A stretch of DNA of 64,000 nucleotides from an uncultured Thioclava sp. (GTDB taxonomy: Bacteria > Pseudomonadota > Alphaproteobacteria > Rhodobacterales > Rhodobacteraceae), in contig NZ_CAJYBT010000007.1 in the NCBI RefSeq assembly GCF_913064665.1, forward strand, positions 1 through 64,000. The letters are read 5' to 3'. Each line of letters opens with the position of its first letter. Positions within the stretch are counted from its first letter, which is position 1. Under the pieces are notes generated by a model. That model was not told where the DNA came from. It saw only the letters and a program-made list of their open reading frames with translations, and ran no database searches. Below, piece by piece: positions 1-64,000 of the stretch. Made by a program: the position numbers and the translations under genes.

Positions 1-110
1 AGGAATTCGCGCTCTCCGTGGGCGAAAACTCGGTGCATGGCTCGGATGCTCCCGACACCGCGGCGCAGGAAATCTCGTTCTTCTTCTCGGGTCTCGAACT
101 CGTCGGCTAA
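1..110 (+). CDS. ndk: Nucleoside diphosphate kinase, C-terminal end (partial)
   Basis: The window opens inside this gene; only the last 35 codons are present, ending at TAA 108-110. The visible part contains NSVHGSD, the conserved Ndk motif whose His (codon 36-38) carries the phosphate during ping-pong transfer from ATP to NDPs, followed by the usual short C-terminal tail. Ndk is a soluble cytoplasmic enzyme that balances NTP pools. It converges tail to tail with the TfoX-like gene, with no gap between the stop codons. The identification rests on a short stretch, but the motif is specific. Confidence 0.9.
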
Positions 111-458
111 TCAGCGCTTTTTGCGTAAACCGATATCATCAAGGGCCGCATCCAATCGGGTGTGGCCCTTGTCTTTTGGGGGTGGTGCGGCTTTGGCTTC
201 GGTGCAGAGCGCGTCAAAGGATTTGCGCAGATTTGCTTTTTCCGCCCCCCGGCAATCATTCCAGGGCCGACCTTGCAGCGCCATGTGCAGCGCGTAATAG
301 CCGATGAAATGCGCGCCATTGCCCGCTGCCAGCCAAGCACGATAGGCCTCATGGGCGCCAAGCGCGCGCAACTGCTGCGCGCTGGTGATCCCGGCGCGGG
401 CAAAGCCCTGCGCGCTGGCAGGGCCGAGACCGGAAATTGAGGTAATTTCGTCACTCAT
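111..458 (-). CDS. TfoX/Sxy C-terminal-domain protein
   Basis: A 115-residue protein that matches the C-terminal half of TfoX/Sxy competence regulators: near the N-terminus SISGLGPASAQGFARAGI, then QLRALGAHEAY, the helix-hairpin-helix-like signature of the family. The N-terminal TfoX domain is absent, as in many alphaproteobacterial stand-alone versions. Full-length TfoX in gammaproteobacteria promotes competence gene expression; the role of the short form is unknown. The C-terminus is Lys/Arg-rich, which would suit nucleic-acid or protein contact (inference). The start at 458 gives the right domain length. Confidence 0.75.
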   Translation of the reverse strand: MSDEITSISGLGPASAQGFARAGITSAQQLRALGAHEAYRAWLAAGNGAHFIGYYALHMALQGRPWNDCRGAEKANLRKSFDALCTEAKAAPPPKDKGHTRLDAALDDIGLRKKR

Positions 459-608
459 CTAACACCTACACGCAATCGCGATGGGGCAGAGTGGCGTGGG
501 GCGCGAGGGTGCGCAAGTCGAGCTGGAAACCGGCGCAAGATTGCGAAAAATAGCGCCGGTCAGGAGGGGTGACTAGCGCCCAAGTGAGGGCGCGTCGCCG
601 AGGCGATC

Positions 609-743
609 TTAGATCGACGCCCAGTCGTTAAAGACCGTTCCGCCTTGCTGCTGCGCGCCGCCTGCCTGGCCTTGTTGCTGGCCGGGACGGGGCGTTGCGC
701 CCTGTTGTTGTTGACCGGATTGGCCGCCCGATTGCTGTTGCAT
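609..743 (-). CDS. Small Gln/Gly-rich protein, 44 residues
   Basis: A short frame begins at ATG 743-741 and ends at TAA 611-609. It encodes 44 residues, more than half Gln and Gly, in a low-complexity body (MQQQSGGQSGQQQQG at the start) ending in the non-repetitive sequence GTVFNDWASI. A GAGG-like ribosome-binding site lies about 9 bases before the ATG. I do not recognise a family. No signal peptide or membrane segment is visible; it looks intrinsically disordered. It stands alone between the TfoX-like gene and nsrR, on the same strand as both. It could be a chance frame, but the ordered C-terminus argues for a real small gene. Confidence 0.5.
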   Translation of the reverse strand: MQQQSGGQSGQQQQGATPRPGQQQGQAGGAQQQGGTVFNDWASI

Positions 744-874
744 GACACTTGCCTCATCATGAGTCGCGTTGTGCGGGGTGAGTCCCGCTTGTGGTGCGAC
801 AATTAGGCTCAGGCTTGGTCAGGTTAAAGGGGGGGTCAAGAAAAACTGAATTATCTGCGCAATCCCGTGATCGG

Positions 875-892
875 CTGTCATGAAACTGTGAC
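875..892 (+). promoter_or_regulatory. PhoB-box-like site
   Basis: The 18 bases CTGTCATGAAACTGTGAC agree with the PhoB box (CTGTCAT-A/T-rich 4-CTGTCAC) at all but two positions. The two half-sites are direct repeats read on the plus strand. The site lies in the 226-base gap (744-969) between the Gln/Gly-rich gene and nsrR, both on the minus strand, so its target is unclear. The same bases also form an inverted repeat CTGTCA-N8-TGACAG (875-894), so another regulator is possible. Confidence 0.35.
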
Positions 893-969
893 AGAACCGA
901 CACGAATGGCAGGCTGGGCTGAGAACTTTGGCAAAACTATGACGCGGCTCCTCGCAGGAGAAAACCTGC

Positions 970-1458
970 CTAACGGGTCGCGGCCAGCGTGTTGCGTGTG
1001 CTGCAGATTCGCATGCTTTCGCCGCGATCAAGATGCAAGATCGCCTCAAGTGCGGCGTTGTCGGTGACCAGATCGGCCAGCGTCTTGCGATCAAGAGCGC
1101 CGTAGAACGCCTCAAGCGCCTCGATCAGCGCTTCGCGCAGCAAACAGGCCTCGCTGAGGGGGCAGGTGTTTGTTTTGGCGTCAAAACATTCGGCGAAGGG
1201 CAGCATTCCCTCGAAGGTGCGCAGCACATCGCCCACCCCGATTTTTTCAGGTGCGCGTGCAAGTTCCAAGCCGCCAGAGCGTCCGCGATGGGTCTGGATA
1301 AACCCGGTCTGGGCCAGTGTGTTCACCACCTGTGCAAGATGATTTTCCGAGGCATTGCAGACCACGGCGATCTCGTGTTTGCGCACGATCCGGTCCGAAT
1401 TTACCGCGCAAAACATCAGCACACGCATCGCGAGGTTGCTTCGAGTGGTCAGCCGCAT
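970..1458 (-). CDS. nsrR: NsrR, nitric-oxide-sensing Rrf2-family repressor
   Basis: A 162-residue Rrf2-family regulator. The N-terminal winged-helix region covers about residues 1-70 (MRLTTRSNLAMRVLMFCAV, then the recognition segment SENHLAQVVNTLAQTGFI). Three Cys at 91, 99 and 105 (AECFDAKTNTCPLSEAC) match the Fe-S-binding cysteines of NsrR. In the family an NO-sensitive [2Fe-2S] or [4Fe-4S] cluster controls repression of NO detoxification and denitrification genes. No NO reductase or flavohaemoglobin gene is in this window, so the targets lie elsewhere. The gene diverges from a decayed sulfide-oxidation locus. Confidence 0.88.
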   Translation of the reverse strand: MRLTTRSNLAMRVLMFCAVNSDRIVRKHEIAVVCNASENHLAQVVNTLAQTGFIQTHRGRSGGLELARAPEKIGVGDVLRTFEGMLPFAECFDAKTNTCPLSEACLLREALIEALEAFYGALDRKTLADLVTDNAALEAILHLDRGESMRICSTRNTLAATR

Positions 1459-1514
1459 TTATGCCTCCGGGGCTTGGGTCGCTTCACTCATACGTGATAA
1501 TTTGCCCGGCCTGT

Positions 1515-1528
1515 TTGATTTGTGTCAG
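1515..1528 (+). promoter_or_regulatory. Candidate FNR/FnrL-type site
   Basis: TTGAT-TTGT-GTCAG matches the FNR-family consensus TTGAY-N4-RTCAA in all but the last base. It lies between the divergent nsrR gene and the decayed sqr frame, 57 bases upstream of the nsrR ATG, where an oxygen- or NO-responsive Crp/Fnr regulator could act. A single short match of this kind is expected by chance at low frequency. Confidence 0.3.
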
Positions 1529-1556
1529 TTCAGGCTCGCTAAATAACACATCACAG

Positions 1557-1827
1557 ATGCGCCATTATGTCAGCGCCGAGGTCTTGGTGCAGACCAAGGC
1601 AAAGATCGTGATTGTGGGCTCGGGGGCTGCGGGGACGGGGCTGGTTAACCGTCTGATGGTGGCAGCCCTTGGGCGTGACATGGGGGCAAGATTACGCCGC
1701 CGCCATCGACCCCGAGGCACAGCTTGTCACCACCAAGGGCGGCGAGGTGGTCGCCTCTGCTTTTCGGGTCGTGGCCACCGGGCTGAAACTGGATTGCGAC
1801 GCGGTCGAGTTCGACTATCAGAACCGT
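1557..1827 (+). pseudogene. Sulfide:quinone oxidoreductase remnant
   Basis: Two pieces of an SQR-like flavoprotein survive in different frames. From 1557 the frame reads TKAKIVIVGSGAAGTGLVNR, a dinucleotide-binding GxGxxG segment typical of the FAD-binding N-terminus of SQR. After about 1665 the coding shifts by one frame and continues with a segment ending VVATGLKLDCDAVE, the next recognisable SQR block (around residue 90-135 in intact proteins). The region between the blocks and the whole C-terminal half, with the catalytic cysteines, are missing. Intact SQR oxidises sulfide at the membrane and passes electrons to quinone. The order fits a former sqr-small membrane protein-transporter operon. 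Confidence 0.7.
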
Positions 1828-2168
1828 CTGGCTCTGCCCTTCCTCGGTGTGATCTCACCGCTCGAAGAGCTGTGGATGTCCTGGCTGATGCAGCAAGTCG
1901 CCCTGAAGTCACCCTAAAACGCTATGCTGCACGCAAATTCCTGCTGGCGTAGATGTTCATGCCCTTTGGCGCGGTCGCGGCGGTGGTGGTGGTGGTGGTG
2001 CAATGGGCCACCCATTCGGGCTTTGTCGATATCGGGGGGGCGATTGACTGGATCGTGCTTCTTGGTGTCGCAGGCGCTGGGGCTATCGGAAGCGCGATCC
2101 TTGTTTATACTGTTCAATCTTTGACCAAGGGTCGCCAAAGCGCAGACCATATGGAGGGCGCAAAATGA
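1828..2168 (+). pseudogene. Remnant of a small membrane protein (DUF5368-like)
   Basis: The preserved part is the 71-codon stretch 1953-2168, with two hydrophobic segments (around MPFGAVAAVVVVVVQWATHS and WIVLLGVAGAGAIGSAILVY). Upstream in the same frame a TAG (1950-1952) interrupts RYAARKFLLA, and a likely N-terminal part (PLEELWMSWLMQQVAL) lies in another frame. From memory this resembles the DUF5368 family found beside sqr and SLAC1-type transporters in Rhodobacteraceae; that naming is uncertain. The end overlaps the next ATG by four bases, so the fragment may still be translated and couple to the transporter gene. Confidence 0.5.
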
Positions 2169-3178
2169 GCACGACTGAGATGGCGCCAAGCGGCGCCCAT
2201 AACCGGCTGGAACATTTCCCGATCACGTTTTTTGCCACCACGATGGGGCTGGGCGGTTTCACGCTGGCTCTGCGCGCGGCCGCCAAGCCGATGGGGCTGG
2301 GGCCGCTGCCTTATCAGGGGATGTTTGCCTTCACAGCGGTCGTCTTTGTGCTGATCGCTGCGTTTTACCTCGCCAAGGCGGTGAAATACCCCCAAGCCGT
2401 CAAGGACGAGTGGCATCACCCGATCCGGCTGGCATTCTTTCCGACCATCGCGGTGTCGCTGCTGCTGTTGGCGATCATCGCGATGAGCGTGTCGCACGCG
2501 CTTGCGCTGACGCTATGGATCGTGGGCACGCTGCTGCAAGGGACATTGACGCTCTCGGTTGTGACCAACTGGATTGGCACGCGCTCCTTCCTGCATGGTC
2601 AGTTAAATCCGGCTTGGTTCATCCCGGCGGTGGGCAATGTGATTGTTCCGGTGGCGGGGGCGCAGCTTGGGTTCACCGAGATCAGTTGGCTGTTCTTTTC
2701 GGCAGGCATGATCTTTTGGCTGATCCTGTTGACGCTGGTGTTCAACCGGCTGGTGTTTCACGACCCGATGCCGGGTAAGTTGCAACCGACGCTGGTGATT
2801 ATGGTCGCGCCGCCCGCCGTAGCTTTCATTTCTTGGCTGCGTTTGACGGGGGAGGCCGTTACGCCGGGCGCGGTGATCGGTCATGGCGTCGATCCGTTCG
2901 CCCATATCCTGCTATCGCTGGCCTATGTGTTTGCTGCCCTTGTGGCGGTGCAGATCCCGCGCATCCTGCGCCTGCCTTTCGCCATGAGCTTCTGGGCGCT
3001 CAGCTTTCCGCTGGCCGCACTGACCATCGCGACCTTCCTGCATGGCGAATACGCCCATTCGATCGCGCATGAGCGGTTGGGGATGGTGTTTTTGGTGGCG
3101 CTGACGGTGCTGATCGTGGGGCTGGTCTGGCGCACCATTCTGGGCATTCTGCGCGCTGAGATTTGCGAACCCGAATAA
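2165..3178 (+). CDS. TDT/TehA-SLAC1 family membrane transporter
   Basis: A 337-residue polytopic protein with about ten hydrophobic helices and the family signature FWALSFPLAALTIA near residue 277. TehA/SLAC1 proteins are trimeric anion channels or exporters linked to tellurite resistance, malate, sulfite or other anions; the substrate here cannot be read from sequence. A GGAGG site sits 7 bases before the ATG, and the start overlaps the preceding fragment as ATGA. Its position behind an sqr remnant suggests a former role in sulfur-anion traffic (inference). It is the only intact gene of that cluster and is followed by a terminator. Confidence 0.8.
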   Translation: MSTTEMAPSGAHNRLEHFPITFFATTMGLGGFTLALRAAAKPMGLGPLPYQGMFAFTAVVFVLIAAFYLAKAVKYPQAVKDEWHHPIRLAFFPTIAVSLLLLAIIAMSVSHALALTLWIVGTLLQGTLTLSVVTNWIGTRSFLHGQLNPAWFIPAVGNVIVPVAGAQLGFTEISWLFFSAGMIFWLILLTLVFNRLVFHDPMPGKLQPTLVIMVAPPAVAFISWLRLTGEAVTPGAVIGHGVDPFAHILLSLAYVFAALVAVQIPRILRLPFAMSFWALSFPLAALTIATFLHGEYAHSIAHERLGMVFLVALTVLIVGLVWRTILGILRAEICEPE

Positions 3179-3202
3179 GCCGGTTCACTGGATTGCTTCG
3201 TG

Positions 3203-3231
3203 AAAGGGTGGGTCTTGGCCCGCCCTTTTTC
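3203..3231 (+). terminator. Rho-independent terminator after the TDT gene
   Basis: AAAGGGTGGG pairs with CCCGCCCTTT (one G-T wobble) around a short TCTTGG loop, followed by a T run. It lies 25 bases after the transporter stop codon. Confidence 0.8.
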
Positions 3232-3537
3232 GTGCTGCCAGCGGCATGGGTGTGGTGGCGGTTCGCAAAAGAAGGCGGCGCGCCAGATTGCCCCCGCGCG
3301 CCGCTTGATCTTGTCGCCAGCCTTGTTTCTGCTCGGTGAGCAACGTGAAGGGCTTGGCTGTGGTTTTGGTGCGCAGGCATTTTAAACTTACGAAAGCGCG
3401 AGCTGCTCGATTCAGATCATGATCGGATGGGATGTGATCAATCGGGGGGGGTGGCAGGGAGGCGCTGTATAAAACGCGGCGCGCTTGACGTTGCGCACGC
3501 GCCGCGCCACATCTGAGAGCAACAACCGGGGGATAGC
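3232..3537. other. Intergenic stretch before the agmatinase-family gene
   Basis: No convincing gene is seen. A TATAAA at 3468-3473 and a TTGACG at about 3485 are loose promoter-like matches. A GC-rich palindromic patch (ggcgcgcc...gcgcgccgc, about 3279-3303) is present. The minus strand is open through much of the stretch, but no frame has a plausible start, ribosome-binding site or recognisable protein. Confidence 0.4.
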
Positions 3538-4509
3538 ATGGCACTGGAAGATGCGAAGACACAGATCGATCAGGCTTTTACGCGTGCTGAACTGCGCGGC
3601 CTGAGTTTCGAGAATGCCTTTGGCGGGGCGACAAGTTTCCTGCGTCGCCGCCTTAGCAAAGATCTGCGCAGGGCGCAGATTGCAGTCACGGGCATTCCCT
3701 TTGATCAGGCGGTCACCAATCGCCCCGGCACACGGTTTGGCCCGCGCGCGATCCGCGAGGCAAGCACCTTGCAAGCCTTCGATGCACCTTATGGCTGGGG
3801 CTATGACCCGCTGAGTGAACTTTCGATCGTCGATTACGGCGATATGGCGTTTGATTATGCCAATGTCCCCGAGGTGCCGGCCCGGATCGAGGCGCATCTT
3901 GCGGGCATCATCAACGCCGGGGTTGTGCCGATCACGCTGGGGGGGGATCACTTTATCACCCTGCCGATCTTGCGCGCGATTGCGGCGCAGCACGGCCCCG
4001 TGGCGCTGATCCAGTTCGATGCCCATTCCGACACTTGGGCAGATGACGATATGAGCCGGATCGACCACGGCACCTTTTTGTACAAGGCGCTGAAACTGGG
4101 TTTGGTGGCGCCGGAAACGACCGTTTCGGTGGGCATCCGAACCGATAATCCCGATACGCTGGGCGTGAGTACCCTCGATGCGCCCTCGGTGCATCAAGAC
4201 GGGATCGAGGCTAGTTTGGCGCGCATTCGCAAAGTGGTGGGGGATCGCCCGACCTATGTAACCTTTGATATCGACTGCCTTGATCCGGCCTTTGCGCCCG
4301 GCACCGGCACGCCGGTTTGGGGCGGTCTGGCAAGTTGGCAGGCGGCGGCGCTGCTGCGCGGCCTCAAGGGGATCAACATGATCGGCGGCGATGTCGTCGA
4401 GGTCTCGCCCCCCTATGATCCGACCGGAGCGACGGCCATCGCGGGGGCGCATGTCGCGACCGAGTTGATGGCACTGGCGGGCTGGGGGTTGCGCAAGGAG
4501 GGCCGATGA
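3538..4509 (+). CDS. speB: Agmatinase/arginase-family ureohydrolase
   Basis: A 323-residue ureohydrolase. The dinuclear Mn ligands are all visible: GGDH (135-138), DAHSD (161-165) and DIDCLDP (244-250), with a DHGTF loop at 176-180 that resembles agmatinase. In the agmatinase reaction agmatine gives putrescine and urea; relatives act on guanidinobutyrate, guanidinopropionate or proclavaminate, so the symbol is the likeliest name rather than a proven one. The start is preceded by an AACCGGGGGATAGC leader. It overlaps the next gene by four bases (ATGA), indicating co-translation. Cytoplasmic. Confidence 0.8.
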   Translation: MALEDAKTQIDQAFTRAELRGLSFENAFGGATSFLRRRLSKDLRRAQIAVTGIPFDQAVTNRPGTRFGPRAIREASTLQAFDAPYGWGYDPLSELSIVDYGDMAFDYANVPEVPARIEAHLAGIINAGVVPITLGGDHFITLPILRAIAAQHGPVALIQFDAHSDTWADDDMSRIDHGTFLYKALKLGLVAPETTVSVGIRTDNPDTLGVSTLDAPSVHQDGIEASLARIRKVVGDRPTYVTFDIDCLDPAFAPGTGTPVWGGLASWQAAALLRGLKGINMIGGDVVEVSPPYDPTGATAIAGAHVATELMALAGWGLRKEGR

Positions 4510-4949
4510 GAGTGTTGCAGATCATCCTGGCGCTGATCGCGGTGCTTGTGGTGCTGGGGGATGCCTATGTGCGCCTTGCACCTTTGCCCAGCGATCGTTT
4601 TCACCGCCAAACGGCCCCGCAAGCGGCGGGCGATTATCCGTCCAAGGGCGGGATCGTGGCGGTGCGCGATGTGTCGGACCCCAAGGCGCAAATGGTCGCG
4701 CTTGACAAGATCATCCGGGCCAGTGCGCGCACGCGGGTGCTCAACGGGTCGGTCGCCACGGGCCATATCAGCTATGTGACCCGCTCGGCGCTGTGGGGCT
4801 TTCCTGACATCACCAATCTTTATGTCGGCAAAGATACGCAAGCCGGTAGTGGTACGCTGACGATCAGTGGGCATCTGGTTTTTGGCGCCTTTGATCTGGG
4901 CGTGAATGCCGCGCGCATCAAAGGCTGGCTGGACGAGGCGGGGCTGTAG
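4506..4949 (+). CDS. DUF1499 family protein
   Basis: A 147-residue protein with an N-terminal hydrophobic segment (LQIILALIAVLVVLGDAY, residues 4-21), probably a membrane anchor or signal, and then a DUF1499-like domain with SALWGFPDITNLYV near residue 94. The family function is unknown; members are often envelope-associated. The start overlaps the agmatinase-family gene as ATGA, so both are likely translated from one message, though no functional link is known. Confidence 0.75.
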   Translation: MRVLQIILALIAVLVVLGDAYVRLAPLPSDRFHRQTAPQAAGDYPSKGGIVAVRDVSDPKAQMVALDKIIRASARTRVLNGSVATGHISYVTRSALWGFPDITNLYVGKDTQAGSGTLTISGHLVFGAFDLGVNAARIKGWLDEAGL

Positions 4950-5052
4950 CGGCGTAAGGACAATCGTGCCACAGCAGCGAACTCCCGCGACGTGACACCT
5001 TGCGCGGATGCCGGGGGCTTCTTATCTCGCGGTCACGCCAGCAGGAGCCAGC

Positions 5053-6096
5053 ATGACGACCGCGTTGCGATATTTCACATGGGCCTTCGTGGTCACAATC
5101 GTGGCGCTGATCGGCGCTTTTGCGCTGGGCTATCATCACGAGGGCACTTGGGGCGGGGCATTCTCGTTCTTGCTGATCGCGGCGGTGCTTGCGGTGCTGG
5201 AAATCTCGCTCAGCTTTGACAATGCCATCGTGAACGCCAACAAACTCAAGACGATGAGCCCGATCTGGCAAAAGCGCTTTCTCACTTGGGGGATCGTGAT
5301 TGCGGTCTTTGGAATGCGCGTTCTGTTCCCGCTATTAGTGGTTGTGATCGCGGCAGGTATCGGGCCCTGGCAGGCGATCCAACTGGCGGCGCAACAGCCC
5401 GCCGAATATGCGCGCATCATTGACGGCGCGCATCTGTCGATTGCCGGGTTTGGCGGATCGTTCCTGATGATGGTCGCGCTGAACTATTTCATCGACGAGG
5501 GCAAAGATGTGCATTGGATTCACACGCTCGAATGTCGGATGCGCGCCTGTGCCTCGGTACGCGGACTTGAGATTGGCTTTGTGCTGCTGGTGATCTTGGG
5601 CTTCACCCTTTGGCTGCCCGATGGGCGCGAGGGGGATTTCCTGTTCGCTTCAGTGGCAGGTCTGGCCACCTTTCTGGCCGTGGAGGTGCTGGGGCAGGTG
5701 CTGGATCGTGCGAGCCTTGCCGCGGAAACGGCGCGCGCTGGGCTTGGCGGGTTTCTCTATCTCGAAGTGCTGGATGCCTCGTTCAGTTTTGACGGCGTGA
5801 TCGGGGCCTTTGCGCTGACCCAAAACCTGTTCCTGATCGCGATCGGGCTGGGTGTGGGGGCGATGTATGTGCGCTCGATGACGCTGATGCTGGTCGAGCG
5901 CAACACCCTCTCAGAGTTCCGTTATCTCGAACATGGTGCGTTCTGGTCGATCCTGATCTTGTCGCTGGTAATGTTTTTTCAGACCTTGATGCATGTCCCC
6001 GAGGTAATCACCGGGCTGGTGGGGGCGGGGTTGATCGGGCTGGCGCTGATGTCCTCGATCCGGTTCAACCGCCGCCTTGGTGCGCCTCACAAGTGA
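5053..6096 (+). CDS. DUF475 / TerC-like integral membrane protein
   Basis: A polytopic protein of 347 residues when started at ATG 5053, which has CAGGAG 6 bases upstream; an in-frame ATG at 5008 lacks such a site. The conserved segment LEISLSFDNAIVNANKLKTM (about residues 46-65) and a second related segment with DASFSFDGVIGAFA (about 240-253) are typical of DUF475, an internally repeated relative of TerC. Acidic residues within membrane helices suggest metal or cation handling (family knowledge; substrate unknown). It is followed by the cobalamin riboswitch, which belongs to the next operon. Confidence 0.8.
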   Translation: MTTALRYFTWAFVVTIVALIGAFALGYHHEGTWGGAFSFLLIAAVLAVLEISLSFDNAIVNANKLKTMSPIWQKRFLTWGIVIAVFGMRVLFPLLVVVIAAGIGPWQAIQLAAQQPAEYARIIDGAHLSIAGFGGSFLMMVALNYFIDEGKDVHWIHTLECRMRACASVRGLEIGFVLLVILGFTLWLPDGREGDFLFASVAGLATFLAVEVLGQVLDRASLAAETARAGLGGFLYLEVLDASFSFDGVIGAFALTQNLFLIAIGLGVGAMYVRSMTLMLVERNTLSEFRYLEHGAFWSILILSLVMFFQTLMHVPEVITGLVGAGLIGLALMSSIRFNRRLGAPHK

Positions 6097-6106
6097 TGAA
6101 TTTTTC

Positions 6107-6330
6107 TTGACACGTGGCGCTGGGCGCGGCATTTCGACAGCACTTCGGTTCCGCGCAAGCGGATGAAAAGGGAACCCGGTGCGGCGCAGCTTGCGTTCAT
6201 TCCGGGGCTGCCCCCGCAACTGTGAGCGGTGAGTGACGGCTGACTGAGCCACTGGGTCTATGATCCGGGAAGGCCAGCCCGAGCGACGACCCGCAAGCCA
6301 GGAGACCTGCCGAGGCGCTCATCCTTTCGA
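6107..6330 (+). promoter_or_regulatory. Cobalamin riboswitch with promoter-like TTGACA
   Basis: The aptamer spans about 6140-6316. It shows AAAAGGGAACCCGGTG (around 6166-6181), GCTGCCCCCGCAACTGT (6207-6223), the CACTGG and GGGAAGGC segments, and the B12 box AGCCAGGAGACCTGCC (6297-6312). TTGACA at 6107-6112 could be the -35 element of its promoter. Downstream, ATCCTTTCG (6321-6329) is complementary, with one bulge, to the btuB ribosome-binding site CGAAGGAT (6453-6460), which suggests that bound cobalamin blocks translation initiation (inference). It controls the btuB-type operon that follows. Confidence 0.95.
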
Positions 6331-6466
6331 CCCGTGCGGGGTGCGCGGGAGAGGCGGTATTCCGCTTGTGGTGACAGTTTCACCGTCGGCGGAGATTCTC
6401 ATATTTCCAAAGACTTGCACTGTAAACTTCACGTAAGCCACGCGCTGCGTTCCGAAGGATTTGGAT

Positions 6467-8281
6467 ATGACCTACACCCGTTTCACCGCAACTCTTCTGC
6501 TTGGAACCGCCCTTGTCAGCCCGGCATGGGCGCAAGACAATCAACCCTTCGCCCTTGATGAGATCGTGATCTATTACGGCGCGCTTGAGCCGCGCTCGAG
6601 CGATAAGACCGGGCAATCGGTCACCGTGATTTCCAAGGCTGAAATGGAGCGCGCCGGCGAAACCCGACTGGCCGATCTGATTGCACAGACGCCGGGCGTG
6701 GGCATTCTGGCGCGCGGCCCGATGGGCGCACAGACCGGGTTTTCGATCCGCGGTGTGTCGCAAAACTACGTCAAGGTGCTGGTGGATGGGATCGATGTGT
6801 CCGACCCCTCGGCACCGCAAGTCCTGCCCGATCTCGGTCGCTTCAACAGCTTGAACTATGACCGGGTCGAGATCCTGCGCGGCTCGCAATCGGCGGTCTA
6901 TGGCGGTCAGGCAGTGGCAGGCGTGATCAATCTTGAAACGCCGCGCCCGACTAAGGACGGGATCACCCAGCGCGTCGCTTTGGAGCTGGGGTCTTATCAA
7001 ACGGCCAATGCCGCCTATAGTTTTGGGTGGAAACAGGGCGATGATGAATTGGCGGTGCAGGTGTCCAAGATCTACACGGCCGGATATTCGGCGGCGGATG
7101 CGGCAAACGGCAACACCGAAAAAGACGGTTACCGTGCCAACCGGCTTAGCCTGCGTGCGCAAAAGCGCCTTAGCGAGAACTTGCTCGTCGGGATCACCGG
7201 GTTTGCGCAAAACGACAGGGGCGAGTTCGATGACGGTTTTTCCACGCCGCCCGTCGATGACAATGAATTCACGCTGCACAAGGAACGCGGCGCGCGTGTG
7301 TTCGCGCAATTTACTACGGGGCGGTTCGATCACGAGATCGGGCTGACCTATTACACCACCTCGCGCTATTATCCGATCTATGACTACGGCTATAGCGGCA
7401 AGCGTCGCAAGATTGACTGGAAAGCCGCGACCGATCTGGGGGCGGGCCGTTTGACAATCGGGGCCGATCGCAAGCTCGAATCCTACACCGGCACCTATGT
7501 CACGGGGCAGGTGCTGACGTCGGATACCGGGGTGTTTGCGGAATATGCGGTTGATCCGATCAAGAATGTCAGCGTCGTTGCCTCTGCGCGCCATGATACG
7601 CATTCGCAATTTGGCGGGTTCAACACCGGGCGGTTGGGTGTGACCTGGCAAGCCAGTGCGGACACGCTGGTGCGTGGCTCTGTCGGGAACGGTTTCCGCG
7701 CGCCCTCTGGCTATGAGATGTTTGGCTATGGCGGCTCCACCAGCCTCAAGCCGGAAAAATCGATGAGCTATGATCTGGGGCTGGAGCGCAAATTCGGCAA
7801 GCAAACCCTGACCGCCACGCTGTTTCGGATCGAAGTCGACAACCTGATCGACTACGCGGCGGGCAGCTATTACCAGACCTCAGGCAAAGCCACGCGCCAA
7901 GGTCTGGAGCTGGGTCTGAAAGGGGCGATCAATGCCAAGATCGACTACCAGATCGGCTATACCTATCTGGACTGGAAGAACCCGGCAGGCCTATCGGCGG
8001 GCTCGACATGGAACACATCCTTTGGGCGCAACACGCTGACTGCGGGACTAAGCGCGAAGCTGAGTGACACCTTCACGGCAGGCGCGGATCTGCGTTTTGT
8101 CACAGATCGCCAGAGCCTGCCGGATTACGCGGTGGCCAATGCGCAGATCAGCTACGATTTTGGGGATGGCAAACAGGCCTATCTGCGCATCGAGAACCTG
8201 TTCAACGCGCAATACGAGCTATGGCCGGGTTTTGGCACCTCGGATCGCGCTGCCTATGTTGGGGTGCGTGCGACGTTTTGA
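6467..8281 (+). CDS. btuB: BtuB-type TonB-dependent outer-membrane cobalamin receptor
   Basis: A 604-residue protein with a signal peptide (cleavage near SPAWAQ-D), a TonB-box-like segment just after it (ALDEIVIY), a plug domain (about 40-160: QSVTVISKAEMERAG, SIRGVSQNYVKVLVDGI, VEILRGSQSAVYGGQAVAGVINL) and a 22-strand barrel ending in the Phe-terminated strand VGVRATF. The ATG at 6467 is preferred because AAGGA lies 8-9 bases upstream. The upstream cobalamin riboswitch and the following periplasmic-binding, permease and ATPase genes make cobalamin or a related corrinoid the likely substrate. Acts with TonB-ExbBD, which is not in this window. Confidence 0.9.
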   Translation: MTYTRFTATLLLGTALVSPAWAQDNQPFALDEIVIYYGALEPRSSDKTGQSVTVISKAEMERAGETRLADLIAQTPGVGILARGPMGAQTGFSIRGVSQNYVKVLVDGIDVSDPSAPQVLPDLGRFNSLNYDRVEILRGSQSAVYGGQAVAGVINLETPRPTKDGITQRVALELGSYQTANAAYSFGWKQGDDELAVQVSKIYTAGYSAADAANGNTEKDGYRANRLSLRAQKRLSENLLVGITGFAQNDRGEFDDGFSTPPVDDNEFTLHKERGARVFAQFTTGRFDHEIGLTYYTTSRYYPIYDYGYSGKRRKIDWKAATDLGAGRLTIGADRKLESYTGTYVTGQVLTSDTGVFAEYAVDPIKNVSVVASARHDTHSQFGGFNTGRLGVTWQASADTLVRGSVGNGFRAPSGYEMFGYGGSTSLKPEKSMSYDLGLERKFGKQTLTATLFRIEVDNLIDYAAGSYYQTSGKATRQGLELGLKGAINAKIDYQIGYTYLDWKNPAGLSAGSTWNTSFGRNTLTAGLSAKLSDTFTAGADLRFVTDRQSLPDYAVANAQISYDFGDGKQAYLRIENLFNAQYELWPGFGTSDRAAYVGVRATF

Positions 8282-9131
8282 TCCTCGTAGGGCCGCTTGG
8301 CGCGCCCTGGTGACCGCCGCCCTTTGGGTGGCGGTTCCCGCTTGGGCGCAACCAGCTGATCTGCCCATGCGCGTGGTCTCAATGAACCTATGCACCGATC
8401 AGCTGGCGTTGGCGCTGGCTGATCCGGGGCAGATCGTTTCGCTTAGCCACTTCGCGACCGATCCGGGCATGTCGGTGCATTGGAAACAGGCTGAGGAATA
8501 CCCTCTAAACTATGGCCGGGCCGAGGAAATCTCGATCCTGCGTCCTGATTTGGTGCTGGCCGACACATGGTCGAACCCTGACACGATCCGAATGCTCAAG
8601 ACGCTGGGCATTCGCGTGGAGCAATTGCCGCCCTCGACCTCATTGCCCGAAATTCGCGCCCGCATCACCAAGATGGGCGCGTTGCTGGGCCACCCCAAAC
8701 GCGCGGCCAAGATGTTGGCGGATTTCAATGCGCGTTTGGCTGCAATCAAGCGCCCGGCTAAGGGGTTGCGCGCGGCGGTGATTGGGCCTTCGGGCTATGG
8801 CTATGGGCCGCGCACGTTGGAGGGGCAAATTCTGGCGCTGGCGGGGTTTGACAATGTGGTCAGCGGGCCGGGGCTTGATTTCGGTGGACGGTTGCCGCTG
8901 GAGGATCTGGTGATGGATCATCCCGATCTGGTGATTGTCGGCGGCTCGCAAGGCAGCATGGGCACCAGCCGGGCGCAATCGGTGCTTGATCATCCGGTGT
9001 TGCGCGATTTACCTACGCAGCGCGGGTTGCGTGATGCCCGCTGGACCTGTGGAGCGCCTGCGATGTTGGGGGCGGTGGCCGATCTGGCGGCGCTGGGGCG
9101 TAAAATAGAACAAAGCAAGGTTTCGCAATGA
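8256..9131 (+). CDS. btuF: BtuF-type periplasmic corrinoid-binding protein
   Basis: About 291 residues with a signal peptide (hydrophobic ALVTAALWVAVPAWAQ) and a BtuF/FepB-like binding fold: MRVVSMNLCTDQLALAL early, then ILRPDLVLADTWSNPDTI and HPDLVIVGGSQ. It delivers the ligand to the inner-membrane transporter. The start is uncertain: ATG 8256 or GTG 8268, both inside the end of btuB, so translation is coupled. It overlaps the permease gene by four bases. Position within a riboswitch-controlled operon supports cobalamin or cobinamide as ligand. Confidence 0.85.
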   Translation: MLGCVRRFDPRRAAWRALVTAALWVAVPAWAQPADLPMRVVSMNLCTDQLALALADPGQIVSLSHFATDPGMSVHWKQAEEYPLNYGRAEEISILRPDLVLADTWSNPDTIRMLKTLGIRVEQLPPSTSLPEIRARITKMGALLGHPKRAAKMLADFNARLAAIKRPAKGLRAAVIGPSGYGYGPRTLEGQILALAGFDNVVSGPGLDFGGRLPLEDLVMDHPDLVIVGGSQGSMGTSRAQSVLDHPVLRDLPTQRGLRDARWTCGAPAMLGAVADLAALGRKIEQSKVSQ

Positions 9132-10111
9132 GTTATCGCGCGATCCTCATCTGGTTATCGCTGGCGGTTGCGGGGCTGTTTCTGGCCTCGCTGCTGATCG
9201 GTCCGTCTGGGATCGGTCCGATGGAGGGGCTGCGCGCGCTGTTTACAGGCGAGGGCGCGCCGGGTCTGGTGATGCGCGAATTGCGCCTGCCGCGCGCGCT
9301 GTTGGGCGTGGGTGTGGGGGCGGCGCTGGGTCTGTCTGGGGCCGCGATGCAGGGGTTCTTGCGCAACCCGCTGGCCGAGCCGGGGCTGATTGGCACCTCG
9401 GCGGGGGCGGCGCTTGGTGCGGTGATTGCCATTCAAACCGGGCTTTATGCTGCTTTCGCGCTGGCGCTGCCCTTTGCGGCCCTTGCGGGCGCGGGCGTGG
9501 CGGTTGCGTTGATACTGGCACTGGCCGGGCGTGAGGGGCGCGCCTTGGTGCTGATCCTAGCGGGGATTGCGGTGTCGGCCTTGGCGGGGGCGGCGACGGC
9601 GCTCGTGTTGAACCTTGCGCCATCGCCCTATGCCGCAGCCGAGATCGTGTTTTGGCTGATGGGTTCGCTGGCGGATCGCTCGATGACCCATGTGGTTTTG
9701 GCGACCCCGTTCCTGATTTTGGGGGCGGTGATTTTGCTCGCGACGGGGCCGGGGCTGGATGCGTTGAGCCTTGGCGAGGATGCGGCGGCCTCGATGGGCG
9801 TGTCGTTGAAACGGCTGCGTTTGCAGATCGTGTTTGGCAGCGCGCTGATGGTGGGGGCGGCGACGGCTGTTGCGGGGGCGGTCGGCTTTGTCGGGCTGGT
9901 CGTGCCCCATCTGCTGCGTCATTCGCTGGGCGCGCGGCCCTCGCGGCTGCTGCCTGCCTCGGCGCTTGGGGGGGCGGCGATGCTGCTGGCCGCCGATATC
10001 GCGACGCGCGTGATCGCACCCGAGCGTGACCTGAAACTGGGCGTGCTGACCGCGATCGTGGGGGCGCCGTTCTTCCTTGCGATGATCCGCAAGATGGGGC
10101 GGGAAACATGA
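9128..10111 (+). CDS. btuC: BtuC-type ABC transporter permease (FecCD family)
   Basis: A 327-residue inner-membrane protein with about ten helices. It carries the FecCD family hallmarks LRLPRALLGVGVGAALGLSG and AMQGFLRNPLAEPGLIGTSA (about residues 53-95) and the cytoplasmic coupling region GEDAAASMGV near residue 217. It forms the transmembrane dimer for corrinoid import, paired with the ATPase encoded next. Both flanking junctions overlap by four bases, so the three transporter genes are translated as a unit. Confidence 0.9.
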   Translation: MSYRAILIWLSLAVAGLFLASLLIGPSGIGPMEGLRALFTGEGAPGLVMRELRLPRALLGVGVGAALGLSGAAMQGFLRNPLAEPGLIGTSAGAALGAVIAIQTGLYAAFALALPFAALAGAGVAVALILALAGREGRALVLILAGIAVSALAGAATALVLNLAPSPYAAAEIVFWLMGSLADRSMTHVVLATPFLILGAVILLATGPGLDALSLGEDAAASMGVSLKRLRLQIVFGSALMVGAATAVAGAVGFVGLVVPHLLRHSLGARPSRLLPASALGGAAMLLAADIATRVIAPERDLKLGVLTAIVGAPFFLAMIRKMGRET

Positions 10112-10857
10112 TGCTACAGCTTGAAAACCTCACGGCGTTGCGCGGCCAATGCCCGGTGGTTGATACCGTGAGCGCCAGCATTGGCCCCGGAGAGCTGATC
10201 GGTTTGATCGGGCCAAACGGGGCGGGCAAGACGACGCTGATGCGCGCAGCACTTGGGCTGATTGCGCATCAAGGCGACAGCTCTCTGGCGCGACTTGATC
10301 CGATGGCGCGGGCGCGCGCAGCCGCGTGGTTGCCCCAAGCGCGCGAGATCGCTTGGGGGCTGTCGGTGGCCGAGCTGGTGGCGCTGGGGCGTTTGCCGCA
10401 TGGGCGCGATCACGGGGCGCAGGGGGCAGAGGCGGTCGCGGCGGCGCTGGCCCGGATGGGCCTTGAGAATTATCGCGCGCGCATCGCCACGCAGCTTTCG
10501 GGCGGAGAGCAGGCGCGGGTGCTGATTGCGCGCGCTCTGGCCCAACAAAGCCCGCTGATCCTCGCCGATGAGCCCATCGCGGGTCTTGATCCGGCCGCCC
10601 AGATCGAGACGATGGAGGTGTTTCGTGCGCATGCCGACGCAGGCGGGGCGGTGCTGTGTTCGCTGCATGATCTGGGACTGGCCGCGCGCCATTGCACCCG
10701 CGTTTGGGTGATGGATCGCGGGCGTCTGGTGGCCGATGGCCCCCCTGCCACAGTGCTCAGTCGCGCGCTTTTGGCCGATGTGTTTCACATCCGCGCCCAT
10801 TTTGAGGACACCGCGCAAGGTGCTGTCTTCCAAGCGCTTTCGACATTGCAGCGCTAA
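10108..10857 (+). CDS. btuD: BtuD-type ABC transporter ATP-binding protein
   Basis: A 249-residue ATPase with Walker A GPNGAGKTT (35-43), ABC signature LSGGEQ (130-135), Walker B LILADEP (150-156), a D-loop GLD and the switch His in SLHDLG. It energises corrinoid uptake with the preceding permease. It starts within the permease stop (ATGATG; either ATG could serve). It is the last gene of the riboswitch operon; no clear hairpin terminator follows, only a 15-base near-perfect tandem repeat that includes its stop codon. Confidence 0.9.
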   Translation: MMLQLENLTALRGQCPVVDTVSASIGPGELIGLIGPNGAGKTTLMRAALGLIAHQGDSSLARLDPMARARAAAWLPQAREIAWGLSVAELVALGRLPHGRDHGAQGAEAVAAALARMGLENYRARIATQLSGGEQARVLIARALAQQSPLILADEPIAGLDPAAQIETMEVFRAHADAGGAVLCSLHDLGLAARHCTRVWVMDRGRLVADGPPATVLSRALLADVFHIRAHFEDTAQGAVFQALSTLQR

Positions 10858-10879
10858 GATAGGCCAGCGCTAAGACAGG
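10849..10879 (+). repeat. 15-base tandem repeat over the btuD stop codon
   Basis: CAGCGCTAAGATAGG (10849-10863) is repeated as CAGCGCTAAGACAGG (10865-10879), 14 of 15 bases identical with one base between copies. The TAA stop codon lies in the first copy. Probably a small duplication. Confidence 0.6.
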
Positions 10880-11145
10880 CGCGCTCTCGCGTATAAGTGA
10901 TCCCGCTTCGCGGCGCGCTATTGGGGTGCAATTCGCGGATCATACGCAACGATCTTGCCAAGAGAGAACGCTAGGCATGTGTGCAATTGCGCATTTGGTG
11001 GTTTTGGCGGCTTTACCCCCTTGTTGGGGGCTCAAATGCGGGCCTTTTCGCGGCGTCATGGGGCGGGGCGTTGCGCCTCGACTCTGGGGCCTTGCGCGCT
11101 AAAGTGGCTGCCAAGACGAAACGTCATCAACCCCGAGGAGGGGGC

Positions 11146-12759
11146 ATGTATACCCGCTTTATTCGCTTTTCGCCGCTCGCCATTTGTATCTTGCTGACAT
11201 TGGGCGCACTTACGGGACTTATTCTGACAGATTGGTTTTTGATTGCCGCAGTGATCTTTGGCTTTTTGTCGTTGGTGGGGGTGAATGACATCATCCAGAC
11301 ACGCCATGCGATTACGCGCAACTACCCGATTTTGGGCCATCTGCGCTTTTTATTCGAAGAAATTCGCCCCGAGATCCGGCAATATCTGATCGAGAGCGAT
11401 GATGATGAGGTGCCGTTTTCGCGTGCTACCCGCACGATCGTGTATCAGCGCGCCAAGGATATCGAAGACGCCAAGCCTTTTGGCACAAGGATGCGGGTCT
11501 CGGAATCGGGCTATCAGTGGATCACCCATTCGGTCAAACCGCGCCATATCGAGAATAGCGATTTCCGCGTCGAAATTGGCGGTCCCGATTGCAAGCAGCC
11601 CTATAACGCCTCGATTTACAACATCTCGGCGATGAGTTTCGGGGCACTGTCGGCCAATGCGATCATGGCGCTCAACCGGGGTGCCAAGGCGGGCGGTTTT
11701 GCCCATGACACGGGCGAGGGCGGCATTTCGCGCTATCACCGCGAGGGTGGCGGCGATCTGATCTACGAACTGGGCTCGGGCTATTTCGGCTGTCGCAACC
11801 ATGATGGCAGTTTCAACCCCGAGAAATTTGCGATGCGCGCGGGGGATCCGCAGGTCAAGATGATCGAGATCAAGCTGTCACAAGGTGCCAAACCCGGCCA
11901 TGGCGGCATGCTGCCCGCCGCCAAGATCACGCCCGAAATCGCCGAAGCCCGCGATATTCCGATGGGGGTGGATTGTGTGTCGCCCGCGTCGCATTCCGCC
12001 TTTGATACGCCCATCGAGATGATGCATTTCATCGCCAAACTGCGTGAGTTGTCGGGCGGCAAGCCGATTGGCTTCAAGCTGTGCGTTGGCCATCGGCGCG
12101 AATTCATGTGCATCGTCAAGGCGATGCTGGAAACCGGCATCACGCCCGATTTCATCGTTGTGGATGGTAAAGAGGGTGGCACCGGGGCCGCGCCTTTGGA
12201 ATTTGCCAACCATATGGGCTTCCCGCTGGTTGAGGGTTTGGTGTTTGTGCACAACACCCTGCGCGGGGCGGGGCTGCGCGACAAGATCAAGATCGGCGCA
12301 AGCGGCAAGCTGGTCACCGCTTTTCACATCGCCAAGACGCTGGCGATTGGCGCGGATTGGGCCAATTCGGCGCGCGGTTTCATGTTCGCGGTGGGCTGTA
12401 TTCAGGCGCAATCGTGTCACACCAACCGCTGCCCGACCGGCGTGACCACGCAAGACAAGATCCGCCAGCGTGCCTTGGTGGTGCCCGACAAGGCGACCCG
12501 CGTGGCCAATTTCCACCGCAACACAATGAAGGCGCTCAGCGAGATGACCGGCGCTGCGGGGCTGACCCATCCGGGGCAATTCCTGCCCCACCACCTGCTG
12601 GTGCGCGTCACCGACCGCGATTTCAAGGTTGGCGACGAGGTCTATCCCTACATGCCCGAGGGCTTCTTGCTGCGCGAGGACGATGACCGCTTTGGCTATC
12701 TCAACCGCTGGCAACGCGCCCGCGCCGAGGCGTTTGAACCCATTGACAGCGGGGTGTGA
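11146..12759 (+). CDS. FMN-binding glutamate synthase family protein
   Basis: A 537-residue protein. The N-terminus has a hydrophobic pair of helices (about 8-45), so it is probably membrane-anchored. The rest is the FMN/Fe-S barrel domain of the glutamate synthase large subunit: ISAMSFGALSANAIMALNRG, then GEGGISRYHREGGGDLIYELG, VDGKEGGTGAAPLEF and the cysteine segment CIQAQSCHTNRCPTGVTTQ that binds a 3Fe-4S cluster in the family. It lacks the N-terminal glutaminase domain, so it is not a complete GltB; the reaction is unknown. ATG 11146 has GAGGAG upstream; the open frame extends further 5' but without a good start. It stands alone between btuD and a pseudogene. Confidence 0.85.
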   Translation: MYTRFIRFSPLAICILLTLGALTGLILTDWFLIAAVIFGFLSLVGVNDIIQTRHAITRNYPILGHLRFLFEEIRPEIRQYLIESDDDEVPFSRATRTIVYQRAKDIEDAKPFGTRMRVSESGYQWITHSVKPRHIENSDFRVEIGGPDCKQPYNASIYNISAMSFGALSANAIMALNRGAKAGGFAHDTGEGGISRYHREGGGDLIYELGSGYFGCRNHDGSFNPEKFAMRAGDPQVKMIEIKLSQGAKPGHGGMLPAAKITPEIAEARDIPMGVDCVSPASHSAFDTPIEMMHFIAKLRELSGGKPIGFKLCVGHRREFMCIVKAMLETGITPDFIVVDGKEGGTGAAPLEFANHMGFPLVEGLVFVHNTLRGAGLRDKIKIGASGKLVTAFHIAKTLAIGADWANSARGFMFAVGCIQAQSCHTNRCPTGVTTQDKIRQRALVVPDKATRVANFHRNTMKALSEMTGAAGLTHPGQFLPHHLLVRVTDRDFKVGDEVYPYMPEGFLLREDDDRFGYLNRWQRARAEAFEPIDSGV

Positions 12760-12922
12760 TTTTTGGGGGCGACCCGCTGGGGCACGAAACCGGGGCGCGC
12801 GAGCGGGCGCGTCCCCGTCGTGGCGATAGTCGGCTTGGAGCCCTGTTTGAGGTTCTACACTCTTACTGACACTCTTAGTGCTGGCTCAATCTCATGAAAC
12901 CGTACGGTCTAGGAGATACTCG

Positions 12923-13438
12923 ATGGGAGCAATAGATGGTGTGCCGTTACTACTCGCAGCGGCTGAAGTAACAGCACGAAAATTCTACGAGGACGTTTGA
13001 GAATTACACAAGCTAATGGACGAACAAGGCGGGCAAACAGTTTTTGTGAATGGCCTACGAATGGCGACTGTTCAGATTGAAGTTGCTGCCGTCGGTGTCT
13101 TTTCTCTCTTTGAGGCGCGGCTGCAGCCCCAGTTCCCAAGGGGCCCGTTCTTCAAGCAGTTGAAGGCACACCTAACCAAAGTCGGTCAGACTGAACTCGC
13201 GAACGATGTCTGGTAATATTACTTGGCGGTGAACGTGCTGAAACACGGGCAGGGTTCAAGTTACGAGGAACTGCTCAAGACACCCAATTTGCCATTTACA
13301 ATAAAGCAACCGGGTGACTTCTTCTTTGATGAAGGCGACATCGCTGAACCTGAAGGCCTAATACACGTCACCTCAACAGGTTTCTTCGAGGGGCTCATTC
13401 AAACACTAAGTAGAGCACACATGTCATTTGAAGGCTGA
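12923..13438 (+). pseudogene. Gene interrupted by two in-frame stops, unknown function
   Basis: One continuous reading frame of 172 codons from ATG 12923 to TGA 13436-13438 is broken by TGA at 12998-13000 and TAA at 13214-13216. Frame and protein character are kept throughout, so these look like nonsense mutations in one gene rather than three small genes. GGAGA lies upstream of the ATG. Codon use is visibly more AT-rich than in the neighbours, suggesting acquisition by transfer. The middle part (YYLAVNVLKHGQGSSYEELL) recalls HEPN-like proteins of defence systems, but this is a weak impression. Confidence 0.7.
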
Positions 13439-13519
13439 TGGGTCGTTTAGGATTTAGGTTTGTTTTGTCCGCAAACCAACCCCAGAAGATCTCGCGCCAA
13501 TCCCGCAGCTCTGCCCCCC

Positions 13520-14737
13520 TCACGCGATGATCCTAGGATCGTCCCCCATATCCAGGCGCGGGAAGACGGTGCTTTCCAGCAGCCCCTTCTCAAAGCCGAA
13601 CATGCCGCGCATCGCCCAAGCGGCATAGGCGCGCACATCGGCGGTGGGCATCAGGTCGCGTTGCTCAAATAGCGCGTGATCGGCCAGACCGGGCCAGTGG
13701 CCATAGACGCGCCCGCCGCGAATGGCTCCGCCCGCCATGATTAGCGCGCCTCCGGTGCCGTGATCGGTTCCAGCGGTGCCGTTTTCGCGCGCGGTGCGGC
13801 CGAACTCCGTCATCGCGAGCACCGTCGTTTTCCCCCAGTCGCGGCCCAGCCCGGATTTCAGCGCAAGGATTGCGCCCGTCAGATCGCTCAGCCGCCCGGC
13901 CAGCACATTGCGCTGGTTGCGATGGGTATCCCAGCCGCCAATCGAGAAGGTGGCGATCCGGGTGTCTTCGCGCAGCCGGGCCGCGGCAAAGGCGGCCAGA
14001 TCAGCGCCCTGTCCCTTGATCTTGGGCAGGCGTGCCATGCCGTTCTTTTCAGCCGTTTTCTCGGCCTCCAGACGCGCGGAAATCTCCAGCGCCTCTTGGG
14101 CGGCTGCGTGAAACAGCGGGTCCTCTTCATAGACGCGCTCGAGCAGGCGCTGGCTTTGGTCGCTGATGCGAAGCTGTGTTTTGGGGGCCCAGCTCATCGA
14201 CGGGGCGGGCCCCTCGATCACCTTCATCTCATCGCGCCCGACCGCATAGGCGGTGTCAGATTTCAGATCGGGCACCGCTTGCAGCATCCGGTTGAGCCAG
14301 CCATCGCGCACCTGCGGTTCAAGCACATCCAGCCCCGTGCCCGCCTCAAGAATGTCCTGCCCGTCAAAATGGCTGCGCTTGTCGCGATAGGGCGTGGCGA
14401 CGGCATGGGCAAAGCCCAGCTCGCCCGCGGTCCACAGCGGCATCAAATCGGACATCGCCGGGTGGAGCGCATAAAAATCATTCAGCGCGGGGCCGGTCTT
14501 GCCGTCGGTCAGGCTGGGTTTGCGGTAGGTGGCGTAATCGGGGTCGCCGATCGGGCGCACCACATCCAGCCCGTCCATCGCGCCGCGCAAAATGATGACC
14601 ACAAGGCGCTCATCTCCGGGGGCAGAGGCAAAGGTCACGGGGCTGAGCAGGGGCCATGCGGCGGCCGAGCAGCCGATCAGCGAGGCGGAGCGCAAAAACA
14701 GGCGGCGAGAGATCGGGCGGACAGGTGGGTGTGTCAT
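13520..14737 (-). CDS. DUF1501 protein, Tat-exported
   Basis: A 405-residue protein with a twin-arginine signal (SRRLFLRSASLIGC, residues 10-23), so it is probably folded before export. The body is the DUF1501 domain: LVVIILRGAMDGLDVVRP after the signal, SHFDGQDILEAG, and a late TDHGTGGALIMAGGAI. The domain is related to the alkaline phosphatase/sulfatase superfamily, but the function is unknown. The start at 14737 places the Tat motif at the N-terminus; the frame is open further upstream. It lies 13 bases after the DUF1800 gene, the standard partner, in one operon. Confidence 0.85.
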   Translation of the reverse strand: MTHPPVRPISRRLFLRSASLIGCSAAAWPLLSPVTFASAPGDERLVVIILRGAMDGLDVVRPIGDPDYATYRKPSLTDGKTGPALNDFYALHPAMSDLMPLWTAGELGFAHAVATPYRDKRSHFDGQDILEAGTGLDVLEPQVRDGWLNRMLQAVPDLKSDTAYAVGRDEMKVIEGPAPSMSWAPKTQLRISDQSQRLLERVYEEDPLFHAAAQEALEISARLEAEKTAEKNGMARLPKIKGQGADLAAFAAARLREDTRIATFSIGGWDTHRNQRNVLAGRLSDLTGAILALKSGLGRDWGKTTVLAMTEFGRTARENGTAGTDHGTGGALIMAGGAIRGGRVYGHWPGLADHALFEQRDLMPTADVRAYAAWAMRGMFGFEKGLLESTVFPRLDMGDDPRIIA

Positions 14738-14750
14738 CGCGAGGACCCCT

Positions 14751-16130
14751 CTAGCGGCGGTTGAAATTGGCCGAGGCAAGGACCAGTCCGATCCCCTCGC
14801 GTTTGCTTTCGGCGCGCGCGGCGGCTTGCACCAAGGTTGGGCTTGCCGCATCGCCCAAGGCGGTCTGGACGAACTGGCGCGGATCGGGCAGGTGGCGTTC
14901 GTGAAGGGCCGCCATGCGCATCGACCAGTTGATCCGTGTGGCCAGCGCTTGCGGGGTGATCCACGCGGTGGCGTCTTCGGCCCAGCCATTCGGACCAAGG
15001 GGCTTGTGATAGGATTGCCCCATCGCTCTGAGCGGGGCGTAAAACCGCGAGCGAGTCTTTTTGTCGTCGAGGCTGTCAATCAAGGCGGCGGGGGGATTGA
15101 TGGCGCGCAGGCTGGCGGCGATGAAATCCCACGGCTGGCGTGCCTTGCCCCCAAGTGGCACCCACGCAGCGGGATGCTCGAGCATCGCCGCGTAGGTGGC
15201 GCGCAGGTCGCTATTATGGGCGCTATAGGCCGAGGCGATATGGGCAACGAGGTCTGGATCGGGCTGATCGGCCACGAAATGCACTGCCAGCTTATGGGCC
15301 AGATGATGCGCCGTGGCCGGGCTGAGTGCGATATCGTCAAGGGCTGCGTAAATGTCGCTAAGCTTGGCCGGGGTTTCACCGCCATAATGCCGCCCCAGCA
15401 CCAGTTCGGCCCCCGGTTGCGCCCAATTTGGATGAAAGGCAAAGCCCTGTTGCGCGTTGAACCCCAGTCCGGTCAATAGCTTGGAAAACTCGCGCACATC
15501 CGTTTGCGTATAGGGGGCCGAGACGCCCAGAGTGTGCAACTCTAACACCTCTCTCCCCAGATTTTCATTCAGCCCGACTTTTTTGTGCTTTTGGGCAAAG
15601 GCGCTTTGTGGCCCGATCGAGCGGGTTTGATCGAGATACATCAACATCGCCGGATGGGTCACGGCAGCGCGCAGCATTTGCGCGAATGTGCCCGTCAGAT
15701 GGGGGCGAATCGCTTCTTTGGCAAAGGCATCGGGCGCAGTGGCAGTGACGGTGTTCTTTGCGGTCACAGTGAAGTGATCGCACCAGAAATAGGGCAGCCG
15801 TTCGCGAAACCCCTGAGGCGACAGGCTGGCGCGGGCAAGCTGGGCGCGCAACCCGTTCAGCACCTGCGTATTGAGAATATCTCTCGTGGCTCTGATCCGG
15901 GTCTGGGGGGTCGGATCGCCCTCACGCTGGGCCTTCTGCGCCGCATACATATCGCGCATTTGTTGGCGCATAAATTCCGTTCCACGCAGCGGCCAGCGCG
16001 CTGCGGCGCTATCAGGTTCATCAAGCTGGCTTAGCAGCGCCTGCGCATCGCGTGGCGCAGGCTGGTCGGGCGACAACCCATAGCCAAAGCGGATCGCCGC
16101 GATTGTCGAGATGTTTTCCGCCCCGGCCAT
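14751..16130 (-). CDS. DUF1800 family protein
   Basis: A 459-residue protein from ATG 16130, preceded by AAGGTG; an earlier in-frame ATG (16187) gives an unconserved extension. Recognisable DUF1800 blocks: IRFGYGLSPDQ at the start, FWCDHFTVT (about 120), NENLGREVLELHTLGV (about 205) and a C-terminal NWSMRM. DUF1800 and DUF1501 genes almost always occur together and are thought to act in the envelope; no reaction is established. First gene of the two-gene operon. Confidence 0.85.
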   Translation of the reverse strand: MAGAENISTIAAIRFGYGLSPDQPAPRDAQALLSQLDEPDSAAARWPLRGTEFMRQQMRDMYAAQKAQREGDPTPQTRIRATRDILNTQVLNGLRAQLARASLSPQGFRERLPYFWCDHFTVTAKNTVTATAPDAFAKEAIRPHLTGTFAQMLRAAVTHPAMLMYLDQTRSIGPQSAFAQKHKKVGLNENLGREVLELHTLGVSAPYTQTDVREFSKLLTGLGFNAQQGFAFHPNWAQPGAELVLGRHYGGETPAKLSDIYAALDDIALSPATAHHLAHKLAVHFVADQPDPDLVAHIASAYSAHNSDLRATYAAMLEHPAAWVPLGGKARQPWDFIAASLRAINPPAALIDSLDDKKTRSRFYAPLRAMGQSYHKPLGPNGWAEDATAWITPQALATRINWSMRMAALHERHLPDPRQFVQTALGDAASPTLVQAAARAESKREGIGLVLASANFNRR

Positions 16131-16239
16131 CTTGGTCACCTTTTCGCGAGGATGTCGCGGGCGCTGTCCCGGGACCAGAGGGATCAAGATACGCCCCCCG
16201 CGAGGGCTTGCCTAGCGGGCGCGATGCGGTCTCGCAGTA

Positions 16240-16314
16240 ATGTGCCAGTCGGGTGAGATGCTGCGCTGCGGCGAGTAAATCCGTTGCTTGCATCACATCT
16301 TCTTGTATCATCAT
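16240..16314 (-). pseudogene. Possible N-terminal remnant of an ArsR-family regulator
   Basis: From ATG 16314 the frame reads QATDLLAAAQHLTRLAHYCE, which resembles the first helices of ArsR/BigR-type repressors (compare the family pattern AxxLLKALAxPTRLxILCxL). The similarity stops after about 27 residues and the frame then runs into the start of the DUF1800 gene. Such regulators commonly sit divergently from YeeE/YedE sulfur genes, as here. The match is short and could be chance. Confidence 0.3.
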
Positions 16315-16351
16315 GTTTGAATATATCGGCATGGGAGAAAGGGAGACTGCC

Positions 16352-16867
16352 ATGAGAGACGCTCCAAAGCCATTTTGGTCACCGCTTTCAGCGGGAATTG
16401 TGCTGGGTTTAGCGCTTTTGCTGACCTTTATCATTACCGGCCACGGGCTGGGAGCTTCTGGTTTCGTGACGCGATTCGCAGCGCAAGCCAATGAATGGGT
16501 CGCCCCAACCGCGACCGCAGAGAACGCCTATTTCGGGCCGTTCATGAAGGCGGGCAATCCGCTGATGTCCTGGATCACCTGGGAAGTCGTGGGCGTGCTG
16601 ATCGGCGCGTTTCTGGGCGCCAAAGGGGCCGGGCGGATTTCGGTCAAGGTGGAGCGCGGGCCTTCGACGTCCAGCGGCAATCGCTTGATGTATGCGCTGA
16701 TCGGGGGCGCGCTGGTGGGCTTTGGCGCGCGTCTGGCGCGCGGCTGCACCTCGGGTGTGGGGCTGTCGGGCGGCGCGACGCTTGCCGTGGCAGGTTTCGT
16801 GTTCCTGATCGGATTTTTCGCGGCAGGCTTTGCCGTGTCCTTTCTCATGCGGAGGGTCTGGCAATGA
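16352..16867 (+). CDS. YeeE/YedE family membrane protein, first half
   Basis: A 171-residue membrane protein with four or so helices. The family motif GFGARLARGCTSGVGLSG (about residues 127-144) contains the conserved Cys of YeeE/YedE proteins, which import thiosulfate or other sulfur compounds in characterised members. ATG 16352 follows AGGGAG at a proper distance. It overlaps the next gene by four bases; together the two short proteins correspond to one full-length YeeE. They are often linked to sulfide or persulfide detoxification and an ArsR-type regulator. Confidence 0.85.
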   Translation: MRDAPKPFWSPLSAGIVLGLALLLTFIITGHGLGASGFVTRFAAQANEWVAPTATAENAYFGPFMKAGNPLMSWITWEVVGVLIGAFLGAKGAGRISVKVERGPSTSSGNRLMYALIGGALVGFGARLARGCTSGVGLSGGATLAVAGFVFLIGFFAAGFAVSFLMRRVWQ

Positions 16868-17508
16868 GTATTCCGTTTTATGATGGCGGCGTGGCCTCAG
16901 GTTTGCTGTCGGGTGTGCTGTTTGGCTACGCGCTTGAGGCCGCCGGTTTTGGCAGCGCGCGCAAGCTGACGGCGCAGTTTTCGCTGCGGGATTTCTCGGT
17001 GTTCAAGGTGATGTTCACTGCCGTTCTGGTGTCGGCAATCGGGCTGTATATCCTGCGCTCGATGGGGCTGATGGCGGGCAATGCGGTGTTCATTCCGACA
17101 ATGTTCTTCTGGGCGATCCTTGCGGGTGGTCTGCTGATCGGGGCCGGGTTCGCACTTGGGGGCTATTGCCCGGGCACCTCGGTGGTTGGCGTGGCCTCGG
17201 GGCGCATCGACGCGGTGGTTTTCGCCGTGGGCATGGTGATTGGCACCTCGGCTTTCGCTTGGGTGTATGAGCCGCTGATGGGCTTTTATATGGCCGGTCA
17301 GGGTCCGGCGGCGCAAACCTTGCCGCAGCTGTTCGGCCTGCCCGAATGGGTGGTTCTGCTGGTGCTGGTGGTTTTGGCCGCAATCGGTTTCCGGCTTGGC
17401 ACGATGATGGAGCGCGCACGTGGCGGCCCGCTGACGTCCGAGGAGGTCTGTGCACCCGATGACGAGGCCGATGACCTGACCATGACCGCAGCCACGCGCC
17501 AAGCGTGA
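16864..17508 (+). CDS. YeeE/YedE family membrane protein, second half
   Basis: A 214-residue membrane protein starting within the stop of its partner (ATGA). The core helices carry LLSGVLFGYALEAAGFGSARKLTAQF-type residues (about 14-39) and the motif GFALGGYCPGTSVVGVASG (about 97-115) with the conserved Cys of the family. The C-terminal 25 residues are hydrophilic and acidic. It most likely forms the second half of a sulfur-compound transporter with the preceding protein. The downstream secreted CX4R protein is 46 bases away and probably in the same operon. Confidence 0.85.
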   Translation: MSIPFYDGGVASGLLSGVLFGYALEAAGFGSARKLTAQFSLRDFSVFKVMFTAVLVSAIGLYILRSMGLMAGNAVFIPTMFFWAILAGGLLIGAGFALGGYCPGTSVVGVASGRIDAVVFAVGMVIGTSAFAWVYEPLMGFYMAGQGPAAQTLPQLFGLPEWVVLLVLVVLAAIGFRLGTMMERARGGPLTSEEVCAPDDEADDLTMTAATRQA

Positions 17509-17554
17509 CCTGTGGCCAACGTGATTTGACGATTTTTTGAGGGAGGAAAGACTG

Positions 17555-18304
17555 ATGAAACTGAGAAAGACCAAGACTCGTAAAAGCCTGCTGCGCGCAG
17601 CAATGGTGCCGATGACGGCGCTGGCGATGAGCGCCGCACTGCCGATGGCAGCTTCGGCGCAGGCCACCAACCCCTGTGCGCCCGCCGCAGTGGTCAATCC
17701 TTGCGCCCCGGCGGCAGTGCCTGCCAACCCTTGCGCACCGGGCGCAGCAGCGGCCAACCCCTGTGCGCCGGGTGCGGCAGCCGCAACAGCCGCCGATGCG
17801 GCACCGATGGCCAAAGGCCCCTTTGACACAACGGTCAAGGCCGCGCAGGCCCCCTATGGCAACGAGATGCCCAATATCGTGGTGAATTACCTGCGTGCCT
17901 CGCCCTATATCGGCACGGGTGGTTTTATTGACCCGACCGGGATCCCGATGCTCAAGATGATGGGCTTCAAGACCGTTGTGAGCCTGCTCAAGCCCGATGA
18001 GGGCGCGCCCAACGAAGGCGATTTGGTCAAGACGGCGGGGATGAATTACATCCATATGGCCGTTCCGACCAAAGCACCGACTGCCGATCAGGTCGCGGAA
18101 TTCGCCAAGATTGCGGATGATCCGGCGAATTACCCGATCTTGTTGCATTGCGAGAGCGCCAACCGCGTCGGCGCGATGTGGGCGCTGTATCGCGCCTCCA
18201 AGGGCGTGCCCGCCGAGATCGCAATCGAAGAGGGCCGTCAGGTCGGTCTCAAGACCTCGCGCGAGGCGCAGGTGCGTGTCGACCTGGGCTTGCCGCCGCT
18301 CTGA
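17555..18304 (+). CDS. Secreted phosphatase/rhodanese-like protein (DUF442-type) with NPCAP repeats
   Basis: A 249-residue protein from ATG 17555 (GGGAGG upstream). It has a long basic N-region and hydrophobic signal peptide ending near ASAQA, then four NPCAP repeats separated by Ala-rich spacers (about residues 40-80), then a dual-specificity-phosphatase-like domain. The active loop reads LLHCESANRVGAMWALYR, a Cys-X4-Arg arrangement as in rhodaneses and DUF442 proteins rather than the CX5R of classical phosphatases. In sulfide-responsive operons such proteins handle persulfide sulfur; here the YeeE/YedE neighbours support that (inference). The NPCAP cysteines may bind metal or form disulfides. 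Confidence 0.65.
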   Translation: MKLRKTKTRKSLLRAAMVPMTALAMSAALPMAASAQATNPCAPAAVVNPCAPAAVPANPCAPGAAAANPCAPGAAAATAADAAPMAKGPFDTTVKAAQAPYGNEMPNIVVNYLRASPYIGTGGFIDPTGIPMLKMMGFKTVVSLLKPDEGAPNEGDLVKTAGMNYIHMAVPTKAPTADQVAEFAKIADDPANYPILLHCESANRVGAMWALYRASKGVPAEIAIEEGRQVGLKTSREAQVRVDLGLPPL

Positions 18305-18326
18305 TCTGGTGGTGTAGTGAAATGAA

Positions 18327-18358
18327 CGGGACCGGTCGGTTGGCCGGTCCCGCTTTTA
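18327..18358 (+). terminator. Rho-independent terminator of the YeeE/YedE operon
   Basis: CGGGACCGG pairs perfectly with CCGGTCCCG around an 8-base loop, followed by CTTTTA. Confidence 0.85.
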
Positions 18359-18390
18359 TAAGACCTGCTGCAGTCGAGTGAGGGGTTAGT

Positions 18391-19149
18391 ATGGGTCAAA
18401 TTGCGCGCTCTGGCGCTGAAATCGCACCGCCCGTGCTGAGAAAGCTGCCGCGCGGGCGCCTTGAAGAAATGCATGACGCCGCCGAGACAGTGATCGAGTG
18501 CGAAACCGTGCTGCGCAAATCGGGCATGAGCGTGCTGTCCGAAGTGCTGCGCGATCAGGGCACCTTCACCACATGGGAGCGCTATCCCAAGGGCGACATT
18601 TTTGACCCCGAAACCCATTGCCAGTATTTCTATCACGCCCATGCCGCCGATGAGATGCTCAGCAGCGAAAACGGGCATTTTCATCTGTTCGTGCGCCCTG
18701 ACGCGTTGGGCCTGAACCTTACGCCTTGGGATTTGCCCGGCGCGAGAATTCCCGCCGATGCGCCAGATGATACGGGCGCGCGATTTGCCCATTTCGGTGC
18801 GATCAGCGTAAACGCCAAAGGCACGCCGTTGCGGATTTTCACCACCAATCGCTGGGTGACCGACGAGACGTTTTATCGTGCCTCTGACATGATCCGTCTC
18901 TTGGACCATTTCGCGATTGAACTGGCGCATCCGAACTGGGCCGTGAACCTGTGGCTTAGCGCGATGGTCAGCCTCTATCGCCCGCAATTCGAGGCGCTCT
19001 TAGAGGCGCGCGACAGTCGCATTCAGGCTTGGCTCGACAGCCATCCCGACAGTGCCGTGCTCGAAGATCGCGGCTTGCAGAATATCTCTGAGCTGGCCAT
19101 CGACACCCATGCCCAAATCGCCGCGATCGAGGCCGAACTCGATCTTTAG
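18391..19149 (+). CDS. Conserved hypothetical protein (DUF6969-like)
   Basis: A 252-residue soluble protein with no signal peptide. Its central part is rich in aromatic and His residues (QYFYHAHAADEM, NGHFHLFVRPDALG), then a helical C-terminus with Leu/Glu-rich pattern. From memory it resembles DUF6969 proteins, many of which come from Rhodobacterales; no function is known. The His-rich centre could bind a metal (speculation). It stands alone after a terminator and converges with the TM2-domain gene, overlapping it by four bases at the 3' ends. Confidence 0.6.
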   Translation: MGQIARSGAEIAPPVLRKLPRGRLEEMHDAAETVIECETVLRKSGMSVLSEVLRDQGTFTTWERYPKGDIFDPETHCQYFYHAHAADEMLSSENGHFHLFVRPDALGLNLTPWDLPGARIPADAPDDTGARFAHFGAISVNAKGTPLRIFTTNRWVTDETFYRASDMIRLLDHFAIELAHPNWAVNLWLSAMVSLYRPQFEALLEARDSRIQAWLDSHPDSAVLEDRGLQNISELAIDTHAQIAAIEAELDL

Positions 19150-19460
19150 CTTTCCTGCATCAAGCGCCAGCGGGTCTCGGCCATGCTTTGGCTGATCATG
19201 CCGGGGATCAGCAGCGCATCGATCAGCCACCACAGCCCGACCAGCGCCAGCGGGACATAGCCAATCAGGATCGGCGCCAGCAATGTGCCAATCCCGGTCA
19301 TCAGCAGCATGATCACGCCCGAGCCGACGCGCCCCAGATACATCCGGTGCACGCCCAGCATCGGCAGGAAGAACCAGATCGCATAGGCGGCCAGCGCCGA
19401 TTTCTTTTCATTGGCGATGCGCTGTTCGATATAAAGTGCGCGGGTGTCGTCTCGGGTCAT
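19146..19460 (-). CDS. TM2 domain membrane protein
   Basis: A 104-residue protein from ATG 19460, with GAGG 7-10 bases upstream. Two hydrophobic helices flank a short loop, with the TM2 signature YAIWFFLPMLGVHRMYLGRV and a second helix LVGLWWLIDALLIPGMI. TM2 proteins are small inner-membrane proteins of unknown role. The N-terminal 30 residues are hydrophilic. Transcribed alone, convergent with the preceding gene. Confidence 0.8.
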   Translation of the reverse strand: MTRDDTRALYIEQRIANEKKSALAAYAIWFFLPMLGVHRMYLGRVGSGVIMLLMTGIGTLLAPILIGYVPLALVGLWWLIDALLIPGMISQSMAETRWRLMQES

Positions 19461-19574
19461 GTTAAGCCTCGTTACATTGTCTGATCCCGATATGGGGGGT
19501 GTTACGCGCGGTGCAAGCCCGCAATTGCAAAAACGCGACTTGCGAGGGCGCGCATTGCACGGCAGGTTGGCGCG

Positions 19575-20375
19575 ATGGAACCGATCTTGCAAACATCGCT
19601 CAGCTTTGCGCCCTGGATGGAGGCGCGCACTCGGCGGCTGCCCGGCGTGGTGCCGTTAGACCCGGAGAATTGGCTAGAGGTCGACAGCGCCTATGGCGCG
19701 CAAATGGCGCTGCGCGAACGGCTGCTGAATGAGACGCCCGATCAGGTACATGCGCTGGCCCCAAGTGCCGAACCCGCCGCCGCTGAGCTCTATCAGATGA
19801 TCTTGGGCATCCTGCCCAGTCTTGGCTTTGATCTGCAAGACACGCAGGCTATGTGCCCCGATGGGCGCGTCGTGGCGCTTGATCCAACGCAGCCGTTGAT
19901 GACGCTGGGGCGGCTGGTGCAAGAGGATCTGTGCCTTCTGCAAGCCGATCCTGAGGGCACGGGGCAGGGCGAACATGTGCTGACTGGCGGCGTGCTGTGT
20001 TTCCCCTCTGGCTGGCGGCTGACCGAGAAATTTGGCCGCGCGATGATGCGCATCCACAAACCGATCGAGATTTACACCGACGATCTGGGCGCGCGGGTGC
20101 AACGCCTGATGGATGGGGTGCAGCCGGGGCGCGGGCTGATGCGCGGCACGGCGTCTCATTCCGATGCGTTTCTCGCCGATCCGCGCTCGGAATACGAATA
20201 TGACCATGGAAACGCGGCCTCTAAATTCATCCGGGTGGAGCGACAGGGCCTTGTGCGCTTGCCACAAACCCGCGCGGTGGTGTTTTCGATCCACACCCAA
20301 ATCGTGCGCACCGAAGCGCTGAGCGCGGAGCAGGCCGCATTGCTGGCGGAGTTCCCGATCCGCTTGGCGGATTAA
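19575..20375 (+). CDS. DUF3445 protein (haem-dependent demethylase-like)
   Basis: A 266-residue soluble protein of the DUF3445 family. Recognisable parts: LPGVVPLDPENWLEVD near the start, GVLCFPSGWRLTEKFGRAM (about 137-155), the IHKPI segment, and a late LPQTRAVVFSIHTQIV. Related proteins are described as haem-dependent oxidative N-demethylase-like. The likely haem-contacting residues cannot be fixed from sequence alone. It begins 115 bases from the divergent TM2 gene start; its own leader has no strong ribosome-binding site, so the start is moderately sure. Confidence 0.7.
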   Translation: MEPILQTSLSFAPWMEARTRRLPGVVPLDPENWLEVDSAYGAQMALRERLLNETPDQVHALAPSAEPAAAELYQMILGILPSLGFDLQDTQAMCPDGRVVALDPTQPLMTLGRLVQEDLCLLQADPEGTGQGEHVLTGGVLCFPSGWRLTEKFGRAMMRIHKPIEIYTDDLGARVQRLMDGVQPGRGLMRGTASHSDAFLADPRSEYEYDHGNAASKFIRVERQGLVRLPQTRAVVFSIHTQIVRTEALSAEQAALLAEFPIRLAD

Positions 20376-20447
20376 TTGTTGACGTAAGGTCATCCTGTGT
20401 CATCCTTACCCGAAGAGCTTCATTTATGGCTGTTCGGAGTTTGAGAG

Positions 20448-21227
20448 ATGATTGCTTCCCCCGTATTTTGTCGCCGCAAAGTCTTGGGCACGGCCCTGCT
20501 CGCCCCACTGGCCACAGGGATATTTCCCGGCGTCGCATTCGCCCAAGATTTCGAGCGTTTCAAAGCCGCCCTCGACGCCTCGCGCTCCATTGCAGATACG
20601 CTTGCTGCAAATGTGGCAGAGGCTTCGTTCCCGATCAACGCGCAAACCGCAAAGGCTTGGCAGGACACCGATTTCCAAGGGCGACGCCAGCTTGCTGATG
20701 CCGCAGTCGAGATTCCTGCCGAGGAGTTGCGCCCGTTCGTCATAGAAGGCCAAGAGACGCTCTATGATGCTATGCTTCTGGCTGGTATCGCACCGATCCC
20801 AAGTCCAGATCAGGTGGTGGCGATCCCCATCGAACAGATCCCATCAAAGACAACCTGTCCCGCGGCAGCAAGAACCGCTTGGGAGATTTTCCTGGACGCG
20901 CTTGGGCTTCTTGATGAGTCGGAGATAATCGAGGAAGTGCTGAAGGCGATCGGCGGCGAGCAGTCGATGGATGACATGGCCGATGCAGTCAAGAAAAAGG
21001 ATATCGAACGATTTTTTGACGGCTGCAAGAAACTCCTGACATTGTTTGGCGAAAAGACCTTCCTCGAAATGTTCATCGAAAAGGCCGGCAAAAAAGCCTT
21101 TTCCAAGCTGCTTGCGGCACTGTCCTTGCGGATGATTCCGTTTGTCGGCTGGGGGTATGTGCTGGTTTCGATCGCACTCTCGGTGAATCGGCATTGGGCA
21201 GACATTATCTGCGATCGCGCTGAGTAA
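20448..21227 (+). CDS. Exported hypothetical protein
   Basis: A 259-residue protein with an N-terminal signal that contains a twin-arginine-like CRRKVLGTALLAPLATG (8-24) and a cleavage site near VAFAQ-D. The mature part is helical and charged, with KKKDIERFFDGCKKLLTLFG (about 183-202), then KAGKKAFSKLLAALSLRMIP and a hydrophobic C-terminal stretch PFVGWGYVLVSIALSV. I do not recognise a family. The base composition is less GC-rich than in the flanking genes. Amphipathic helices plus a terminal hydrophobic hairpin suggest membrane association in the envelope (inference). It is followed closely by a bidirectional terminator shared with acnA. Confidence 0.6.
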   Translation: MIASPVFCRRKVLGTALLAPLATGIFPGVAFAQDFERFKAALDASRSIADTLAANVAEASFPINAQTAKAWQDTDFQGRRQLADAAVEIPAEELRPFVIEGQETLYDAMLLAGIAPIPSPDQVVAIPIEQIPSKTTCPAAARTAWEIFLDALGLLDESEIIEEVLKAIGGEQSMDDMADAVKKKDIERFFDGCKKLLTLFGEKTFLEMFIEKAGKKAFSKLLAALSLRMIPFVGWGYVLVSIALSVNRHWADIICDRAE

Positions 21228-21230
21228 TCA

Positions 21231-21257
21231 AAAAGGCCCCGCGAATGCGGGGCCTTT
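21231..21257. terminator. Bidirectional terminator between the exported protein and acnA
   Basis: AAAGGCCCCGC and GCGGGGCCTTT form an 11-bp perfect stem with a GAAT loop, flanked by A and T tracts, so it can serve both convergent genes. Confidence 0.9.
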
Positions 21258-21278
21258 CCAATTCTCTCAACGCTGAAA

Positions 21279-24026
21279 TCAGGCTTTGGCCAGATTGCGC
21301 AGCACATATTGCAGCACGCCGCCATTGCGCAGGTATTCGATCTCGACCGCGGTATCGATCCGGCTTTTCAGCTTGATCTCTTTGGTCGAGCCGTCCGCGT
21401 AGGTGATGGTGCAGGGCACGATCGACTGCGGTTTGATATCGCCTTCGAGCCCAGTGATCGTGACCTCTTCCGCGCCCGTCAGGTTCAGATCCTTGCGGGT
21501 CTGGCCTTCGGTGAACTCGAACGGGATCACGCCCATGCCAACAAGGTTCGAGCGGTGGATACGCTCAAAGCTTTCCGCGATCACGGCCTTGACGCCCAGC
21601 AGGTTGGTGCCCTTGGCCGCCCAGTCACGCGACGAGCCCGCGCCATACTGTTCGCCACCAAAGATCACCAGCGGCTTGCCTTGCTCGGCATAGGCCATCG
21701 CGGCGTCGTAGATCGAGGTCTGCTTGCCATCGGGGCCCTTGGTATAGCCGCCCTCGACACCATCGAGCATCTCGTTCTTGATGCGGATATTGGCGAAGGT
21801 GCCGCGCATCATGACTTCGTGGTTGCCACGACGCGAGCCGTAGGAGTTGAAGTCTTTCGGTGCGACCTGACGCTCGACCAGATATTTGCCCGCAGGCGTA
21901 TCGGGTTTGAACGAGCCTGCCGGCGAGATGTGGTCGGTGGTCACGAAATCGCCCAGCACGGCGAGAATGCCCGCACCTTTGACATCCGAGATCACGCCAG
22001 CCTCGGGCGACATGCCCCGGAAATAGGGCGGGTTCTGGATGTAGGTCGAGGTCGGCGGCCAGTCATAGGTCTCGCCCCCTGACACGTCCACGGCCTGCCA
22101 TTTCTCGTCGCCTTTGAAGACATCGGCGTATTTGTCGATGAACTTGTCGCGGGTGACGACCTTTTGGACCAGATCGGCGATTTCCTTGTCGGTCGGCCAG
22201 ATGTCCTTGAGATAGACATCCTTGCCATCGGGGGTTTGCGCCAGCGGCTGCGAGGTGATGTCGATATTCATGTCACCGGCCAGCGCATAGGCCACCACAA
22301 GGGGGGGCGAAGCGAGGTAGTTGGCGCGCACATCGGGGCTGATGCGCCCTTCAAAGTTGCGGTTGCCCGACAGAACCGAGGTTGCGATCAGGTCATTGTC
22401 GTTGATCGCCTTGGAGATCTCGGGCTGCAGCGGGCCGGAGTTGCCGATACAGGTGGTGCAGCCATACCCCACAAGGTCAAAGCCCACCGCGTCAAGATCT
22501 TCTTGCAGGTTTGCGGCCTCAAGATATTCCGACACGACCTGCGACCCGGGTGCGAGCGAAGTTTTCACCCAAGGCTTGCGGTTCAGACCCAGAGCGCGGG
22601 CTTTGCGCGCCACCAGACCGGCAGCGATCATCACATAGGGGTTGGAGGTGTTGGTGCAGGACGTGATCGAGGCGATCACGACCGAACCGTCGTGCAGCTC
22701 GTAATCTTCGCCCGCGACCTTGGCGGACTTGGCTTTGATCGTTTTGGTTGGAATCGGACCCTCAGCCGCCATGTCATGTGCCGCCTCCGAGTCGTCCTTG
22801 CCGCGGAACTCGTTGATTACGTTCGCGAACGCCGCAGCAGCGGTGGTCAGCGGCAGGTAATCTTGCGGGCGTTTGGGGCCCGAGATCGCAGGCACAATCG
22901 TGCCCATGTCGAGTTCCAGCGTCGACGAATAGATCGGCGCGTAATCGGCCCCACGCCACATGCCGTTGGCCTTGGCATAGGCTTCGACCAGCGCGATGCG
23001 GTCCTTGTCGCGACCGGTTTGTTCCAGATAGCGCAAGGTTTCGTCATCAACCGGGAAGAAGCCGCAAGTTGCGCCATATTCCGGTGCCATGTTGGCGATC
23101 GTGGCACGCTGTGCCAGCGGCAGATGATCCAGACCTTCGCCGTAGAATTCGACGAATTTGCCAACCACGCCATGGGCGCGCAGCATTTCGACGACTTTGA
23201 GCACTAGGTCGGTGCCGGTGGTGCCTTCGACCATCGCGCCCGTCAGCTTGAAGCCCACGACCTCGGGGATCAGCATCGAGATCGGTTGACCCAGCATCCC
23301 GGCCTCGGCCTCGATCCCGCCAACGCCCCAGCCCAGAACGGCCGCGCCGTTGACCATGGTGGTGTGGGAATCGGTGCCCACCAGCGTATCGGGATAGGCG
23401 ATCTGAGCGCCGGTCTGATCCTTGTCGGTCCAAACGGTTTGGGCCAGATATTCCAGGTTCACCTGGTGGCAGATGCCGGTGCCCGGCGGCACCACGCGGA
23501 AGTTTTCAAACGCGGTCTGGCCCCATTTGAGGAACTGGTAGCGCTCGATATTGCGCTCGTATTCGCGATCCACGTTCATCTGGAAGGCGCGCGGGTTGCC
23601 GAATTCGTCGATCATCACCGAGTGGTCGATCACCAGATCGACAGGCACCAGCGGGTTGATCTTTTGCGCATCGCCGCCAAGGCCCTTGATGCCGTCGCGC
23701 ATGGCCGCGAGGTCCACAACGGCGGGAACGCCGGTGAAATCCTGCATCAGAACACGCGCCGGGCGATAGGCGATCTCGCGCGGGTTCTTGCCGCCTTGCT
23801 TGGCCCATTCGCCAAACGCCTTGATGTCTTCAAGCGAGACGGTGAACCCGTCATCCTCAAAGCGCAGCAGGTTTTCCAGCACCACTTTGAGAGAGGCGGG
23901 GAGTTTGGTGAATTCGCCCAGACCGGCCTCGGTGGCGGCGGGGATCGAATAATAGGTGAATGTCTTGGAGCCGACGCTTAGCTCGCGGCGGGTCTTGGCA
24001 GAGTCTTTACCGGTGACGATGGGCAT
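21279..24026 (-). CDS. acnA: Aconitate hydratase A
   Basis: A 915-residue aconitase of the AcnA/IRP type, the usual length. The Fe-S cysteines appear in ITSCTNTSNP and in YGCTTCIGNSGP, and substrate-binding residues in VGTDSHTTMVNG and QYGAGSSRDWAAKG. It isomerises citrate to isocitrate in the TCA cycle. The start at 24026 is chosen for GGAGG upstream and for MPIVTGKDS; an in-frame ATG at 24044 lies at the ribosome-binding site. It forms a single-gene unit ending at the bidirectional terminator. Confidence 0.97.
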   Translation of the reverse strand: MPIVTGKDSAKTRRELSVGSKTFTYYSIPAATEAGLGEFTKLPASLKVVLENLLRFEDDGFTVSLEDIKAFGEWAKQGGKNPREIAYRPARVLMQDFTGVPAVVDLAAMRDGIKGLGGDAQKINPLVPVDLVIDHSVMIDEFGNPRAFQMNVDREYERNIERYQFLKWGQTAFENFRVVPPGTGICHQVNLEYLAQTVWTDKDQTGAQIAYPDTLVGTDSHTTMVNGAAVLGWGVGGIEAEAGMLGQPISMLIPEVVGFKLTGAMVEGTTGTDLVLKVVEMLRAHGVVGKFVEFYGEGLDHLPLAQRATIANMAPEYGATCGFFPVDDETLRYLEQTGRDKDRIALVEAYAKANGMWRGADYAPIYSSTLELDMGTIVPAISGPKRPQDYLPLTTAAAAFANVINEFRGKDDSEAAHDMAAEGPIPTKTIKAKSAKVAGEDYELHDGSVVIASITSCTNTSNPYVMIAAGLVARKARALGLNRKPWVKTSLAPGSQVVSEYLEAANLQEDLDAVGFDLVGYGCTTCIGNSGPLQPEISKAINDNDLIATSVLSGNRNFEGRISPDVRANYLASPPLVVAYALAGDMNIDITSQPLAQTPDGKDVYLKDIWPTDKEIADLVQKVVTRDKFIDKYADVFKGDEKWQAVDVSGGETYDWPPTSTYIQNPPYFRGMSPEAGVISDVKGAGILAVLGDFVTTDHISPAGSFKPDTPAGKYLVERQVAPKDFNSYGSRRGNHEVMMRGTFANIRIKNEMLDGVEGGYTKGPDGKQTSIYDAAMAYAEQGKPLVIFGGEQYGAGSSRDWAAKGTNLLGVKAVIAESFERIHRSNLVGMGVIPFEFTEGQTRKDLNLTGAEEVTITGLEGDIKPQSIVPCTITYADGSTKEIKLKSRIDTAVEIEYLRNGGVLQYVLRNLAKA

Positions 24027-24303
24027 GAGATGGCCTCCCTTCATGGGTCCTAAGGGTGTCGCTGAGACAGTGTTTGCCCCAAGCGGGGCGCGCGTTCAAG
24101 AGGCGCGTGCTACTTTTTGTATACCGTTGCACACAAAGACGGCGAATTTGGTCCGCAAAGGGTGCCAAGGTCTGCAAGTTCGTCCGCGCGCGGGGGGGGG
24201 GCACCCTGCGCAACAGTTACGCAACGAATTCTCGCAAAACCTTGATTGGCTCTGGTGTGGTCGTCAACGCTAGATATAAGGACGAGAGTTTGGAAGGGTT
24301 TCA

Positions 24304-25206
24304 ATGGCACGCGCAGGTATCAGCGCTTCGGTGACGGTCTGCCTTGGTTTGGCATTGGGTAGCTTTTGGCTGCCAGAAACCGTTTTTGCGCAAGACAGCG
24401 CGCCAAGCGCACCCCAATCCGCGCCCACAGCCAAGCCTGCCGAGACGCCGCTCATCAAGCCCGATGCCCCACCGGGAATGCGGCGCAACGCTGCGGATGC
24501 GTTGGTGCGCTCAATGGCGGGACAAGTGTCGCCTAGCGACGATACGCCCGCGCATGACCCGATCGTGGTTGAACTGTTCACCTCGCAGGGCTGTTCATCT
24601 TGCCCGCCCGCAGATGCGCTGTTTGAGACATATGCCGATCGCGATGACGTGATCGCGCTCGCGCTGCATGTCGATTACTGGGATTATCTGGGCTGGAAAG
24701 ATCCCTTTGGCAAAGCCGAATTCACCGCGCGCCAAAAAGCCTATGCTCGCGCCGCCCGAGAGCGCACCGTCTACACGCCGCAAATGATTGTGGGCGGCAC
24801 GACGGCGCTGGTTGGCGTGCAAAAAGACGAATTGAAAGTTGCGATTGCCCAGCAAAGCGCCGTGCGCCAGCCGGTTCATTTGAAAATCAGCGGCGCAGAC
24901 GGCGACTATGAGGTGTTGCTTTCGGCGGACCCACCGCTCAGCGCGCCCGCTGTGGTGCAAATCGTGCGCTACATGCCCGAGGCGCGCATCGCTATCTTGC
25001 GCGGTGAAAACGCAGGCCAGACGATTGATTACCGCAACATCGTGACCGAATGGCATGCGGTGGCGGAATGGGACGGCAAGACGCCGACCCGGATCAAGGT
25101 TGATCTGGATGGCGCTGATCCGGGCGTGGTGATAGTGCAAGCGGCCCAACCAGGGCAGGGCGTGCCGCTGCCGGGCAAAATTCTGGCCGCGGGTCGCCTT
25201 GAGTAA
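24304..25206 (+). CDS. DUF1223 thioredoxin-fold secreted protein
   Basis: A 300-residue protein with a signal peptide (cleavage near VFAQ-D), a Pro/Ala-rich linker (about 30-60) and a DUF1223 domain starting at IVVELFTSQGCSSCPPAD. The CSSC pair occupies the thioredoxin active-site position, so disulfide chemistry in the periplasm is likely. A second family block HVDYWDYLGWKDPF and YTPQMIVGG follow. The exact substrate is unknown. It diverges from acnA across a 277-base gap that contains a run of ten G (24192-24201). Confidence 0.8.
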   Translation: MARAGISASVTVCLGLALGSFWLPETVFAQDSAPSAPQSAPTAKPAETPLIKPDAPPGMRRNAADALVRSMAGQVSPSDDTPAHDPIVVELFTSQGCSSCPPADALFETYADRDDVIALALHVDYWDYLGWKDPFGKAEFTARQKAYARAARERTVYTPQMIVGGTTALVGVQKDELKVAIAQQSAVRQPVHLKISGADGDYEVLLSADPPLSAPAVVQIVRYMPEARIAILRGENAGQTIDYRNIVTEWHAVAEWDGKTPTRIKVDLDGADPGVVIVQAAQPGQGVPLPGKILAAGRLE

Positions 25207-25215
25207 GCCTGACCG

Positions 25216-26088
25216 TTAACCGCGCTGCTTCCAGCGGCGATGTATCCAGAACCACTGATCCATATGATCGCGCACCCGCGCCTCAAGGGCGTCGTTGAGC
25301 GCCTGCGTCATCGTCTCGGCATCGCTATGGGGCACAGGCGCGTCAACGAGGATGCGAAAGGTCAGCCCGTCAGGCTGACGAACCGCGTAGACTTGAATCA
25401 GCTCGGCCTTCATCTTGAGCGCCATTTCCGCCGCTGACAGCGGCGTGCGTGCGGGTTGGCCGAAAAAGGTCAGATCCGCACCGCGCTTGAAATACTGATC
25501 AAAGCCGAAGGCCACCATTCCGCCATCGCGCAGATATTTCATCATCTCGGCCAGCCCACGCCGCGAGCGCGCGAAAAGTGGCTCGGCAATGGCGGAGATC
25601 GCAGCGACATATTGCGCGTTAAAGGCGGCATTGTTCATCGGGCGGTAGATCGCACCCACCCGATAGCCACGCGCCACAAGCGCGCCGCGCCAAGCGTCGT
25701 AATTGCCAAAATGCCCCACCGCCAGCACCACGGGGCGGCCCTCGGCATGGGCGCGCGCAAGGACCTCGGCGCCGGGGCCTTCGATGGGCAGATCGCGCAC
25801 GCGGGCCAGAAATTCCTCGCCCGAATAGATCTCTGCCAGCATCCGGCCCAGATTGTCAGGCACCGCGCGTTCAAGGCGTTTGACCTCGACCTCGGGCAGA
25901 TCGGGGCAGGTCAGCGCCAAATTCTCGCGCACCCGGCGGGTAAACCCGATCATGGGGGCGGCGCGCGCCACCAAACGCCCGGCCAGCGGGATGCGCCGCT
26001 CATAGGGCAGCATTTGCACCAGCTTCATCACCGTCACGAAAACGGCGTTGGACAGGCGATCGGAAAGGGAAATCGTGTCGTTTTTCAT
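25216..26088 (-). CDS. LpxL/HtrB-type lysophospholipid acyltransferase
   Basis: A 290-residue member of the lipid A acyltransferase family. The catalytic HX4D motif is in VGHFGNYDAW (about 131-140), and a later FDQYFKRGADLTFFGQPART is the conserved substrate region. It most likely adds a secondary acyl chain to lipid A or a related lipid at the inner membrane. The N-terminal hydrophobic segment is short. It starts inside the stop of the preceding EamA transporter gene (four-base overlap), forming the last gene of tkt-transporter-acyltransferase. Confidence 0.8.
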   Translation of the reverse strand: MKNDTISLSDRLSNAVFVTVMKLVQMLPYERRIPLAGRLVARAAPMIGFTRRVRENLALTCPDLPEVEVKRLERAVPDNLGRMLAEIYSGEEFLARVRDLPIEGPGAEVLARAHAEGRPVVLAVGHFGNYDAWRGALVARGYRVGAIYRPMNNAAFNAQYVAAISAIAEPLFARSRRGLAEMMKYLRDGGMVAFGFDQYFKRGADLTFFGQPARTPLSAAEMALKMKAELIQVYAVRQPDGLTFRILVDAPVPHSDAETMTQALNDALEARVRDHMDQWFWIHRRWKQRG

Positions 26089-27017
26089 CGCGGGCTGTCT
26101 GTTGGAAGGCGCGCCGCGCGGCGCTCGCGTGACCAGACATAAAGCCCCGCGCCGATGATCACAAGCGCCCCCAGAATCGTGGCGCTATCGGGCAGTTGGT
26201 CAAACATCAGCCAGCCCCAGAACGAGGCAAAGATCAGCCCCGAATAGCCAAACGGGGCCAATGTGCCCGCCTCGCCTAGCGAAAATGCCCGGATCAGCAG
26301 GAATTGGCTAAGGCTGCCCGCCAGCCCGAGGCCTGCGAAAACCCACAGATCTCCCCAAGCGATGGGTTGCCAGATGAAGGGCAGGGCCAGTGAGGACAGC
26401 GCCAGCCCGACCAACGAGGACCAAAGCTGCGAGGTTGCCGCACTATCGCCGCGCACCTGCCGTGTGAGCAAAACGGCGCCTGCAAAGCTGAATGCGGCCA
26501 GCAGTGCCAGTAGGGCTGCCGGGTGAAACATGCCGGTGCCGGGACGCAGGATGATCATCGCGCCAATGAACGCAGCCGCGATCCCGAAGATGCGATGCAC
26601 GCCCAGCCGCTCGCCCAGAAACAGCGCCGCCCCCAGCGTCACGATCACCGGGTTCAGATCACCAAGGGCCGTGGCCTGCGCCAAGCCGATATAGCGCAGC
26701 GCGAAGAAAAACGACACGATCGCGCCCATCTGGAACAGCGCGCGCCCGGCCTGCAATACGGGCTGGCGGGTGCGCAACCGGCGCGGCACCGAGCGCCCGA
26801 AAATCGCCCCCAGTACCAGCGCATTCACCCCGAAACGCGCCCAGACGATCAGCAGCGGATGATAGCCCTGGCCCAGCAGCTTGGCGAAAGCATCCATCAG
26901 GGTGAGCATCGAAAACGCGCCCAGCATGAAGACCACCGCCAGACCGGGTCGGTCGGGATGAAAAGAGGGGGCCACGGCGGGCCCCCTCGAAACGGTCTTG
27001 ATGGTGGGCAGAGCCAT
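26085..27017 (-). CDS. EamA/DMT family transporter
   Basis: A 310-residue inner-membrane protein with ten predicted helices in two EamA repeats (about 25-160 and 170-300); the first repeat shows ALGDLNPVIVTLGAALFLGE, the second APFGYSGLIFASFWGWLMF. DMT carriers export or import small metabolites; the substrate is not readable. It starts one base into the tkt stop codon (ATGA), so it is translationally coupled to transketolase, and overlaps the acyltransferase downstream. Confidence 0.8.
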   Translation of the reverse strand: MALPTIKTVSRGPAVAPSFHPDRPGLAVVFMLGAFSMLTLMDAFAKLLGQGYHPLLIVWARFGVNALVLGAIFGRSVPRRLRTRQPVLQAGRALFQMGAIVSFFFALRYIGLAQATALGDLNPVIVTLGAALFLGERLGVHRIFGIAAAFIGAMIILRPGTGMFHPAALLALLAAFSFAGAVLLTRQVRGDSAATSQLWSSLVGLALSSLALPFIWQPIAWGDLWVFAGLGLAGSLSQFLLIRAFSLGEAGTLAPFGYSGLIFASFWGWLMFDQLPDSATILGALVIIGAGLYVWSRERRAARLPTDSPR

Positions 27018-29035
27018 CAGAGGAGGGCTTTGACCTTGTCGGCCACAGCCTCGGGGGTGATGCCGAATTTTTCATACAGCTCACCCGCCGGGGCAGAGGC
27101 GCCAAAGCGATCCATGCCGACAAACCCGGCCTTGGCCTCGCGGCCCCGCTCGCCCAGCAGCCAGCGATCCCAAGGCTGGCGCACGGCGGCCTCAACGGCG
27201 ACACGCACCGAATTGGGCGGCAAGATGCGCTTGCGATAGCTTTCGTCTTGGGCGGCGAACAGCTCCATGCAGGGCATCGAAACGACCCGCGTGCCAATCG
27301 CCTGCGCTTGCAGGATCTCGCGCGCTTTCATCGCGATTTCCACCTCGGAGCCGGTGGCCATCAGGATCGCCTGACGCTTGCCCTCGGCCTCGGCGATGAC
27401 ATAAGCGCCTTTCGCCGTCAGGTTTTGCGGTTTGTATTCGGTGCGCAGCGTGGGCAGGTTCTGCCGGCTCAGCGCCAGAATCGAGGGCGTGCCCTCTTGG
27501 CTCATCGCGATTTCCCACGCCTCGGCGGTTTCCACCACATCGGCAGGGCGGAAGGTCAGCGTGTTGGGCGTGGCGCGGCAGATCGCGAGATGCTCGACCG
27601 GTTGGTGGGTCGGGCCATCTTCGCCCAGACCGATGCTGTCATGGGTCATGACGTAAACGGTGGGCACTTTCATCAGTGCAGACAGGCGCATCGCTCCGCG
27701 CGCGTAATCGGTAAAGCAGAAAAATGTCCCGCCATAGGGGCGCACGCCGCCATGCAGGAACATGCCGTTCATCGCCGCCGCCATGCCATGCTCACGAATG
27801 CCGTAATGGATGTAGCGACCTTTGCGGTTCTCCGGGTTGAAGACCGACATTTCCTTGGATTTCGTCAGGTTCGAGCCGGTCAGATCAGCCGAGCCGCCCA
27901 GCGTCTCGGGGCAGGCGGGGTTGATCACGCCCAACACCATCTCGCTGGCTTTGCGGGTGGCGACCTTGGGGGCGGCCTCGGCTTGCTCTTTCTTGAAATT
28001 GCGGATCGCGCCGACCAGCTTTTTCGAGACAGTGCCGGTCATGATGCGGGTGAATTCCCCGCGTTTGTTGTCGGAAAGTGCCGCAAACCGCTCTTCCCAT
28101 TCGGCGCGCTCAGTCGCGCCCCGGCTGCCAATCGCTTCCCAAGCCGATTTGATGTCGGCGGGGATCTCGAAGGGGCCGTGATTCCAACCGTAAATCGCCT
28201 TGGTGCGCGCGATTTCCTCATCACCGAGGGGCGAGCCATGCGCCGCGTAGCTGTCAGATTTATTGGGCGCGCCAAAGCCGATGATGGTTTTGCAATCCAC
28301 CAGAACCGGGCCCTTGGCTTTCTTGGCCGCAGTCAGCGCACGGTCGATATCGACCGGATCGTGACCGTCGCAATGCAGCACGCTCCAACCCGAGGCGGCA
28401 AAGCGCGCGCGCTGATCGGTCTTGTCAGACATCGAGACGCGACCGTCGATGGTGATGTCGTTGTTGTCCCACAGCACAATCAGATTGTTCAGCTCTTGCA
28501 TGCCCGCCAGACCGATCGCTTCTTGGGAAATGCCTTCCATCAAGCAGCCATCGCCCACGATCACCCAAGTGCGGTGATCGACAAGCTTTTTGCCCCAATG
28601 GGCGCGCAGTGATTCCTCGGCGATTGCCATGCCCACGGCGGTCGCAATGCCCTGACCCAGCGGACCGGTCGTGGTTTCCACAGCGTCGAGCAGGAAGTTT
28701 TCCGGGTGGCCCGCCGTCAGCGCGCCCATCTGGCGGAAATTCTTGATCTGCTCGAGCGTGACTTGTTGATCCCCCGACAGATGCAACAGCGCATAGACCA
28801 GCATCGAGGCATGGCCCGCTGACAGCACGAAACGGTCACGATCTGCCCATTTCGGGGCTGATGCGTCAAATTTCAGGTGCTTGGAGAACAGCACGGTGGC
28901 AACATCGGCCAGACCCATCGGCGCGCCGGGATGCCCGGAATTGGCGGCTTGCACCGCATCCATCGCGAGGGCGCGGATCGCCGAGGCCAGTTTCCAATGT
29001 TCGGGATGGGCCTTGCGCAGCTCTTCGATTTCCAT
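27017..29035 (-). CDS. tkt: Transketolase
   Basis: A 672-residue thiamine-diphosphate enzyme of the pentose phosphate and Calvin cycles. Motifs: [11 protein letters not shown] (about 26-36), the ThDP/Mg motif [14 protein letters not shown], and the pyrimidine-domain [16 protein letters not shown] 29035 is used: it gives the standard N-terminus [20 protein letters not shown] and has AAGGAA upstream; the longer frame to 29065 adds an unconserved segment. First gene of an operon with the EamA transporter and the acyltransferase. Cytoplasmic. Confidence 0.96.
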
Positions 29036-29231
29036 GGCGGTTCCTTTCAGGCAACAGATGGGCATTTAGGCCCTCTGATAGCAGGGATCGGGGCAAGATC
29101 AAGCTTGGCCCACAAGTGCTTGAGGCAAAAGGGTGGGCTTGGCTCATGCAACAGGGTTAAACTGAGCAAAATCCTGCCCTCGAATGCGATTCGGGACAAA
29201 TGCGGGACAGCAGACCGATGAGGAGGCGCGT

Positions 29232-29858
29232 ATGAGCGAGATTGCCGAATACGAACGCCGCATCTCTTTTGCGCTTGAGAGGATCGGGCGCGGGGTTGAG
29301 GTGCTGGCACAAAAGCGGGTTGCGCCGGCCGAGCCAGAGGCCGAGCCAGAGCACCTGCAAGAAGCGGCGTTTGAACAGATGGCAGCGCCCGAAACGGCAC
29401 CGCCCGAGGTCGCGCTCCCCGACGCCGCGCCTCCTGAGTCAGAGGTGCTTGCCGGGCCGCAAGAGCCCGATGCGGCGCCCAGTTCAGACCTCGCACAGAT
29501 GCAGGCCGCGCTGGATGCCGAGCGCGAGGCCAATGCGCAGCTCTCTGAACGCGTGCGCGCGATCCGCGAAAAACAGGACACCACGCTGAACGCGATGGAG
29601 CGCAAATACGGTGCCGCCGTGCGCGCCCAGGAAGCCGCGTTCAAAGAGGTGGCTGCGTTGAAGGCTGCGAACACCGCGCTGATCGCGTCCAATCGCAAGC
29701 TGATGGATGAGGGCGTGGCGTTTTCAGAAGAAGCCTTGATGGCCGAGTTGACGGCCCTGCGCGCCGCGCGCGCCAGCGAATTCAACGAGTTGGGCGATAT
29801 TCTTGACGGGCTCGCCCCGATCCTCGCGCAGGCTGAAGAGGAGTCGCAAGATGCCTGA
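29232..29858 (+). CDS. Coiled-coil protein upstream of zapA
   Basis: A 208-residue acidic protein: a short N-terminal helix (MSEIAEYERRISFALERIGR), a Pro/Glu/Ala-rich disordered region (about 30-90), then a long coiled coil (about 95-170) with heptad spacing. No signal or membrane helix. AGGAGG precedes ATG 29232. It overlaps zapA by eight bases and is a usual partner of zapA in Rhodobacteraceae, so a role near the divisome is plausible, but no family function is known. Confidence 0.7.
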   Translation: MSEIAEYERRISFALERIGRGVEVLAQKRVAPAEPEAEPEHLQEAAFEQMAAPETAPPEVALPDAAPPESEVLAGPQEPDAAPSSDLAQMQAALDAEREANAQLSERVRAIREKQDTTLNAMERKYGAAVRAQEAAFKEVAALKAANTALIASNRKLMDEGVAFSEEALMAELTALRAARASEFNELGDILDGLAPILAQAEEESQDA

Positions 29859-30228
29859 CTTGACCGTTTCCATCGGTGGCCGTGATTTTCAGGTGGCCTG
29901 CCAGCAGGGCGAAGAGCATTTCCTGCGCACCGCGGCCGCGATGCTGGACAATGAGGCGCAGGTTTTGCTGGGCCAGATCGGGCGGCTGCCCGAGACGCGG
30001 ATGCTGTTGATGGCCGGGTTGATGCTGGCTGACAAAGCAGCCGGGATTGATGATCAACTGCGCGAGGCGCAAAACAAGGTGGGCGAATTGCAGGCCAAGA
30101 TTGACGAGTTGCAGGCCAATCCTGCGCGCGTCGAAGTGGCCGTGGTGCCCTCGGAGGTGACCGAGACACTGGCCGAGATCGCCGCGCGTGCCGAGGCCCT
30201 TGCCGATCGCGTTGAGGAACAAGCATGA
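29851..30228 (+). CDS. zapA: Cell division protein ZapA
   Basis: A 125-residue protein with the ZapA N-terminus (VSIGGRDFQVACQQGEEHFLRTAA), the MLLMAGLMLADK helix and a C-terminal coiled coil. ZapA binds FtsZ polymers and promotes Z-ring bundling. GAGGAG precedes ATG 29851, inside the upstream coiled-coil gene. It overlaps the following lysozyme-inhibitor-like gene by four bases. The two flanking genes are thus translationally linked to it. Confidence 0.88.
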   Translation: MPDLTVSIGGRDFQVACQQGEEHFLRTAAAMLDNEAQVLLGQIGRLPETRMLLMAGLMLADKAAGIDDQLREAQNKVGELQAKIDELQANPARVEVAVVPSEVTETLAEIAARAEALADRVEEQA

Positions 30229-30623
30229 GGGCGTTTGCCTGCGCGTTGTGCCTGCTGCTGGCCGCACCGGCTTTTGCGCAAGACACCAGCGACGCGCCCG
30301 CGCCCGCGCCCGAGCAGCTGGCCCCGCTGACCAATTCCTCGGCTGCAGATGGCGTAATCACGCGCATCTATAGCTGTGAGCGCGGCGCACGTGTCCCCGC
30401 CGCCTATCTCAACGATAGCGATCCGCAGCGCGTGGTGTTGATGCTGGAAGGGCGGATGGTCGTGATGAGCCATATCCGCTCGGCCGACGGCGCGAAATAC
30501 GCCGAGGATGGCGAGGGCGAGGCGGGCTATGTCTGGTGGACCAAAGGCTCAAGCGCGACGCTGGATTGGATTTCCGAGGATGGCGAGTCGCAAAGCCTAC
30601 TCAGCGGGTGTCAGGAGGAGTGA
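30225..30623 (+). CDS. MliC-type C-type lysozyme inhibitor
   Basis: A 132-residue exported protein: signal peptide (ACALCLLLAAPAFAQ), a short Pro/Ala linker, then a MliC domain with IYSCERGARVPAAYLND, SADGAKYAEDGEGEAGYVWW and TKGSSATLDWISED; two Cys probably form the conserved disulfide. MliC proteins bind and block C-type lysozymes in the periplasm. There is no lipobox Cys directly at the cleavage site, so it is likely soluble. It starts within the zapA stop. Confidence 0.78.
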   Translation: MRAFACALCLLLAAPAFAQDTSDAPAPAPEQLAPLTNSSAADGVITRIYSCERGARVPAAYLNDSDPQRVVLMLEGRMVVMSHIRSADGAKYAEDGEGEAGYVWWTKGSSATLDWISEDGESQSLLSGCQEE

Positions 30624-30648
30624 GCACCGATCCGGGGCAACGCCCTGG

Positions 30649-30673
30649 ATGCAGGGCTCCAGTGGAGCCATGC
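30649..30673 (+). other. Strong intergenic hairpin after the MliC gene
   Basis: TGCA-G-GGCTCC and GGAGCC-A-TGCA form a long stem around a three-base AGT loop. An overlapping alternative stem GCCCTG/CAGGGC is also possible (about 30639-30655). No T tract follows, so it is not a canonical terminator. The 110 bases up to the repeat at 30736 have no open frame of note. Confidence 0.5.
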
Positions 30674-30735
30674 AAGGTGCGAACGCCCAAAACCTATCGC
30701 GATCAAATGACCCCGCCGCAAGGCTCAAACGTCAG

Positions 30736-30769
30736 AGCCTCCGGCGGGAGTATTTTTAGCTAGATGAAA
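30736..30769 (+). repeat. Short hairpin repeat, copy A
   Basis: One copy of the family GCCTCCGGCGGGAGTATTT followed by GCTAGATGAAA. CTCC/GGAG forms a small stem, followed by TATTTTT. It lies between the converging mliC-like and purF genes. Confidence 0.75.
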
Positions 30770-30772
30770 GGC

Positions 30773-32251
30773 TTACTCGGCGGCCTTCATCTCGAAACCC
30801 TTCTCGATCTGATCCGAAGGTGTGACCGGATACTCGCCCGAGAAACAGGCGTCGCAATATTGCGGGCAAGCGTTGTTGCGCCCGCCAGCTTCGCCCACGG
30901 CGCGGTAAAGCCCGTCGAGCGAGATGAATTTCAGCGAATCCACGCCCACCCATTCGCGCATTTCTTCTTCGGTCATCTGGGCCGCCAGAAGCTTGTCGCG
31001 ATTGGGCGTATCGACGCCGTAGAAACAGGGCCAAGCGGTGGGCGGGGAGGCGATACGGAAATGCACCTCTTTCGCGCCCGCATCGAGGATCATGTCCTTG
31101 ATTTTGCGCGAGGTGGTGCCGCGCACGACTGAGTCATCAACCAGGATCACCCGCTTGCCCTTGATCAGAGCCTTGTTGACGTTGAGCTTGAGGCGCACGC
31201 CCATGTTGCGGATCTGCTCGGTCGGCTCGATGAAGGTGCGGCCCATATATTGGTTGCGCGTGATCCCGAGGGCAAAGGGGATGCCGCTTTCTTGGCTGAA
31301 ACCGATCGCTGCCGGGGTGCCGCTATCGGGGACCGGGCAAACCAGATCGGCATCGACAGGGGCTTCGCGGGCCAGTTCAATGCCGATATCGTGACGCGTT
31401 TCATAGATCGAGCGCCCGCCGATGATGGAATCGGGGCGCGAGAAATAGACATGCTCGAAGATGCAGAAGCGACCCGTGGAGGGCCCGAAGGGGCGCGAGC
31501 TGTCGATCTTGCCGTCCTGAATGACGACCATTTCGCCCGGCTCGATCTCGCGCACGAACTCGGCGCCGATGATGTCGAGTGCGCAGGTTTCGGATGACAG
31601 GACATATCCCTTCTCGCCCAGCTTCCCCAGCACCAACGGGCGCACGCCCAGCGGGTCGCGCACGCCGATCAGCTTGGTGCGCGTCATCGCCACGATAGAG
31701 AACGCGCCCTCAACCCGGCGCAGCGCATCTGCGATCCGGTCGGCATGTTTGCGCTGGATCGAGCGCGCCATCAGGTGAATGATGCATTCGCTATCCGAGG
31801 AGGACTGAAAGATCGCGCCGCGCTCGATCAACTCGCGGCGTAGCGCGTCGGCATTGGTGAGATTGCCGTTATGGGCCACCGCACAGCCGCCCATCGAGAA
31901 CTCGCCGAAGAAGGGCTGGATATCGCGGATCACGGCCCCTTTGGAGCCAGCCGTGGAATAGCGCACATGGCCGATGGCGATATTGCCGGGCAGCGTTTCC
32001 ATCAAGCTCGATTTGGTGAAATTGTCGCGTACATAGCCGAAACGATGGGCCGAGTTGAACCCGGTGGCCGCGTCATGGGCGACGATACCGCCTGCCTCTT
32101 GGCCGCGATGTTGCAGCGCGTGCAGGCCGAGGGCGACGAAATTGGCCGCGTCCGAGACACCAACGACGCCGAACACACCGCATTCTTCACGCAGCTTGTC
32201 GTCATCAAAGGGATCGGCGAAATGGGTTTTGGCGGGTGCGGGGCAGGACAT
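30773..32251 (-). CDS. purF: Amidophosphoribosyltransferase
   Basis: A 492-residue enzyme for the first step of purine synthesis (PRPP plus glutamine to phosphoribosylamine). The N-terminal nucleophile is Cys24 (LREECGVFG), preceded by a 23-residue propeptide as in the Bacillus-type enzymes. The PRPP loop is VILVDDSVVRGTTSRK. Late cysteines in NNACPQYCDACFSGEYP, with upstream Cys residues, suggest a structural Fe-S cluster of the Bacillus type. It follows cvpA on the same strand, as in many bacteria. Confidence 0.96.
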   Translation of the reverse strand: MSCPAPAKTHFADPFDDDKLREECGVFGVVGVSDAANFVALGLHALQHRGQEAGGIVAHDAATGFNSAHRFGYVRDNFTKSSLMETLPGNIAIGHVRYSTAGSKGAVIRDIQPFFGEFSMGGCAVAHNGNLTNADALRRELIERGAIFQSSSDSECIIHLMARSIQRKHADRIADALRRVEGAFSIVAMTRTKLIGVRDPLGVRPLVLGKLGEKGYVLSSETCALDIIGAEFVREIEPGEMVVIQDGKIDSSRPFGPSTGRFCIFEHVYFSRPDSIIGGRSIYETRHDIGIELAREAPVDADLVCPVPDSGTPAAIGFSQESGIPFALGITRNQYMGRTFIEPTEQIRNMGVRLKLNVNKALIKGKRVILVDDSVVRGTTSRKIKDMILDAGAKEVHFRIASPPTAWPCFYGVDTPNRDKLLAAQMTEEEMREWVGVDSLKFISLDGLYRAVGEAGGRNNACPQYCDACFSGEYPVTPSDQIEKGFEMKAAE

Positions 32252-32358
32252 GGGGGCAGCTCCGATGAACGCAGGAAGAAGGGGCGTTGTCGCCCGTTTA
32301 AAGCGAAACGCGAGAGGTGTTAACCCCTCGCGCTATCAAAACCGTCATTCGGGCGTCA

Positions 32359-32973
32359 TCAATTCGCCGGAGTGCTGGGTAATTCATCAATACGGGCAGG
32401 ATCAGCGCCGTCACCTTGCGGGGCGGGGCAGGTGGCCACCAGCGCCTCATAGCGCGCCACGATCCAGCCCGGCGCATCGCTGGGCATGGTTTCATCCATC
32501 TGCCCTGACATCCGCGCAAACACCTTGGCCGAGCGGGAATTATCGACCATCGCCACCGGGTCATTGCCCATCACGCGGTCATAAACGACAAAGGCGACGG
32601 CGACCAAAATCACGCCGCGCAGCACGCCAAACAGGAACCCCAGCCCCTGATCGAGACCGCCAAGGGCCGAGCGTTGCACCGCCGAGGCAAACAGCGGCGT
32701 GAGGATCGAAAACACCACCAAAGCCACGGCAAACACCACCGCAAAGCCGCCGATCATGCCCAATTCGCAGCTATTGCCGATGAATTTGTCGAGCCCCGGG
32801 ATCTGTTGCACCAGCGGGCGGGCCTGATTGGCAAAGGCATAGGCGATGACCGCTGCTGCGATCCAGCCGACAATCGCCAGCCCTTCGCGCACGAAACCGC
32901 GGGAATAGGCGAGGATCGCCGAGAGAATGATGACAATCGCCACGATGGCATCAACGATGGTGAACCCGTCCAT
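32359..32973 (-). CDS. cvpA: CvpA family inner-membrane protein
   Basis: A 204-residue protein with four hydrophobic helices in the first 130 residues (MDGFTIVDAIVAIVIILSAI at the start; WIAAAVIAYAFANQARP next) and a hydrophilic C-terminal tail. CvpA is linked to envelope homeostasis and colicin V production and is commonly located upstream of purF, as here. The 107-base gap to purF holds an imperfect hairpin (CGCGAG/CTCGCG, about 32323-32346) that might attenuate read-through. It lies 22 bases after radA. Confidence 0.88.
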   Translation of the reverse strand: MDGFTIVDAIVAIVIILSAILAYSRGFVREGLAIVGWIAAAVIAYAFANQARPLVQQIPGLDKFIGNSCELGMIGGFAVVFAVALVVFSILTPLFASAVQRSALGGLDQGLGFLFGVLRGVILVAVAFVVYDRVMGNDPVAMVDNSRSAKVFARMSGQMDETMPSDAPGWIVARYEALVATCPAPQGDGADPARIDELPSTPAN

Positions 32974-32995
32974 TTGCGCTCCTGTGCTGCTCGCG

Positions 32996-34360
32996 CTAAC
33001 CCGCGCCGAACATCTCGCCCGTGAAAGTCACGAGATCCCCAAGCTTGCGCATGGACATCCCGGTTGTGCCTTCGGCTTTTGTCCCCGTCGGCGCGATGGC
33101 TTGTGAAAAACCAAGTTTTGCCGCTTCTTTCAACCTGTTTTCCGCCTGACCGACAGGTCTAAGCGCACCAGAAAGGCTGATTTCCCCGAAAATAACCATA
33201 TCTGCGGGCAGGGCTGTGTCTTCTCGGGCACTCAAAAGCGCGGCGGCGGCGGCCAGATCGGCGGCGGGTTCGATGACTTTCATGCCGCCTGCGACGTTGA
33301 GAAACACATCCAGCCCGGTAAACGGGATGCCGCAGCGCGATTCCAGCACCGCCAGAATCGTCGAGATTCGCCCCGAATCGAGCCCCACCACCGTGCGCCG
33401 GGGCGAGGCGAGCGAGGAGGGTGCCACGAGCGCCTGAATTTCGGTCAACACGGGGCGGGTGCCCTCGATGCCTGCGAACACGGCCGATCCCGGGGCGGCC
33501 TGACCGCGTTCGGACAGAAACAGCGCCGAGGGGTTGGCGACCTCGGCCAGACCCGCGCCGGTCATCTCGAATACGCCGATTTCCGAGGCCGGGCCAAAGC
33601 GGTTCTTCACCGCGCGCAGGATGCGGAACTGGTGGCCGCGCTCGCCCTCGAAATACAGCACCGTGTCGACCATATGCTCGATCACGCGCGGGCCTGCGAT
33701 TTGGCCATCCTTGGTGACATGGCCCACAAGGATCACGGCGGTGCCGCGCCGTTTGGCGAAACTCACCAATTCATGGGCGGCGGCGCGCAATTGGCTGACC
33801 GAGCCCGGCGCGCTTTCGACGCGGTCTGACCACATCGTCTGGATTGAGTCGATCACCACCAGATCGGGGCGCTCGGCTTCAAGCGTTGTCAGAATATCGC
33901 GCAGTGAGGTTTCGGCCCCCAGGCCCACCGGCGCATCGGCCAGACCAAGGCGCGCGGCGCGCATGCGCACTTGGCTCGCGGCTTCTTCGCCAGAGATATA
34001 AAGCGTTTTCAGACCCTTGCGGGCAAAAGCTGCGGCGGCTTGCAGCAGTAGGGTGGATTTCCCGATGCCGGGATCGCCGCCGACCAGAATGGCGCTGGCC
34101 TGAACCAGTCCACCGCCCAGCACGCGGTCCAGCTCAGGCATGCCAGCCAAGGCGCGTTTGGGCGGGGCCTCTTTGGTGTCGAGCGCGGAAAGCTGGATCA
34201 GCTTGCCCTTGGCGCCGCCCAGCCCCGAGCCGGGCACCTTGGACAGCGGGCTTTCCTCGACGATGGAATTCCACGCGCCGCATGCCTCACAGCGCCCCGA
34301 CCATTTGGCATGGGTGGCACCGCATTCAGCACAACGAAAAGAGGGGGCAGATTTGGCCAT
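32996..34360 (-). CDS. radA: DNA repair protein RadA
   Basis: A 454-residue RecA-like helicase that promotes branch migration in recombination. Domains: an N-terminal zinc finger (CAECGATHAKWSGRCEACG), Walker A GGDPGIGKSTLLLQ (about 94-107), the RadA-specific KNRFG motif (AVKNRFGPASEIGVF), and a C-terminal Lon-protease-like domain. First gene of radA-cvpA-purF. The start is set by the zinc-finger N-terminus. Confidence 0.95.
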   Translation of the reverse strand: MAKSAPSFRCAECGATHAKWSGRCEACGAWNSIVEESPLSKVPGSGLGGAKGKLIQLSALDTKEAPPKRALAGMPELDRVLGGGLVQASAILVGGDPGIGKSTLLLQAAAAFARKGLKTLYISGEEAASQVRMRAARLGLADAPVGLGAETSLRDILTTLEAERPDLVVIDSIQTMWSDRVESAPGSVSQLRAAAHELVSFAKRRGTAVILVGHVTKDGQIAGPRVIEHMVDTVLYFEGERGHQFRILRAVKNRFGPASEIGVFEMTGAGLAEVANPSALFLSERGQAAPGSAVFAGIEGTRPVLTEIQALVAPSSLASPRRTVVGLDSGRISTILAVLESRCGIPFTGLDVFLNVAGGMKVIEPAADLAAAAALLSAREDTALPADMVIFGEISLSGALRPVGQAENRLKEAAKLGFSQAIAPTGTKAEGTTGMSMRKLGDLVTFTGEMFGAG

Positions 34361-34398
34361 CGGGTCTTTCTGTCAGAGGGGGGCAGGCGCGTCCAGAG

Positions 34399-35214
34399 CT
34401 ACGAGCGTTCCAGATTGGCCGCAAGCAGATCGGCGCATTGTGCCGCGTGGGTGACGGGCAACATATGGCCTGCGTCGCGAATGCAGGCCACGCCGACATC
34501 GGACAGGCGCGCCGCGATTGCCTCGGCCACACGCGGCATGGTCGGGGGCGATTGGTCGCCGTGGATGATCATCACGGGCGCGTCGATCGCCTCAATCCCG
34601 CCCTCGCGCGCAATGCCCGCCGGATCTTCAAAATTCGCGCGGCTGATATTCTCCACCATCGGCATCGTGGCGATGAAGCGAGCGCGCTGTGCCTCGCTAT
34701 AGCTGTCCCAAGGCTGACCGGTGCCCCAGTCGCGCATAAAGCCGCGCGCAGCGGCCTCGTGATCGCCTGCTGTCATCATCGCCTCGAAATGGTCCTGCTT
34801 GGTGCGCAGCGCCTGCCATTCCGGGTCGCTTTCGGGCAGAACTGCGAACAGCACGGGTTCAATCAGGGTGAGCGAGCGCACCGCCTCGGGCGCGCCCACC
34901 GCGATGCGCAAGGCCACCGAGGCACCGAAGCTGTGCCCGATCAGATCGACCGGGCGTTCGATGAAGCTCGCCGCGATGCGCGTCACCAGAGTCTGGAAAG
35001 CACCCGGTTCGGACGGATCACCGCGCCAAGGCGCGGATTGGCCGTGGCCGGGCTGATCGAAGGTTATCGCACTGATCTGGGGGGCAAGTGGCGTCAGCGC
35101 GCCTTCCCACAGCTTGGAATTGCCCAAGGTGCAGTGGATCGCCAGCGCGGGCCGCGCGCCAACACCAAGGGTTTGCCACGCGATTTCAGCGCCTTGCCGG
35201 ATGTCGCGCACCAT
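34399..35214 (-). CDS. Alpha/beta hydrolase
   Basis: A 271-residue alpha/beta-hydrolase. The nucleophile elbow is GHSFG (about 92-96), with FDQPGHGQS as the oxyanion-region loop and AGHMLPVTHAA carrying the catalytic His; a likely acid is in MIIHGDQSPP. No signal peptide, so cytoplasmic. The substrate is unknown. It overlaps by one base with the preceding DsbA-like isomerase gene (TAATG), indicating an operon. Confidence 0.8.
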   Translation of the reverse strand: MVRDIRQGAEIAWQTLGVGARPALAIHCTLGNSKLWEGALTPLAPQISAITFDQPGHGQSAPWRGDPSEPGAFQTLVTRIAASFIERPVDLIGHSFGASVALRIAVGAPEAVRSLTLIEPVLFAVLPESDPEWQALRTKQDHFEAMMTAGDHEAAARGFMRDWGTGQPWDSYSEAQRARFIATMPMVENISRANFEDPAGIAREGGIEAIDAPVMIIHGDQSPPTMPRVAEAIAARLSDVGVACIRDAGHMLPVTHAAQCADLLAANLERS

Positions 35215-35813
35215 TACAGCGTTCCCAGATGGTCGTCCAAAAACTCAAGGCGGTCCTGACCCCAGAAACGCTCATCGCTTTCGGCCACGATATAAAAGGG
35301 CGCACCGAACGCGCCGCGATCCACGGCCTCTTGCAGGTTGCGCTCATAGGTCAGCGCGCCCTCAAACAGCCCCGAAGTGACCAGATCGCCGGAAAACCCA
35401 TTGGCCTCAAGTGCCTCGCGGATCACCTCGTCCTGCGCGATATCCTTGCCCTCGGCCCAGCAGGCGCGCGTAATCGCATGCGACAGCCCGCCAAGATCGC
35501 CCCCGCCGGCCTGTTGTGCGGCGATGATCGCATAAGAGGCAGGCGCCGGATTGGTCGGGAAAAACGGCGGGGTGAAATCCATCGCCATGCCAAGCTTGGC
35601 CGACCAGCGCTTGAGTTCCTGCATGCGATAATCCATCCGGCATTGCGGACGCTGCGCCGGGGCCGTGCCGCCTGTGCGCGCAAACAGCGCAATCAGATCC
35701 AGCGGTTTATAGACGATCTGCGCCCCGTGCCGGGTGGCGATTTCCTCGAGTCGCTGGCCTGCGAGATAGGTCCAGGGGCTGAATACGCCGAAAAAATAAT
35801 CGATCCGCGCCAT
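35214..35813 (-). CDS. DsbA-family protein, 2-hydroxychromene-2-carboxylate isomerase-like
   Basis: A 199-residue DsbA-fold protein. The CXXC position is replaced by SPWTYL (residues 12-17), as in 2-hydroxychromene-2-carboxylate isomerases and kappa-class GSTs, so it is glutathione-dependent rather than an oxidase. A late GAFGAPFYIV is the cis-Pro segment. The start is ATG 35813; a GTG at 35849 in frame would add twelve residues. The real substrate is unknown; many family members in Rhodobacteraceae are not in aromatic pathways. Confidence 0.78.
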   Translation of the reverse strand: MARIDYFFGVFSPWTYLAGQRLEEIATRHGAQIVYKPLDLIALFARTGGTAPAQRPQCRMDYRMQELKRWSAKLGMAMDFTPPFFPTNPAPASYAIIAAQQAGGGDLGGLSHAITRACWAEGKDIAQDEVIREALEANGFSGDLVTSGLFEGALTYERNLQEAVDRGAFGAPFYIVAESDERFWGQDRLEFLDDHLGTL

Positions 35814-35927
35814 TGATAACACTTTCTTGACGGTGGAAATTGCCGCCACGCTACCTCGGTGCTAAGGCAGGCGCAATCAACCGAATCCTGTCGGGGCGAC
35901 CCGGCGCTGCCCCGAGGACCTGCCCTG

Positions 35928-36947
35928 ATGTCTGTTGTCACAGAACCCAAACTGATTTCCGGAAATTCGAACCGCCCGCTGGCGCAATCCATAGCGCGGC
36001 GGATGTCGATGCATCGGGGCATGTCGGTGGGGTTGGTCGATACCCGGGTTGAGCGTTTCAACGATGGCGAGATTTTCGTCGAAGTGTATGAGAACGTGCG
36101 CGGCGAGGATATGTTCATCATCCAGTCGACCTCGAACCCGGCCAATGACAACCTGATGGAATTGCTGATCATGTCGGATGCGCTGCGCCGGTCCTCGGCC
36201 GATCGCATCACCGCCGTAATCCCCTATTTCGGCTATGCCCGTCAGGATCGCCGCACCAAGGCGCGCACGCCGATCTCGGCCAAGCTGGTGGCGAACCTGC
36301 TGACTGAATCCGGCATCGACCGCATCCTGACGCTGGATCTGCACGCGGCGCAAATTCAGGGCTTCTTCGATATTCCGGTGGACAACCTGTATGCCAGCCC
36401 GGTCTTCGCGCTGGATATCCTGCATCACTTCAAGGGCAAGATGGATGACGTGATGGTCGTCTCGCCCGACGTGGGCGGCGTGGCGCGGGCCCGCGAGCTG
36501 GCCAAGCGGATCGAGGCACCGCTGTCGATCGTGGATAAGCGGCGCGAGAAGGCGGGCGAGATCGCGGGGATGACGGTGATCGGTGATGTCTCGGGCAAGA
36601 AATGTATCATCGTGGACGATATTTGTGACACTGCAGGCACTTTGTGCAAGGCCGCCGAAGTGTTGATGGAGGCGGGCGCCACCGAGGTCCACGCCTATAT
36701 CACCCATGGCGTGCTGTCGGGCCCGGCGGTTGAACGGGTCAGCAAATCGGTGATGAAATCGCTGGTGATCACGGATTCTATTGAGCCGAGCGAGGCCGTC
36801 AAAGCCTGCCCCAATATCCGCATCGTGCCCACCGCGCCGATGTTTGCCCAAGCGATCTTGAACACCTGGTCGGGCACATCCGTCTCGTCACTGTTTGAGA
36901 CCGAAACCCTGACGCCCATTTATGAGGGCATGTATACCCGCGACTGA
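35928..36947 (+). CDS. prs: Ribose-phosphate pyrophosphokinase
   Basis: A 339-residue PRPP synthase, starting at ATG 35928 behind GAGGACC. Conserved segments: [61 protein letters not shown], and the PRPP-binding loop [14 protein letters not shown]. It makes PRPP for purines, pyrimidines, His, Trp and NAD; purF, pyrE and hisC in this window use or derive from it. Followed by a strong terminator. Confidence 0.96.
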
Positions 36948-37002
36948 GTGTTCGCAGGGTAATGTGCGCACCCCTCTGGGGGGCACGCCGTTCTGAAATG
37001 AC

Positions 37003-37034
37003 GAAAGCCCGGATCTTGGTGATCCGGGCTTTGT
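37003..37034 (+). terminator. Rho-independent terminator of prs
   Basis: AAAGCCCGGATC pairs with GATCCGGGCTTT around TTGGT, followed by a short T-rich tail; stem of 12 bp. Confidence 0.9.
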
Positions 37035-37079
37035 TTATTGCTATGGCGCGACCGGGGCCGCAGCCAGAGCGCGAAAGGG

Positions 37080-37199
37080 TCAGGCAGCTTTCTTCAGCGC
37101 TTTCTTGGCCGATTTCAGCTTTTTCTCCTGACGCTCAACTTTCGTTTTGCGCAGTTTCACTTCTTTCTTGAGGTCTTTGATCTTTGCTTTCTTCGCCAT
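37080..37199 (-). CDS. Very small Lys-rich protein, 39 residues
   Basis: ATG 37199 to TGA at 37080 encodes 39 residues, of which 16 are Lys, with an amphipathic helical pattern (MAKKAKIKDLKKEVKLRK at the start). AAGGAGCC lies 6 bases before the ATG, a strong ribosome-binding site. No family is recognised. It is likely to bind nucleic acid or ribosomes (inference from charge). It lies 13 bases downstream of the ribbon-helix-helix gene and is probably cotranscribed. Too short for most gene callers. Confidence 0.65.
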   Translation of the reverse strand: MAKKAKIKDLKKEVKLRKTKVERQEKKLKSAKKALKKAA

Positions 37200-37212
37200 G
37201 ATCAGGCTCCTT

Positions 37213-37398
37213 TCAGCTATCAGATGTGTCTGTCTCATGTTCATTCAGGAAACGGCGGATGTAGCGGCGTAACTCGCGCGCAGCGCTTGTGTCGAGCGTG
37301 TCACATAACGCCACAAAGGCATCGCGTTCGTGCGTCGCGATCCGGATGACCAATTGCCCATCCTTGCGCGATTTCTTTGCTTTGTCCTTTTTGTCCAC
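37213..37398 (-). CDS. Small ribbon-helix-helix-like DNA-binding protein
   Basis: A 61-residue basic protein starting at GTG 37398 (AAGGGAA upstream). The pattern GQLVIRIATHERDAFVALCD, then a second helix, resembles a ribbon-helix-helix fold: one strand that contacts the major groove and two helices. The C-terminus is acidic (ETDTSDS). Such small proteins often repress their own operon; a 22-base palindrome lies about 46 bases upstream (37444-37465). The downstream Lys-rich gene is likely in the same operon. Confidence 0.6.
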   Translation of the reverse strand: MDKKDKAKKSRKDGQLVIRIATHERDAFVALCDTLDTSAARELRRYIRRFLNEHETDTSDS

Positions 37399-37790
37399 CC
37401 GGCCGTTCCCTTCTTGAATAGGCTCAAGCTAACAGAAATTGTTATGCAATGTATATACGTTGCATCGACATATTGTGCCGCGCGCGAACGCATAGCCGTT
37501 TCAGGCTTAGCTGCGTTTGACCTTGCTCGTCTGGTGTCCCTTACCTTTCTTGTCACGATTGCCCTTGCGGCCAAATCGGGTGCGTCCGGACTTACTCGGC
37601 CCGCGATGACGAGGGGGGAAGGACAGCAAAGTCGCATCGCGCTCGCGCGAAGGTGTTGGTGCGAGAGCGGCCTTGGCGCTGACATTTCTTTACAGGATTT
37701 TTCCGGCGCGCTAACCCGAATAGGCGAATTTCACCGGTTCACACCATGGCCGAGTTGGCGCCGGATCAAACAATTTGTGAGATATAAATC
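37399..37790. other. Intergenic stretch between RHH operon and exported-protein gene
   Basis: It holds the palindrome (37444-37465) and AT-rich promoter-like bases near 37430-37480. On the minus strand 37507-37689 there is a 61-codon open frame ending RKGNRDKKGKGHQTSKVKRS, basic like the tail of an RNA-binding protein, but with no usable start codon; probably a remnant. Near 37780 the AT-rich sequence is the likely promoter of the next gene. Confidence 0.4.
37444..37465. promoter_or_regulatory. Palindromic operator candidate
   Basis: ATGCAA-(T/C)-GTATATAC-(G/A)-TTGCAT: 22 bases, symmetric at all but one base pair. It lies upstream of the minus-strand RHH gene, where autorepression would be expected, and is markedly AT-rich against its surroundings. 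Confidence 0.6.
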
Positions 37791-38231
37791 ATGTATTTGG
37801 GAAGATTACTGATCGCTGCGACTTTGATGATGGGCGCCACGGCCGCACAAGCTGGCGCGACCCTTTACAAATGCAAGTTGACCAACCGCTATAGCCGGAG
37901 CTTCATGTCGAAGACTTTGGAGATCGCCTATAACGCCCAGACGGGCGAGGCGAAGGCGGTCGACGGGCTGATCTGGCAGACCTATGGCAAAGGCATCCCC
38001 GTCAAGCTCGTGGTTGACAATCCCGCGCGCATCACCTTCCGTTGGGAGGTAAAGAACGTAAAAGGGCGTTCGCGCGGCGTGGCAAATACGATCCCCGGCG
38101 TAAGCGAGTCGGTTACGCTGCTCAAGGATACGATGGACGTGCAGGTCCAACAGATGCCGCTCGGCTACGACAACAGCTTCAGTGGTTCGGGGCATTGCAC
38201 CGCCCAGCCCTACATTGCGCGGCGCAAATAG
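37791..38231 (+). CDS. Exported hypothetical protein
   Basis: A 146-residue protein with a signal peptide (LLIAATLMMGATAAQAGA) and a small beta-rich mature domain with two Cys (YKCKLTNRYSRSF and GHCTAQ) that may form a disulfide. No known family comes to mind. It is alone on its transcript as far as can be seen and precedes an EamA transporter by 31 bases, which has its own ribosome-binding site. Confidence 0.65.
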   Translation: MYLGRLLIAATLMMGATAAQAGATLYKCKLTNRYSRSFMSKTLEIAYNAQTGEAKAVDGLIWQTYGKGIPVKLVVDNPARITFRWEVKNVKGRSRGVANTIPGVSESVTLLKDTMDVQVQQMPLGYDNSFSGSGHCTAQPYIARRK

Positions 38232-38262
38232 GGCCTCACCTAGTCGCGATACAAGGAGCCTT

Positions 38263-39123
38263 ATGCGCCTTTTCGCCCTCACCGTCCTTGTGATGATCGC
38301 TTTTGCGGCCAATTCGGTGCTCAACCGGATGGCGGTGCATGGGGCAGAGTGGGGGCCTGCGTTCACCGCTGTCGTGCGGTTGGGATCGGGGGCGGTGGTG
38401 TTGCTGGTGATGGCGTTGGGTGCCAAGAGCTGGCGCGGGATGCGTATCCGCCCAGCAGCCTTGGGCGCGGGTGTGGCCACGCTGTTTCTCTATATCTATG
38501 GATTCTCCATCGCGAGCGGGCTGATTGATGCCGGTGTCGGGGCGCTGACGCTGTTCGGCATGGTGCAGATCACGATGTTTGCGGGGGCCTTGGTGCAGCG
38601 CGAGCCGATCTCGCTTTGGCGTTGGATTGGCGCGGGGCTGGCCTTTGGCGGGTTGGCGGTGCTGCTGGTGCCCAGCTCGGGCGGGCGACATCTTGATCCG
38701 CTGGGCTTCGGGCTGATGGCGCTGGCGGGGGTCGGTTGGGGGCTGTATTCGCTGAACGGGCGGCGCGCGGGCGATCCGCTGGTGGCGAGTGCGTTGAACT
38801 TTGCGCTGGCGGTGCCGCTGGCGCTGATCTGGCTGGGGCTGGCGCGCGATTGGGGGCAGGGCGCAAGCTGGGGCTGGGCACCCGCGCTGACCTCGGGGGC
38901 GATCACCTCGGGGCTGGGCTATGCGCTGTGGTACCGCGTGCTGCCGCAAATCCCCGCCAGCCTTGCTGCGATCGCACAGCTTTCCGTGCCCATCCTCGCA
39001 GCCCTTGGCGGGGCGGTCTTGCTGGCCGAGACCCCCTCGCTGCGCTTCTGGATCGCGGCGGCGCTGGTGTTGGGCGGGATCGCGCTGTCGCTGCGCCAAG
39101 GAAATAGGTCAAAACCGCGTTGA
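38263..39123 (+). CDS. EamA/DMT family transporter
   Basis: A 286-residue membrane protein with ten helices in two EamA repeats: GFSIASGLIDAGVGALTLFG in the first, GAITSGLGYALWYRVLPQIP in the second, the latter close to the motif of the RhaT/YdcZ-related group. AAGGAG precedes ATG 38263. Substrate unknown. The gene runs directly into the rpsD promoter, which overlaps its last bases. It is different in sequence from the DMT protein at 26085-27017. Confidence 0.8.
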   Translation: MRLFALTVLVMIAFAANSVLNRMAVHGAEWGPAFTAVVRLGSGAVVLLVMALGAKSWRGMRIRPAALGAGVATLFLYIYGFSIASGLIDAGVGALTLFGMVQITMFAGALVQREPISLWRWIGAGLAFGGLAVLLVPSSGGRHLDPLGFGLMALAGVGWGLYSLNGRRAGDPLVASALNFALAVPLALIWLGLARDWGQGASWGWAPALTSGAITSGLGYALWYRVLPQIPASLAAIAQLSVPILAALGGAVLLAETPSLRFWIAAALVLGGIALSLRQGNRSKPR

Positions 39124-39148
39124 CACCTCTCGGGGGGGCTCCTATAAG
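39120..39148 (+). promoter_or_regulatory. Near-consensus sigma-70 promoter of rpsD
   Basis: TTGACA (39120-39125) and TATAAG (39143-39148) are separated by 17 bases, with a G run in the spacer. Transcription would start near 39155, leaving an untranslated leader of about 130 bases before the GTG start, long enough for ribosomal-protein feedback. Confidence 0.75.
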
Positions 39149-39284
39149 CCCGCCATCCCGGTAGCCAACGCTGCCGGGTCATTCATTGGTGTTGGTGGAC
39201 CTCGCAAGAGGAAACCTGTCGCCGGTCGCCGAGAGGCCCCGGAGGAGGACAACGCCCTTCGAAACGCTAAGAAGGAGTCCAGCC

Positions 39285-39905
39285 GTGACCAAACGCACGT
39301 CTGCCAAGTATAAAATCGACCGCCGTATGGGCGAAAACATCTGGGGCCGCGCCAAGTCGCCGGTCAACCGCCGCGAATACGGCCCGGGCCAGCACGGCCA
39401 GCGCCGCAAGGGCAAACTGTCCGATTTCGGCACCCAGCTGCGCGCCAAGCAAAAGCTCAAGGGCTATTACGGTGATCTGACCGAGAAACAATTCCGCCGC
39501 ATCTATGCCGAAGCCGAGCGTGTGCGCGGCGACACCGGTGAGAACCTGGTAGGTCTGCTCGAGCGTCGCCTCGACGCGCTGGTTTACCGTGCGAAATTCG
39601 TGCCGACCGTCTTTGCGGCACGTCAGTTCGTGAACCACGGCCACGTCATGGTGAACGGCAAGAAAGTGAACATCCCCTCCTACCGTGTGAAAGAGGGCGA
39701 CGTGATCGAAGTGCGCGAGAAATCCAAGCAAATGGCGCTGGTTCTCGAAGCTGTGCAATCGCCCGAGCGCGACGTGCCCGATTACCTCGACGTTGATCAC
39801 AACAAGATGGTTGCGACCTTCGTGCGCACGCCCAAGCTGGGTGACGTGCCCTACGCGGTTCAGATGGAACCCAACCTCGTGGTCGAATTCTACGCGAAGA
39901 ACTGA
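39285..39905 (+). CDS. rpsD: 30S ribosomal protein S4
   Basis: A 206-residue S4 protein. It starts at GTG 39285 with GAAGGAG upstream, giving [20 protein letters not shown]; the open frame continues 5' but without homology. The S4 RNA-binding domain is at about 95-160 ([40 protein letters not shown]). S4 nucleates 16S rRNA assembly and in other bacteria represses its own operon. Here it is monocistronic, between its own promoter and terminator, and not in the spc-alpha operon. Confidence 0.97.
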
Positions 39906-39931
39906 TTTTTCAGTCTTCGCCGGTTTTTGCG

Positions 39932-39962
39932 AAAGGTCGCGCCTTCGGGTGCGGCCTTTTTC
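39932..39962 (+). terminator. Rho-independent terminator of rpsD
   Basis: AAAGGTCGC and GCGGCCTTT form a stem with one wobble around GCCTTCGGGT, followed by TTTCG. Confidence 0.8.
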
Positions 39963-40087
39963 GTTTATCGGGCCACAGCGTTGCGCTGGGGCCGCGCAAT
40001 TCGCGCTTGGTGCCGTTTCAGTGATCTTGTGACTAGCCCCGCGCGCCGCGCGCCGTTAGATATCAGGAGAATTTCGAGGAACAGGTC

Positions 40088-41188
40088 ATGACGAGTCACA
40101 TCCGCCCGCAACCCGGCATCATGGAAATCGAGCTGTACCAGGGCGGGGCGGCCCATGTCGCAGGGCGCACCGATGCCATCAAGCTCAGCTCGAACGAGAA
40201 CCCCTTTGGCCCTTCTGACAAGGCCAAGGACGCGTTTGCCAAATGCGCCCACACGCTGCACCGCTACCCTTCGACCGATCACGTGCGGCTGCGCAGCGCC
40301 ATTGGCGATGTCCATCGGCTGGATCCCGACCGCATTATTTGCGGTGTGGGCAGCGATGAGATCATCCACCTGCTGTGCCAGTCCTTCGTGGGGCCGCGCG
40401 ATGAGGTGATTTTCACCGAGCACGGGTTCTTGATGTATCGCATCGCCACGCAAGCGGCGGGCGGCACCCCTGTGCAGGTGGCCGAGCGCGAGCGCACCAC
40501 CGATGTCGATGTGATCCTGTCGGCTTGCACCAAGAAGACCAAGCTAGTGTTCCTCGCCAATCCCAACAACCCGACGGGCACGATGATTGGTCTGGCCGAG
40601 TTGGAACGTCTCGCCAATGGTCTGCCCAAAGGGGCGCTGCTGGTGATCGACGGGGCTTACGCCGAATATGTCGAGGGCTATGACGGCGGGGCAGAGCTGG
40701 CCACGCGCCTGCCCAACGTCTTCATGACGCGCACGTTTTCCAAGATCTATGGTCTGGGCGGGTTGCGCGTGGGCTGGGGCTATGGCCCGCGTGAGATCAT
40801 CGATATTCTCAACCGCATTCGCGGTCCGTTCAACCTTGCCACCGCGCAGCTCGAGACCGCCGAGGCCGCTGTTCGCGATCAGGATTGGGTCAATAAATGC
40901 CGCGATGACAACACCCGTCTGCGCGCTTGGCTTGCCGAGGCGCTCGCGGAAAAGGGCGTGCCATCAGACACTTCCACGGCGAACTTCATCCTCGCGCGCT
41001 TTGCCTCTACGCAAGAGGCTGAAGCCTGCGATGACTGGCTGAAATCCGAAGGCGTGATCGTGCGCCGCGTGGCGGGCTACAATTTGCCCAACTGCTTGCG
41101 CATCACTGTGGGCGATGAGCCCTCCTGCCGCCGTGTCGCGCATCTGATCGGCGTGTTCAAGGCCGGCGGCGCGAGTCAAACCGCATGA
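40088..41188 (+). CDS. hisC: Histidinol-phosphate aminotransferase
   Basis: A 366-residue PLP-dependent transaminase. [13 protein letters not shown] near residue 36, [14 protein letters not shown] (about 155), the PLP-lysine segment [20 protein letters not shown] (Lys about 222) and a late NCLRITVG match HisC. It makes histidinol phosphate and in many bacteria also transaminates Phe and Tyr precursors. It overlaps the following dehydrogenase gene by four bases, consistent with the second role in aromatic amino acid synthesis. Confidence 0.92.
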
Positions 41189-42108
41189 GCGTGATCTATC
41201 AGAAAGTCGCGCTGATCGGGCTGGGGTTGATCGCTTCGTCGATGGCGCGTGCGCTGCGCGAGGGTGGGCTTGCGGGCAGCATCTCGGGGCATGCGCGCTC
41301 GGCTGAAACGCGCGAGACCGCGCTGGACATCGGCCTTGTCGATAGCGTGCATGACACCGCAGCGGCGGCCGTGGATGGGGCCGATCTGGTGGTTTTGTGC
41401 GTGCCTGTTGGCGTGATGGGCGCGATTGCCGAGGAAATCGCCCCCCATCTGGCCCCGGGCGCGACGCTCACGGATGTCGGCTCGGTCAAGCGCGCGGTGA
41501 TCGATGCGGTCGGGCCGCATGTCCCGCAGGGCGTGCATTTCATTCCCGGTCACCCGCTGGCGGGCACCGAGCAATCGGGGCCGCGCGCGGGCTTTGCGAC
41601 GTTGTTCACCAATCGCTGGTGGCTGTTCACGCCGCTTGAAGGCACGGACCCCGAGGCACTTGCCCGGCTCAAATCGCTGGTCGAGGCGATGGGCGCCAAT
41701 ACCGATGAGATGGCCCCCGATCATCATGATCTGGTGTTGTCCGTGGTGTCGCATACGCCCCACCTGATTGCCTATACCATGGTCGGTGTGGCAGATCACC
41801 TTCGCCGCGTAACCCACGAAGAAGTCATCAAATACTCCGCCTCTGGCTTTCGCGATTTCACCCGTATCGCGGCCTCGGATCCGGTGATGTGGCGCGATGT
41901 TTTCCTGACCAACAAAGAGGCTACGTTGGATGTGCTGGGCCGCTTTACCGAGGAACTTTTCATGCTCCAGCGCGCGATCCGGATGGGCGATGGCGACATG
42001 CTGCATGACTATTTCACCCGCACCCGGGCGATCCGGCGCGGCATCATCGAGGCGGGGCAGGATACCGACGCACCTGATTTCGGGCGTGCTCCGAAGAAAG
42101 ACGGATGA
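41185..42108 (+). CDS. tyrA: Prephenate/arogenate dehydrogenase
   Basis: A 307-residue NAD(P)-dependent dehydrogenase. N-terminal dinucleotide fold with [20 protein letters not shown], then [14 protein letters not shown], and [20 protein letters not shown] (about 118-137), the conserved substrate region. It converts prephenate or arogenate towards tyrosine; which one cannot be decided from sequence. It is coupled by overlap to hisC upstream and to the extensin-like gene downstream. Confidence 0.9.
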
Positions 42109-42707
42109 CGCGCGGGTCGATCATCGCAGTTGCGGCGCTTGCACTGGTGTCTTGCGGCAGGGCCGAGCGCGAACCGGCGGGTTATTCGTCTTCGGGTGCG
42201 TTATGTGGCATTGCCGGGCTGGAGGGCGCGCGCATTGCCCCGATCGACGGGCCCGGAGCCTGCGGTATCGCCGATCCGGTGCAGATCACGGCGGTGTCCG
42301 GCATTGCGCTATCCACCCCCGCGCGGGTCAATTGCACTGCGGCGGCGGCCTTTAAGCGTTGGGTGGATCGCGGGATCAAACCGGCCGTGGGCAAGCGCGG
42401 CGGGGGCATTGCGACGCTCAATATCGCGGCCTCGTATTCCTGTCGGACGCGCAATTCGCGCAAAGGGGCCAAGCTGAGCGAGCATTCCAAGGGCAACGCG
42501 ATTGACGTGTCTGGCGTGGTGCTGCGGGATGGCACGCGGCTGACTGTGCAAGATGATTGGCACGGCAAGCGGCGCATCATTCGCAAGATGCACAAATCGG
42601 CCTGCGGGACATTTGGCACCGTGCTGGGGCCGAAATCGGACAGCTTCCATCAGGATCATCTGCATGTCGATGTAGCCAGCTATCGCAGCGGAGCTTATTG
42701 CCGCTAG
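42105..42707 (+). CDS. Extensin-like C-terminal domain protein
   Basis: A 200-residue exported protein, probably a lipoprotein (signal ending ALALVSCG). The extensin-like catalytic-looking domain has GRGxSxH-related sequence: NIAASYSCRTRNSRKGAKLS, then EHSKGNAIDVSGVVL, and FHQDHLHVDV near the end; His and Asp residues resemble those of VanY/LAS peptidases. A role in cell-wall modification is likely but unproven. It overlaps tyrA by four bases and converges with the DUF2125 gene. Confidence 0.8.
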   Translation: MTRGSIIAVAALALVSCGRAEREPAGYSSSGALCGIAGLEGARIAPIDGPGACGIADPVQITAVSGIALSTPARVNCTAAAAFKRWVDRGIKPAVGKRGGGIATLNIAASYSCRTRNSRKGAKLSEHSKGNAIDVSGVVLRDGTRLTVQDDWHGKRRIIRKMHKSACGTFGTVLGPKSDSFHQDHLHVDVASYRSGAYCR

Positions 42708-42708
42708 A

Positions 42709-43764
42709 TCAGCCCTGCTGCTGCGGAAATTGCGGCGCAGCACCCAGAGGAATCGGCCCGAGGCTCATCTGACCATTTTGGAAAATGAGCGGCACTTCCA
42801 GCGCATCTTGGGGGTCTTTCGCCGCCAGCATCGTTGCCACGCTGGTGATCACGTTGACCTCGTCTTTCCCAATCAACCCAACCCCTTGCGCGATGGAAAT
42901 CCATTTGCGCCACGTGGCAGAGCGGATTTGCAGCGTGCCTTCGGGATAGCCGCTGGCATCAATGCGCAGATTGCCCGAGGCCGACAGATCATTGCCGCCC
43001 CAGCTTAGCGACAGATCGCTTAGTGCGAATGTCATCAGCCCCGGCAAGCCCTGATCGGCGGCAGCCTTTGTGATCGGGTCGCGCAGCCCCGCCAGCGCGT
43101 CGAAATGGAGACGCGCAATCGTATCCCCAAGCCCCGATTTTGGTGCCAGTTTGTCGACCAGAGCGGTGGGCAGCATAAGGTTTACCGCCTCGGCCCCCAG
43201 CCGATAGGTTGCACCCGGCATCACCAACTGGCCCTTGTCATTGGGGTCGGGCAGCGCGCCCTGTGCCTTGTCTTCGCGCGAAATTGCCAAACGTAGCTGA
43301 TCGGCGCTCAGGCTTGGCGCGCTGCCCATTTGGGGCGTCAGCACCGGGCTTGTGATCACCGTGACCGCGTTTTCAAGCGGCAAAGCCGAGGAATAGCCGA
43401 CCGTCACAGAGCTGCGCATATCAGCAAGGCTAAGCGTGTAAGCCTGAGATCCAAGGGCGATTTTTTGATCCGAAGGCAGATAGGCGATGATTTTATTGGG
43501 GGCATATCCCAGCGCGAAAACCTGCGCATAGGGGGCCGACCAAGTCCAAGCGCCATCCGAGCCGAACAATTGGGGCTGCTGGAAGGTCAGATCAAAGCGC
43601 GATGGAAAGCCTGCCAAGGACACGCCTTTGGCATCTCCCCAACCCTCCTGCTGGGCCTGTGCCAGCATATCTTGCGCGCCCGCCTTGATCTTGTGCGCCC
43701 CGACAAACCAATAGCCAGCATAGCCAAGCGTCAAAATCACTACCAGCCAGATCAGCTTGCGCAT
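42709..43764 (-). CDS. DUF2125 family envelope protein
   Basis: A 351-residue protein with one N-terminal transmembrane segment (LIWLVVILTLGYAGYWFVGA) and a large periplasmic beta-rich domain of the DUF2125 family (SLAGFPSRFDLTFQQPQLFG about residues 49-68; LPLENAVTVITSPVL; a late IFQNGQMSLGPIPLG). Function unknown; common in Rhodobacterales and Rhizobiales. It diverges from the ChaC gene with only 39 bases between starts, so the promoters overlap. Confidence 0.82.
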   Translation of the reverse strand: MRKLIWLVVILTLGYAGYWFVGAHKIKAGAQDMLAQAQQEGWGDAKGVSLAGFPSRFDLTFQQPQLFGSDGAWTWSAPYAQVFALGYAPNKIIAYLPSDQKIALGSQAYTLSLADMRSSVTVGYSSALPLENAVTVITSPVLTPQMGSAPSLSADQLRLAISREDKAQGALPDPNDKGQLVMPGATYRLGAEAVNLMLPTALVDKLAPKSGLGDTIARLHFDALAGLRDPITKAAADQGLPGLMTFALSDLSLSWGGNDLSASGNLRIDASGYPEGTLQIRSATWRKWISIAQGVGLIGKDEVNVITSVATMLAAKDPQDALEVPLIFQNGQMSLGPIPLGAAPQFPQQQG

Positions 43765-43803
43765 CGCTCAGTGCCTCTTTGCAATCATCCTCTTCCCCAT
43801 GTA

Positions 43804-44364
43804 ATGCGCTTGAGGATGAACAACCAGTCCGACTCAAACACGACCTGGATCTTTGGCTATGGTTCGCTGATCTGGAACCCTGGCTTTGACCCTGCCGAAC
43901 GCGCGCTGGCCCGCGCTCCGGGTTTTGCGCGTTCTTTCTGTCTGCGCTCGCTTGTGCATCGCGGCACGCCCGAAGCGCCGGGACTGGTGCTGGCGCTCGA
44001 TGAGGGGGAGGGCGCGTGTGATGGTGTCGCGTTTGCAGTGCGCGCGGGCGAAGAAGATAGCGTGCTGGCCTATCTGCGTGCGCGCGAATTGGTCACCTCG
44101 GCTTATTTTGAGCAAGCCATCGCGCTGGATCTGGCCGATGGGCGGCGCGTGCGGGCCGTGACCTATGTGATCGACCGGCACCACGATCAATATTGCGGTG
44201 GGCTCAGCCTTGAAGAACAGGCCCAGATCATCGCGCAATCGACCGGCGGGCGTGGCCCCAATCGCGACTATTTGTTCAATACTGCGGCACATTTGCACGA
44301 ATTGGGCATTCCCGACACGATGCTGGATGCACTTGCGGCACGCGTGCGTGAATTGACGTGTTAA
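43804..44364 (+). CDS. Gamma-glutamylcyclotransferase, ChaC type
   Basis: A 186-residue protein of the ChaC family. The substrate-binding YGSL motif is in FGYGSLIWNPGF (about 14-25), and the catalytic Glu is likely in LRARELVTSAYF (about 96-107). ChaC enzymes cleave glutathione or gamma-glutamyl peptides to 5-oxoproline, in the cytoplasm. Two start codons are possible, ATG 43804 and ATG 43816; neither has a well-placed ribosome-binding site. It is monocistronic as far as visible. Confidence 0.87.
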   Translation: MRLRMNNQSDSNTTWIFGYGSLIWNPGFDPAERALARAPGFARSFCLRSLVHRGTPEAPGLVLALDEGEGACDGVAFAVRAGEEDSVLAYLRARELVTSAYFEQAIALDLADGRRVRAVTYVIDRHHDQYCGGLSLEEQAQIIAQSTGGRGPNRDYLFNTAAHLHELGIPDTMLDALAARVRELTC

Positions 44365-44423
44365 CGCTTGGCGAAGACTGCGCGCATCGCTAGTCTTTGT
44401 CCAAACAGGCAAAGGGGCAGGGC

Positions 44424-45620
44424 ATGCACGAGCCAGTGCGGATAGACCCACAATTTTCACAACCCGTGCGTCAGGTTCTGCTGATGCTGTTGGTGTTGAT
44501 ACTGGTCGGGACGGGGGGCTATTTCGCCTATTCCCGGATTTTCCCGATTTTCTTGGCAAATCCCTGGCTGAACGGGGTGATCGTTACGGTCTTTGGCTTT
44601 GGTATTCTTGCCTGTTTCTGGCAGGTGGTACAGCTGGTCAAGGCGGTGAACTGGATCGAAAGTTTTGCCGCAGATCGCCCCGGACGCCCCGAGGTGACAG
44701 CGCCGTCGATGTTGGCCCCCTTGGCCTCGCTGCTCGGCTCGCGTGAGGCGCGGCGCGCCGTGTCGTCCAGTTCGGGGCGCTCGATCTTGGAATCGGTGGC
44801 GACGCGGATCGACGAGGCGCGCGACATCACGCGCTATATCACCTCATTGCTGATTTTCCTCGGGCTGTTGGGCACGTTTTACGGTCTGGCCACGACCGTG
44901 CCCGCCGTTGTGGAAACCATCCGCGCATTGGCCCCCAAAGAGGGCGAAAGCGCGATGGGCGTGTTTGACAACCTCATGAAGGGGCTTGAGGCGCAGCTTG
45001 GCGGCATGGGCACGGCGTTTTCTTCGTCGCTGTTGGGCCTTGCGGGCTCGCTGGTGGTGGGGCTGCTGGAGCTATTCGCCAATCACGGCCAGAACCGGTT
45101 TTACCGCGAGTTGGAGGAATGGATTTCCTCGATCACGCGGCTGTCCTTCACCGCGCTTGAAGGGGGTGACGGCGAGGGCTCGATGGTGGCGGGCATCCTT
45201 GATCACATGTCCGAGCAGATGGAGCAAATCCAGACTCTGTTCGTGCGATCAGACGCCGGGCGGGTGCAAACCGAGGCGCGTATCGCGCATCTGTCCAACG
45301 CCCTGCATGACCTGTCTGAACGCATGGGCGGAGAGATTGACGCCCGCGCGGTTCAGGCGCGCTCGCTCCAGCATATGGCGGATGGACAAGATCGGCTGAT
45401 CTATGCGCTCGATAACCTGTCTGCACGCACCGCCGAAGGCGCGCCCGAGGCCGAAGCGCTGGCGGAAACCCGGATGCGCCTGCGCTCGATTGATCAGCAA
45501 ATGATGCGCATGCTCGAGGAAATTTCGGCCGGGCGGCAAGAAAGCATGGCCGAGCTGCGCCATGATTTCGCCGGGCTTACCCGCGCCATTCTGGGCTATA
45601 AACCCCCGCGCGAGGACTGA
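44424..45620 (+). CDS. MotA/TolQ/ExbB-type proton-channel protein with long C-terminal coiled coil
   Basis: A 398-residue membrane protein. Two early hydrophobic helices (about 18-40 and 48-70), a cytoplasmic part, and then the channel helices in the MotA/TolQ/ExbB pattern: LLIFLGLLGTFYGLATTVPA (about 142-161) and GMGTAFSSSLLGLAGSLVVG (about 194-213). The last 180 residues are a helical, coiled-coil-rich tail in the cytoplasm. It lies three bases before the OmpA-domain partner. The pair resembles ion-driven motor complexes such as ZorAB, but no motor role is established. The start ATG 44424 follows GGGGCAGGGC. Confidence 0.8.
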   Translation: MHEPVRIDPQFSQPVRQVLLMLLVLILVGTGGYFAYSRIFPIFLANPWLNGVIVTVFGFGILACFWQVVQLVKAVNWIESFAADRPGRPEVTAPSMLAPLASLLGSREARRAVSSSSGRSILESVATRIDEARDITRYITSLLIFLGLLGTFYGLATTVPAVVETIRALAPKEGESAMGVFDNLMKGLEAQLGGMGTAFSSSLLGLAGSLVVGLLELFANHGQNRFYRELEEWISSITRLSFTALEGGDGEGSMVAGILDHMSEQMEQIQTLFVRSDAGRVQTEARIAHLSNALHDLSERMGGEIDARAVQARSLQHMADGQDRLIYALDNLSARTAEGAPEAEALAETRMRLRSIDQQMMRMLEEISAGRQESMAELRHDFAGLTRAILGYKPPRED

Positions 45621-45623
45621 TCC

Positions 45624-47015
45624 ATGGCCTTGGCGCGGCGCAATAACAACCGGTTCTCGGGCAATATCTGGCCCGGCTTTGTCGATGCGATGACGGCACT
45701 GTTGTTGGTGCTGATGTTTGTGCTGTCGATCTTCATGATCGTGCAATCGGTTCTGCGCGACACCCTGAGCACCAAAGAGGGTGAACTGGTGGCGCTGAAT
45801 GAACAGGTCAGCAATCTGGCGCGCGCGCTGTCGCTGCAACAGACGCGCACGCAGCGCCTGACGGGCGAGTTGGAAGATGCCCGCGACGCCGCCGATCAGC
45901 AAAATTCGCTGATCGCGACGCTGACCTCGCAACTGGCTGATCGCAAGGCTGCCCTTGACGCAGCGGGTCAGAAGATCACCGAATTCGAGGCCCGCGTCGC
46001 GCAGTTGATCGGGCAACGTGACGCGGCGCAAAGCGATGCCACCGCCAAGGCCGACGAGATCCGCCTCAGCAAGGAAACCATTGCCGATCTGCGCACCAAG
46101 CTGACGCAATCGGGCGATGCGGTGGCGGCGATGACACTGCAACTGGAAGAGGCGCGCAAAAAGGCGGAAGACACGTTGACCCTTCTGGCCGCCGCACAAA
46201 CCGCAAAGAAAGACATCGAATCTCAGCTTAATCAGCAGCTTAGCGAGGCCGAGAAACAGGCCGCGCTAAAGGCGACCGCGCAAAAGGCGCTGCAGGAACA
46301 GACGCAGATCTCGGATGATGCCGCCAAAAAAGTGGCGCTGCTCAATCAGCAGGTTGCGGCACTGAGCACGCAATTGGCGCAGCTGCAATCGGTGCTCGAT
46401 GAGGCGCAGCAAAAGGATGCCGCCTCTAAGGTGCAACTGGATAATCTGGGCCAGCAGTTGAACGCAGCTCTTGCTCGCGCCGCGTCAGAACAAAAGAAAC
46501 GTGCCGATCTGGAAGAGGCCGCGCGCAAAAAGGCCGAGGCCGAGGCGAAGGATCTGCAAAACTATCGTTCGGAGTTTTTCGGTAAGCTGTCGCAGCTGCT
46601 CAAGGGCCGCTCGGGCGTAAAGGTCGAGGGCGATCGGTTCGTGTTCTCTTCCGAAGTGCTGTTCCCGGCAGGGTCAGCCACGCTGTCAGATGCGGGCAAG
46701 GCGCAGATCAAGCAGGTGACGGGGCTGCTCGATCAACTGCGCTCGGAAATTCCCGGCGATATTCCGTGGATCATCCGCGTTGATGGGCACACCGATGACA
46801 CGCCGCTGTCGGGCACGGGCCAGTTCAAGGATAACTGGGAACTCAGCCAGGCCCGCGCGCTGTCGGTGGTGAAATATATGGTGGACAGTCTTGGCTTTCC
46901 GCCCCAGCGCCTCGCCGCCGCCGGATTTGCGCAATTCGACCCGGTCAATACAGCCGACACCCCCGAGGCGCGCGCGCAAAATCGCCGGATCGAATTGAAG
47001 CTGACGGAGCGCTAA
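45624..47015 (+). CDS. OmpA/MotB-domain protein with long coiled coil
   Basis: A 463-residue protein: short basic N-terminus, one transmembrane helix (WPGFVDAMTALLLVLMFVLS, with a membrane Asp as in MotB), a very long coiled coil (about 50-310) and a C-terminal OmpA-like peptidoglycan-binding domain (LFPAGSATLSDAGKAQIKQV and a late VDGHTDDTPLSG). It should sit in the inner membrane and reach the cell wall, anchoring the proton channel encoded just upstream. The intramembrane Asp is the expected proton carrier. Confidence 0.85.
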   Translation: MALARRNNNRFSGNIWPGFVDAMTALLLVLMFVLSIFMIVQSVLRDTLSTKEGELVALNEQVSNLARALSLQQTRTQRLTGELEDARDAADQQNSLIATLTSQLADRKAALDAAGQKITEFEARVAQLIGQRDAAQSDATAKADEIRLSKETIADLRTKLTQSGDAVAAMTLQLEEARKKAEDTLTLLAAAQTAKKDIESQLNQQLSEAEKQAALKATAQKALQEQTQISDDAAKKVALLNQQVAALSTQLAQLQSVLDEAQQKDAASKVQLDNLGQQLNAALARAASEQKKRADLEEAARKKAEAEAKDLQNYRSEFFGKLSQLLKGRSGVKVEGDRFVFSSEVLFPAGSATLSDAGKAQIKQVTGLLDQLRSEIPGDIPWIIRVDGHTDDTPLSGTGQFKDNWELSQARALSVVKYMVDSLGFPPQRLAAAGFAQFDPVNTADTPEARAQNRRIELKLTER

Positions 47016-47029
47016 GGCAGGCGAGCCAA

Positions 47030-48526
47030 TCAGAAGGCGTCGCCGCCATCGCCTTGATATTGCCGCGCGAGGTTGCCAAAGCGGGTGAACTGGCTTTCAA
47101 ACGACAGATCCACCGTGCCGATTGGCCCGTGGCGCTGCTTGCCCAAGATCACCTCGGCCTTGCCATGCACGCGTTCGGCTTTTTGCAGCCATTCGGCGAA
47201 TTTCGGGTCGTCTTCCTGTGGCTTGAGGCGTTCGTGATAATACTCGTCGCGATAGACGAACATCACCACATCGGCGTCTTGCTCGATCGAGCCGGATTCG
47301 CGCAAGTCACTGAGTTGCGGGCGTTTATCCTCGCGGCTTTCGACCGTCCGGCTAAGCTGTGACAGCGCGATCACCGGGATATGCAGCTCTTTTGCGATGG
47401 CTTTTAGACCCATCGAAATCTCACCAATTTCCTGCACGCGGTTGTCGCCCCGTCCGGTGCCGCGCAGCAGCTGCAGGTAGTCCACGATCACCACATCCAG
47501 CCCCGAGGTGCGCTTGAGACGACGACAGCGCGCAGCCACCTGACCGATAGGCAGGGCAGGCGTGTCGTCGACGTAAAGCGGGCAGGTTTCGAGCGACTTG
47601 GCGGCCTCGACGAAGCGGCGGAATTCGCCCTCGGACATGTCGCCGCGCCGGATGCGTTCCGAGGGCACTTCCGAGGCTTCCGACAAGATCCGCGCCGCCA
47701 ATTGCTCGGCGCTCATTTCGAGACTGAAGAAGCCTACGACGCCGCCTTCGACCGCACCTTCCTGCCCGTCATACCGCCGCCCGCGCTTATAGGCTTTGGC
47801 GATGTTGAACGCGATATTGGTGGCCAGTGAGGTCTTACCCATCGAGGGACGCCCCGCAAGGATCAGCAGATCGGAGGGGTGCAAACCACCCAGCTTCTTG
47901 TCCAGATCAATCAACCCGGTGGACACGCCCGCCAACCCGCCATCGCGCTGATAGGCGGCATTGGCCGACTGCACGGCCTCGGTCACCGCTGACAGGAACG
48001 AGGTCCAGCCCTTTTGCGCCTGACCTTCCTCGGCCAAGGTGTAAAGGCGTTGCTCGGCCTCGGAGATCTGGATTTTCGGGTCGTCATCGTCGATCGTGGG
48101 GCGTGCCGCACGCGAGGCAATATCACCGCCCAGCTCGATCAGCCCGCGCCGCACCGCCATCTCATAGATCATCACCGCGTAATCGCGCGCCGCATGCGCC
48201 GAGATCGCCGCCCCCGCGATGCGCGCGAGATAGGCCGGTCCGCCCAGCTCTTTGAGACCCTCGTCATCCTCAAGATAGGCTTTCAGCGTGACCGGCGAGG
48301 CCAGCGCGTTTTTCTGAATCTTGGCGGTGGCGACCTCGTAGATGCGCTGATGCACCGGCTCGTAGAAGTGCTCGGGTTTGATCACCGAGGCGATGCGGTC
48401 ATAAATGTCGTTATTGGTCAGGATCGCGCCCAGAAGCTGTTGTTCCGCCTCAATATTATGGGGCGGGGCGGGGGCAGCTTCGATGCCGGGTGCGCTTTCA
48501 TCGGGTCGGTTTGTTTGATCGTTCAT
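47030..48526 (-). CDS. dnaB: Replicative DNA helicase DnaB
   Basis: A 498-residue helicase. The N-terminal domain begins after an acidic leader (PHNIEAEQQLLGAILTNNDI), with the ATPase Walker A AGRPSMGKTSLATNIA (about 228-243), the SLEMSAEQLAARILS segment, and VIVDYLQLLRG as Walker B. It unwinds DNA at the fork as a hexamer. The frame converges with the OmpA-domain gene by 14 bases of spacing. DnaA-box-like sites lie in its upstream region. Confidence 0.95.
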   Translation of the reverse strand: MNDQTNRPDESAPGIEAAPAPPHNIEAEQQLLGAILTNNDIYDRIASVIKPEHFYEPVHQRIYEVATAKIQKNALASPVTLKAYLEDDEGLKELGGPAYLARIAGAAISAHAARDYAVMIYEMAVRRGLIELGGDIASRAARPTIDDDDPKIQISEAEQRLYTLAEEGQAQKGWTSFLSAVTEAVQSANAAYQRDGGLAGVSTGLIDLDKKLGGLHPSDLLILAGRPSMGKTSLATNIAFNIAKAYKRGRRYDGQEGAVEGGVVGFFSLEMSAEQLAARILSEASEVPSERIRRGDMSEGEFRRFVEAAKSLETCPLYVDDTPALPIGQVAARCRRLKRTSGLDVVIVDYLQLLRGTGRGDNRVQEIGEISMGLKAIAKELHIPVIALSQLSRTVESREDKRPQLSDLRESGSIEQDADVVMFVYRDEYYHERLKPQEDDPKFAEWLQKAERVHGKAEVILGKQRHGPIGTVDLSFESQFTRFGNLARQYQGDGGDAF

Positions 48527-48583
48527 AGGCCCTGCTCCCGGTTGTTCTTGCGCCCTTCTAACGAGAGCGGGACGCTTTGGGTA

Positions 48584-48737
48584 TCTGGATAAATATGTGG
48601 AAAACTGCGGGTGAAGTCTGTCTTGCGGCCGAGATCAAGCGGCATGTGTCCTCGACCCTACCACATTTGGTGGCAGCCTGCGCCCATCACAGATTCGCAG
48701 GAGAATTACCCCCAAGCGGTCCACAGTTTTATCCACA
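48584..48737. promoter_or_regulatory. DnaA boxes upstream of dnaB
   Basis: TTATCCACA at 48729-48737 is a perfect DnaA box. On the other strand TCTGGATAA (48584-48592) and TGTGGAAAA (48596-48604) each differ from TTGTGGATAA's core by one base. They fill the gap between the pyrE stop and the dnaB start. Confidence 0.6.
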
Positions 48738-48752
48738 AGAAATTCGCGCGCG

Positions 48753-49433
48753 CTATGCGCCCTTGCGCGCATCCTGCCAAGCACGCGGCGCGGTCAAAAA
48801 CGCTTCGACCTCGTCCAGCGTGTCCTTGCTGAAGCTGCCCTGATCGCGCGCCTCTGCCAGAACGTCCCACCAGGTGCATAGATGATGCAGCTCGACGCCA
48901 TGCTCGCGCAGGTTCGGCACGGTTTCGGGAAAGATTCCGTAATAGAAGATCACCGCAGTATGCCCGCACGTCGCGCCGGTCTCGCGGATCGCATCGACAA
49001 AGCTCAGTTTTGAGCCGCCATCAGTGGTCAAATCCTCGACCAGCAGCACGCGCTGGCCTTCGCTCATTGCGCCCTCGATGCGGGCATTGCGCCCGTAGCC
49101 CTTTGGTTTCTTGCGCACATAGGTCATCGGCAGCGCCATGCGTTCGGCCACCATCGCGGCAAAGGGAATGCCCGCCGTCTCGCCACCCGCGATATTGTCA
49201 AACGCCTCAAACCCGGCATCGCGCATCACCGTCACGGTCAGAAAATCCATCAAGGTCGAGCGGATACGGGGAAACGAAATCAGTTTGCGGCAATCGATAT
49301 AGGTCGGCGAGGGCAGGCCGGAGGCGAGCGTAAAGGGCTCATCGGCGTTGAAATGCACCGCCTCGATTTCCAGAAGCATCCGGGCCGTGAGGCGCGCAAT
49401 TTCTTCGCGGGCGGGATAGGTGCTGGGGATCAT
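48753..49433 (-). CDS. pyrE: Orotate phosphoribosyltransferase
   Basis: A 226-residue enzyme converting orotate and PRPP to OMP. The PRPP-binding loop is [16 protein letters not shown] (about 128-143), with [15 protein letters not shown] upstream. The start at ATG 49433 follows AAAGGACAAAGCG. The longer frame to 49460 begins within the hairpin repeat. Next to pyrC on the same strand, both in pyrimidine synthesis, but separated by two repeat copies, so not clearly one operon. Confidence 0.93.
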
Positions 49434-49455
49434 CGCTTTGTCCTTTTGCGTGGGT

Positions 49456-49488
49456 TTCATCTAGCGCCAAATACTCCCCGCGGAGCGT
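49456..49488 (-). repeat. Short hairpin repeat, copy B (inverted)
   Basis: On the minus strand it reads ACGCTCCGCGGGGAGTATTT, then GGCGCTAGATGAAA: the second subtype of the family. It forms a divergent pair with copy C, 17 bases away, in the pyrC-pyrE gap. Confidence 0.75.
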
Positions 49489-49505
49489 CCCACAGATCGG
49501 ACAGG

Positions 49506-49539
49506 AGCCTCCGGCGGGAGTATTTCAGGCTAGATGAAA
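49506..49539 (+). repeat. Short hairpin repeat, copy C
   Basis: AGCCTCCGGCGGGAGTATTT followed by CAGGCTAGATGAAA; first subtype, ending directly at the pyrC stop codon. Confidence 0.75.
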
Positions 49540-49540
49540 C

Positions 49541-50581
49541 TCAGTTCTTTACATGCCAATAGACCGGGAAGCCCGGATCGAACAGGGTGACGGGGCCCGC
49601 GCCGGTGTTGATCTTGGCGGGCCATGTTGCGGGGTGCTCGCTTTTGTGCAGGCTCAGCGTCGCCTCGTTCACCGGCAGACCATAAAAACGCGGGCCGTTT
49701 TCGCTGGCAAAGGCGGCCAGCGCATCGAGCCGCCCCTCGGCCTCGAAGATATGCGCCAGAAGCGGCATCGTATTGGTGGCGGTGAAGCAGCCCGCACAGC
49801 CACAGGCGCTTTCCTTGGCCGGGTCGGAATGGGGCGCGCTGTCGGTGCCCAGGAAGAAATGCGGGTTGCCCGAGGTCGCGGCTTCGACCAAGGCGCGGCG
49901 GTGATGCTCGCGTTTGGCGACGGGCAGGCAATAGTAATGCGGCTTGATCCCACCCACGAGGATATGGTTGCGGTTGATAATCAGGTGGTGGGTGGTGATC
50001 GTGGCGCCCATATCCGCGCCTTGCGCGGCGACATAGTCGATGCCGTCTTTGGTGGTCACATGTTCCATCACGACACGCAGACCGGGCGTGGCGCGCCGGA
50101 TCGGGTCCAGAACGCTGTCGATGAACACCGACTCGCGGTCAAAAATATCGACATCTGGCGTGGTAACTTCGCCATGTGTGCAGAGCGGCAAGCCGATCTC
50201 GGCCATCTTCTCAAAAACCGGGCGCACCTTGTCGAAATTGCGCACGCCCGAATCCGAATTGGTCGTGGCGCCTGCGGGATAGAGTTTCACCGCCTTGATC
50301 AGCCCCGAAGCGGCGGCAGCGGCCACATCGGCGGGATCGGTATCTTCAGTCAGATAGAGCGTCATCAGCGGCTCAAACGCGGCCCCCTCTGGCAGGGCGG
50401 CCAGAATGCGGTCGCGATAGGCCGCGGCTTGCGCGCCCGTGACCACCGGGGGCACAAGATTGGGCATGATGATCGCGCGGGCGAAATCGCGCGCGCTTTC
50501 GCCGATGATGCCTTGCAGCATCGCACCATCGCGCAGATGCAGGTGCCAATCGTCGGGGCGGGGGATCGTGAGTGTGTTCAT
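49541..50581 (-). CDS. pyrC: Dihydroorotase
   Basis: A 346-residue amidohydrolase, pyrC class I-like of gamma-/alphaproteobacteria. Zinc ligands in [12 protein letters not shown] (residues 11-22), the carbamylated-Lys segment [19 protein letters not shown] (about 95-113), THGEVTT, and GTDSAPH (about 248-254). It closes carbamoylaspartate to dihydroorotate. ATG 50581 is chosen for the family N-terminus [16 protein letters not shown]; the frame is open upstream but unconserved. Confidence 0.93.
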
Positions 50582-50783
50582 GATCAAGCCCATAGCGCGC
50601 GCGCGCTGGCAAATCCAGAGATTCTGCGCCAATAGGCGCCGCTCTTAGGGATGTGTTTACGCCGCACTGCAGCGCGTGCATGGCGGCAATGCGGGATTGG
50701 CGGTGGTCTGGACAGCGAAGCTGACCTATCTCTGGACGCAGGGAGGAAACGACCTGACACAGCAACACTTCAGGAGGTTTCCA

Positions 50784-50999
50784 ATGGCTTTCATCACCAC
50801 CAATGCACGTGGCGAACAATCGATTCTCAGCAAGCTGGTTCACGGCTTTGCCGAAGGGTTCATGCATTTCATGGAGCGTCAGTCGCGCCAAGAAGAAGTC
50901 GCCCGTCTCGAAGCGAAAACAGATGCCGAACTTGCCGCCATGGGGATCACCCGCGAGGGGATCGTGCGCCACGTGTTCCGCGACCGCTTTTACTGCTGA
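50784..50999 (+). CDS. DUF1127 small protein
   Basis: A 71-residue protein starting at ATG 50784, with AGGAGG 9 bases before. An N-terminal helix carries LSKLVHGFAEGFMHFMERQS, and the C-terminal DUF1127 pattern RLEAKTDAELAAMGITREG ends in arginine-rich residues. DUF1127 proteins are short, Arg-rich and in Rhodobacter (CcaF1) and Agrobacterium modulate RNA turnover. Unlike the CcaF1 locus, no CCUCCUCCC-type small RNAs are seen just downstream (51000-51072). Confidence 0.82.
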   Translation: MAFITTNARGEQSILSKLVHGFAEGFMHFMERQSRQEEVARLEAKTDAELAAMGITREGIVRHVFRDRFYC

Positions 51000-51072
51000 A
51001 CAACTGGGCTTGCTTGATTGGGCAGAGGCGCGCGATAGTCTGGGTTTGAACACTCAGTGATCGGAGGCTCCG

Positions 51073-51411
51073 ATGCCCGCAAGTCCTACGCCCGAAACCC
51101 TTACAGAATTGCGCGGCGATCTTGTGCTCGCAGCGCTCTGCGTGGGCCAGTTCCACGCGCCCTGCCAGCTTGATAATGACCGCTTGCTGGTGCGCGCGGA
51201 CAAGCCCCTGATTGCGGCGCTTGATGCTTTGGGCATCCACATGGCCGCCGTGGTCGAACCTTTCACGCCAGCGCCGGTTTTCGTGCCGCATGAGGTTGTT
51301 CTGGCGCAGGTCGCGAAAGATGCTCGGCGTCGCGTGCGCACCCATATTTCAGAGATTGATGTCGCGGACGATCCCGAAGAGGCATCAGAGCCACCGGCCT
51401 CAAACGCCTGA
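51073..51411 (+). CDS. Small hypothetical protein
   Basis: A 112-residue acidic protein with no signal peptide, starting at ATG 51073 behind CGGAGG. The core (LRGDLVLAALCVGQFHAPCQ early; LIAALDALGIHMAAVVEPFT) looks like a compact alpha/beta domain, and the last 20 residues are acidic and disordered. No family recognised. It converges with the minus-strand gene that follows, nine bases away. Possibly cotranscribed with the DUF1127 gene. Confidence 0.55.
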   Translation: MPASPTPETLTELRGDLVLAALCVGQFHAPCQLDNDRLLVRADKPLIAALDALGIHMAAVVEPFTPAPVFVPHEVVLAQVAKDARRRVRTHISEIDVADDPEEASEPPASNA

Positions 51412-51420
51412 GATATTTGC

Positions 51421-52359
51421 TTAAATCGCGCCGATCTTTGCGGGATCGGGCAGGGTGATGCCCTGTTCCGCCAGTTCGGCCTCAAGCACGCCGAGGCGCG
51501 CGCGAAAGCGTGGCCCGTTCAATCGGCGCGCTACGTTGCGACAGACCAATGCCTCAAGATAGGGGCGTTTTTGATCGCTGAGCCGCGCGGTAATCTGGCG
51601 CAAGAAACGCGCCAGATTGCGCCGTGCGCGATAGAGTTTCCAGAATTTCTGGTGGTCCAACTCTCCGTGGCAGGCGGCAATCAGAATGTCGTCGAGAATG
51701 GTCATCCCGCGCAGCATCCATTCGACGTTTGCACCGATGTTGCGACAAGCCATCAAAGACACGCAAGGGCGGGCAAACAGGGCGGCATGCATCGCATCAA
51801 GGCTTTGGAGCGGGTCATAAACGATAAATGCCTGCCCGACCCCTTCCAGCATTTCCGGCGCAAATCCGTAACGATCGGTAAACGAGGTGCGCCGCATTTC
51901 GCGAAACCGATCATCCCATCCCGCAATCTCAGGATCAAGCGTGGCTTGGGGTTGCAGCGCAACCACCGTGGCACCGGGGGCGACAACCGAAAAGGCGGCG
52001 GCTGCATAGCCGCACGGGCCCGCGCCGTAAAACACCACGCGGTCGAAATCTTCGAAGAACGCCTCATCGACGAGGCGGTCGAAATAGGCATAAACAGCGG
52101 GGTCGCGAAACCAACTGTCATGATCGCAGATCAGCGTCAGCGACGAAAACCCCGCCCCGCGCGCAATTCGGTATCCGCGCGGCAACTGATCGCCGCCATC
52201 GGCGCGAATCCCTGCGCGTGTTTCAAACGTCACCAGCAAGACCGGGCTGTCGTCATGAAAAAAGACGCTATGCGCGCCCCCCAGCGGTTCAAAATAGCCC
52301 GTCTCCTCGGCCATTTCTTCGAGCCGTGCGCTCCATTCGCTTTCGCTGAGATTCGCCAT
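51421..52359 (-). CDS. Conserved hypothetical, alpha/beta-hydrolase-like fold
   Basis: A 312-residue soluble protein when started at ATG 52359; ATG 52380 is an alternative. N-terminal block SARLEEMAEETGYFEPLGGA. The central VVFYGAGPCGYAAAAFSVVA looks like the nucleophile elbow of GGYAA-type alpha/beta hydrolases, but Gly and Cys occupy the usual Ser region, so hydrolysis is doubtful. The end is basic and helical. I recall Rhodobacteraceae relatives labelled phosphoadenosine phosphosulfate reductase; no such motif is seen here. It is near the glycosyltransferases, and may modify their products (inference). Confidence 0.55.
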   Translation of the reverse strand: MANLSESEWSARLEEMAEETGYFEPLGGAHSVFFHDDSPVLLVTFETRAGIRADGGDQLPRGYRIARGAGFSSLTLICDHDSWFRDPAVYAYFDRLVDEAFFEDFDRVVFYGAGPCGYAAAAFSVVAPGATVVALQPQATLDPEIAGWDDRFREMRRTSFTDRYGFAPEMLEGVGQAFIVYDPLQSLDAMHAALFARPCVSLMACRNIGANVEWMLRGMTILDDILIAACHGELDHQKFWKLYRARRNLARFLRQITARLSDQKRPYLEALVCRNVARRLNGPRFRARLGVLEAELAEQGITLPDPAKIGAI

Positions 52360-52509
52360 TGTTAACTGCTCGTCCTTGTTCATTCGCCGCATCCGATCGA
52401 AGTTTGCCTGTCCTTCGATCAAAACCGTATTTAGGTTAATGTAACATTACCTCAACCGGGCACAAATGAGGGAGTTAGGGGGAATTGTCGCGGATTGTTG
52501 TCGTGCCCT

Positions 52510-53583
52510 CTAGCTATCCTCTTGCTTCGCCAGCTTTGTTTCGTTCTTGGCATCATTCGCGCGCAGACCCAATGTGACCATGCGCTGCATCGCGTCGGGC
52601 GCCAGCGGGCGGCTCGGCGGCGTTAACAGCAGCCGCCCAAAAACCGCGCGATAGGGTTCCTCCAGCATCAATTGCGCGAATCTCTCCATGCGCCAGGCGA
52701 CCGCACGCGCATGAAGGGCCGCGAGTTCCGGGTCGGCCATCAATTCCGTGCGCAACGCCCCCGCAGGCCCCGCATAGCGCGCCGCAGAGGTGTCGCGATC
52801 GTCGCAGAAATTGCGCTCCACCCAATAAGACAGATCAAAAGCCCCGGACTCACGATTGGCCCGGCCGCGATCACATTTCACGATATAACTTTCCATCGCG
52901 CCCAAGGCGTAGTGATTGAGCTGCACCAACGCGTAAGGATCGCTCCCCAGCGGCGTAAAGAGCTTCTGGCGCTGATAGAGCGGGGGCAATTTGCGTCCCG
53001 ACCCATCCACCCAAAGCGCGGATTTCAGCCGCGCGCTATTGGGCGAACGCGGCCGATGCACCCCCAACTTGCCATAGGTGCCATCATTGGCAAACAGGGT
53101 CTTGAACATCGACGCGCGCCACGGCCAAAGCATACCAACAGGTGCGGCGCGGGTGAATTGCTCGGTGATAGGCGCATCCTCAAACGCGACCTTGCTGCAA
53201 TTGCCAAAAAGCCGCCATGTCATCGCAATCGCCGTGGCCGGTGCGCAGGCTGAAATCAATGCGCCCAACGTGCCATCGCCAGTCTTGATCGTAACGAACT
53301 CATCAACATCCAGCACTGCGATCCAATCGGCACTGGCCTTCAGCGGATGGCGGTCAGCGGCTTTGAGCGCATCCCATTGCGGCCCCGCGTTCCAAGGGCC
53401 GGGATTGGGTTGATGCGTGAGCCAGCCTAACTGCGCGAGACGATCCAGCATCTCGGCCGTGCCGTCCGAGCAATCATTTGAGAAGACAAGGAAATCTGTA
53501 AACCCGACAGTGCGGTGATGGGCCAGCCATTCCAATAGGAAAGCCGCTTCGTTCTTGACGGAGGTGATGGCAAGGGCGCGCAT
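52510..53583 (-). CDS. Glycosyltransferase family 2 (Glyco_tranf_2_4 type)
   Basis: A 357-residue protein starting at ATG 53583. The GT domain opens with ITSVKNEAAFLLEWLAHHR (about 7-25) and has the metal-binding DxD in IAVLDVDEFVTI. Then TWRLFGNCSKVAFED and HRPRSPNS. It shares these motifs with the larger glycosyltransferase upstream; the two genes are probably ancient duplicates. No transmembrane segment. Substrate unknown, probably a surface glycan. Confidence 0.75.
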   Translation of the reverse strand: MRALAITSVKNEAAFLLEWLAHHRTVGFTDFLVFSNDCSDGTAEMLDRLAQLGWLTHQPNPGPWNAGPQWDALKAADRHPLKASADWIAVLDVDEFVTIKTGDGTLGALISACAPATAIAMTWRLFGNCSKVAFEDAPITEQFTRAAPVGMLWPWRASMFKTLFANDGTYGKLGVHRPRSPNSARLKSALWVDGSGRKLPPLYQRQKLFTPLGSDPYALVQLNHYALGAMESYIVKCDRGRANRESGAFDLSYWVERNFCDDRDTSAARYAGPAGALRTELMADPELAALHARAVAWRMERFAQLMLEEPYRAVFGRLLLTPPSRPLAPDAMQRMVTLGLRANDAKNETKLAKQEDS

Positions 53584-53660
53584 GCGCTCAAGATGCCCGC
53601 CCCCATCTGCGCGCGCAAGCGCGAAAGGCGCGCCGTCGCGTTCTTGGCCTGGTTCGGAGT

Positions 53661-53693
53661 GCCTCCGGCGGGAGTATTTAGCGCTAGATGAAA
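53661..53693 (+). repeat. Short hairpin repeat, copy D
   Basis: GCCTCCGGCGGGAGTATTT followed by AGCGCTAGATGAAA; first subtype. It faces copy E. Confidence 0.75.
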
Positions 53694-53706
53694 CCCAAGA
53701 TCCACA

Positions 53707-53742
53707 TTTCATCTAGCCCCTAAATACTCCCCGCGGAGCGTC
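53707..53742 (-). repeat. Short hairpin repeat, copy E (inverted)
   Basis: On the minus strand GGACGCTCCGCGGGGAGTAT, then GGGGCTAGATGAAA; second subtype. Copies D and E point towards each other, with 13 bases between, in the gap between the glycosyltransferase genes. Confidence 0.75.
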
Positions 53743-53768
53743 CCCACGCACGATCCAGAGAGCCGTCC

Positions 53769-56084
53769 TTAGTGTGCCGCCTCATCGGGCGGATCCACGG
53801 TGAAAAAGAAATCGCGCGGGAGGTCGCGCAGATGCAGATCCTCCGGGATCACATGGGGCCCGACATTGAACACCGCAGAGCCGAAATGCGTCAGCAGCGT
53901 TGAGAGTTTTTCAAAGCGTTGCGAGGTGAGCGTGGCGTAAAATTCTGCCTGATCGGGGCGCGCCATCAGTTCCGCTATTTTGGCGCGGTGGCAGGCAACG
54001 CTATGGGCATGTGCGGCGGCGATTTCGGGGTCAGCCATCATCCGGTCGAACGCGGCCTTGGCGGCGGGCAGCATGCGCTGGATCGAGGTTTCGAGCTGCG
54101 CATTGTGGTTCATGCGAAACCAGTAATTCAGCCCTTGGTCCCGATCGACATGGTTCACCCGGCCGCGGTCGCGTTTCACCAGAAAACTTTCCGCCGAGCG
54201 CACCGCGTAATGATTGAGCTGGACCCAATCATAGCCGTAAGTGTCCAGCGTTGAGCGCCAGCCATTGCGAAACATCTCACGCGGCATCGGCTTGCCTGAC
54301 CCGTTGAGCCATTTCACCTGATCCCACAGGTCGGGCACCAACCCCTTGGGGCGATGCACACCCAGCTTTTTATACAGATCGACATTGCGAAACAGTGTCT
54401 TGAACCCCCACGCCTGATGGGGTTTGCGCACGACTTCGGGGGCGCAGCGGGTGAATTGTTCGGTGATAAAGCGATCCTCGAAATGATGCACGTCATCATT
54501 GCCAAAGAGCCGCCATGTCAGCGAAATCATATTCGCTTCGCCCAACGCCTTATACAGTGCCGGCAGGGTGCCATCACCGATCTTGATATCGATGAACTCA
54601 TCCACATCCATGCAGATCGACCAGCCAGCATTCTGGATCATCGGCTCGTTTTCCGCTGCGGCGAGGGCCGCGTGCTGGGGCTTCATATCCACCATCGTGC
54701 GAAACGGGTTTTCACGATGCGCCACGATCCCCTTGCGTTCCAGCAGGTCCAGCATTGTGTCGGTGCCGTCGGTGCAATCATTGGTGTAGATCAGGAAATC
54801 ATCGACCCCGATCGCGCGGTGATAGGCCAGCCATTCTAGAATGAAGGGCCCTTCGTTTTTCATCGTGGTGATGATCGCGGTGCGCCCGGCATGGAGCGCC
54901 TTTTTCGGGGCCGCCTTGATTTTGGACACGGGCGGGCGGATCGGCTTATGGCCCCAGACCTGCTTGGATAGCTCCAACAGCTGGGCATCTTCGACCAATG
55001 AGGTCTTGGGCACCAGTTCCGCCGCCGACACGCCCGGCACACGAATCGCCATCGCGCGCCAGAAGCCGTAGATCAGCCCCGGATCGGGCTTGGCATAGCT
55101 GACGCGCAGCAGCCGCCAGGTGCTTTCGAGACCCGCTTTGGCAGGCGCGCATCCCCAGCGCGCAATGCCGCGGCGCGCATCGAAGGGGCGGCAGATGTGA
55201 TCGGGGAAACGCTCGGACGCGCCCTCACGCACGCGCCAAGGATAAATCCGGTGACCCGCCAGCAGGATCACCCCGTTTTCGGCGGCCTGCGCGGCCTCAA
55301 ACGCGGTGGGGCTGGTGTGATCATGCGGGCGCAGCAGGTCGGTGACATCGAGGATCAACACCGCCGCCGCCTTGGCAAAAAAGCGCCATTTGACGATCTC
55401 AAACACCAGCGCCTCGCCCAAGGGGGCGCGCCAGGGATCGGGGGCGGGCGGCTCCATCCGGTCTTTGCCCGGTGCGTCGGGAGCCAAAAAGACGTGTGAT
55501 TCTGGGCCTTGATCGGGCTTGCCCAACGGCAAGTCACATTCCAGCAGCACGACCGGCAAATCCAGCTCGCGCAGATCCATCCCCTCTTGCAGCGCTTTGG
55601 CAAAATCAGCGGGGCTGCCAGCAGGGCTATCGGGCGGGGCGCGGTTCAAGATCACCGCCCCCGTTGCCCCATGGTGATCGTGATGCCAGCTTAGCCAATC
55701 CAGCACGGTTTCGACGCTTTCCTCAAGGCGCTGGCCAAACAGGCAGTTGCGCCCCTCAAAAATATCCCAATCGGGCGCGGCGGGGTTGAGCGGCATCAGC
55801 ACCTGAGCCCCGTCATCGCCGCGCAGCGCAATCTGGGTGGGGCCGGGGGCGTCGGGGGCCAGCACGGTCATCGTGGCTCCTGCGACACCGCGCGCCTCGA
55901 TCAGACGGGCGGCACCGGCGATTGGCGTGTCGATGAACTGCTCGGGGGCTGAGGGGCGGGCGAAAAAGGCGCGCAGCTGCGGGGTGCCATCTTGCATCCA
56001 TCCCACCGTATCCAGCAGCGCAGGACCAGTCCCGATGCCAGCCTGTGAGTGCATCTTTCGCCGGATCACGCGGTGCTCGCCCAT
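53769..56084 (-). CDS. Large two-domain protein with C-terminal glycosyltransferase
   Basis: A 771-residue protein. ATG 56084 has AGAGG close upstream; other ATGs at 56120 and 56126 lack it. The first ~400 residues hold no motif I can name; they contain a DIFEGRNCLFGQRLEE block and several Asp/His-rich stretches. The C-terminal ~330 residues are a GT2-like domain: IITTMKNEGPFILEWLAYHR, CMDVDEFIDI (DxD) and TWRLFGNDDVHHFEDRFITE, with VDRDQGLNYWF later. No signal or membrane helix. It lies upstream of the smaller related glycosyltransferase on the same strand, so the pair may act on one glycan. Confidence 0.75.
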   Translation of the reverse strand: MGEHRVIRRKMHSQAGIGTGPALLDTVGWMQDGTPQLRAFFARPSAPEQFIDTPIAGAARLIEARGVAGATMTVLAPDAPGPTQIALRGDDGAQVLMPLNPAAPDWDIFEGRNCLFGQRLEESVETVLDWLSWHHDHHGATGAVILNRAPPDSPAGSPADFAKALQEGMDLRELDLPVVLLECDLPLGKPDQGPESHVFLAPDAPGKDRMEPPAPDPWRAPLGEALVFEIVKWRFFAKAAAVLILDVTDLLRPHDHTSPTAFEAAQAAENGVILLAGHRIYPWRVREGASERFPDHICRPFDARRGIARWGCAPAKAGLESTWRLLRVSYAKPDPGLIYGFWRAMAIRVPGVSAAELVPKTSLVEDAQLLELSKQVWGHKPIRPPVSKIKAAPKKALHAGRTAIITTMKNEGPFILEWLAYHRAIGVDDFLIYTNDCTDGTDTMLDLLERKGIVAHRENPFRTMVDMKPQHAALAAAENEPMIQNAGWSICMDVDEFIDIKIGDGTLPALYKALGEANMISLTWRLFGNDDVHHFEDRFITEQFTRCAPEVVRKPHQAWGFKTLFRNVDLYKKLGVHRPKGLVPDLWDQVKWLNGSGKPMPREMFRNGWRSTLDTYGYDWVQLNHYAVRSAESFLVKRDRGRVNHVDRDQGLNYWFRMNHNAQLETSIQRMLPAAKAAFDRMMADPEIAAAHAHSVACHRAKIAELMARPDQAEFYATLTSQRFEKLSTLLTHFGSAVFNVGPHVIPEDLHLRDLPRDFFFTVDPPDEAAH

Positions 56085-56457
56085 AAAAACCTCTTGCTCG
56101 ACTTTATGCTGTCCTAACATGCGCATGTGCTGTCGCGAAGCCCGCGCGTGGGGGTGTGGGGCATGTGTTTCATGTGAATTTGGCAGCGCCGCGGTCAAGA
56201 CGGCGGCAGAATAAAGGTATCTCTGCGCAGCTTGCGGGACGAGTGCGACTGGCACTCCAGCCCGGCGCAAGTTTGCGGGCGTCAAAGGCGCGTGGCGCAA
56301 GGCAGGAACTGCGACATTGCGCCGCGCTCTTGGCGAGAATTGCGCCGCGTTTCCATGGATTTGCAAGAAAACTGGGGAAATCTCACGCAGGGCTCACTCC
56401 ACTCTGTCAGAAACGTGACCCGCGGAACAGTTTGTCGCAGTTTCATCCGCGTGGTTT
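56085..56457. other. Non-coding stretch upstream of the FnrL-type site
   Basis: No gene is seen on either strand with a plausible start and composition. It holds the promoter region for the minus-strand glycosyltransferase; a CATGCGCATG palindrome lies near 56123. Confidence 0.4.
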
Positions 56458-56471
56458 TTGACATAAATCAA
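56458..56471 (+). promoter_or_regulatory. FNR/FnrL box
   Basis: TTGACATAAATCAA fits the FNR consensus TTGAY-N4-RTCAA perfectly. TATCAA (56494-56499) lies downstream as the -10 element; the predicted start at 56506-56507 puts the box centre at -41.5 to -42.5, as in class II activated promoters. Confidence 0.8.
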
Positions 56472-56505
56472 TCTCAGCACAGAGATACTCCCATATCAAT
56501 CAGTG

Positions 56506-56628
56506 CATCGGGTCCTAGATCTCCCAATCGCGGCTTCGGCCAATTGGACCCGATCAGAGGATAGACGTTCTCCCTTGTCTTTCCCCTAAATGCGCCGCGG
56601 GTCTCCCTCCCGCGGCGCTTTAATTTTT
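56506..56628 (+). ncRNA. Candidate FnrL-activated trans-acting small RNA
   Basis: About 122 bases. 5' hairpin: ATCGGGTCC (56507-56515) pairs with GGACCCGAT (56546-56554), with an inner GGC-TTCG-GCC tetraloop stem. Then a single-stranded C/U-rich linker (about 56555-56591). 3' terminator: GCGCCGCGGG (56592-56601) and CCCGCGGCGC (56609-56618), a perfect 10-bp stem, followed by TTTAATTTTT. TCTCCC occurs three times, at 56520, 56569 and 56602, in the hairpin loop, the linker and the terminator loop; it can pair with GGGAG-type ribosome-binding sites. No open frame is present. Activation under low oxygen is inferred from the FNR box. Confidence 0.72.
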
Positions 56629-57094
56629 CTCAAGGCTGTTGATCCGGGTGATGCGTGATGCGTGGCGCACGAGGGGACGTCCTAACGGATTGTTTGAAAA
56701 CCGTCTCAAGTGCGCCCAGCCCTCTGTCATTGACACATCAGTGGAAACAGTGATCGAGACACGCGCAGTTTCAGGGGGAGGGCGGCAGACTCGTTGCTCA
56801 ACGGGAGTGTTATCAACGAGAGTCTCGCTGGATTTGCCGCAAACTGACGGCACCTTTGACAACTTCATAGCTAGAGCGCCATGGAGTGGCCGTTTCAAAC
56901 GGCGTGCCAAGCGAAAGCCTGTTTCTGAGAGATCAGGCGCTGGACGCGATCCCGAAGCCTGCGCTGAATGAGATTTCCAAGCTATTCAATGTCTCGCGCA
57001 GGGATTTGGGCAAATTGAGCGTCACGCCAAAAACAAACGCGTCTTGATCAAGCGCGCGGCTCTTTCCGGCTGACTCTCACGTGCCTGCGCCCAT
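56629..57094. other. Region between the small RNA and infC
   Basis: It is more AT-rich than its surroundings at first. A 58-codon frame on the plus strand (56871-57047), without ATG, reads ...LNEISKLFNVSRRDLGKLSV at its end and has the look of a real helical peptide; it may be the end of a lost gene. Nothing else can be supported. Confidence 0.35.
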
Positions 57095-57125
57095 GAAAAA
57101 GCCCTCCCGAAATGGGGAGGGCTTT
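57095..57125 (-). terminator. Rho-independent terminator of infC
   Basis: Read on the minus strand, AAAGCCCTCCCC and GGGAGGGCTTT form a stem with a short ATTTC-type loop, then a T run. It lies 24 bases after the infC stop. Confidence 0.85.
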
Positions 57126-57148
57126 GTCGATTTCAGACTGGATCGGTC

Positions 57149-57691
57149 TTAGCGCGTCGAGCCGATCATCATCACCATTTGGCGGCCCTCAAGACGGGGC
57201 ATCGATTCAACCTTGCCCAACTCGCCTACATCGTCGCGCACGCGGTTGAGCAGCTCAAGGCCAAGGTTCTGGTGTGCCATCTCGCGGCCCCGGAAGCGCA
57301 GGGTGACTTTCACCTTGTCGCCATTCTCGAGGAACTTGATCACGTTGCGCATTTTCACTTCGTAATCATGCACATCGGTACCGGGCCGGAACTTGACCTC
57401 TTTGATCTCGATGATCTTTTGCTTTTTGCGGGCTTCGGCTTCGCGCTTTTGCTGTTCATATTTGAACTTGCCAAAATCCATGATTTTGCAGACCGGCGGG
57501 TCGGCATTGGGAGAGATTTCCACCAAGTCGAGACCGGCCTCTTCGGCCATGCTCATCGCTTCGCGCGGCGTCACAACGCCGACATTCTCGCCCTCTGCCC
57601 CAATCAGGCGAATTTCGTTCGAACGGATACGGCCATTGACACGGGGTCCGGTGTCGCGGGTCGGCGGGGCGTTATGCGGTCTGCGGGCTAT
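57149..57691 (-). CDS. infC: Translation initiation factor IF-3, AUA start codon
   Basis: A 180-residue IF-3. Only the part from residue 40 has an ATG (57574), but the family N-terminal domain continues upstream in frame: [20 protein letters not shown], then [19 protein letters not shown]. It starts at ATA 57691-57689 with AAGGATTCCC upstream. Non-AUG starts (AUU, AUA, AUC) are the basis of IF-3 autoregulation in other bacteria. The C-terminal domain has [14 protein letters not shown] and [16 protein letters not shown]-3 prevents 30S-50S joining and checks the start codon. Confidence 0.92.
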
Positions 57692-57934
57692 GGTGGGAAT
57701 CCTTCTGTAGCCAATATGATTTCAGGCGCAAAACATAGTCCTACGCGCCTTGGCTTTCAACCGCAAAGCGTTGGGAACCGGGCTGCAGGGATGCGCGTTG
57801 TCAAGATTGGCGGGTTTGCGCGCGCAGAGCGGTGGGAAACCGGCCCGTTTTGGGAGGTTGCGTTTGGCAATCTTAGCGCGCTGACATAAGTATGTGCATA
57901 ATATTAGTGTCAGTTGAGTAAGAGGGATTTCACC

Positions 57935-58798
57935 ATGAATAAGAATGTAGGCTATGCTATTGCGGCCATTGTGATCGTTGCGGCCGTTGCCGTTTTTGTC
58001 ACCACTTCGCAAAATCCGATGCCCCCCGCCGCGCCAGAGGCGCAGACAAGCGGGCAAACAACGCCCGGCTCAGTGATCGACGGCGCCAAACAGGCCGTTG
58101 GCGATGCCGCGCAATCCACCAAAGACGGCGTGAATGCAGCGGTTGATGCCACCAGTGAGGCGGCGCAATCGGCGGCTGACGGGGCAAAAACGGCAGTGGA
58201 TGCGGCCAAGACGGCTGCGGATAAGGCGGCTGCGGCTGCGGGCGATGCCTCGCAAGCGGCCAGCGATGCTGCAAAGGCCACGGTTGATGCCGCAACGCAA
58301 AGCGCCACGGATGCCGCCAGTGAGGCAGCCGATGCCGCAACGCAAGCTGCGCAAGCCGCTACCGATGCCGCCAATGCCGCCGCCAACGCGGCCTCGCAAG
58401 CGACGGTGAATGCCGATGATTCGGTGACCGAGGGGGCCGCGAGTGCCGCCACATCTGCCGCCGAAGCCGCCACCAACGCCGCCAATGCGGCTGCAGATGC
58501 GGCCTCGGCTGCGACCAATGCGGCGGAAACCGCATCGCAAACCGCTAATGACACCGCCGCCAATGCGCAAAGCAATGCCGCAGCGACGGGCGAGGGCGCG
58601 GTGCCCGGTGTGATGGATGCCGCCAAGGCGCTCACGGTTGACGGGTTTGACGCCGATATGGTCGAGAAGATGATCGACGACTCGGCGCTGCCTGCTGCGA
58701 CCAAGATGCCGCTCAAAACCGCCGTTGAAAGTGCGCGCAACAATCCCGCTTTGGTGAAGGGTGTGCTGGATCAGGTGCGCTCGGCTTTGGGCATGTAA
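57935..58798 (+). CDS. Ala-rich, membrane-anchored repetitive protein
   Basis: A 287-residue protein from ATG 57935 (GAGGG upstream). One N-terminal transmembrane helix (GYAIAAIVIVAAVAVFV), then about 180 residues dominated by Ala with regularly spaced Asp, Thr, Ser and Asn (AADAATQAAQAATDAANAAA), typical of a long amphipathic helix with an 11-residue-like spacing. The C-terminal 60 residues are ordered (TVDGFDADMVEKMIDDSALP). No family is recognised; resemblance is to LEA-like or apolipoprotein-like repeats. CTGACA/TGTCAG inverted repeats lie upstream. Confidence 0.65.
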   Translation: MNKNVGYAIAAIVIVAAVAVFVTTSQNPMPPAAPEAQTSGQTTPGSVIDGAKQAVGDAAQSTKDGVNAAVDATSEAAQSAADGAKTAVDAAKTAADKAAAAAGDASQAASDAAKATVDAATQSATDAASEAADAATQAAQAATDAANAAANAASQATVNADDSVTEGAASAATSAAEAATNAANAAADAASAATNAAETASQTANDTAANAQSNAAATGEGAVPGVMDAAKALTVDGFDADMVEKMIDDSALPAATKMPLKTAVESARNNPALVKGVLDQVRSALGM

Positions 58799-58826
58799 CG
58801 CCCCCGCTGTCGCACGCGAAACCAAG

Positions 58827-58863
58827 CCCCGCGCAATTCAGGTTGCGCGGGGTTTTCCGTTTT
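58827..58863 (+). terminator. Terminator after the Ala-rich protein gene
   Basis: CCCCGCGCAA pairs perfectly with TTGCGCGGGG around TTCAGG, followed by TTTTCCGTTTT. Confidence 0.9.
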
Positions 58864-58931
58864 AGCGAGGGTGCGCGCAGGAACGTGTCAGGCTTGGCGC
58901 GCGTTGTCCTATGACAGCAAAGGAGAGCCCC

Positions 58932-59612
58932 ATGACACATGACCTAACCTTGCAATCGCGCGCATCCGTCACCCACGACACCCATCACCTACGTTTCAAG
59001 CGCCCGAAAGACCTGTCGTGCACTCCCGGTCAGGCGGTCGATCTGAGCTTGATGCGCGAGGGTTGGAGCGATCAGGCCCGCCCGTTCACGCCCGTTAATG
59101 GCAGTGAGGGCGACACGCTGGATTTCATTATCAAAAGCTATCCTGACCATGAGGGCGTCACGGCGCAAATCGCGACGCTGCAGCCGGGCGAAAAGGTGCA
59201 AATCTCGGACCCGTGGGGCGCTATTCATGATGCGGGCCCCGGCACGTTCATTGCGGGCGGCGCAGGGATCACGCCGTTCATCGCAATCCTGCGCGCGCGC
59301 CTGTTGCGTGAGGGGGCATTGGGCGGGTCGACCCTGATTTTCTCCAACAAAACCGAGGCCGACATCATCTTGCGCAAAGAGTTCGAGGCGATGGAGGGGC
59401 TGGAAACGATCTGGCTTGTCACGGATGAGGCCAATCCGGGGCCGGGTGTGCAAAACGAAAAGATTGACCGCCATTTCCTGCGCAATCACGCAACCGCCGC
59501 CAATGCGCCGTTCTATATCTGCGGTCCGGATGCGATGGTCGATGATATCGAGGAAATGTTGATTTCTTTCGGCATCGCCAAGTCAGATATCATTCGCGAG
59601 GATTTCAGCTAA
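58932..59612 (+). CDS. FAD/NAD(P)H flavodoxin-reductase-like oxidoreductase
   Basis: A 226-residue protein of the ferredoxin-NADP reductase superfamily, without a ferredoxin domain. FAD-binding R-x-Y/F-[ST] form in QARPFTPVNG (about 48-57), nucleotide-binding GGAGITPFIAI (about 111-121) and a late FYICGPDAMVDDIEE. ATG 58932 has AAGGAG upstream. Physiological partner unknown. It ends 33 bases from the convergent Fpr gene, another member of the superfamily, but the two differ clearly in sequence. Confidence 0.8.
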   Translation: MTHDLTLQSRASVTHDTHHLRFKRPKDLSCTPGQAVDLSLMREGWSDQARPFTPVNGSEGDTLDFIIKSYPDHEGVTAQIATLQPGEKVQISDPWGAIHDAGPGTFIAGGAGITPFIAILRARLLREGALGGSTLIFSNKTEADIILRKEFEAMEGLETIWLVTDEANPGPGVQNEKIDRHFLRNHATAANAPFYICGPDAMVDDIEEMLISFGIAKSDIIREDFS

Positions 59613-59645
59613 GGGCGCGAAAAGGGCCGACCGCCTGAGTCCGAC

Positions 59646-60464
59646 CTAGATGCCCTCGCCGACGAATGCCTTTTCGACCACATATTCGCGCGGCTCGGAA
59701 TTGGCGCCTTCGCGCAGTCCGAACCCTTCAAGCACGGCCATCACGTCCTTGTTGAACGCAAGGCTGCCACAGACCATTGCGCGGTCGGTGGCCGGGTCCA
59801 TCGGCGCGATGCCGAGATCCTTGAACACCTTGCCGTTCTCCAAGTTCGTGGTGATGCGGCCCATATGGGGGAATTCTTCGCGCGTGGTGGTGGGGTAGTA
59901 TTTCAACTTGCCCTCGACCATCTCGCCGATCAGCTCGTCATTGACGAGGTTCTCAACCAGTTGGCGACCATATTCCAGCTCTTCGATGGTGCGGCAGGTA
60001 TGCATCATCACCACCTCGTCGAATTTCTCATAAGTCTCGGGGTCGCGCATCAGCGAGGCAAAGGGCGCAATCCCGGTGCCAGTGGCCAGAAACCACACCC
60101 GCTTGCCCGGCAGTAGCGCGTCATGCACCAGCGTGCCCACGGGTTTGGGGCGCAGGATGACCTCGTCCCCCGGCTGGATATGTTGCAGCTTTGAGGTCAG
60201 CGGCCCATCGGGCACCTTGATCGAATAAAACTCCAGCTCTTCGTCCCAGTTGGGCGAGGCGATGGAATAGGCGCGCAGCAAGGGTTTGCCATTATCGCCC
60301 ATCAGCCCGATCATCACGAACTCACCCGAGCGAAAGCGCAAGCTTTGCGGGCGGCTCACGCGAAAGGAAAACAGCCGGTCGGTCCAATGGGTGACCTCGG
60401 TCACGGTCTGGGCATCGGGCAGGGTCTTGACCTTGGGAATCTCGTTCACGGCACTCTCGTTCAT
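59646..60464 (-). CDS. fpr: Ferredoxin--NADP(+) reductase
   Basis: A 272-residue bacterial-type Fpr. FAD motif LLRAYSIASPNWDEELEFYS, a FATGTGIAPF-type LATGTGIAPFASLMRDPE (about 114-131), the MVCGSLAFNKDV pyridine-nucleotide segment and a C-terminal EYVVEKAFVGEGI with the terminal extension typical of the class. It exchanges electrons between NADPH and ferredoxin or flavodoxin, and could supply the neighbouring cytochrome P450 (inference) or respond to oxidative stress. Confidence 0.92.
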   Translation of the reverse strand: MNESAVNEIPKVKTLPDAQTVTEVTHWTDRLFSFRVSRPQSLRFRSGEFVMIGLMGDNGKPLLRAYSIASPNWDEELEFYSIKVPDGPLTSKLQHIQPGDEVILRPKPVGTLVHDALLPGKRVWFLATGTGIAPFASLMRDPETYEKFDEVVMMHTCRTIEELEYGRQLVENLVNDELIGEMVEGKLKYYPTTTREEFPHMGRITTNLENGKVFKDLGIAPMDPATDRAMVCGSLAFNKDVMAVLEGFGLREGANSEPREYVVEKAFVGEGI

Positions 60465-60643
60465 GGCTCAGGATTTAAAATCGCAACACAACTTATCGGG
60501 TCCGGATACGGGGTTTCCCGCTCGGTCTTCCTTGATCTGGCGCAAACCTCGCCAGAACCCCGGTGATAGCGGGGAAATGCCGCAGGGAAAAGCGTTTGGC
60601 GCGAAACAGTATTCGCATGCGCGCGTTGCGGATGGAAATCCGT

Positions 60644-61822
60644 TCAGTAGCGCAGGTTCAGCGCCTCCAGCCCGTGAAAATGATACAGATCGCCATAAAG
60701 CGGCGGCTGGGCCAAGCGCATCGCGGGCAGGCGTGCGAACAGGATCGGCAGTGCGATGCGCATCTCAAGACGCGCGAGCGGTGCGCCAATACAGAAATGC
60801 GTCCCCGCCCCGAACGAGAAATTGGTCTTTACCGGGCGCGTCGGATTGAACGTGTTGGGACGGTCCCAGGTGTCGGGGTCGCGATTGGCCCCGGCCAGCA
60901 GCAGCCCGATCTGAGTGCCCGCCTTGATCACCTCACCCTGAAAGCTGACATCTTCATAGGCCCAGCGGGTAAACAGATGCAGCGGCGGATCAAAACGCAG
61001 GATTTCTTCCAGTGTGCCATCGACGCGATCCTCGCCCAGCAGGGGCGCATCGCGCTGCTCCAGCAGGGTTTTCACGCCATTTCCAATGGTATGCACAGTC
61101 GCTTCATGCCCGGCATTAAGCAGCAAGACCACCGTTGCGATCAACTCATCGCGGCTCAGATGGGTGCCGTCTTCCTGCACTGCGATCAGACCCGATAGCA
61201 GATCATCGCCGGGCGCTTTGCGCCGTGTCTCGATCAGCGCGCTCAGATAGTCGGTGAAAGCCTGCGCGGCTTGCGTGGCCTCGGCCTCTAGCACGTCATT
61301 GCGGCGCGCCTGATACATCTGCACCATCGCATTGGACCACGCCAGCAGATCGGGCGCATCGGTTTCGGGCACGCCAAGCAACCGCGCGATCACGATCACG
61401 GGCAGGGGCTTGGCAAAATGCTTCAGCAGATCACCGCCACCATCGGGCATGTCGTCAATCAGGCGATGACATAGCGCGGTGATATCGGGCGCAAGTGCCG
61501 CGATCCGCCCCGAGGTAAAGGCGCGCACCACCAAGCGGCGCAAGCGCGTATGGTGCGGGGCCTCAAGTTCCAGCATCGAATGGCGCTCAAGCGCGTAAAA
61601 CGCTTCAAGATGGGGCGGTGTGGGGTGGGCATGTTCTGCCGGGATTTCGCGCCCCAAACGTCGATCGCGCAGCGCCGCGCCCACAACAACCGCGCGCGCC
61701 GTGACGGGCATCTTGTAATGGGACCAATGCACGAACGGGCCGGCCGCGCGCACACGGTCATAAAACGGATAGGGGTTTTGCACGAATTCCGCATCCAGCG
61801 GCGATTGGGTCAGGGTCTGCAT
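60644..61822 (-). CDS. Cytochrome P450
   Basis: A 392-residue soluble P450. I-helix oxygen motif LLLNAGHEATVHT, K-helix EEILRFDPP (ExxR), the PERF-like region NTFNPTRP and the haem loop FGAGTHFCIGAPLAR with Cys344 as thiolate ligand. The substrate is unknown; the closest pattern is the CYP107/CYP200-like bacterial type. ATG 61822 has CTGGAGCC upstream. It lies beside fpr on the same strand (180 bases), a possible electron donor via a ferredoxin not seen in this window. Confidence 0.9.
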   Translation of the reverse strand: MQTLTQSPLDAEFVQNPYPFYDRVRAAGPFVHWSHYKMPVTARAVVVGAALRDRRLGREIPAEHAHPTPPHLEAFYALERHSMLELEAPHHTRLRRLVVRAFTSGRIAALAPDITALCHRLIDDMPDGGGDLLKHFAKPLPVIVIARLLGVPETDAPDLLAWSNAMVQMYQARRNDVLEAEATQAAQAFTDYLSALIETRRKAPGDDLLSGLIAVQEDGTHLSRDELIATVVLLLNAGHEATVHTIGNGVKTLLEQRDAPLLGEDRVDGTLEEILRFDPPLHLFTRWAYEDVSFQGEVIKAGTQIGLLLAGANRDPDTWDRPNTFNPTRPVKTNFSFGAGTHFCIGAPLARLEMRIALPILFARLPAMRLAQPPLYGDLYHFHGLEALNLRY

Positions 61823-61932
61823 ATCGGCTCCAGTTGCATGGCCCCAATTGGCCCGAGACGCCCGCCTGTTGCAAGCCTCGCGCTTGCACTTTGGCGTCTG
61901 CCGCGCCACCAATAAGCGCAGCGGAGGATATC

Positions 61933-62373
61933 ATGGTTCAGATCACCCAAATCACGCCCAACGATCGCGCCGACTGGGAGCCGTTGTTTCGCGGCTATTG
62001 CTCGTTTTACAAAAGCGCCCCCGAACCCGCGCTCGACACGGTCTGGGACTGGCTTTGCGATGAACACAGCGCGCTGCGGGGCGCGTTGGCGCGTGCGCCT
62101 GATGGCACCGCACTTGGCCTGGTGCATTGGGAGGTGATCTTGCGCCCGCTCAAGGGACAGCGCTTGTGCTACATCCATGATTTGTTCGCCAGCCCAGAGG
62201 CGCGCGGTCAAGGCGTCGGGCGCGCGTTGATCGAGCATGTGCAAGACGCGGCACGCAAGGGCGGTATCGAAGCGGTGCGCCTTGCCACGCAAGAGGGCAA
62301 CGCTACCGCGCGTAAGCTATATGATCGTTTCGCGCCGGCATCCGATTTCATCCTCTATACCTTCCCGCTCTAG
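61933..62373 (+). CDS. GNAT family acetyltransferase
   Basis: A 146-residue N-acetyltransferase. The acetyl-CoA pyrophosphate-binding pattern is in ARGQGVGRALIEHV (about 93-106), with YIHDLFASPEARG just before. The C-terminus is VRLATQEGNATARKLYDRF, the usual GNAT end helix. The start at ATG 61933 follows GCGGAGG. Substrate unknown. It diverges from the P450 gene and abuts the kinase gene, which starts at the base after its stop codon. Confidence 0.85.
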   Translation: MVQITQITPNDRADWEPLFRGYCSFYKSAPEPALDTVWDWLCDEHSALRGALARAPDGTALGLVHWEVILRPLKGQRLCYIHDLFASPEARGQGVGRALIEHVQDAARKGGIEAVRLATQEGNATARKLYDRFAPASDFILYTFPL

Positions 62374-64000
62374 ATGCGGCTGCGCGTCACCCTGCTACTG
62401 CTTTGGCTGGCGCTGACTTTGACGGCGTCTTTTTCAGTCTGGCGTATTTCGATGCGTGAAGGGCTGGCGCGGATCGAGGTGCAAGGCGCATCCGATCTGC
62501 GTCTCGCCTCGGATCGGCTTGTTGCGGCGCTGTTGCAGTTTCGCGAAGTGGCGGTGCTGGCGGCAGATCATCCCGATGTGGTGGCGTTGGCGCAAAGTTT
62601 TGCCCAAGAGGGGCGCGCGGGGGGCGCGTGGCGCGATGAGGCCGTCAGCCTGACCTTGCAGCGCTTGGCCGATCACGCGGGGGCGCGCGACATCTGGCTG
62701 ATCGCGCCCGATGGGGCGGTGCTGGCCGGGCCGCCTGACGCACCCGCGCATGTCGATATCTCGCGGGCGCTGACGCGTGCGGTACAAGGCGCTACCGGCT
62801 CGGATCATTTCGTCGACCCCGCCACGGGCCAGCGCCTGTTTACCTTTGCCGCGCCGGTTTTTGCGCCCGAAGGCGGGGTAATTGCGATTGTGCGGCTGCG
62901 CTTGCGCGCGGGCGATGTCGAGGCCGAGGGGCGCGGCAACCCGGTGCCGGTCTGGTTCACTGATCGCGACGGTGTCAGCTTTCTCACCAACCGCACCGAT
63001 CTGGTGCTGACCTCGGAGCGGGCCACGCATCCCGATCCGCAATCCTATCCCGCAGGTGCGATTGCGCCGCGCGCGCCTTGGGTAACGCGCCAGTTGGCGG
63101 GGCGCATGGTGATCTCGGGGCATGGCTCGCTTATAGGGCCGGGGCTGGAAGTCACGCGCGCGCTGCCGGTGATTGACATGACGGGGCATGCCTTGGCGCT
63201 GGCGGATCCGGTTCTGCGCTCGGCGCGGCTGGCGGCGCTATCGACGGCGGCGGGGATTTTGGCGCTTGGGGCGGTGCTGCTCGCGCTGTGGGAGCGCAGG
63301 CGCGCCCTCGCGCTTGCCAACGCCGCGCTTGAGATGCGCGTCGCCGCGCGCACCGCCGAATTGAGCGCCGCGAACGAGGAATTACGGCGCACGCAGGCTG
63401 AATTGGTGCAGGCGGGCAAGCTGGCGGCGCTGAGCCAGATGTCGTCGTGCATCAGCCACGAGTTGAGCCAGCCCGTGATGGCGATCAGTTCTTAGGCCGA
63501 GAATGCTGAGTTGCTGCTGGAGCGAGGGCGCATGCAAGAGGCGGGCGAAACCTTGGGGCGCATCGCCGCCATGGCGCATCGGATGGGGCGCATCATCCGC
63601 AACCTGCGCGCCTTCGCCCGTCAGGAAAGCGAACCTGCGCGCCGTGTCGGTCTTGCGGCGGTGGTGGAAAGCGCGTTGGAAATGCTGGATGCCCGCATCA
63701 AACAGGGCGAGGTGAGCGTGCAATGGCAGCGCCCCGATTTTCCCGCCATCGTGATGGGGGGCGAGGTGCGCCTCAGCCAAGTGGTTCTCAATCTGATCTC
63801 GAATGCGCTGGATGCGATGGAGGGCGCGCCCCTGCGCCGCCTCAGCATCGCGATCTCGCGCGCTGAGGATCGCATTCGCTTGACCGTCGCCGATACCGGC
63901 CCCGGCATCGCCGATCCGACGCGCATTTTCGACCCGTTTTATTCCACCAAAGAGGTCGGCAGTGCCGAAGGGCTTGGCCTTGGTTTGTCGATTTCCTACG
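62374..64000 (+). pseudogene. DctB-like sensor histidine kinase, broken by an in-frame TAG
   Basis: A membrane kinase of the DctB type: transmembrane helix near residues 6-22, a periplasmic sensor region to about 285 (with cache-like pattern IWLIAPDGAVLAGPP), a second helix (LSTAAGILALGAVLLALW), a coiled coil, and the dimerisation helix with the phosphorylatable His362 in SHELSQPVMAISS. TAG at 63493-63495 (codon 374) stops translation 12 residues after the His. The same frame then continues with the kinase ATP-binding domain (LNLISNALDAMEG, DTGPGIADPTRIF, GLGLGLSISY) to the end of the window. DctB relatives expect Tyr or Phe at the stop. Confidence 0.8.

Follow-up and report, generated by a model that had tools for sequence, protein, structure and literature searches.

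A probable small regulatory RNA with an FNR box and three exposed CUCCC motifs in Thioclava, Rhodobacter capsulatus and relatives

The window, i.e. the whole 64-kb stretch of Thioclava DNA that was analysed, contains a predicted small RNA between two glycosyltransferase genes and infC. The features of this region are listed below with the evidence for each in brackets; counts out of 36 refer to the distinct sequences of the RNA described further on, and R1 is one of the two models used in the searches.

52510-53712 and 53769-56366, minus strand: two adjacent glycosyltransferase genes (PF13704, PF01697)
56433..56439, plus strand: upstream element TGTCGCA, candidate RegA/PrrA site (conservation; fit to the RegR box consensus)
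56458..56471, plus strand: FNR/FnrL box TTGACATAAATCAA, centre at -41.5 with +1 at 56506 (direct reading; relatives)
56494..56499, plus strand: -10 hexamer TATCAA (direct reading)
56506..56628, plus strand: predicted small RNA of about 123 nt, start predicted, unmapped (fold, z -5.68; R1 model match)
56507..56554, plus strand: 5' hairpin with a 9-bp outer stem, a large loop holding motif 1 and a UUCG inner stem (fold, covariation)
56507-56515/56546-56554, plus strand: strands of the outer stem of the 5' hairpin (fold)
56520..56525, plus strand: UCUCCC motif 1, in loop 1 (CUCCC here in 36/36; aligns with the first ar14 anti-SD position)
56532-56541, plus strand: UUCG inner stem of the 5' hairpin (fold)
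56563..56580, plus strand: small middle hairpin, stem AGACG/UGUCU, strands 56563-56567/56576-56580 (fold, covariation)
56569..56574, plus strand: UCUCCC motif 2, in the middle loop (CUCCC here in 36/36; aligns with the second ar14 anti-SD position)
56592..56618, plus strand: intrinsic terminator with a perfect 10-bp stem and a 7-nt loop, strands 56592-56601/56609-56618 (fold, covariation)
56602..56607, plus strand: UCUCCC motif 3, in the terminator loop (CUCCC here in 34/36; aligns with the third ar14 anti-SD position)
56619..56628, plus strand: U tract of the terminator, TTTAATTTTT, after the stem (direct reading)
57149..57574, minus strand: infC (translation initiation factor IF-3), convergent neighbour and landmark outside the RNA (Pfam PF00707/PF05198)

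A pattern scan of named genome contigs, restricted to linker and terminator bases, gave 28 loci. They come from Thioclava species, Rhodobacter capsulatus (two records), R. viridis, R. aestuarii and R. maris, the remainder being from Sinirhodobacter, Phaeovulum veldkampii, Defluviimonas, Sedimentimonas, Pseudothioclava and metagenome bins. Within the fetched stretches infC was found at 24 of these loci and is convergent and downstream of the RNA at 23; in R. maris (L050) it is present in a different arrangement, and it was not found within the stretch fetched for L052, L060, L062 and L063. On the other side, the glycosyltransferase frame is listed from 56366, probably too far upstream; by eye, the likelier start is an ATG near 56084. 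Elsewhere in the 64 kb, a cobalamin riboswitch at 6129-6328 (138 bits) is the sole Rfam match over cut-off, and two FAD/NAD-binding oxidoreductases with the same domain pair are adjacent and convergent (58911-59612, plus strand; 59646-60464, minus strand).

The minimum free energy of the predicted RNA is -53.3 kcal/mol versus -33.9 ± 3.4 kcal/mol in 200 shuffles (z -5.7), none of which was as stable. The UUCG hairpin, the perfect 10-bp terminator and the U tract that an earlier note, made from the sequence, had described are found where it put them, both by direct reading and in the fold. The note had also seen no coding frame, and this holds: the transcript contains a single ATG, at the base of the terminator (56590), and TTG at 56544 and 56575; the mechanical ORFs that run into the RNA from outside, e.g. 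56232-56564 (TTG start), give no indication of being genes.

Conservation was followed at several levels. Within the genus Thioclava the RNA is present in 15 of 16 genomes (own included), 12 of the copies by close similarity and three (G004, G008, G010) in diverged form; the sixteenth genome, G011, had no convincing copy (best 18.7 bits). Among 345 genomes of the family, nearly one per genus, R1 found a match at E ≤0.001 in 11, eight of them outside the R1 alignment (G000, G003 and G031 were in it). R1 also matched in 40 of 40 chosen sources, which gave 36 distinct sequences, window and one R. capsulatus included, after removal of four duplicate rows. In R1 the terminator helix is one column off (25.6% paired) and the middle helices are doubtful (36.8% and 61.0%). 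Covariation was recounted on a corrected structure, from which a second model, R2, was built; the R1 searches stand, since the sequence carried the matches. On the corrected structure, 98.2% of the cells in the 36 rows are paired and 13 of 23 pairs have changed on both sides; none of 500 shuffles was as high on any of five measures, and displacing the partner by 1-3 columns brings pairing down to 38-52%. Helix 1 is paired in 100% of cells over its seven counted pairs, six of which show two-sided changes, in an alignment which was fitted to the helix-1 structure and favours this helix. Helix 3, the middle hairpin, is paired in 94.4% of cells with two-sided changes in all three counted pairs. 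For helix 4, the terminator, the 98.3% of paired cells is independent of the fit, because this helix was not correctly modelled at the alignment stage. R2 brought no new strong member, its 11 strongest family matches being already among the loci, genomes or records of the training alignment, and the fair count is the 11 of 345 obtained with R1. Outside the family there were matches in 4 of 385 class genomes besides the window genome (a set that includes a few of the family) at 27-35 bits, with at best six of the eight bases of an FNR box.

The box itself is independent evidence, because it is part of neither the scan pattern nor the models, with the reservation that the similarity search from which pattern and models were designed did include it. 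It stands upstream at all 28 named loci, with all eight half-site bases at 27. Among the 36 distinct sequences (window included), 34 have eight and all have at least seven of these bases, and in every one the centre is 40.5-42.5 nt ahead of the first model base. This is the class-II distance, and direct reading confirms the placing of the box at 56458-56471 with its centre at -41.5, and of TATCAA as -10 hexamer, in the earlier note. Even the relative accepted at the lowest R1 score (28.1 bits) has the box, and TA-containing hexamers are seen by eye near the -10 position in many relatives. The 64 kb contain two 8-of-8 TTGAN6TCAA sites, the second one at 37414. FnrL is encoded in the window genome (NCBIfam NF045989, 458 bits versus a cut-off of 300).

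A second conserved element, TGTCGCA, is found 24-25 nt upstream of the FNR box in 32 of the 36 sequences. Its columns are identical in 30-32 of the 36, against at most 24 for the columns between it and the box. Scored against the RegR/RegA box consensus, the region reaches a mean of 8.6 out of 11 (7.1 in shuffles), and 27 of the 36 sequences fit at 8 or more of the 11 positions, versus 25% of shuffles. In Rhodobacter relatives the element is longer, reading GCGACATTTTGGCG on the other strand, and the fit to this consensus goes up to 10/11. TGTCGCA may be a RegA/PrrA site. Most Thioclava copies also keep GATACTCCCATATCA (56484-56498) between the FNR box and the start; it adds one ACTCCC in the untranscribed part and was not seen in the other genera among the 28 named loci.

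The locus is unique in one respect: nowhere else in the 64 kb do three UCUCCC fall within 123 nt of one strand. Three or more copies were obtained in 0.02% of 5000 dinucleotide shuffles (1/5000). The three motifs lie where the earlier note placed them. They are almost entirely unpaired (mean unpaired probabilities 0.86, 1.00 and 1.00), apart from the first base of motif 1, which is for the most part paired (0.27). What did not stand is the hexamer: judged from the alignment, the conserved core is CUCCC and not UCUCCC, loop 3 reading CCUCCC in 24 of the 36 distinct sequences. CUCCC terminator loops are also present in weak model matches that are devoid of the other motifs, and part of the conservation in loop 3 may be a property of terminators as such. 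In L036, L048, L049, L054 and others, the inner loop of hairpin 1 bears an extra CTCCC, i.e. a fourth motif. With the box in 36/36, helices 98.2% paired and CUCCC in 36, 36 and 34 of the 36 sequences, the conservation of box, stem and motifs in related genomes on which the earlier note had staked its reading is what the comparison gave.

From this comparative study, we conclude that the product of this locus is most likely a regulatory small RNA, conserved in Thioclava, R. capsulatus and relatives and induced at low oxygen. We consider it quite likely that the RNA is free-standing and trans-acting, activated by FnrL and equipped with repeated SD-blocking sites, its expression, FnrL dependence, pairing and targets being what we infer. 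At low oxygen, FnrL with its [4Fe-4S] cluster would bind at -41.5 and activate transcription, in class-II fashion, from about 56506, and redox control may be added by a RegA/PrrA-like response regulator at TGTCGCA. The transcript of about 123 nt would stop at its own terminator and show three unpaired CUCCC, in the 5', middle and terminator loops. These, probably with Hfq (which is encoded in the window genome), would pair with Shine-Dalgarno sequences of the AGGGAG type in selected mRNAs. Translation of these mRNAs would fall, and oxygen-linked metabolism would thereby be reduced post-transcriptionally. The FNR-controlled anti-SD regulator proposed in the earlier note is partly supported, by the conserved structured RNA, the class-II box in 36/36, the presence of FnrL and Hfq and the invariant CUCCC of loops 1 and 2; its UCUCCC core is replaced by CUCCC. 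R. capsulatus is a classic model of oxygen control, and an FNR-box RNA there bears on indirect repression by FnrL through an RNA, in the way FNR acts via FnrS. If the proposal is true, the SD-blocking RNAs of one cell fall into two sets with motifs of different length, the first under an oxygen-type promoter and the second of the CcsR kind.

One rival reading takes the RNA for a divergent branch of the ar14/CcsR ('cuckoo') anti-SD family which gained an FNR promoter, and not for an independent family. A scan with 4227 Rfam families gave no match over cut-off at the RNA, in line with the earlier note, which could place it in no named family. The best sub-threshold match was ar14 (RF02344), end to end, at 30.6 bits (E 0.00018 for a 146-nt search), about half the gathering cut-off of 58.8; R. 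capsulatus scored 30.4 bits, and in both the three anti-SD positions coincide with the three CUCCC motifs. Matches to ar14 at E ≤1 are found in 90 of 100 family genomes and exceed the cut-off in 15. The ar14/NfeR1 RNAs of Sinorhizobium and relatives likewise have three hairpins, each with an unpaired C-rich motif complementary to the SD and the last one in the terminator. They are defined by an ultraconserved CCUCCUCCC in unpaired regions (PMC10746234), which is in 0 of the 36 distinct sequences, where the motif is the shorter CUCCC. Given its score and its motif, the two features that define the family, the RNA is not filed as an ar14 member. NfeR1 is moreover under LsrB/NtrC control (PMC10746234), whereas our RNA has an FNR box. 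The CcsR1-4 arrays of the same organism family also have hairpins with CUCCC loops; unlike the RNA, with its own FNR-type promoter beside infC, they are tandem and lie behind a DUF1127 gene, and those of R. sphaeroides arise by processing of a 3' UTR (PMC8307010). The window genome has a separate tandem array of this CcsR/ar14 type (G000:C9:12766-13304, L020), in which about ten CUCCUCCUCCC motifs follow a small protein, DUF1127-like by eye; no 8-of-8 FNR box was found within the fetched 3.1 kb, and TGTCGCA is also seen in one spacer. The array RNAs of this genome carry CCUCCUCCCUGA, loop 1 of many relatives of our RNA is AUCUCCCUGA, and the core common to the two is CUCCCUGA, which speaks for kinship, as does the weak R2 match (37.6 bits) to L104, a three-hairpin UCCUCCC RNA devoid of an FNR box. 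Against kinship, the R1 search of the window genome at E ≤10 missed this array and returned only the window and a 13.7-bit match elsewhere, no second strong copy being found, and such a layout with a short motif can arise by convergence. We regard a common origin with ar14/CcsR as possible, though on the doubtful side. The likeness to CcsR/NfeR1-type RNAs claimed by the earlier note is borne out by the layout, with its three hairpins and exposed motifs, and by analogy with that layout the RNA probably works like NfeR1/CcsR.

The three exposed copies of one short motif, together with the weak evidence for conserved individual targets, would also suit a decoy which titrates an RNA-binding protein or Hfq through its C-rich loops rather than pairing with mRNAs. 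We know of no candidate protein for such a role. NfeR1, the closest characterised layout, silences mRNAs by aSD pairing through three redundant motifs (PMC10746234), and we hold a decoy to be unlikely. That the stretch merely serves a neighbouring gene, infC or the divergent glycosyltransferase, as its terminator or attenuator is very improbable. Its place between two genes and its strong terminator speak for this, but its own promoter elements keep a fixed spacing, infC runs towards it on the opposite strand, the gene upstream is divergent, and no glycosyltransferase was found beside the RNA in the R. capsulatus record L053. That the RNA is the local orthologue of PcrZ is hardly credible. PcrZ is induced at low oxygen and depends on PrrA and FnrL (PMC8307010, PMC8139620), control by FnrL being called possibly indirect (PMC8139620), and our RNA has a clear FNR box and the conserved TGTCGCA, a candidate RegA/PrrA site by its fit to the consensus. 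Yet no relation in sequence, motif or locus was found, and the comparison with PcrZ made in the earlier note fails by sequence. The stretch at the published PcrZ position (taken from PMC6238624, genome G090 being taken as R. sphaeroides 2.4.1) has no CUCCC and folds differently. R. sphaeroides 2.4.1 gave no R1 match above 12.8 bits and no match to an FNR-CTCCC pattern, and its infC neighbourhood differs. PcrZ orthology was accordingly rejected; the RNA could be a functional analogue of PcrZ through shared targets.

R. sphaeroides is the source of all the low-oxygen Rhodobacter small RNAs in the literature cited here. Two of them with FnrL sites, RSs0019 and RSs2461, were called functionally uncharacterised in 2014 (PMC4263372), and RSs0019 has since been studied as Pos19 (PMC5036791). 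A homologue hidden at R. sphaeroides ChIP sites was looked for in nine regions (L087-L095) of the published CrpK list, some common to FnrL and three (L092, L094, L095) marked CrpK-only. Eight of the nine have an 8-of-8 FNR box (L094 has none), and at none of them is a 7- or 8-base box followed by at least two CTCCC within the next 190 nt, so the candidate was dropped. An 8-of-8 FNR box some 50 nt past the published end of PcrZ (L096, G090:C4 about 2566006) may serve a separate nearby transcript. FnrS has a size near 120 nt and a motif and a structure other than those of our RNA; in the scans against the 4227 Rfam families, FnrS is not among the matches listed. FnrS of enterobacteria is an FNR-activated small RNA (PMC4263372); in our RNA the box and its spacing are present in 36/36 sequences, and activation is predicted.

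In the accessible part of the openly available full-text literature, no description of the RNA was found. The transcriptome work on R. capsulatus is said to contain many uncharacterised sRNAs (PMC11089165), so the RNA may already be numbered in a published table. The R. capsulatus box sequence is absent from the main text of the FnrL ChIP paper on that species (PMC4634722).

Candidate targets were sought as AGGGAGA N3-9 ATG. The window genome has 50 such matches and R. capsulatus 54, where the reversed pattern yields 5 and 0; with so many sites, the RNA could touch many genes. The matches are covered by 49 and 53 stretches, with one frame kept per stretch and frames of fewer than 20 residues omitted (L171; L185, L192, L210, L218). 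Only two orthologous pairs, etfB and rpsH (named by eye), are common to the two lists, and no conserved target set emerged from the 50 and 54 matches. etfB was read in 30 chosen genomes, of which G031 was dropped (no etfB match); second copies in G244, G264 and G085 were left out. AGGGAGA precedes the etfB start in 11 of the 14 RNA-bearing genomes versus 3 of the 15 without the RNA, and AGGGAG in 11 of 14 versus 4 of 15. In G143 the motif is absent from both etfB copies, and R. sphaeroides, without the RNA, nevertheless has AGGGAGA before etfB. These counts are a hint only, because etfB was chosen on account of its being shared by the first two genomes and kinship was left uncorrected; they make etfB a weak candidate target.

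The pattern of an FNR box followed after 108-138 nt by CTCCCTCYCGC was found in 15 of 394 family genomes, and the reversed pattern once. Ten of the 15 belong to the core family and five (G063, G258, G261, G337, G388) have other hairpins. R2 matched at E 0.01 in 52 of the 394 genomes in all, the weak matches being a mixture. Nineteen weak R2 loci were examined (L098-L116, with L105 and L111 truncated): the 160 nt upstream contain an 8-of-8 FNR box in 11, at 40.5-47.5 nt in five of these. Among these five, L099, L106 and L109 have CUCCC also outside the terminator, and L101 and L108 in the terminator only; L112-L116 have neither an 8-of-8 upstream box nor CTCCC. This distribution suggests that FNR-driven CUCCC RNAs arose repeatedly or diverge fast. 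Rhodobacteraceae might, as we tentatively propose with some doubt, possess fast-evolving, oxygen-switched, multi-site SD-blocking RNAs in which the distance of the FNR box is fixed, the hairpins vary and CUCCC stays, separate from the CCUCCUCCC arrays of the same cells. Such a class would be the Rhodobacteraceae counterpart of FnrS, with the window RNA as its best conserved branch and L109, L106, L099, L101, L108 and G388 as further branches with unlike hairpins. In G388 (L267, G388:C30, about 6688-7277) several CUCCC hairpins follow the FNR box, an oxygen-type promoter on an array-like RNA.
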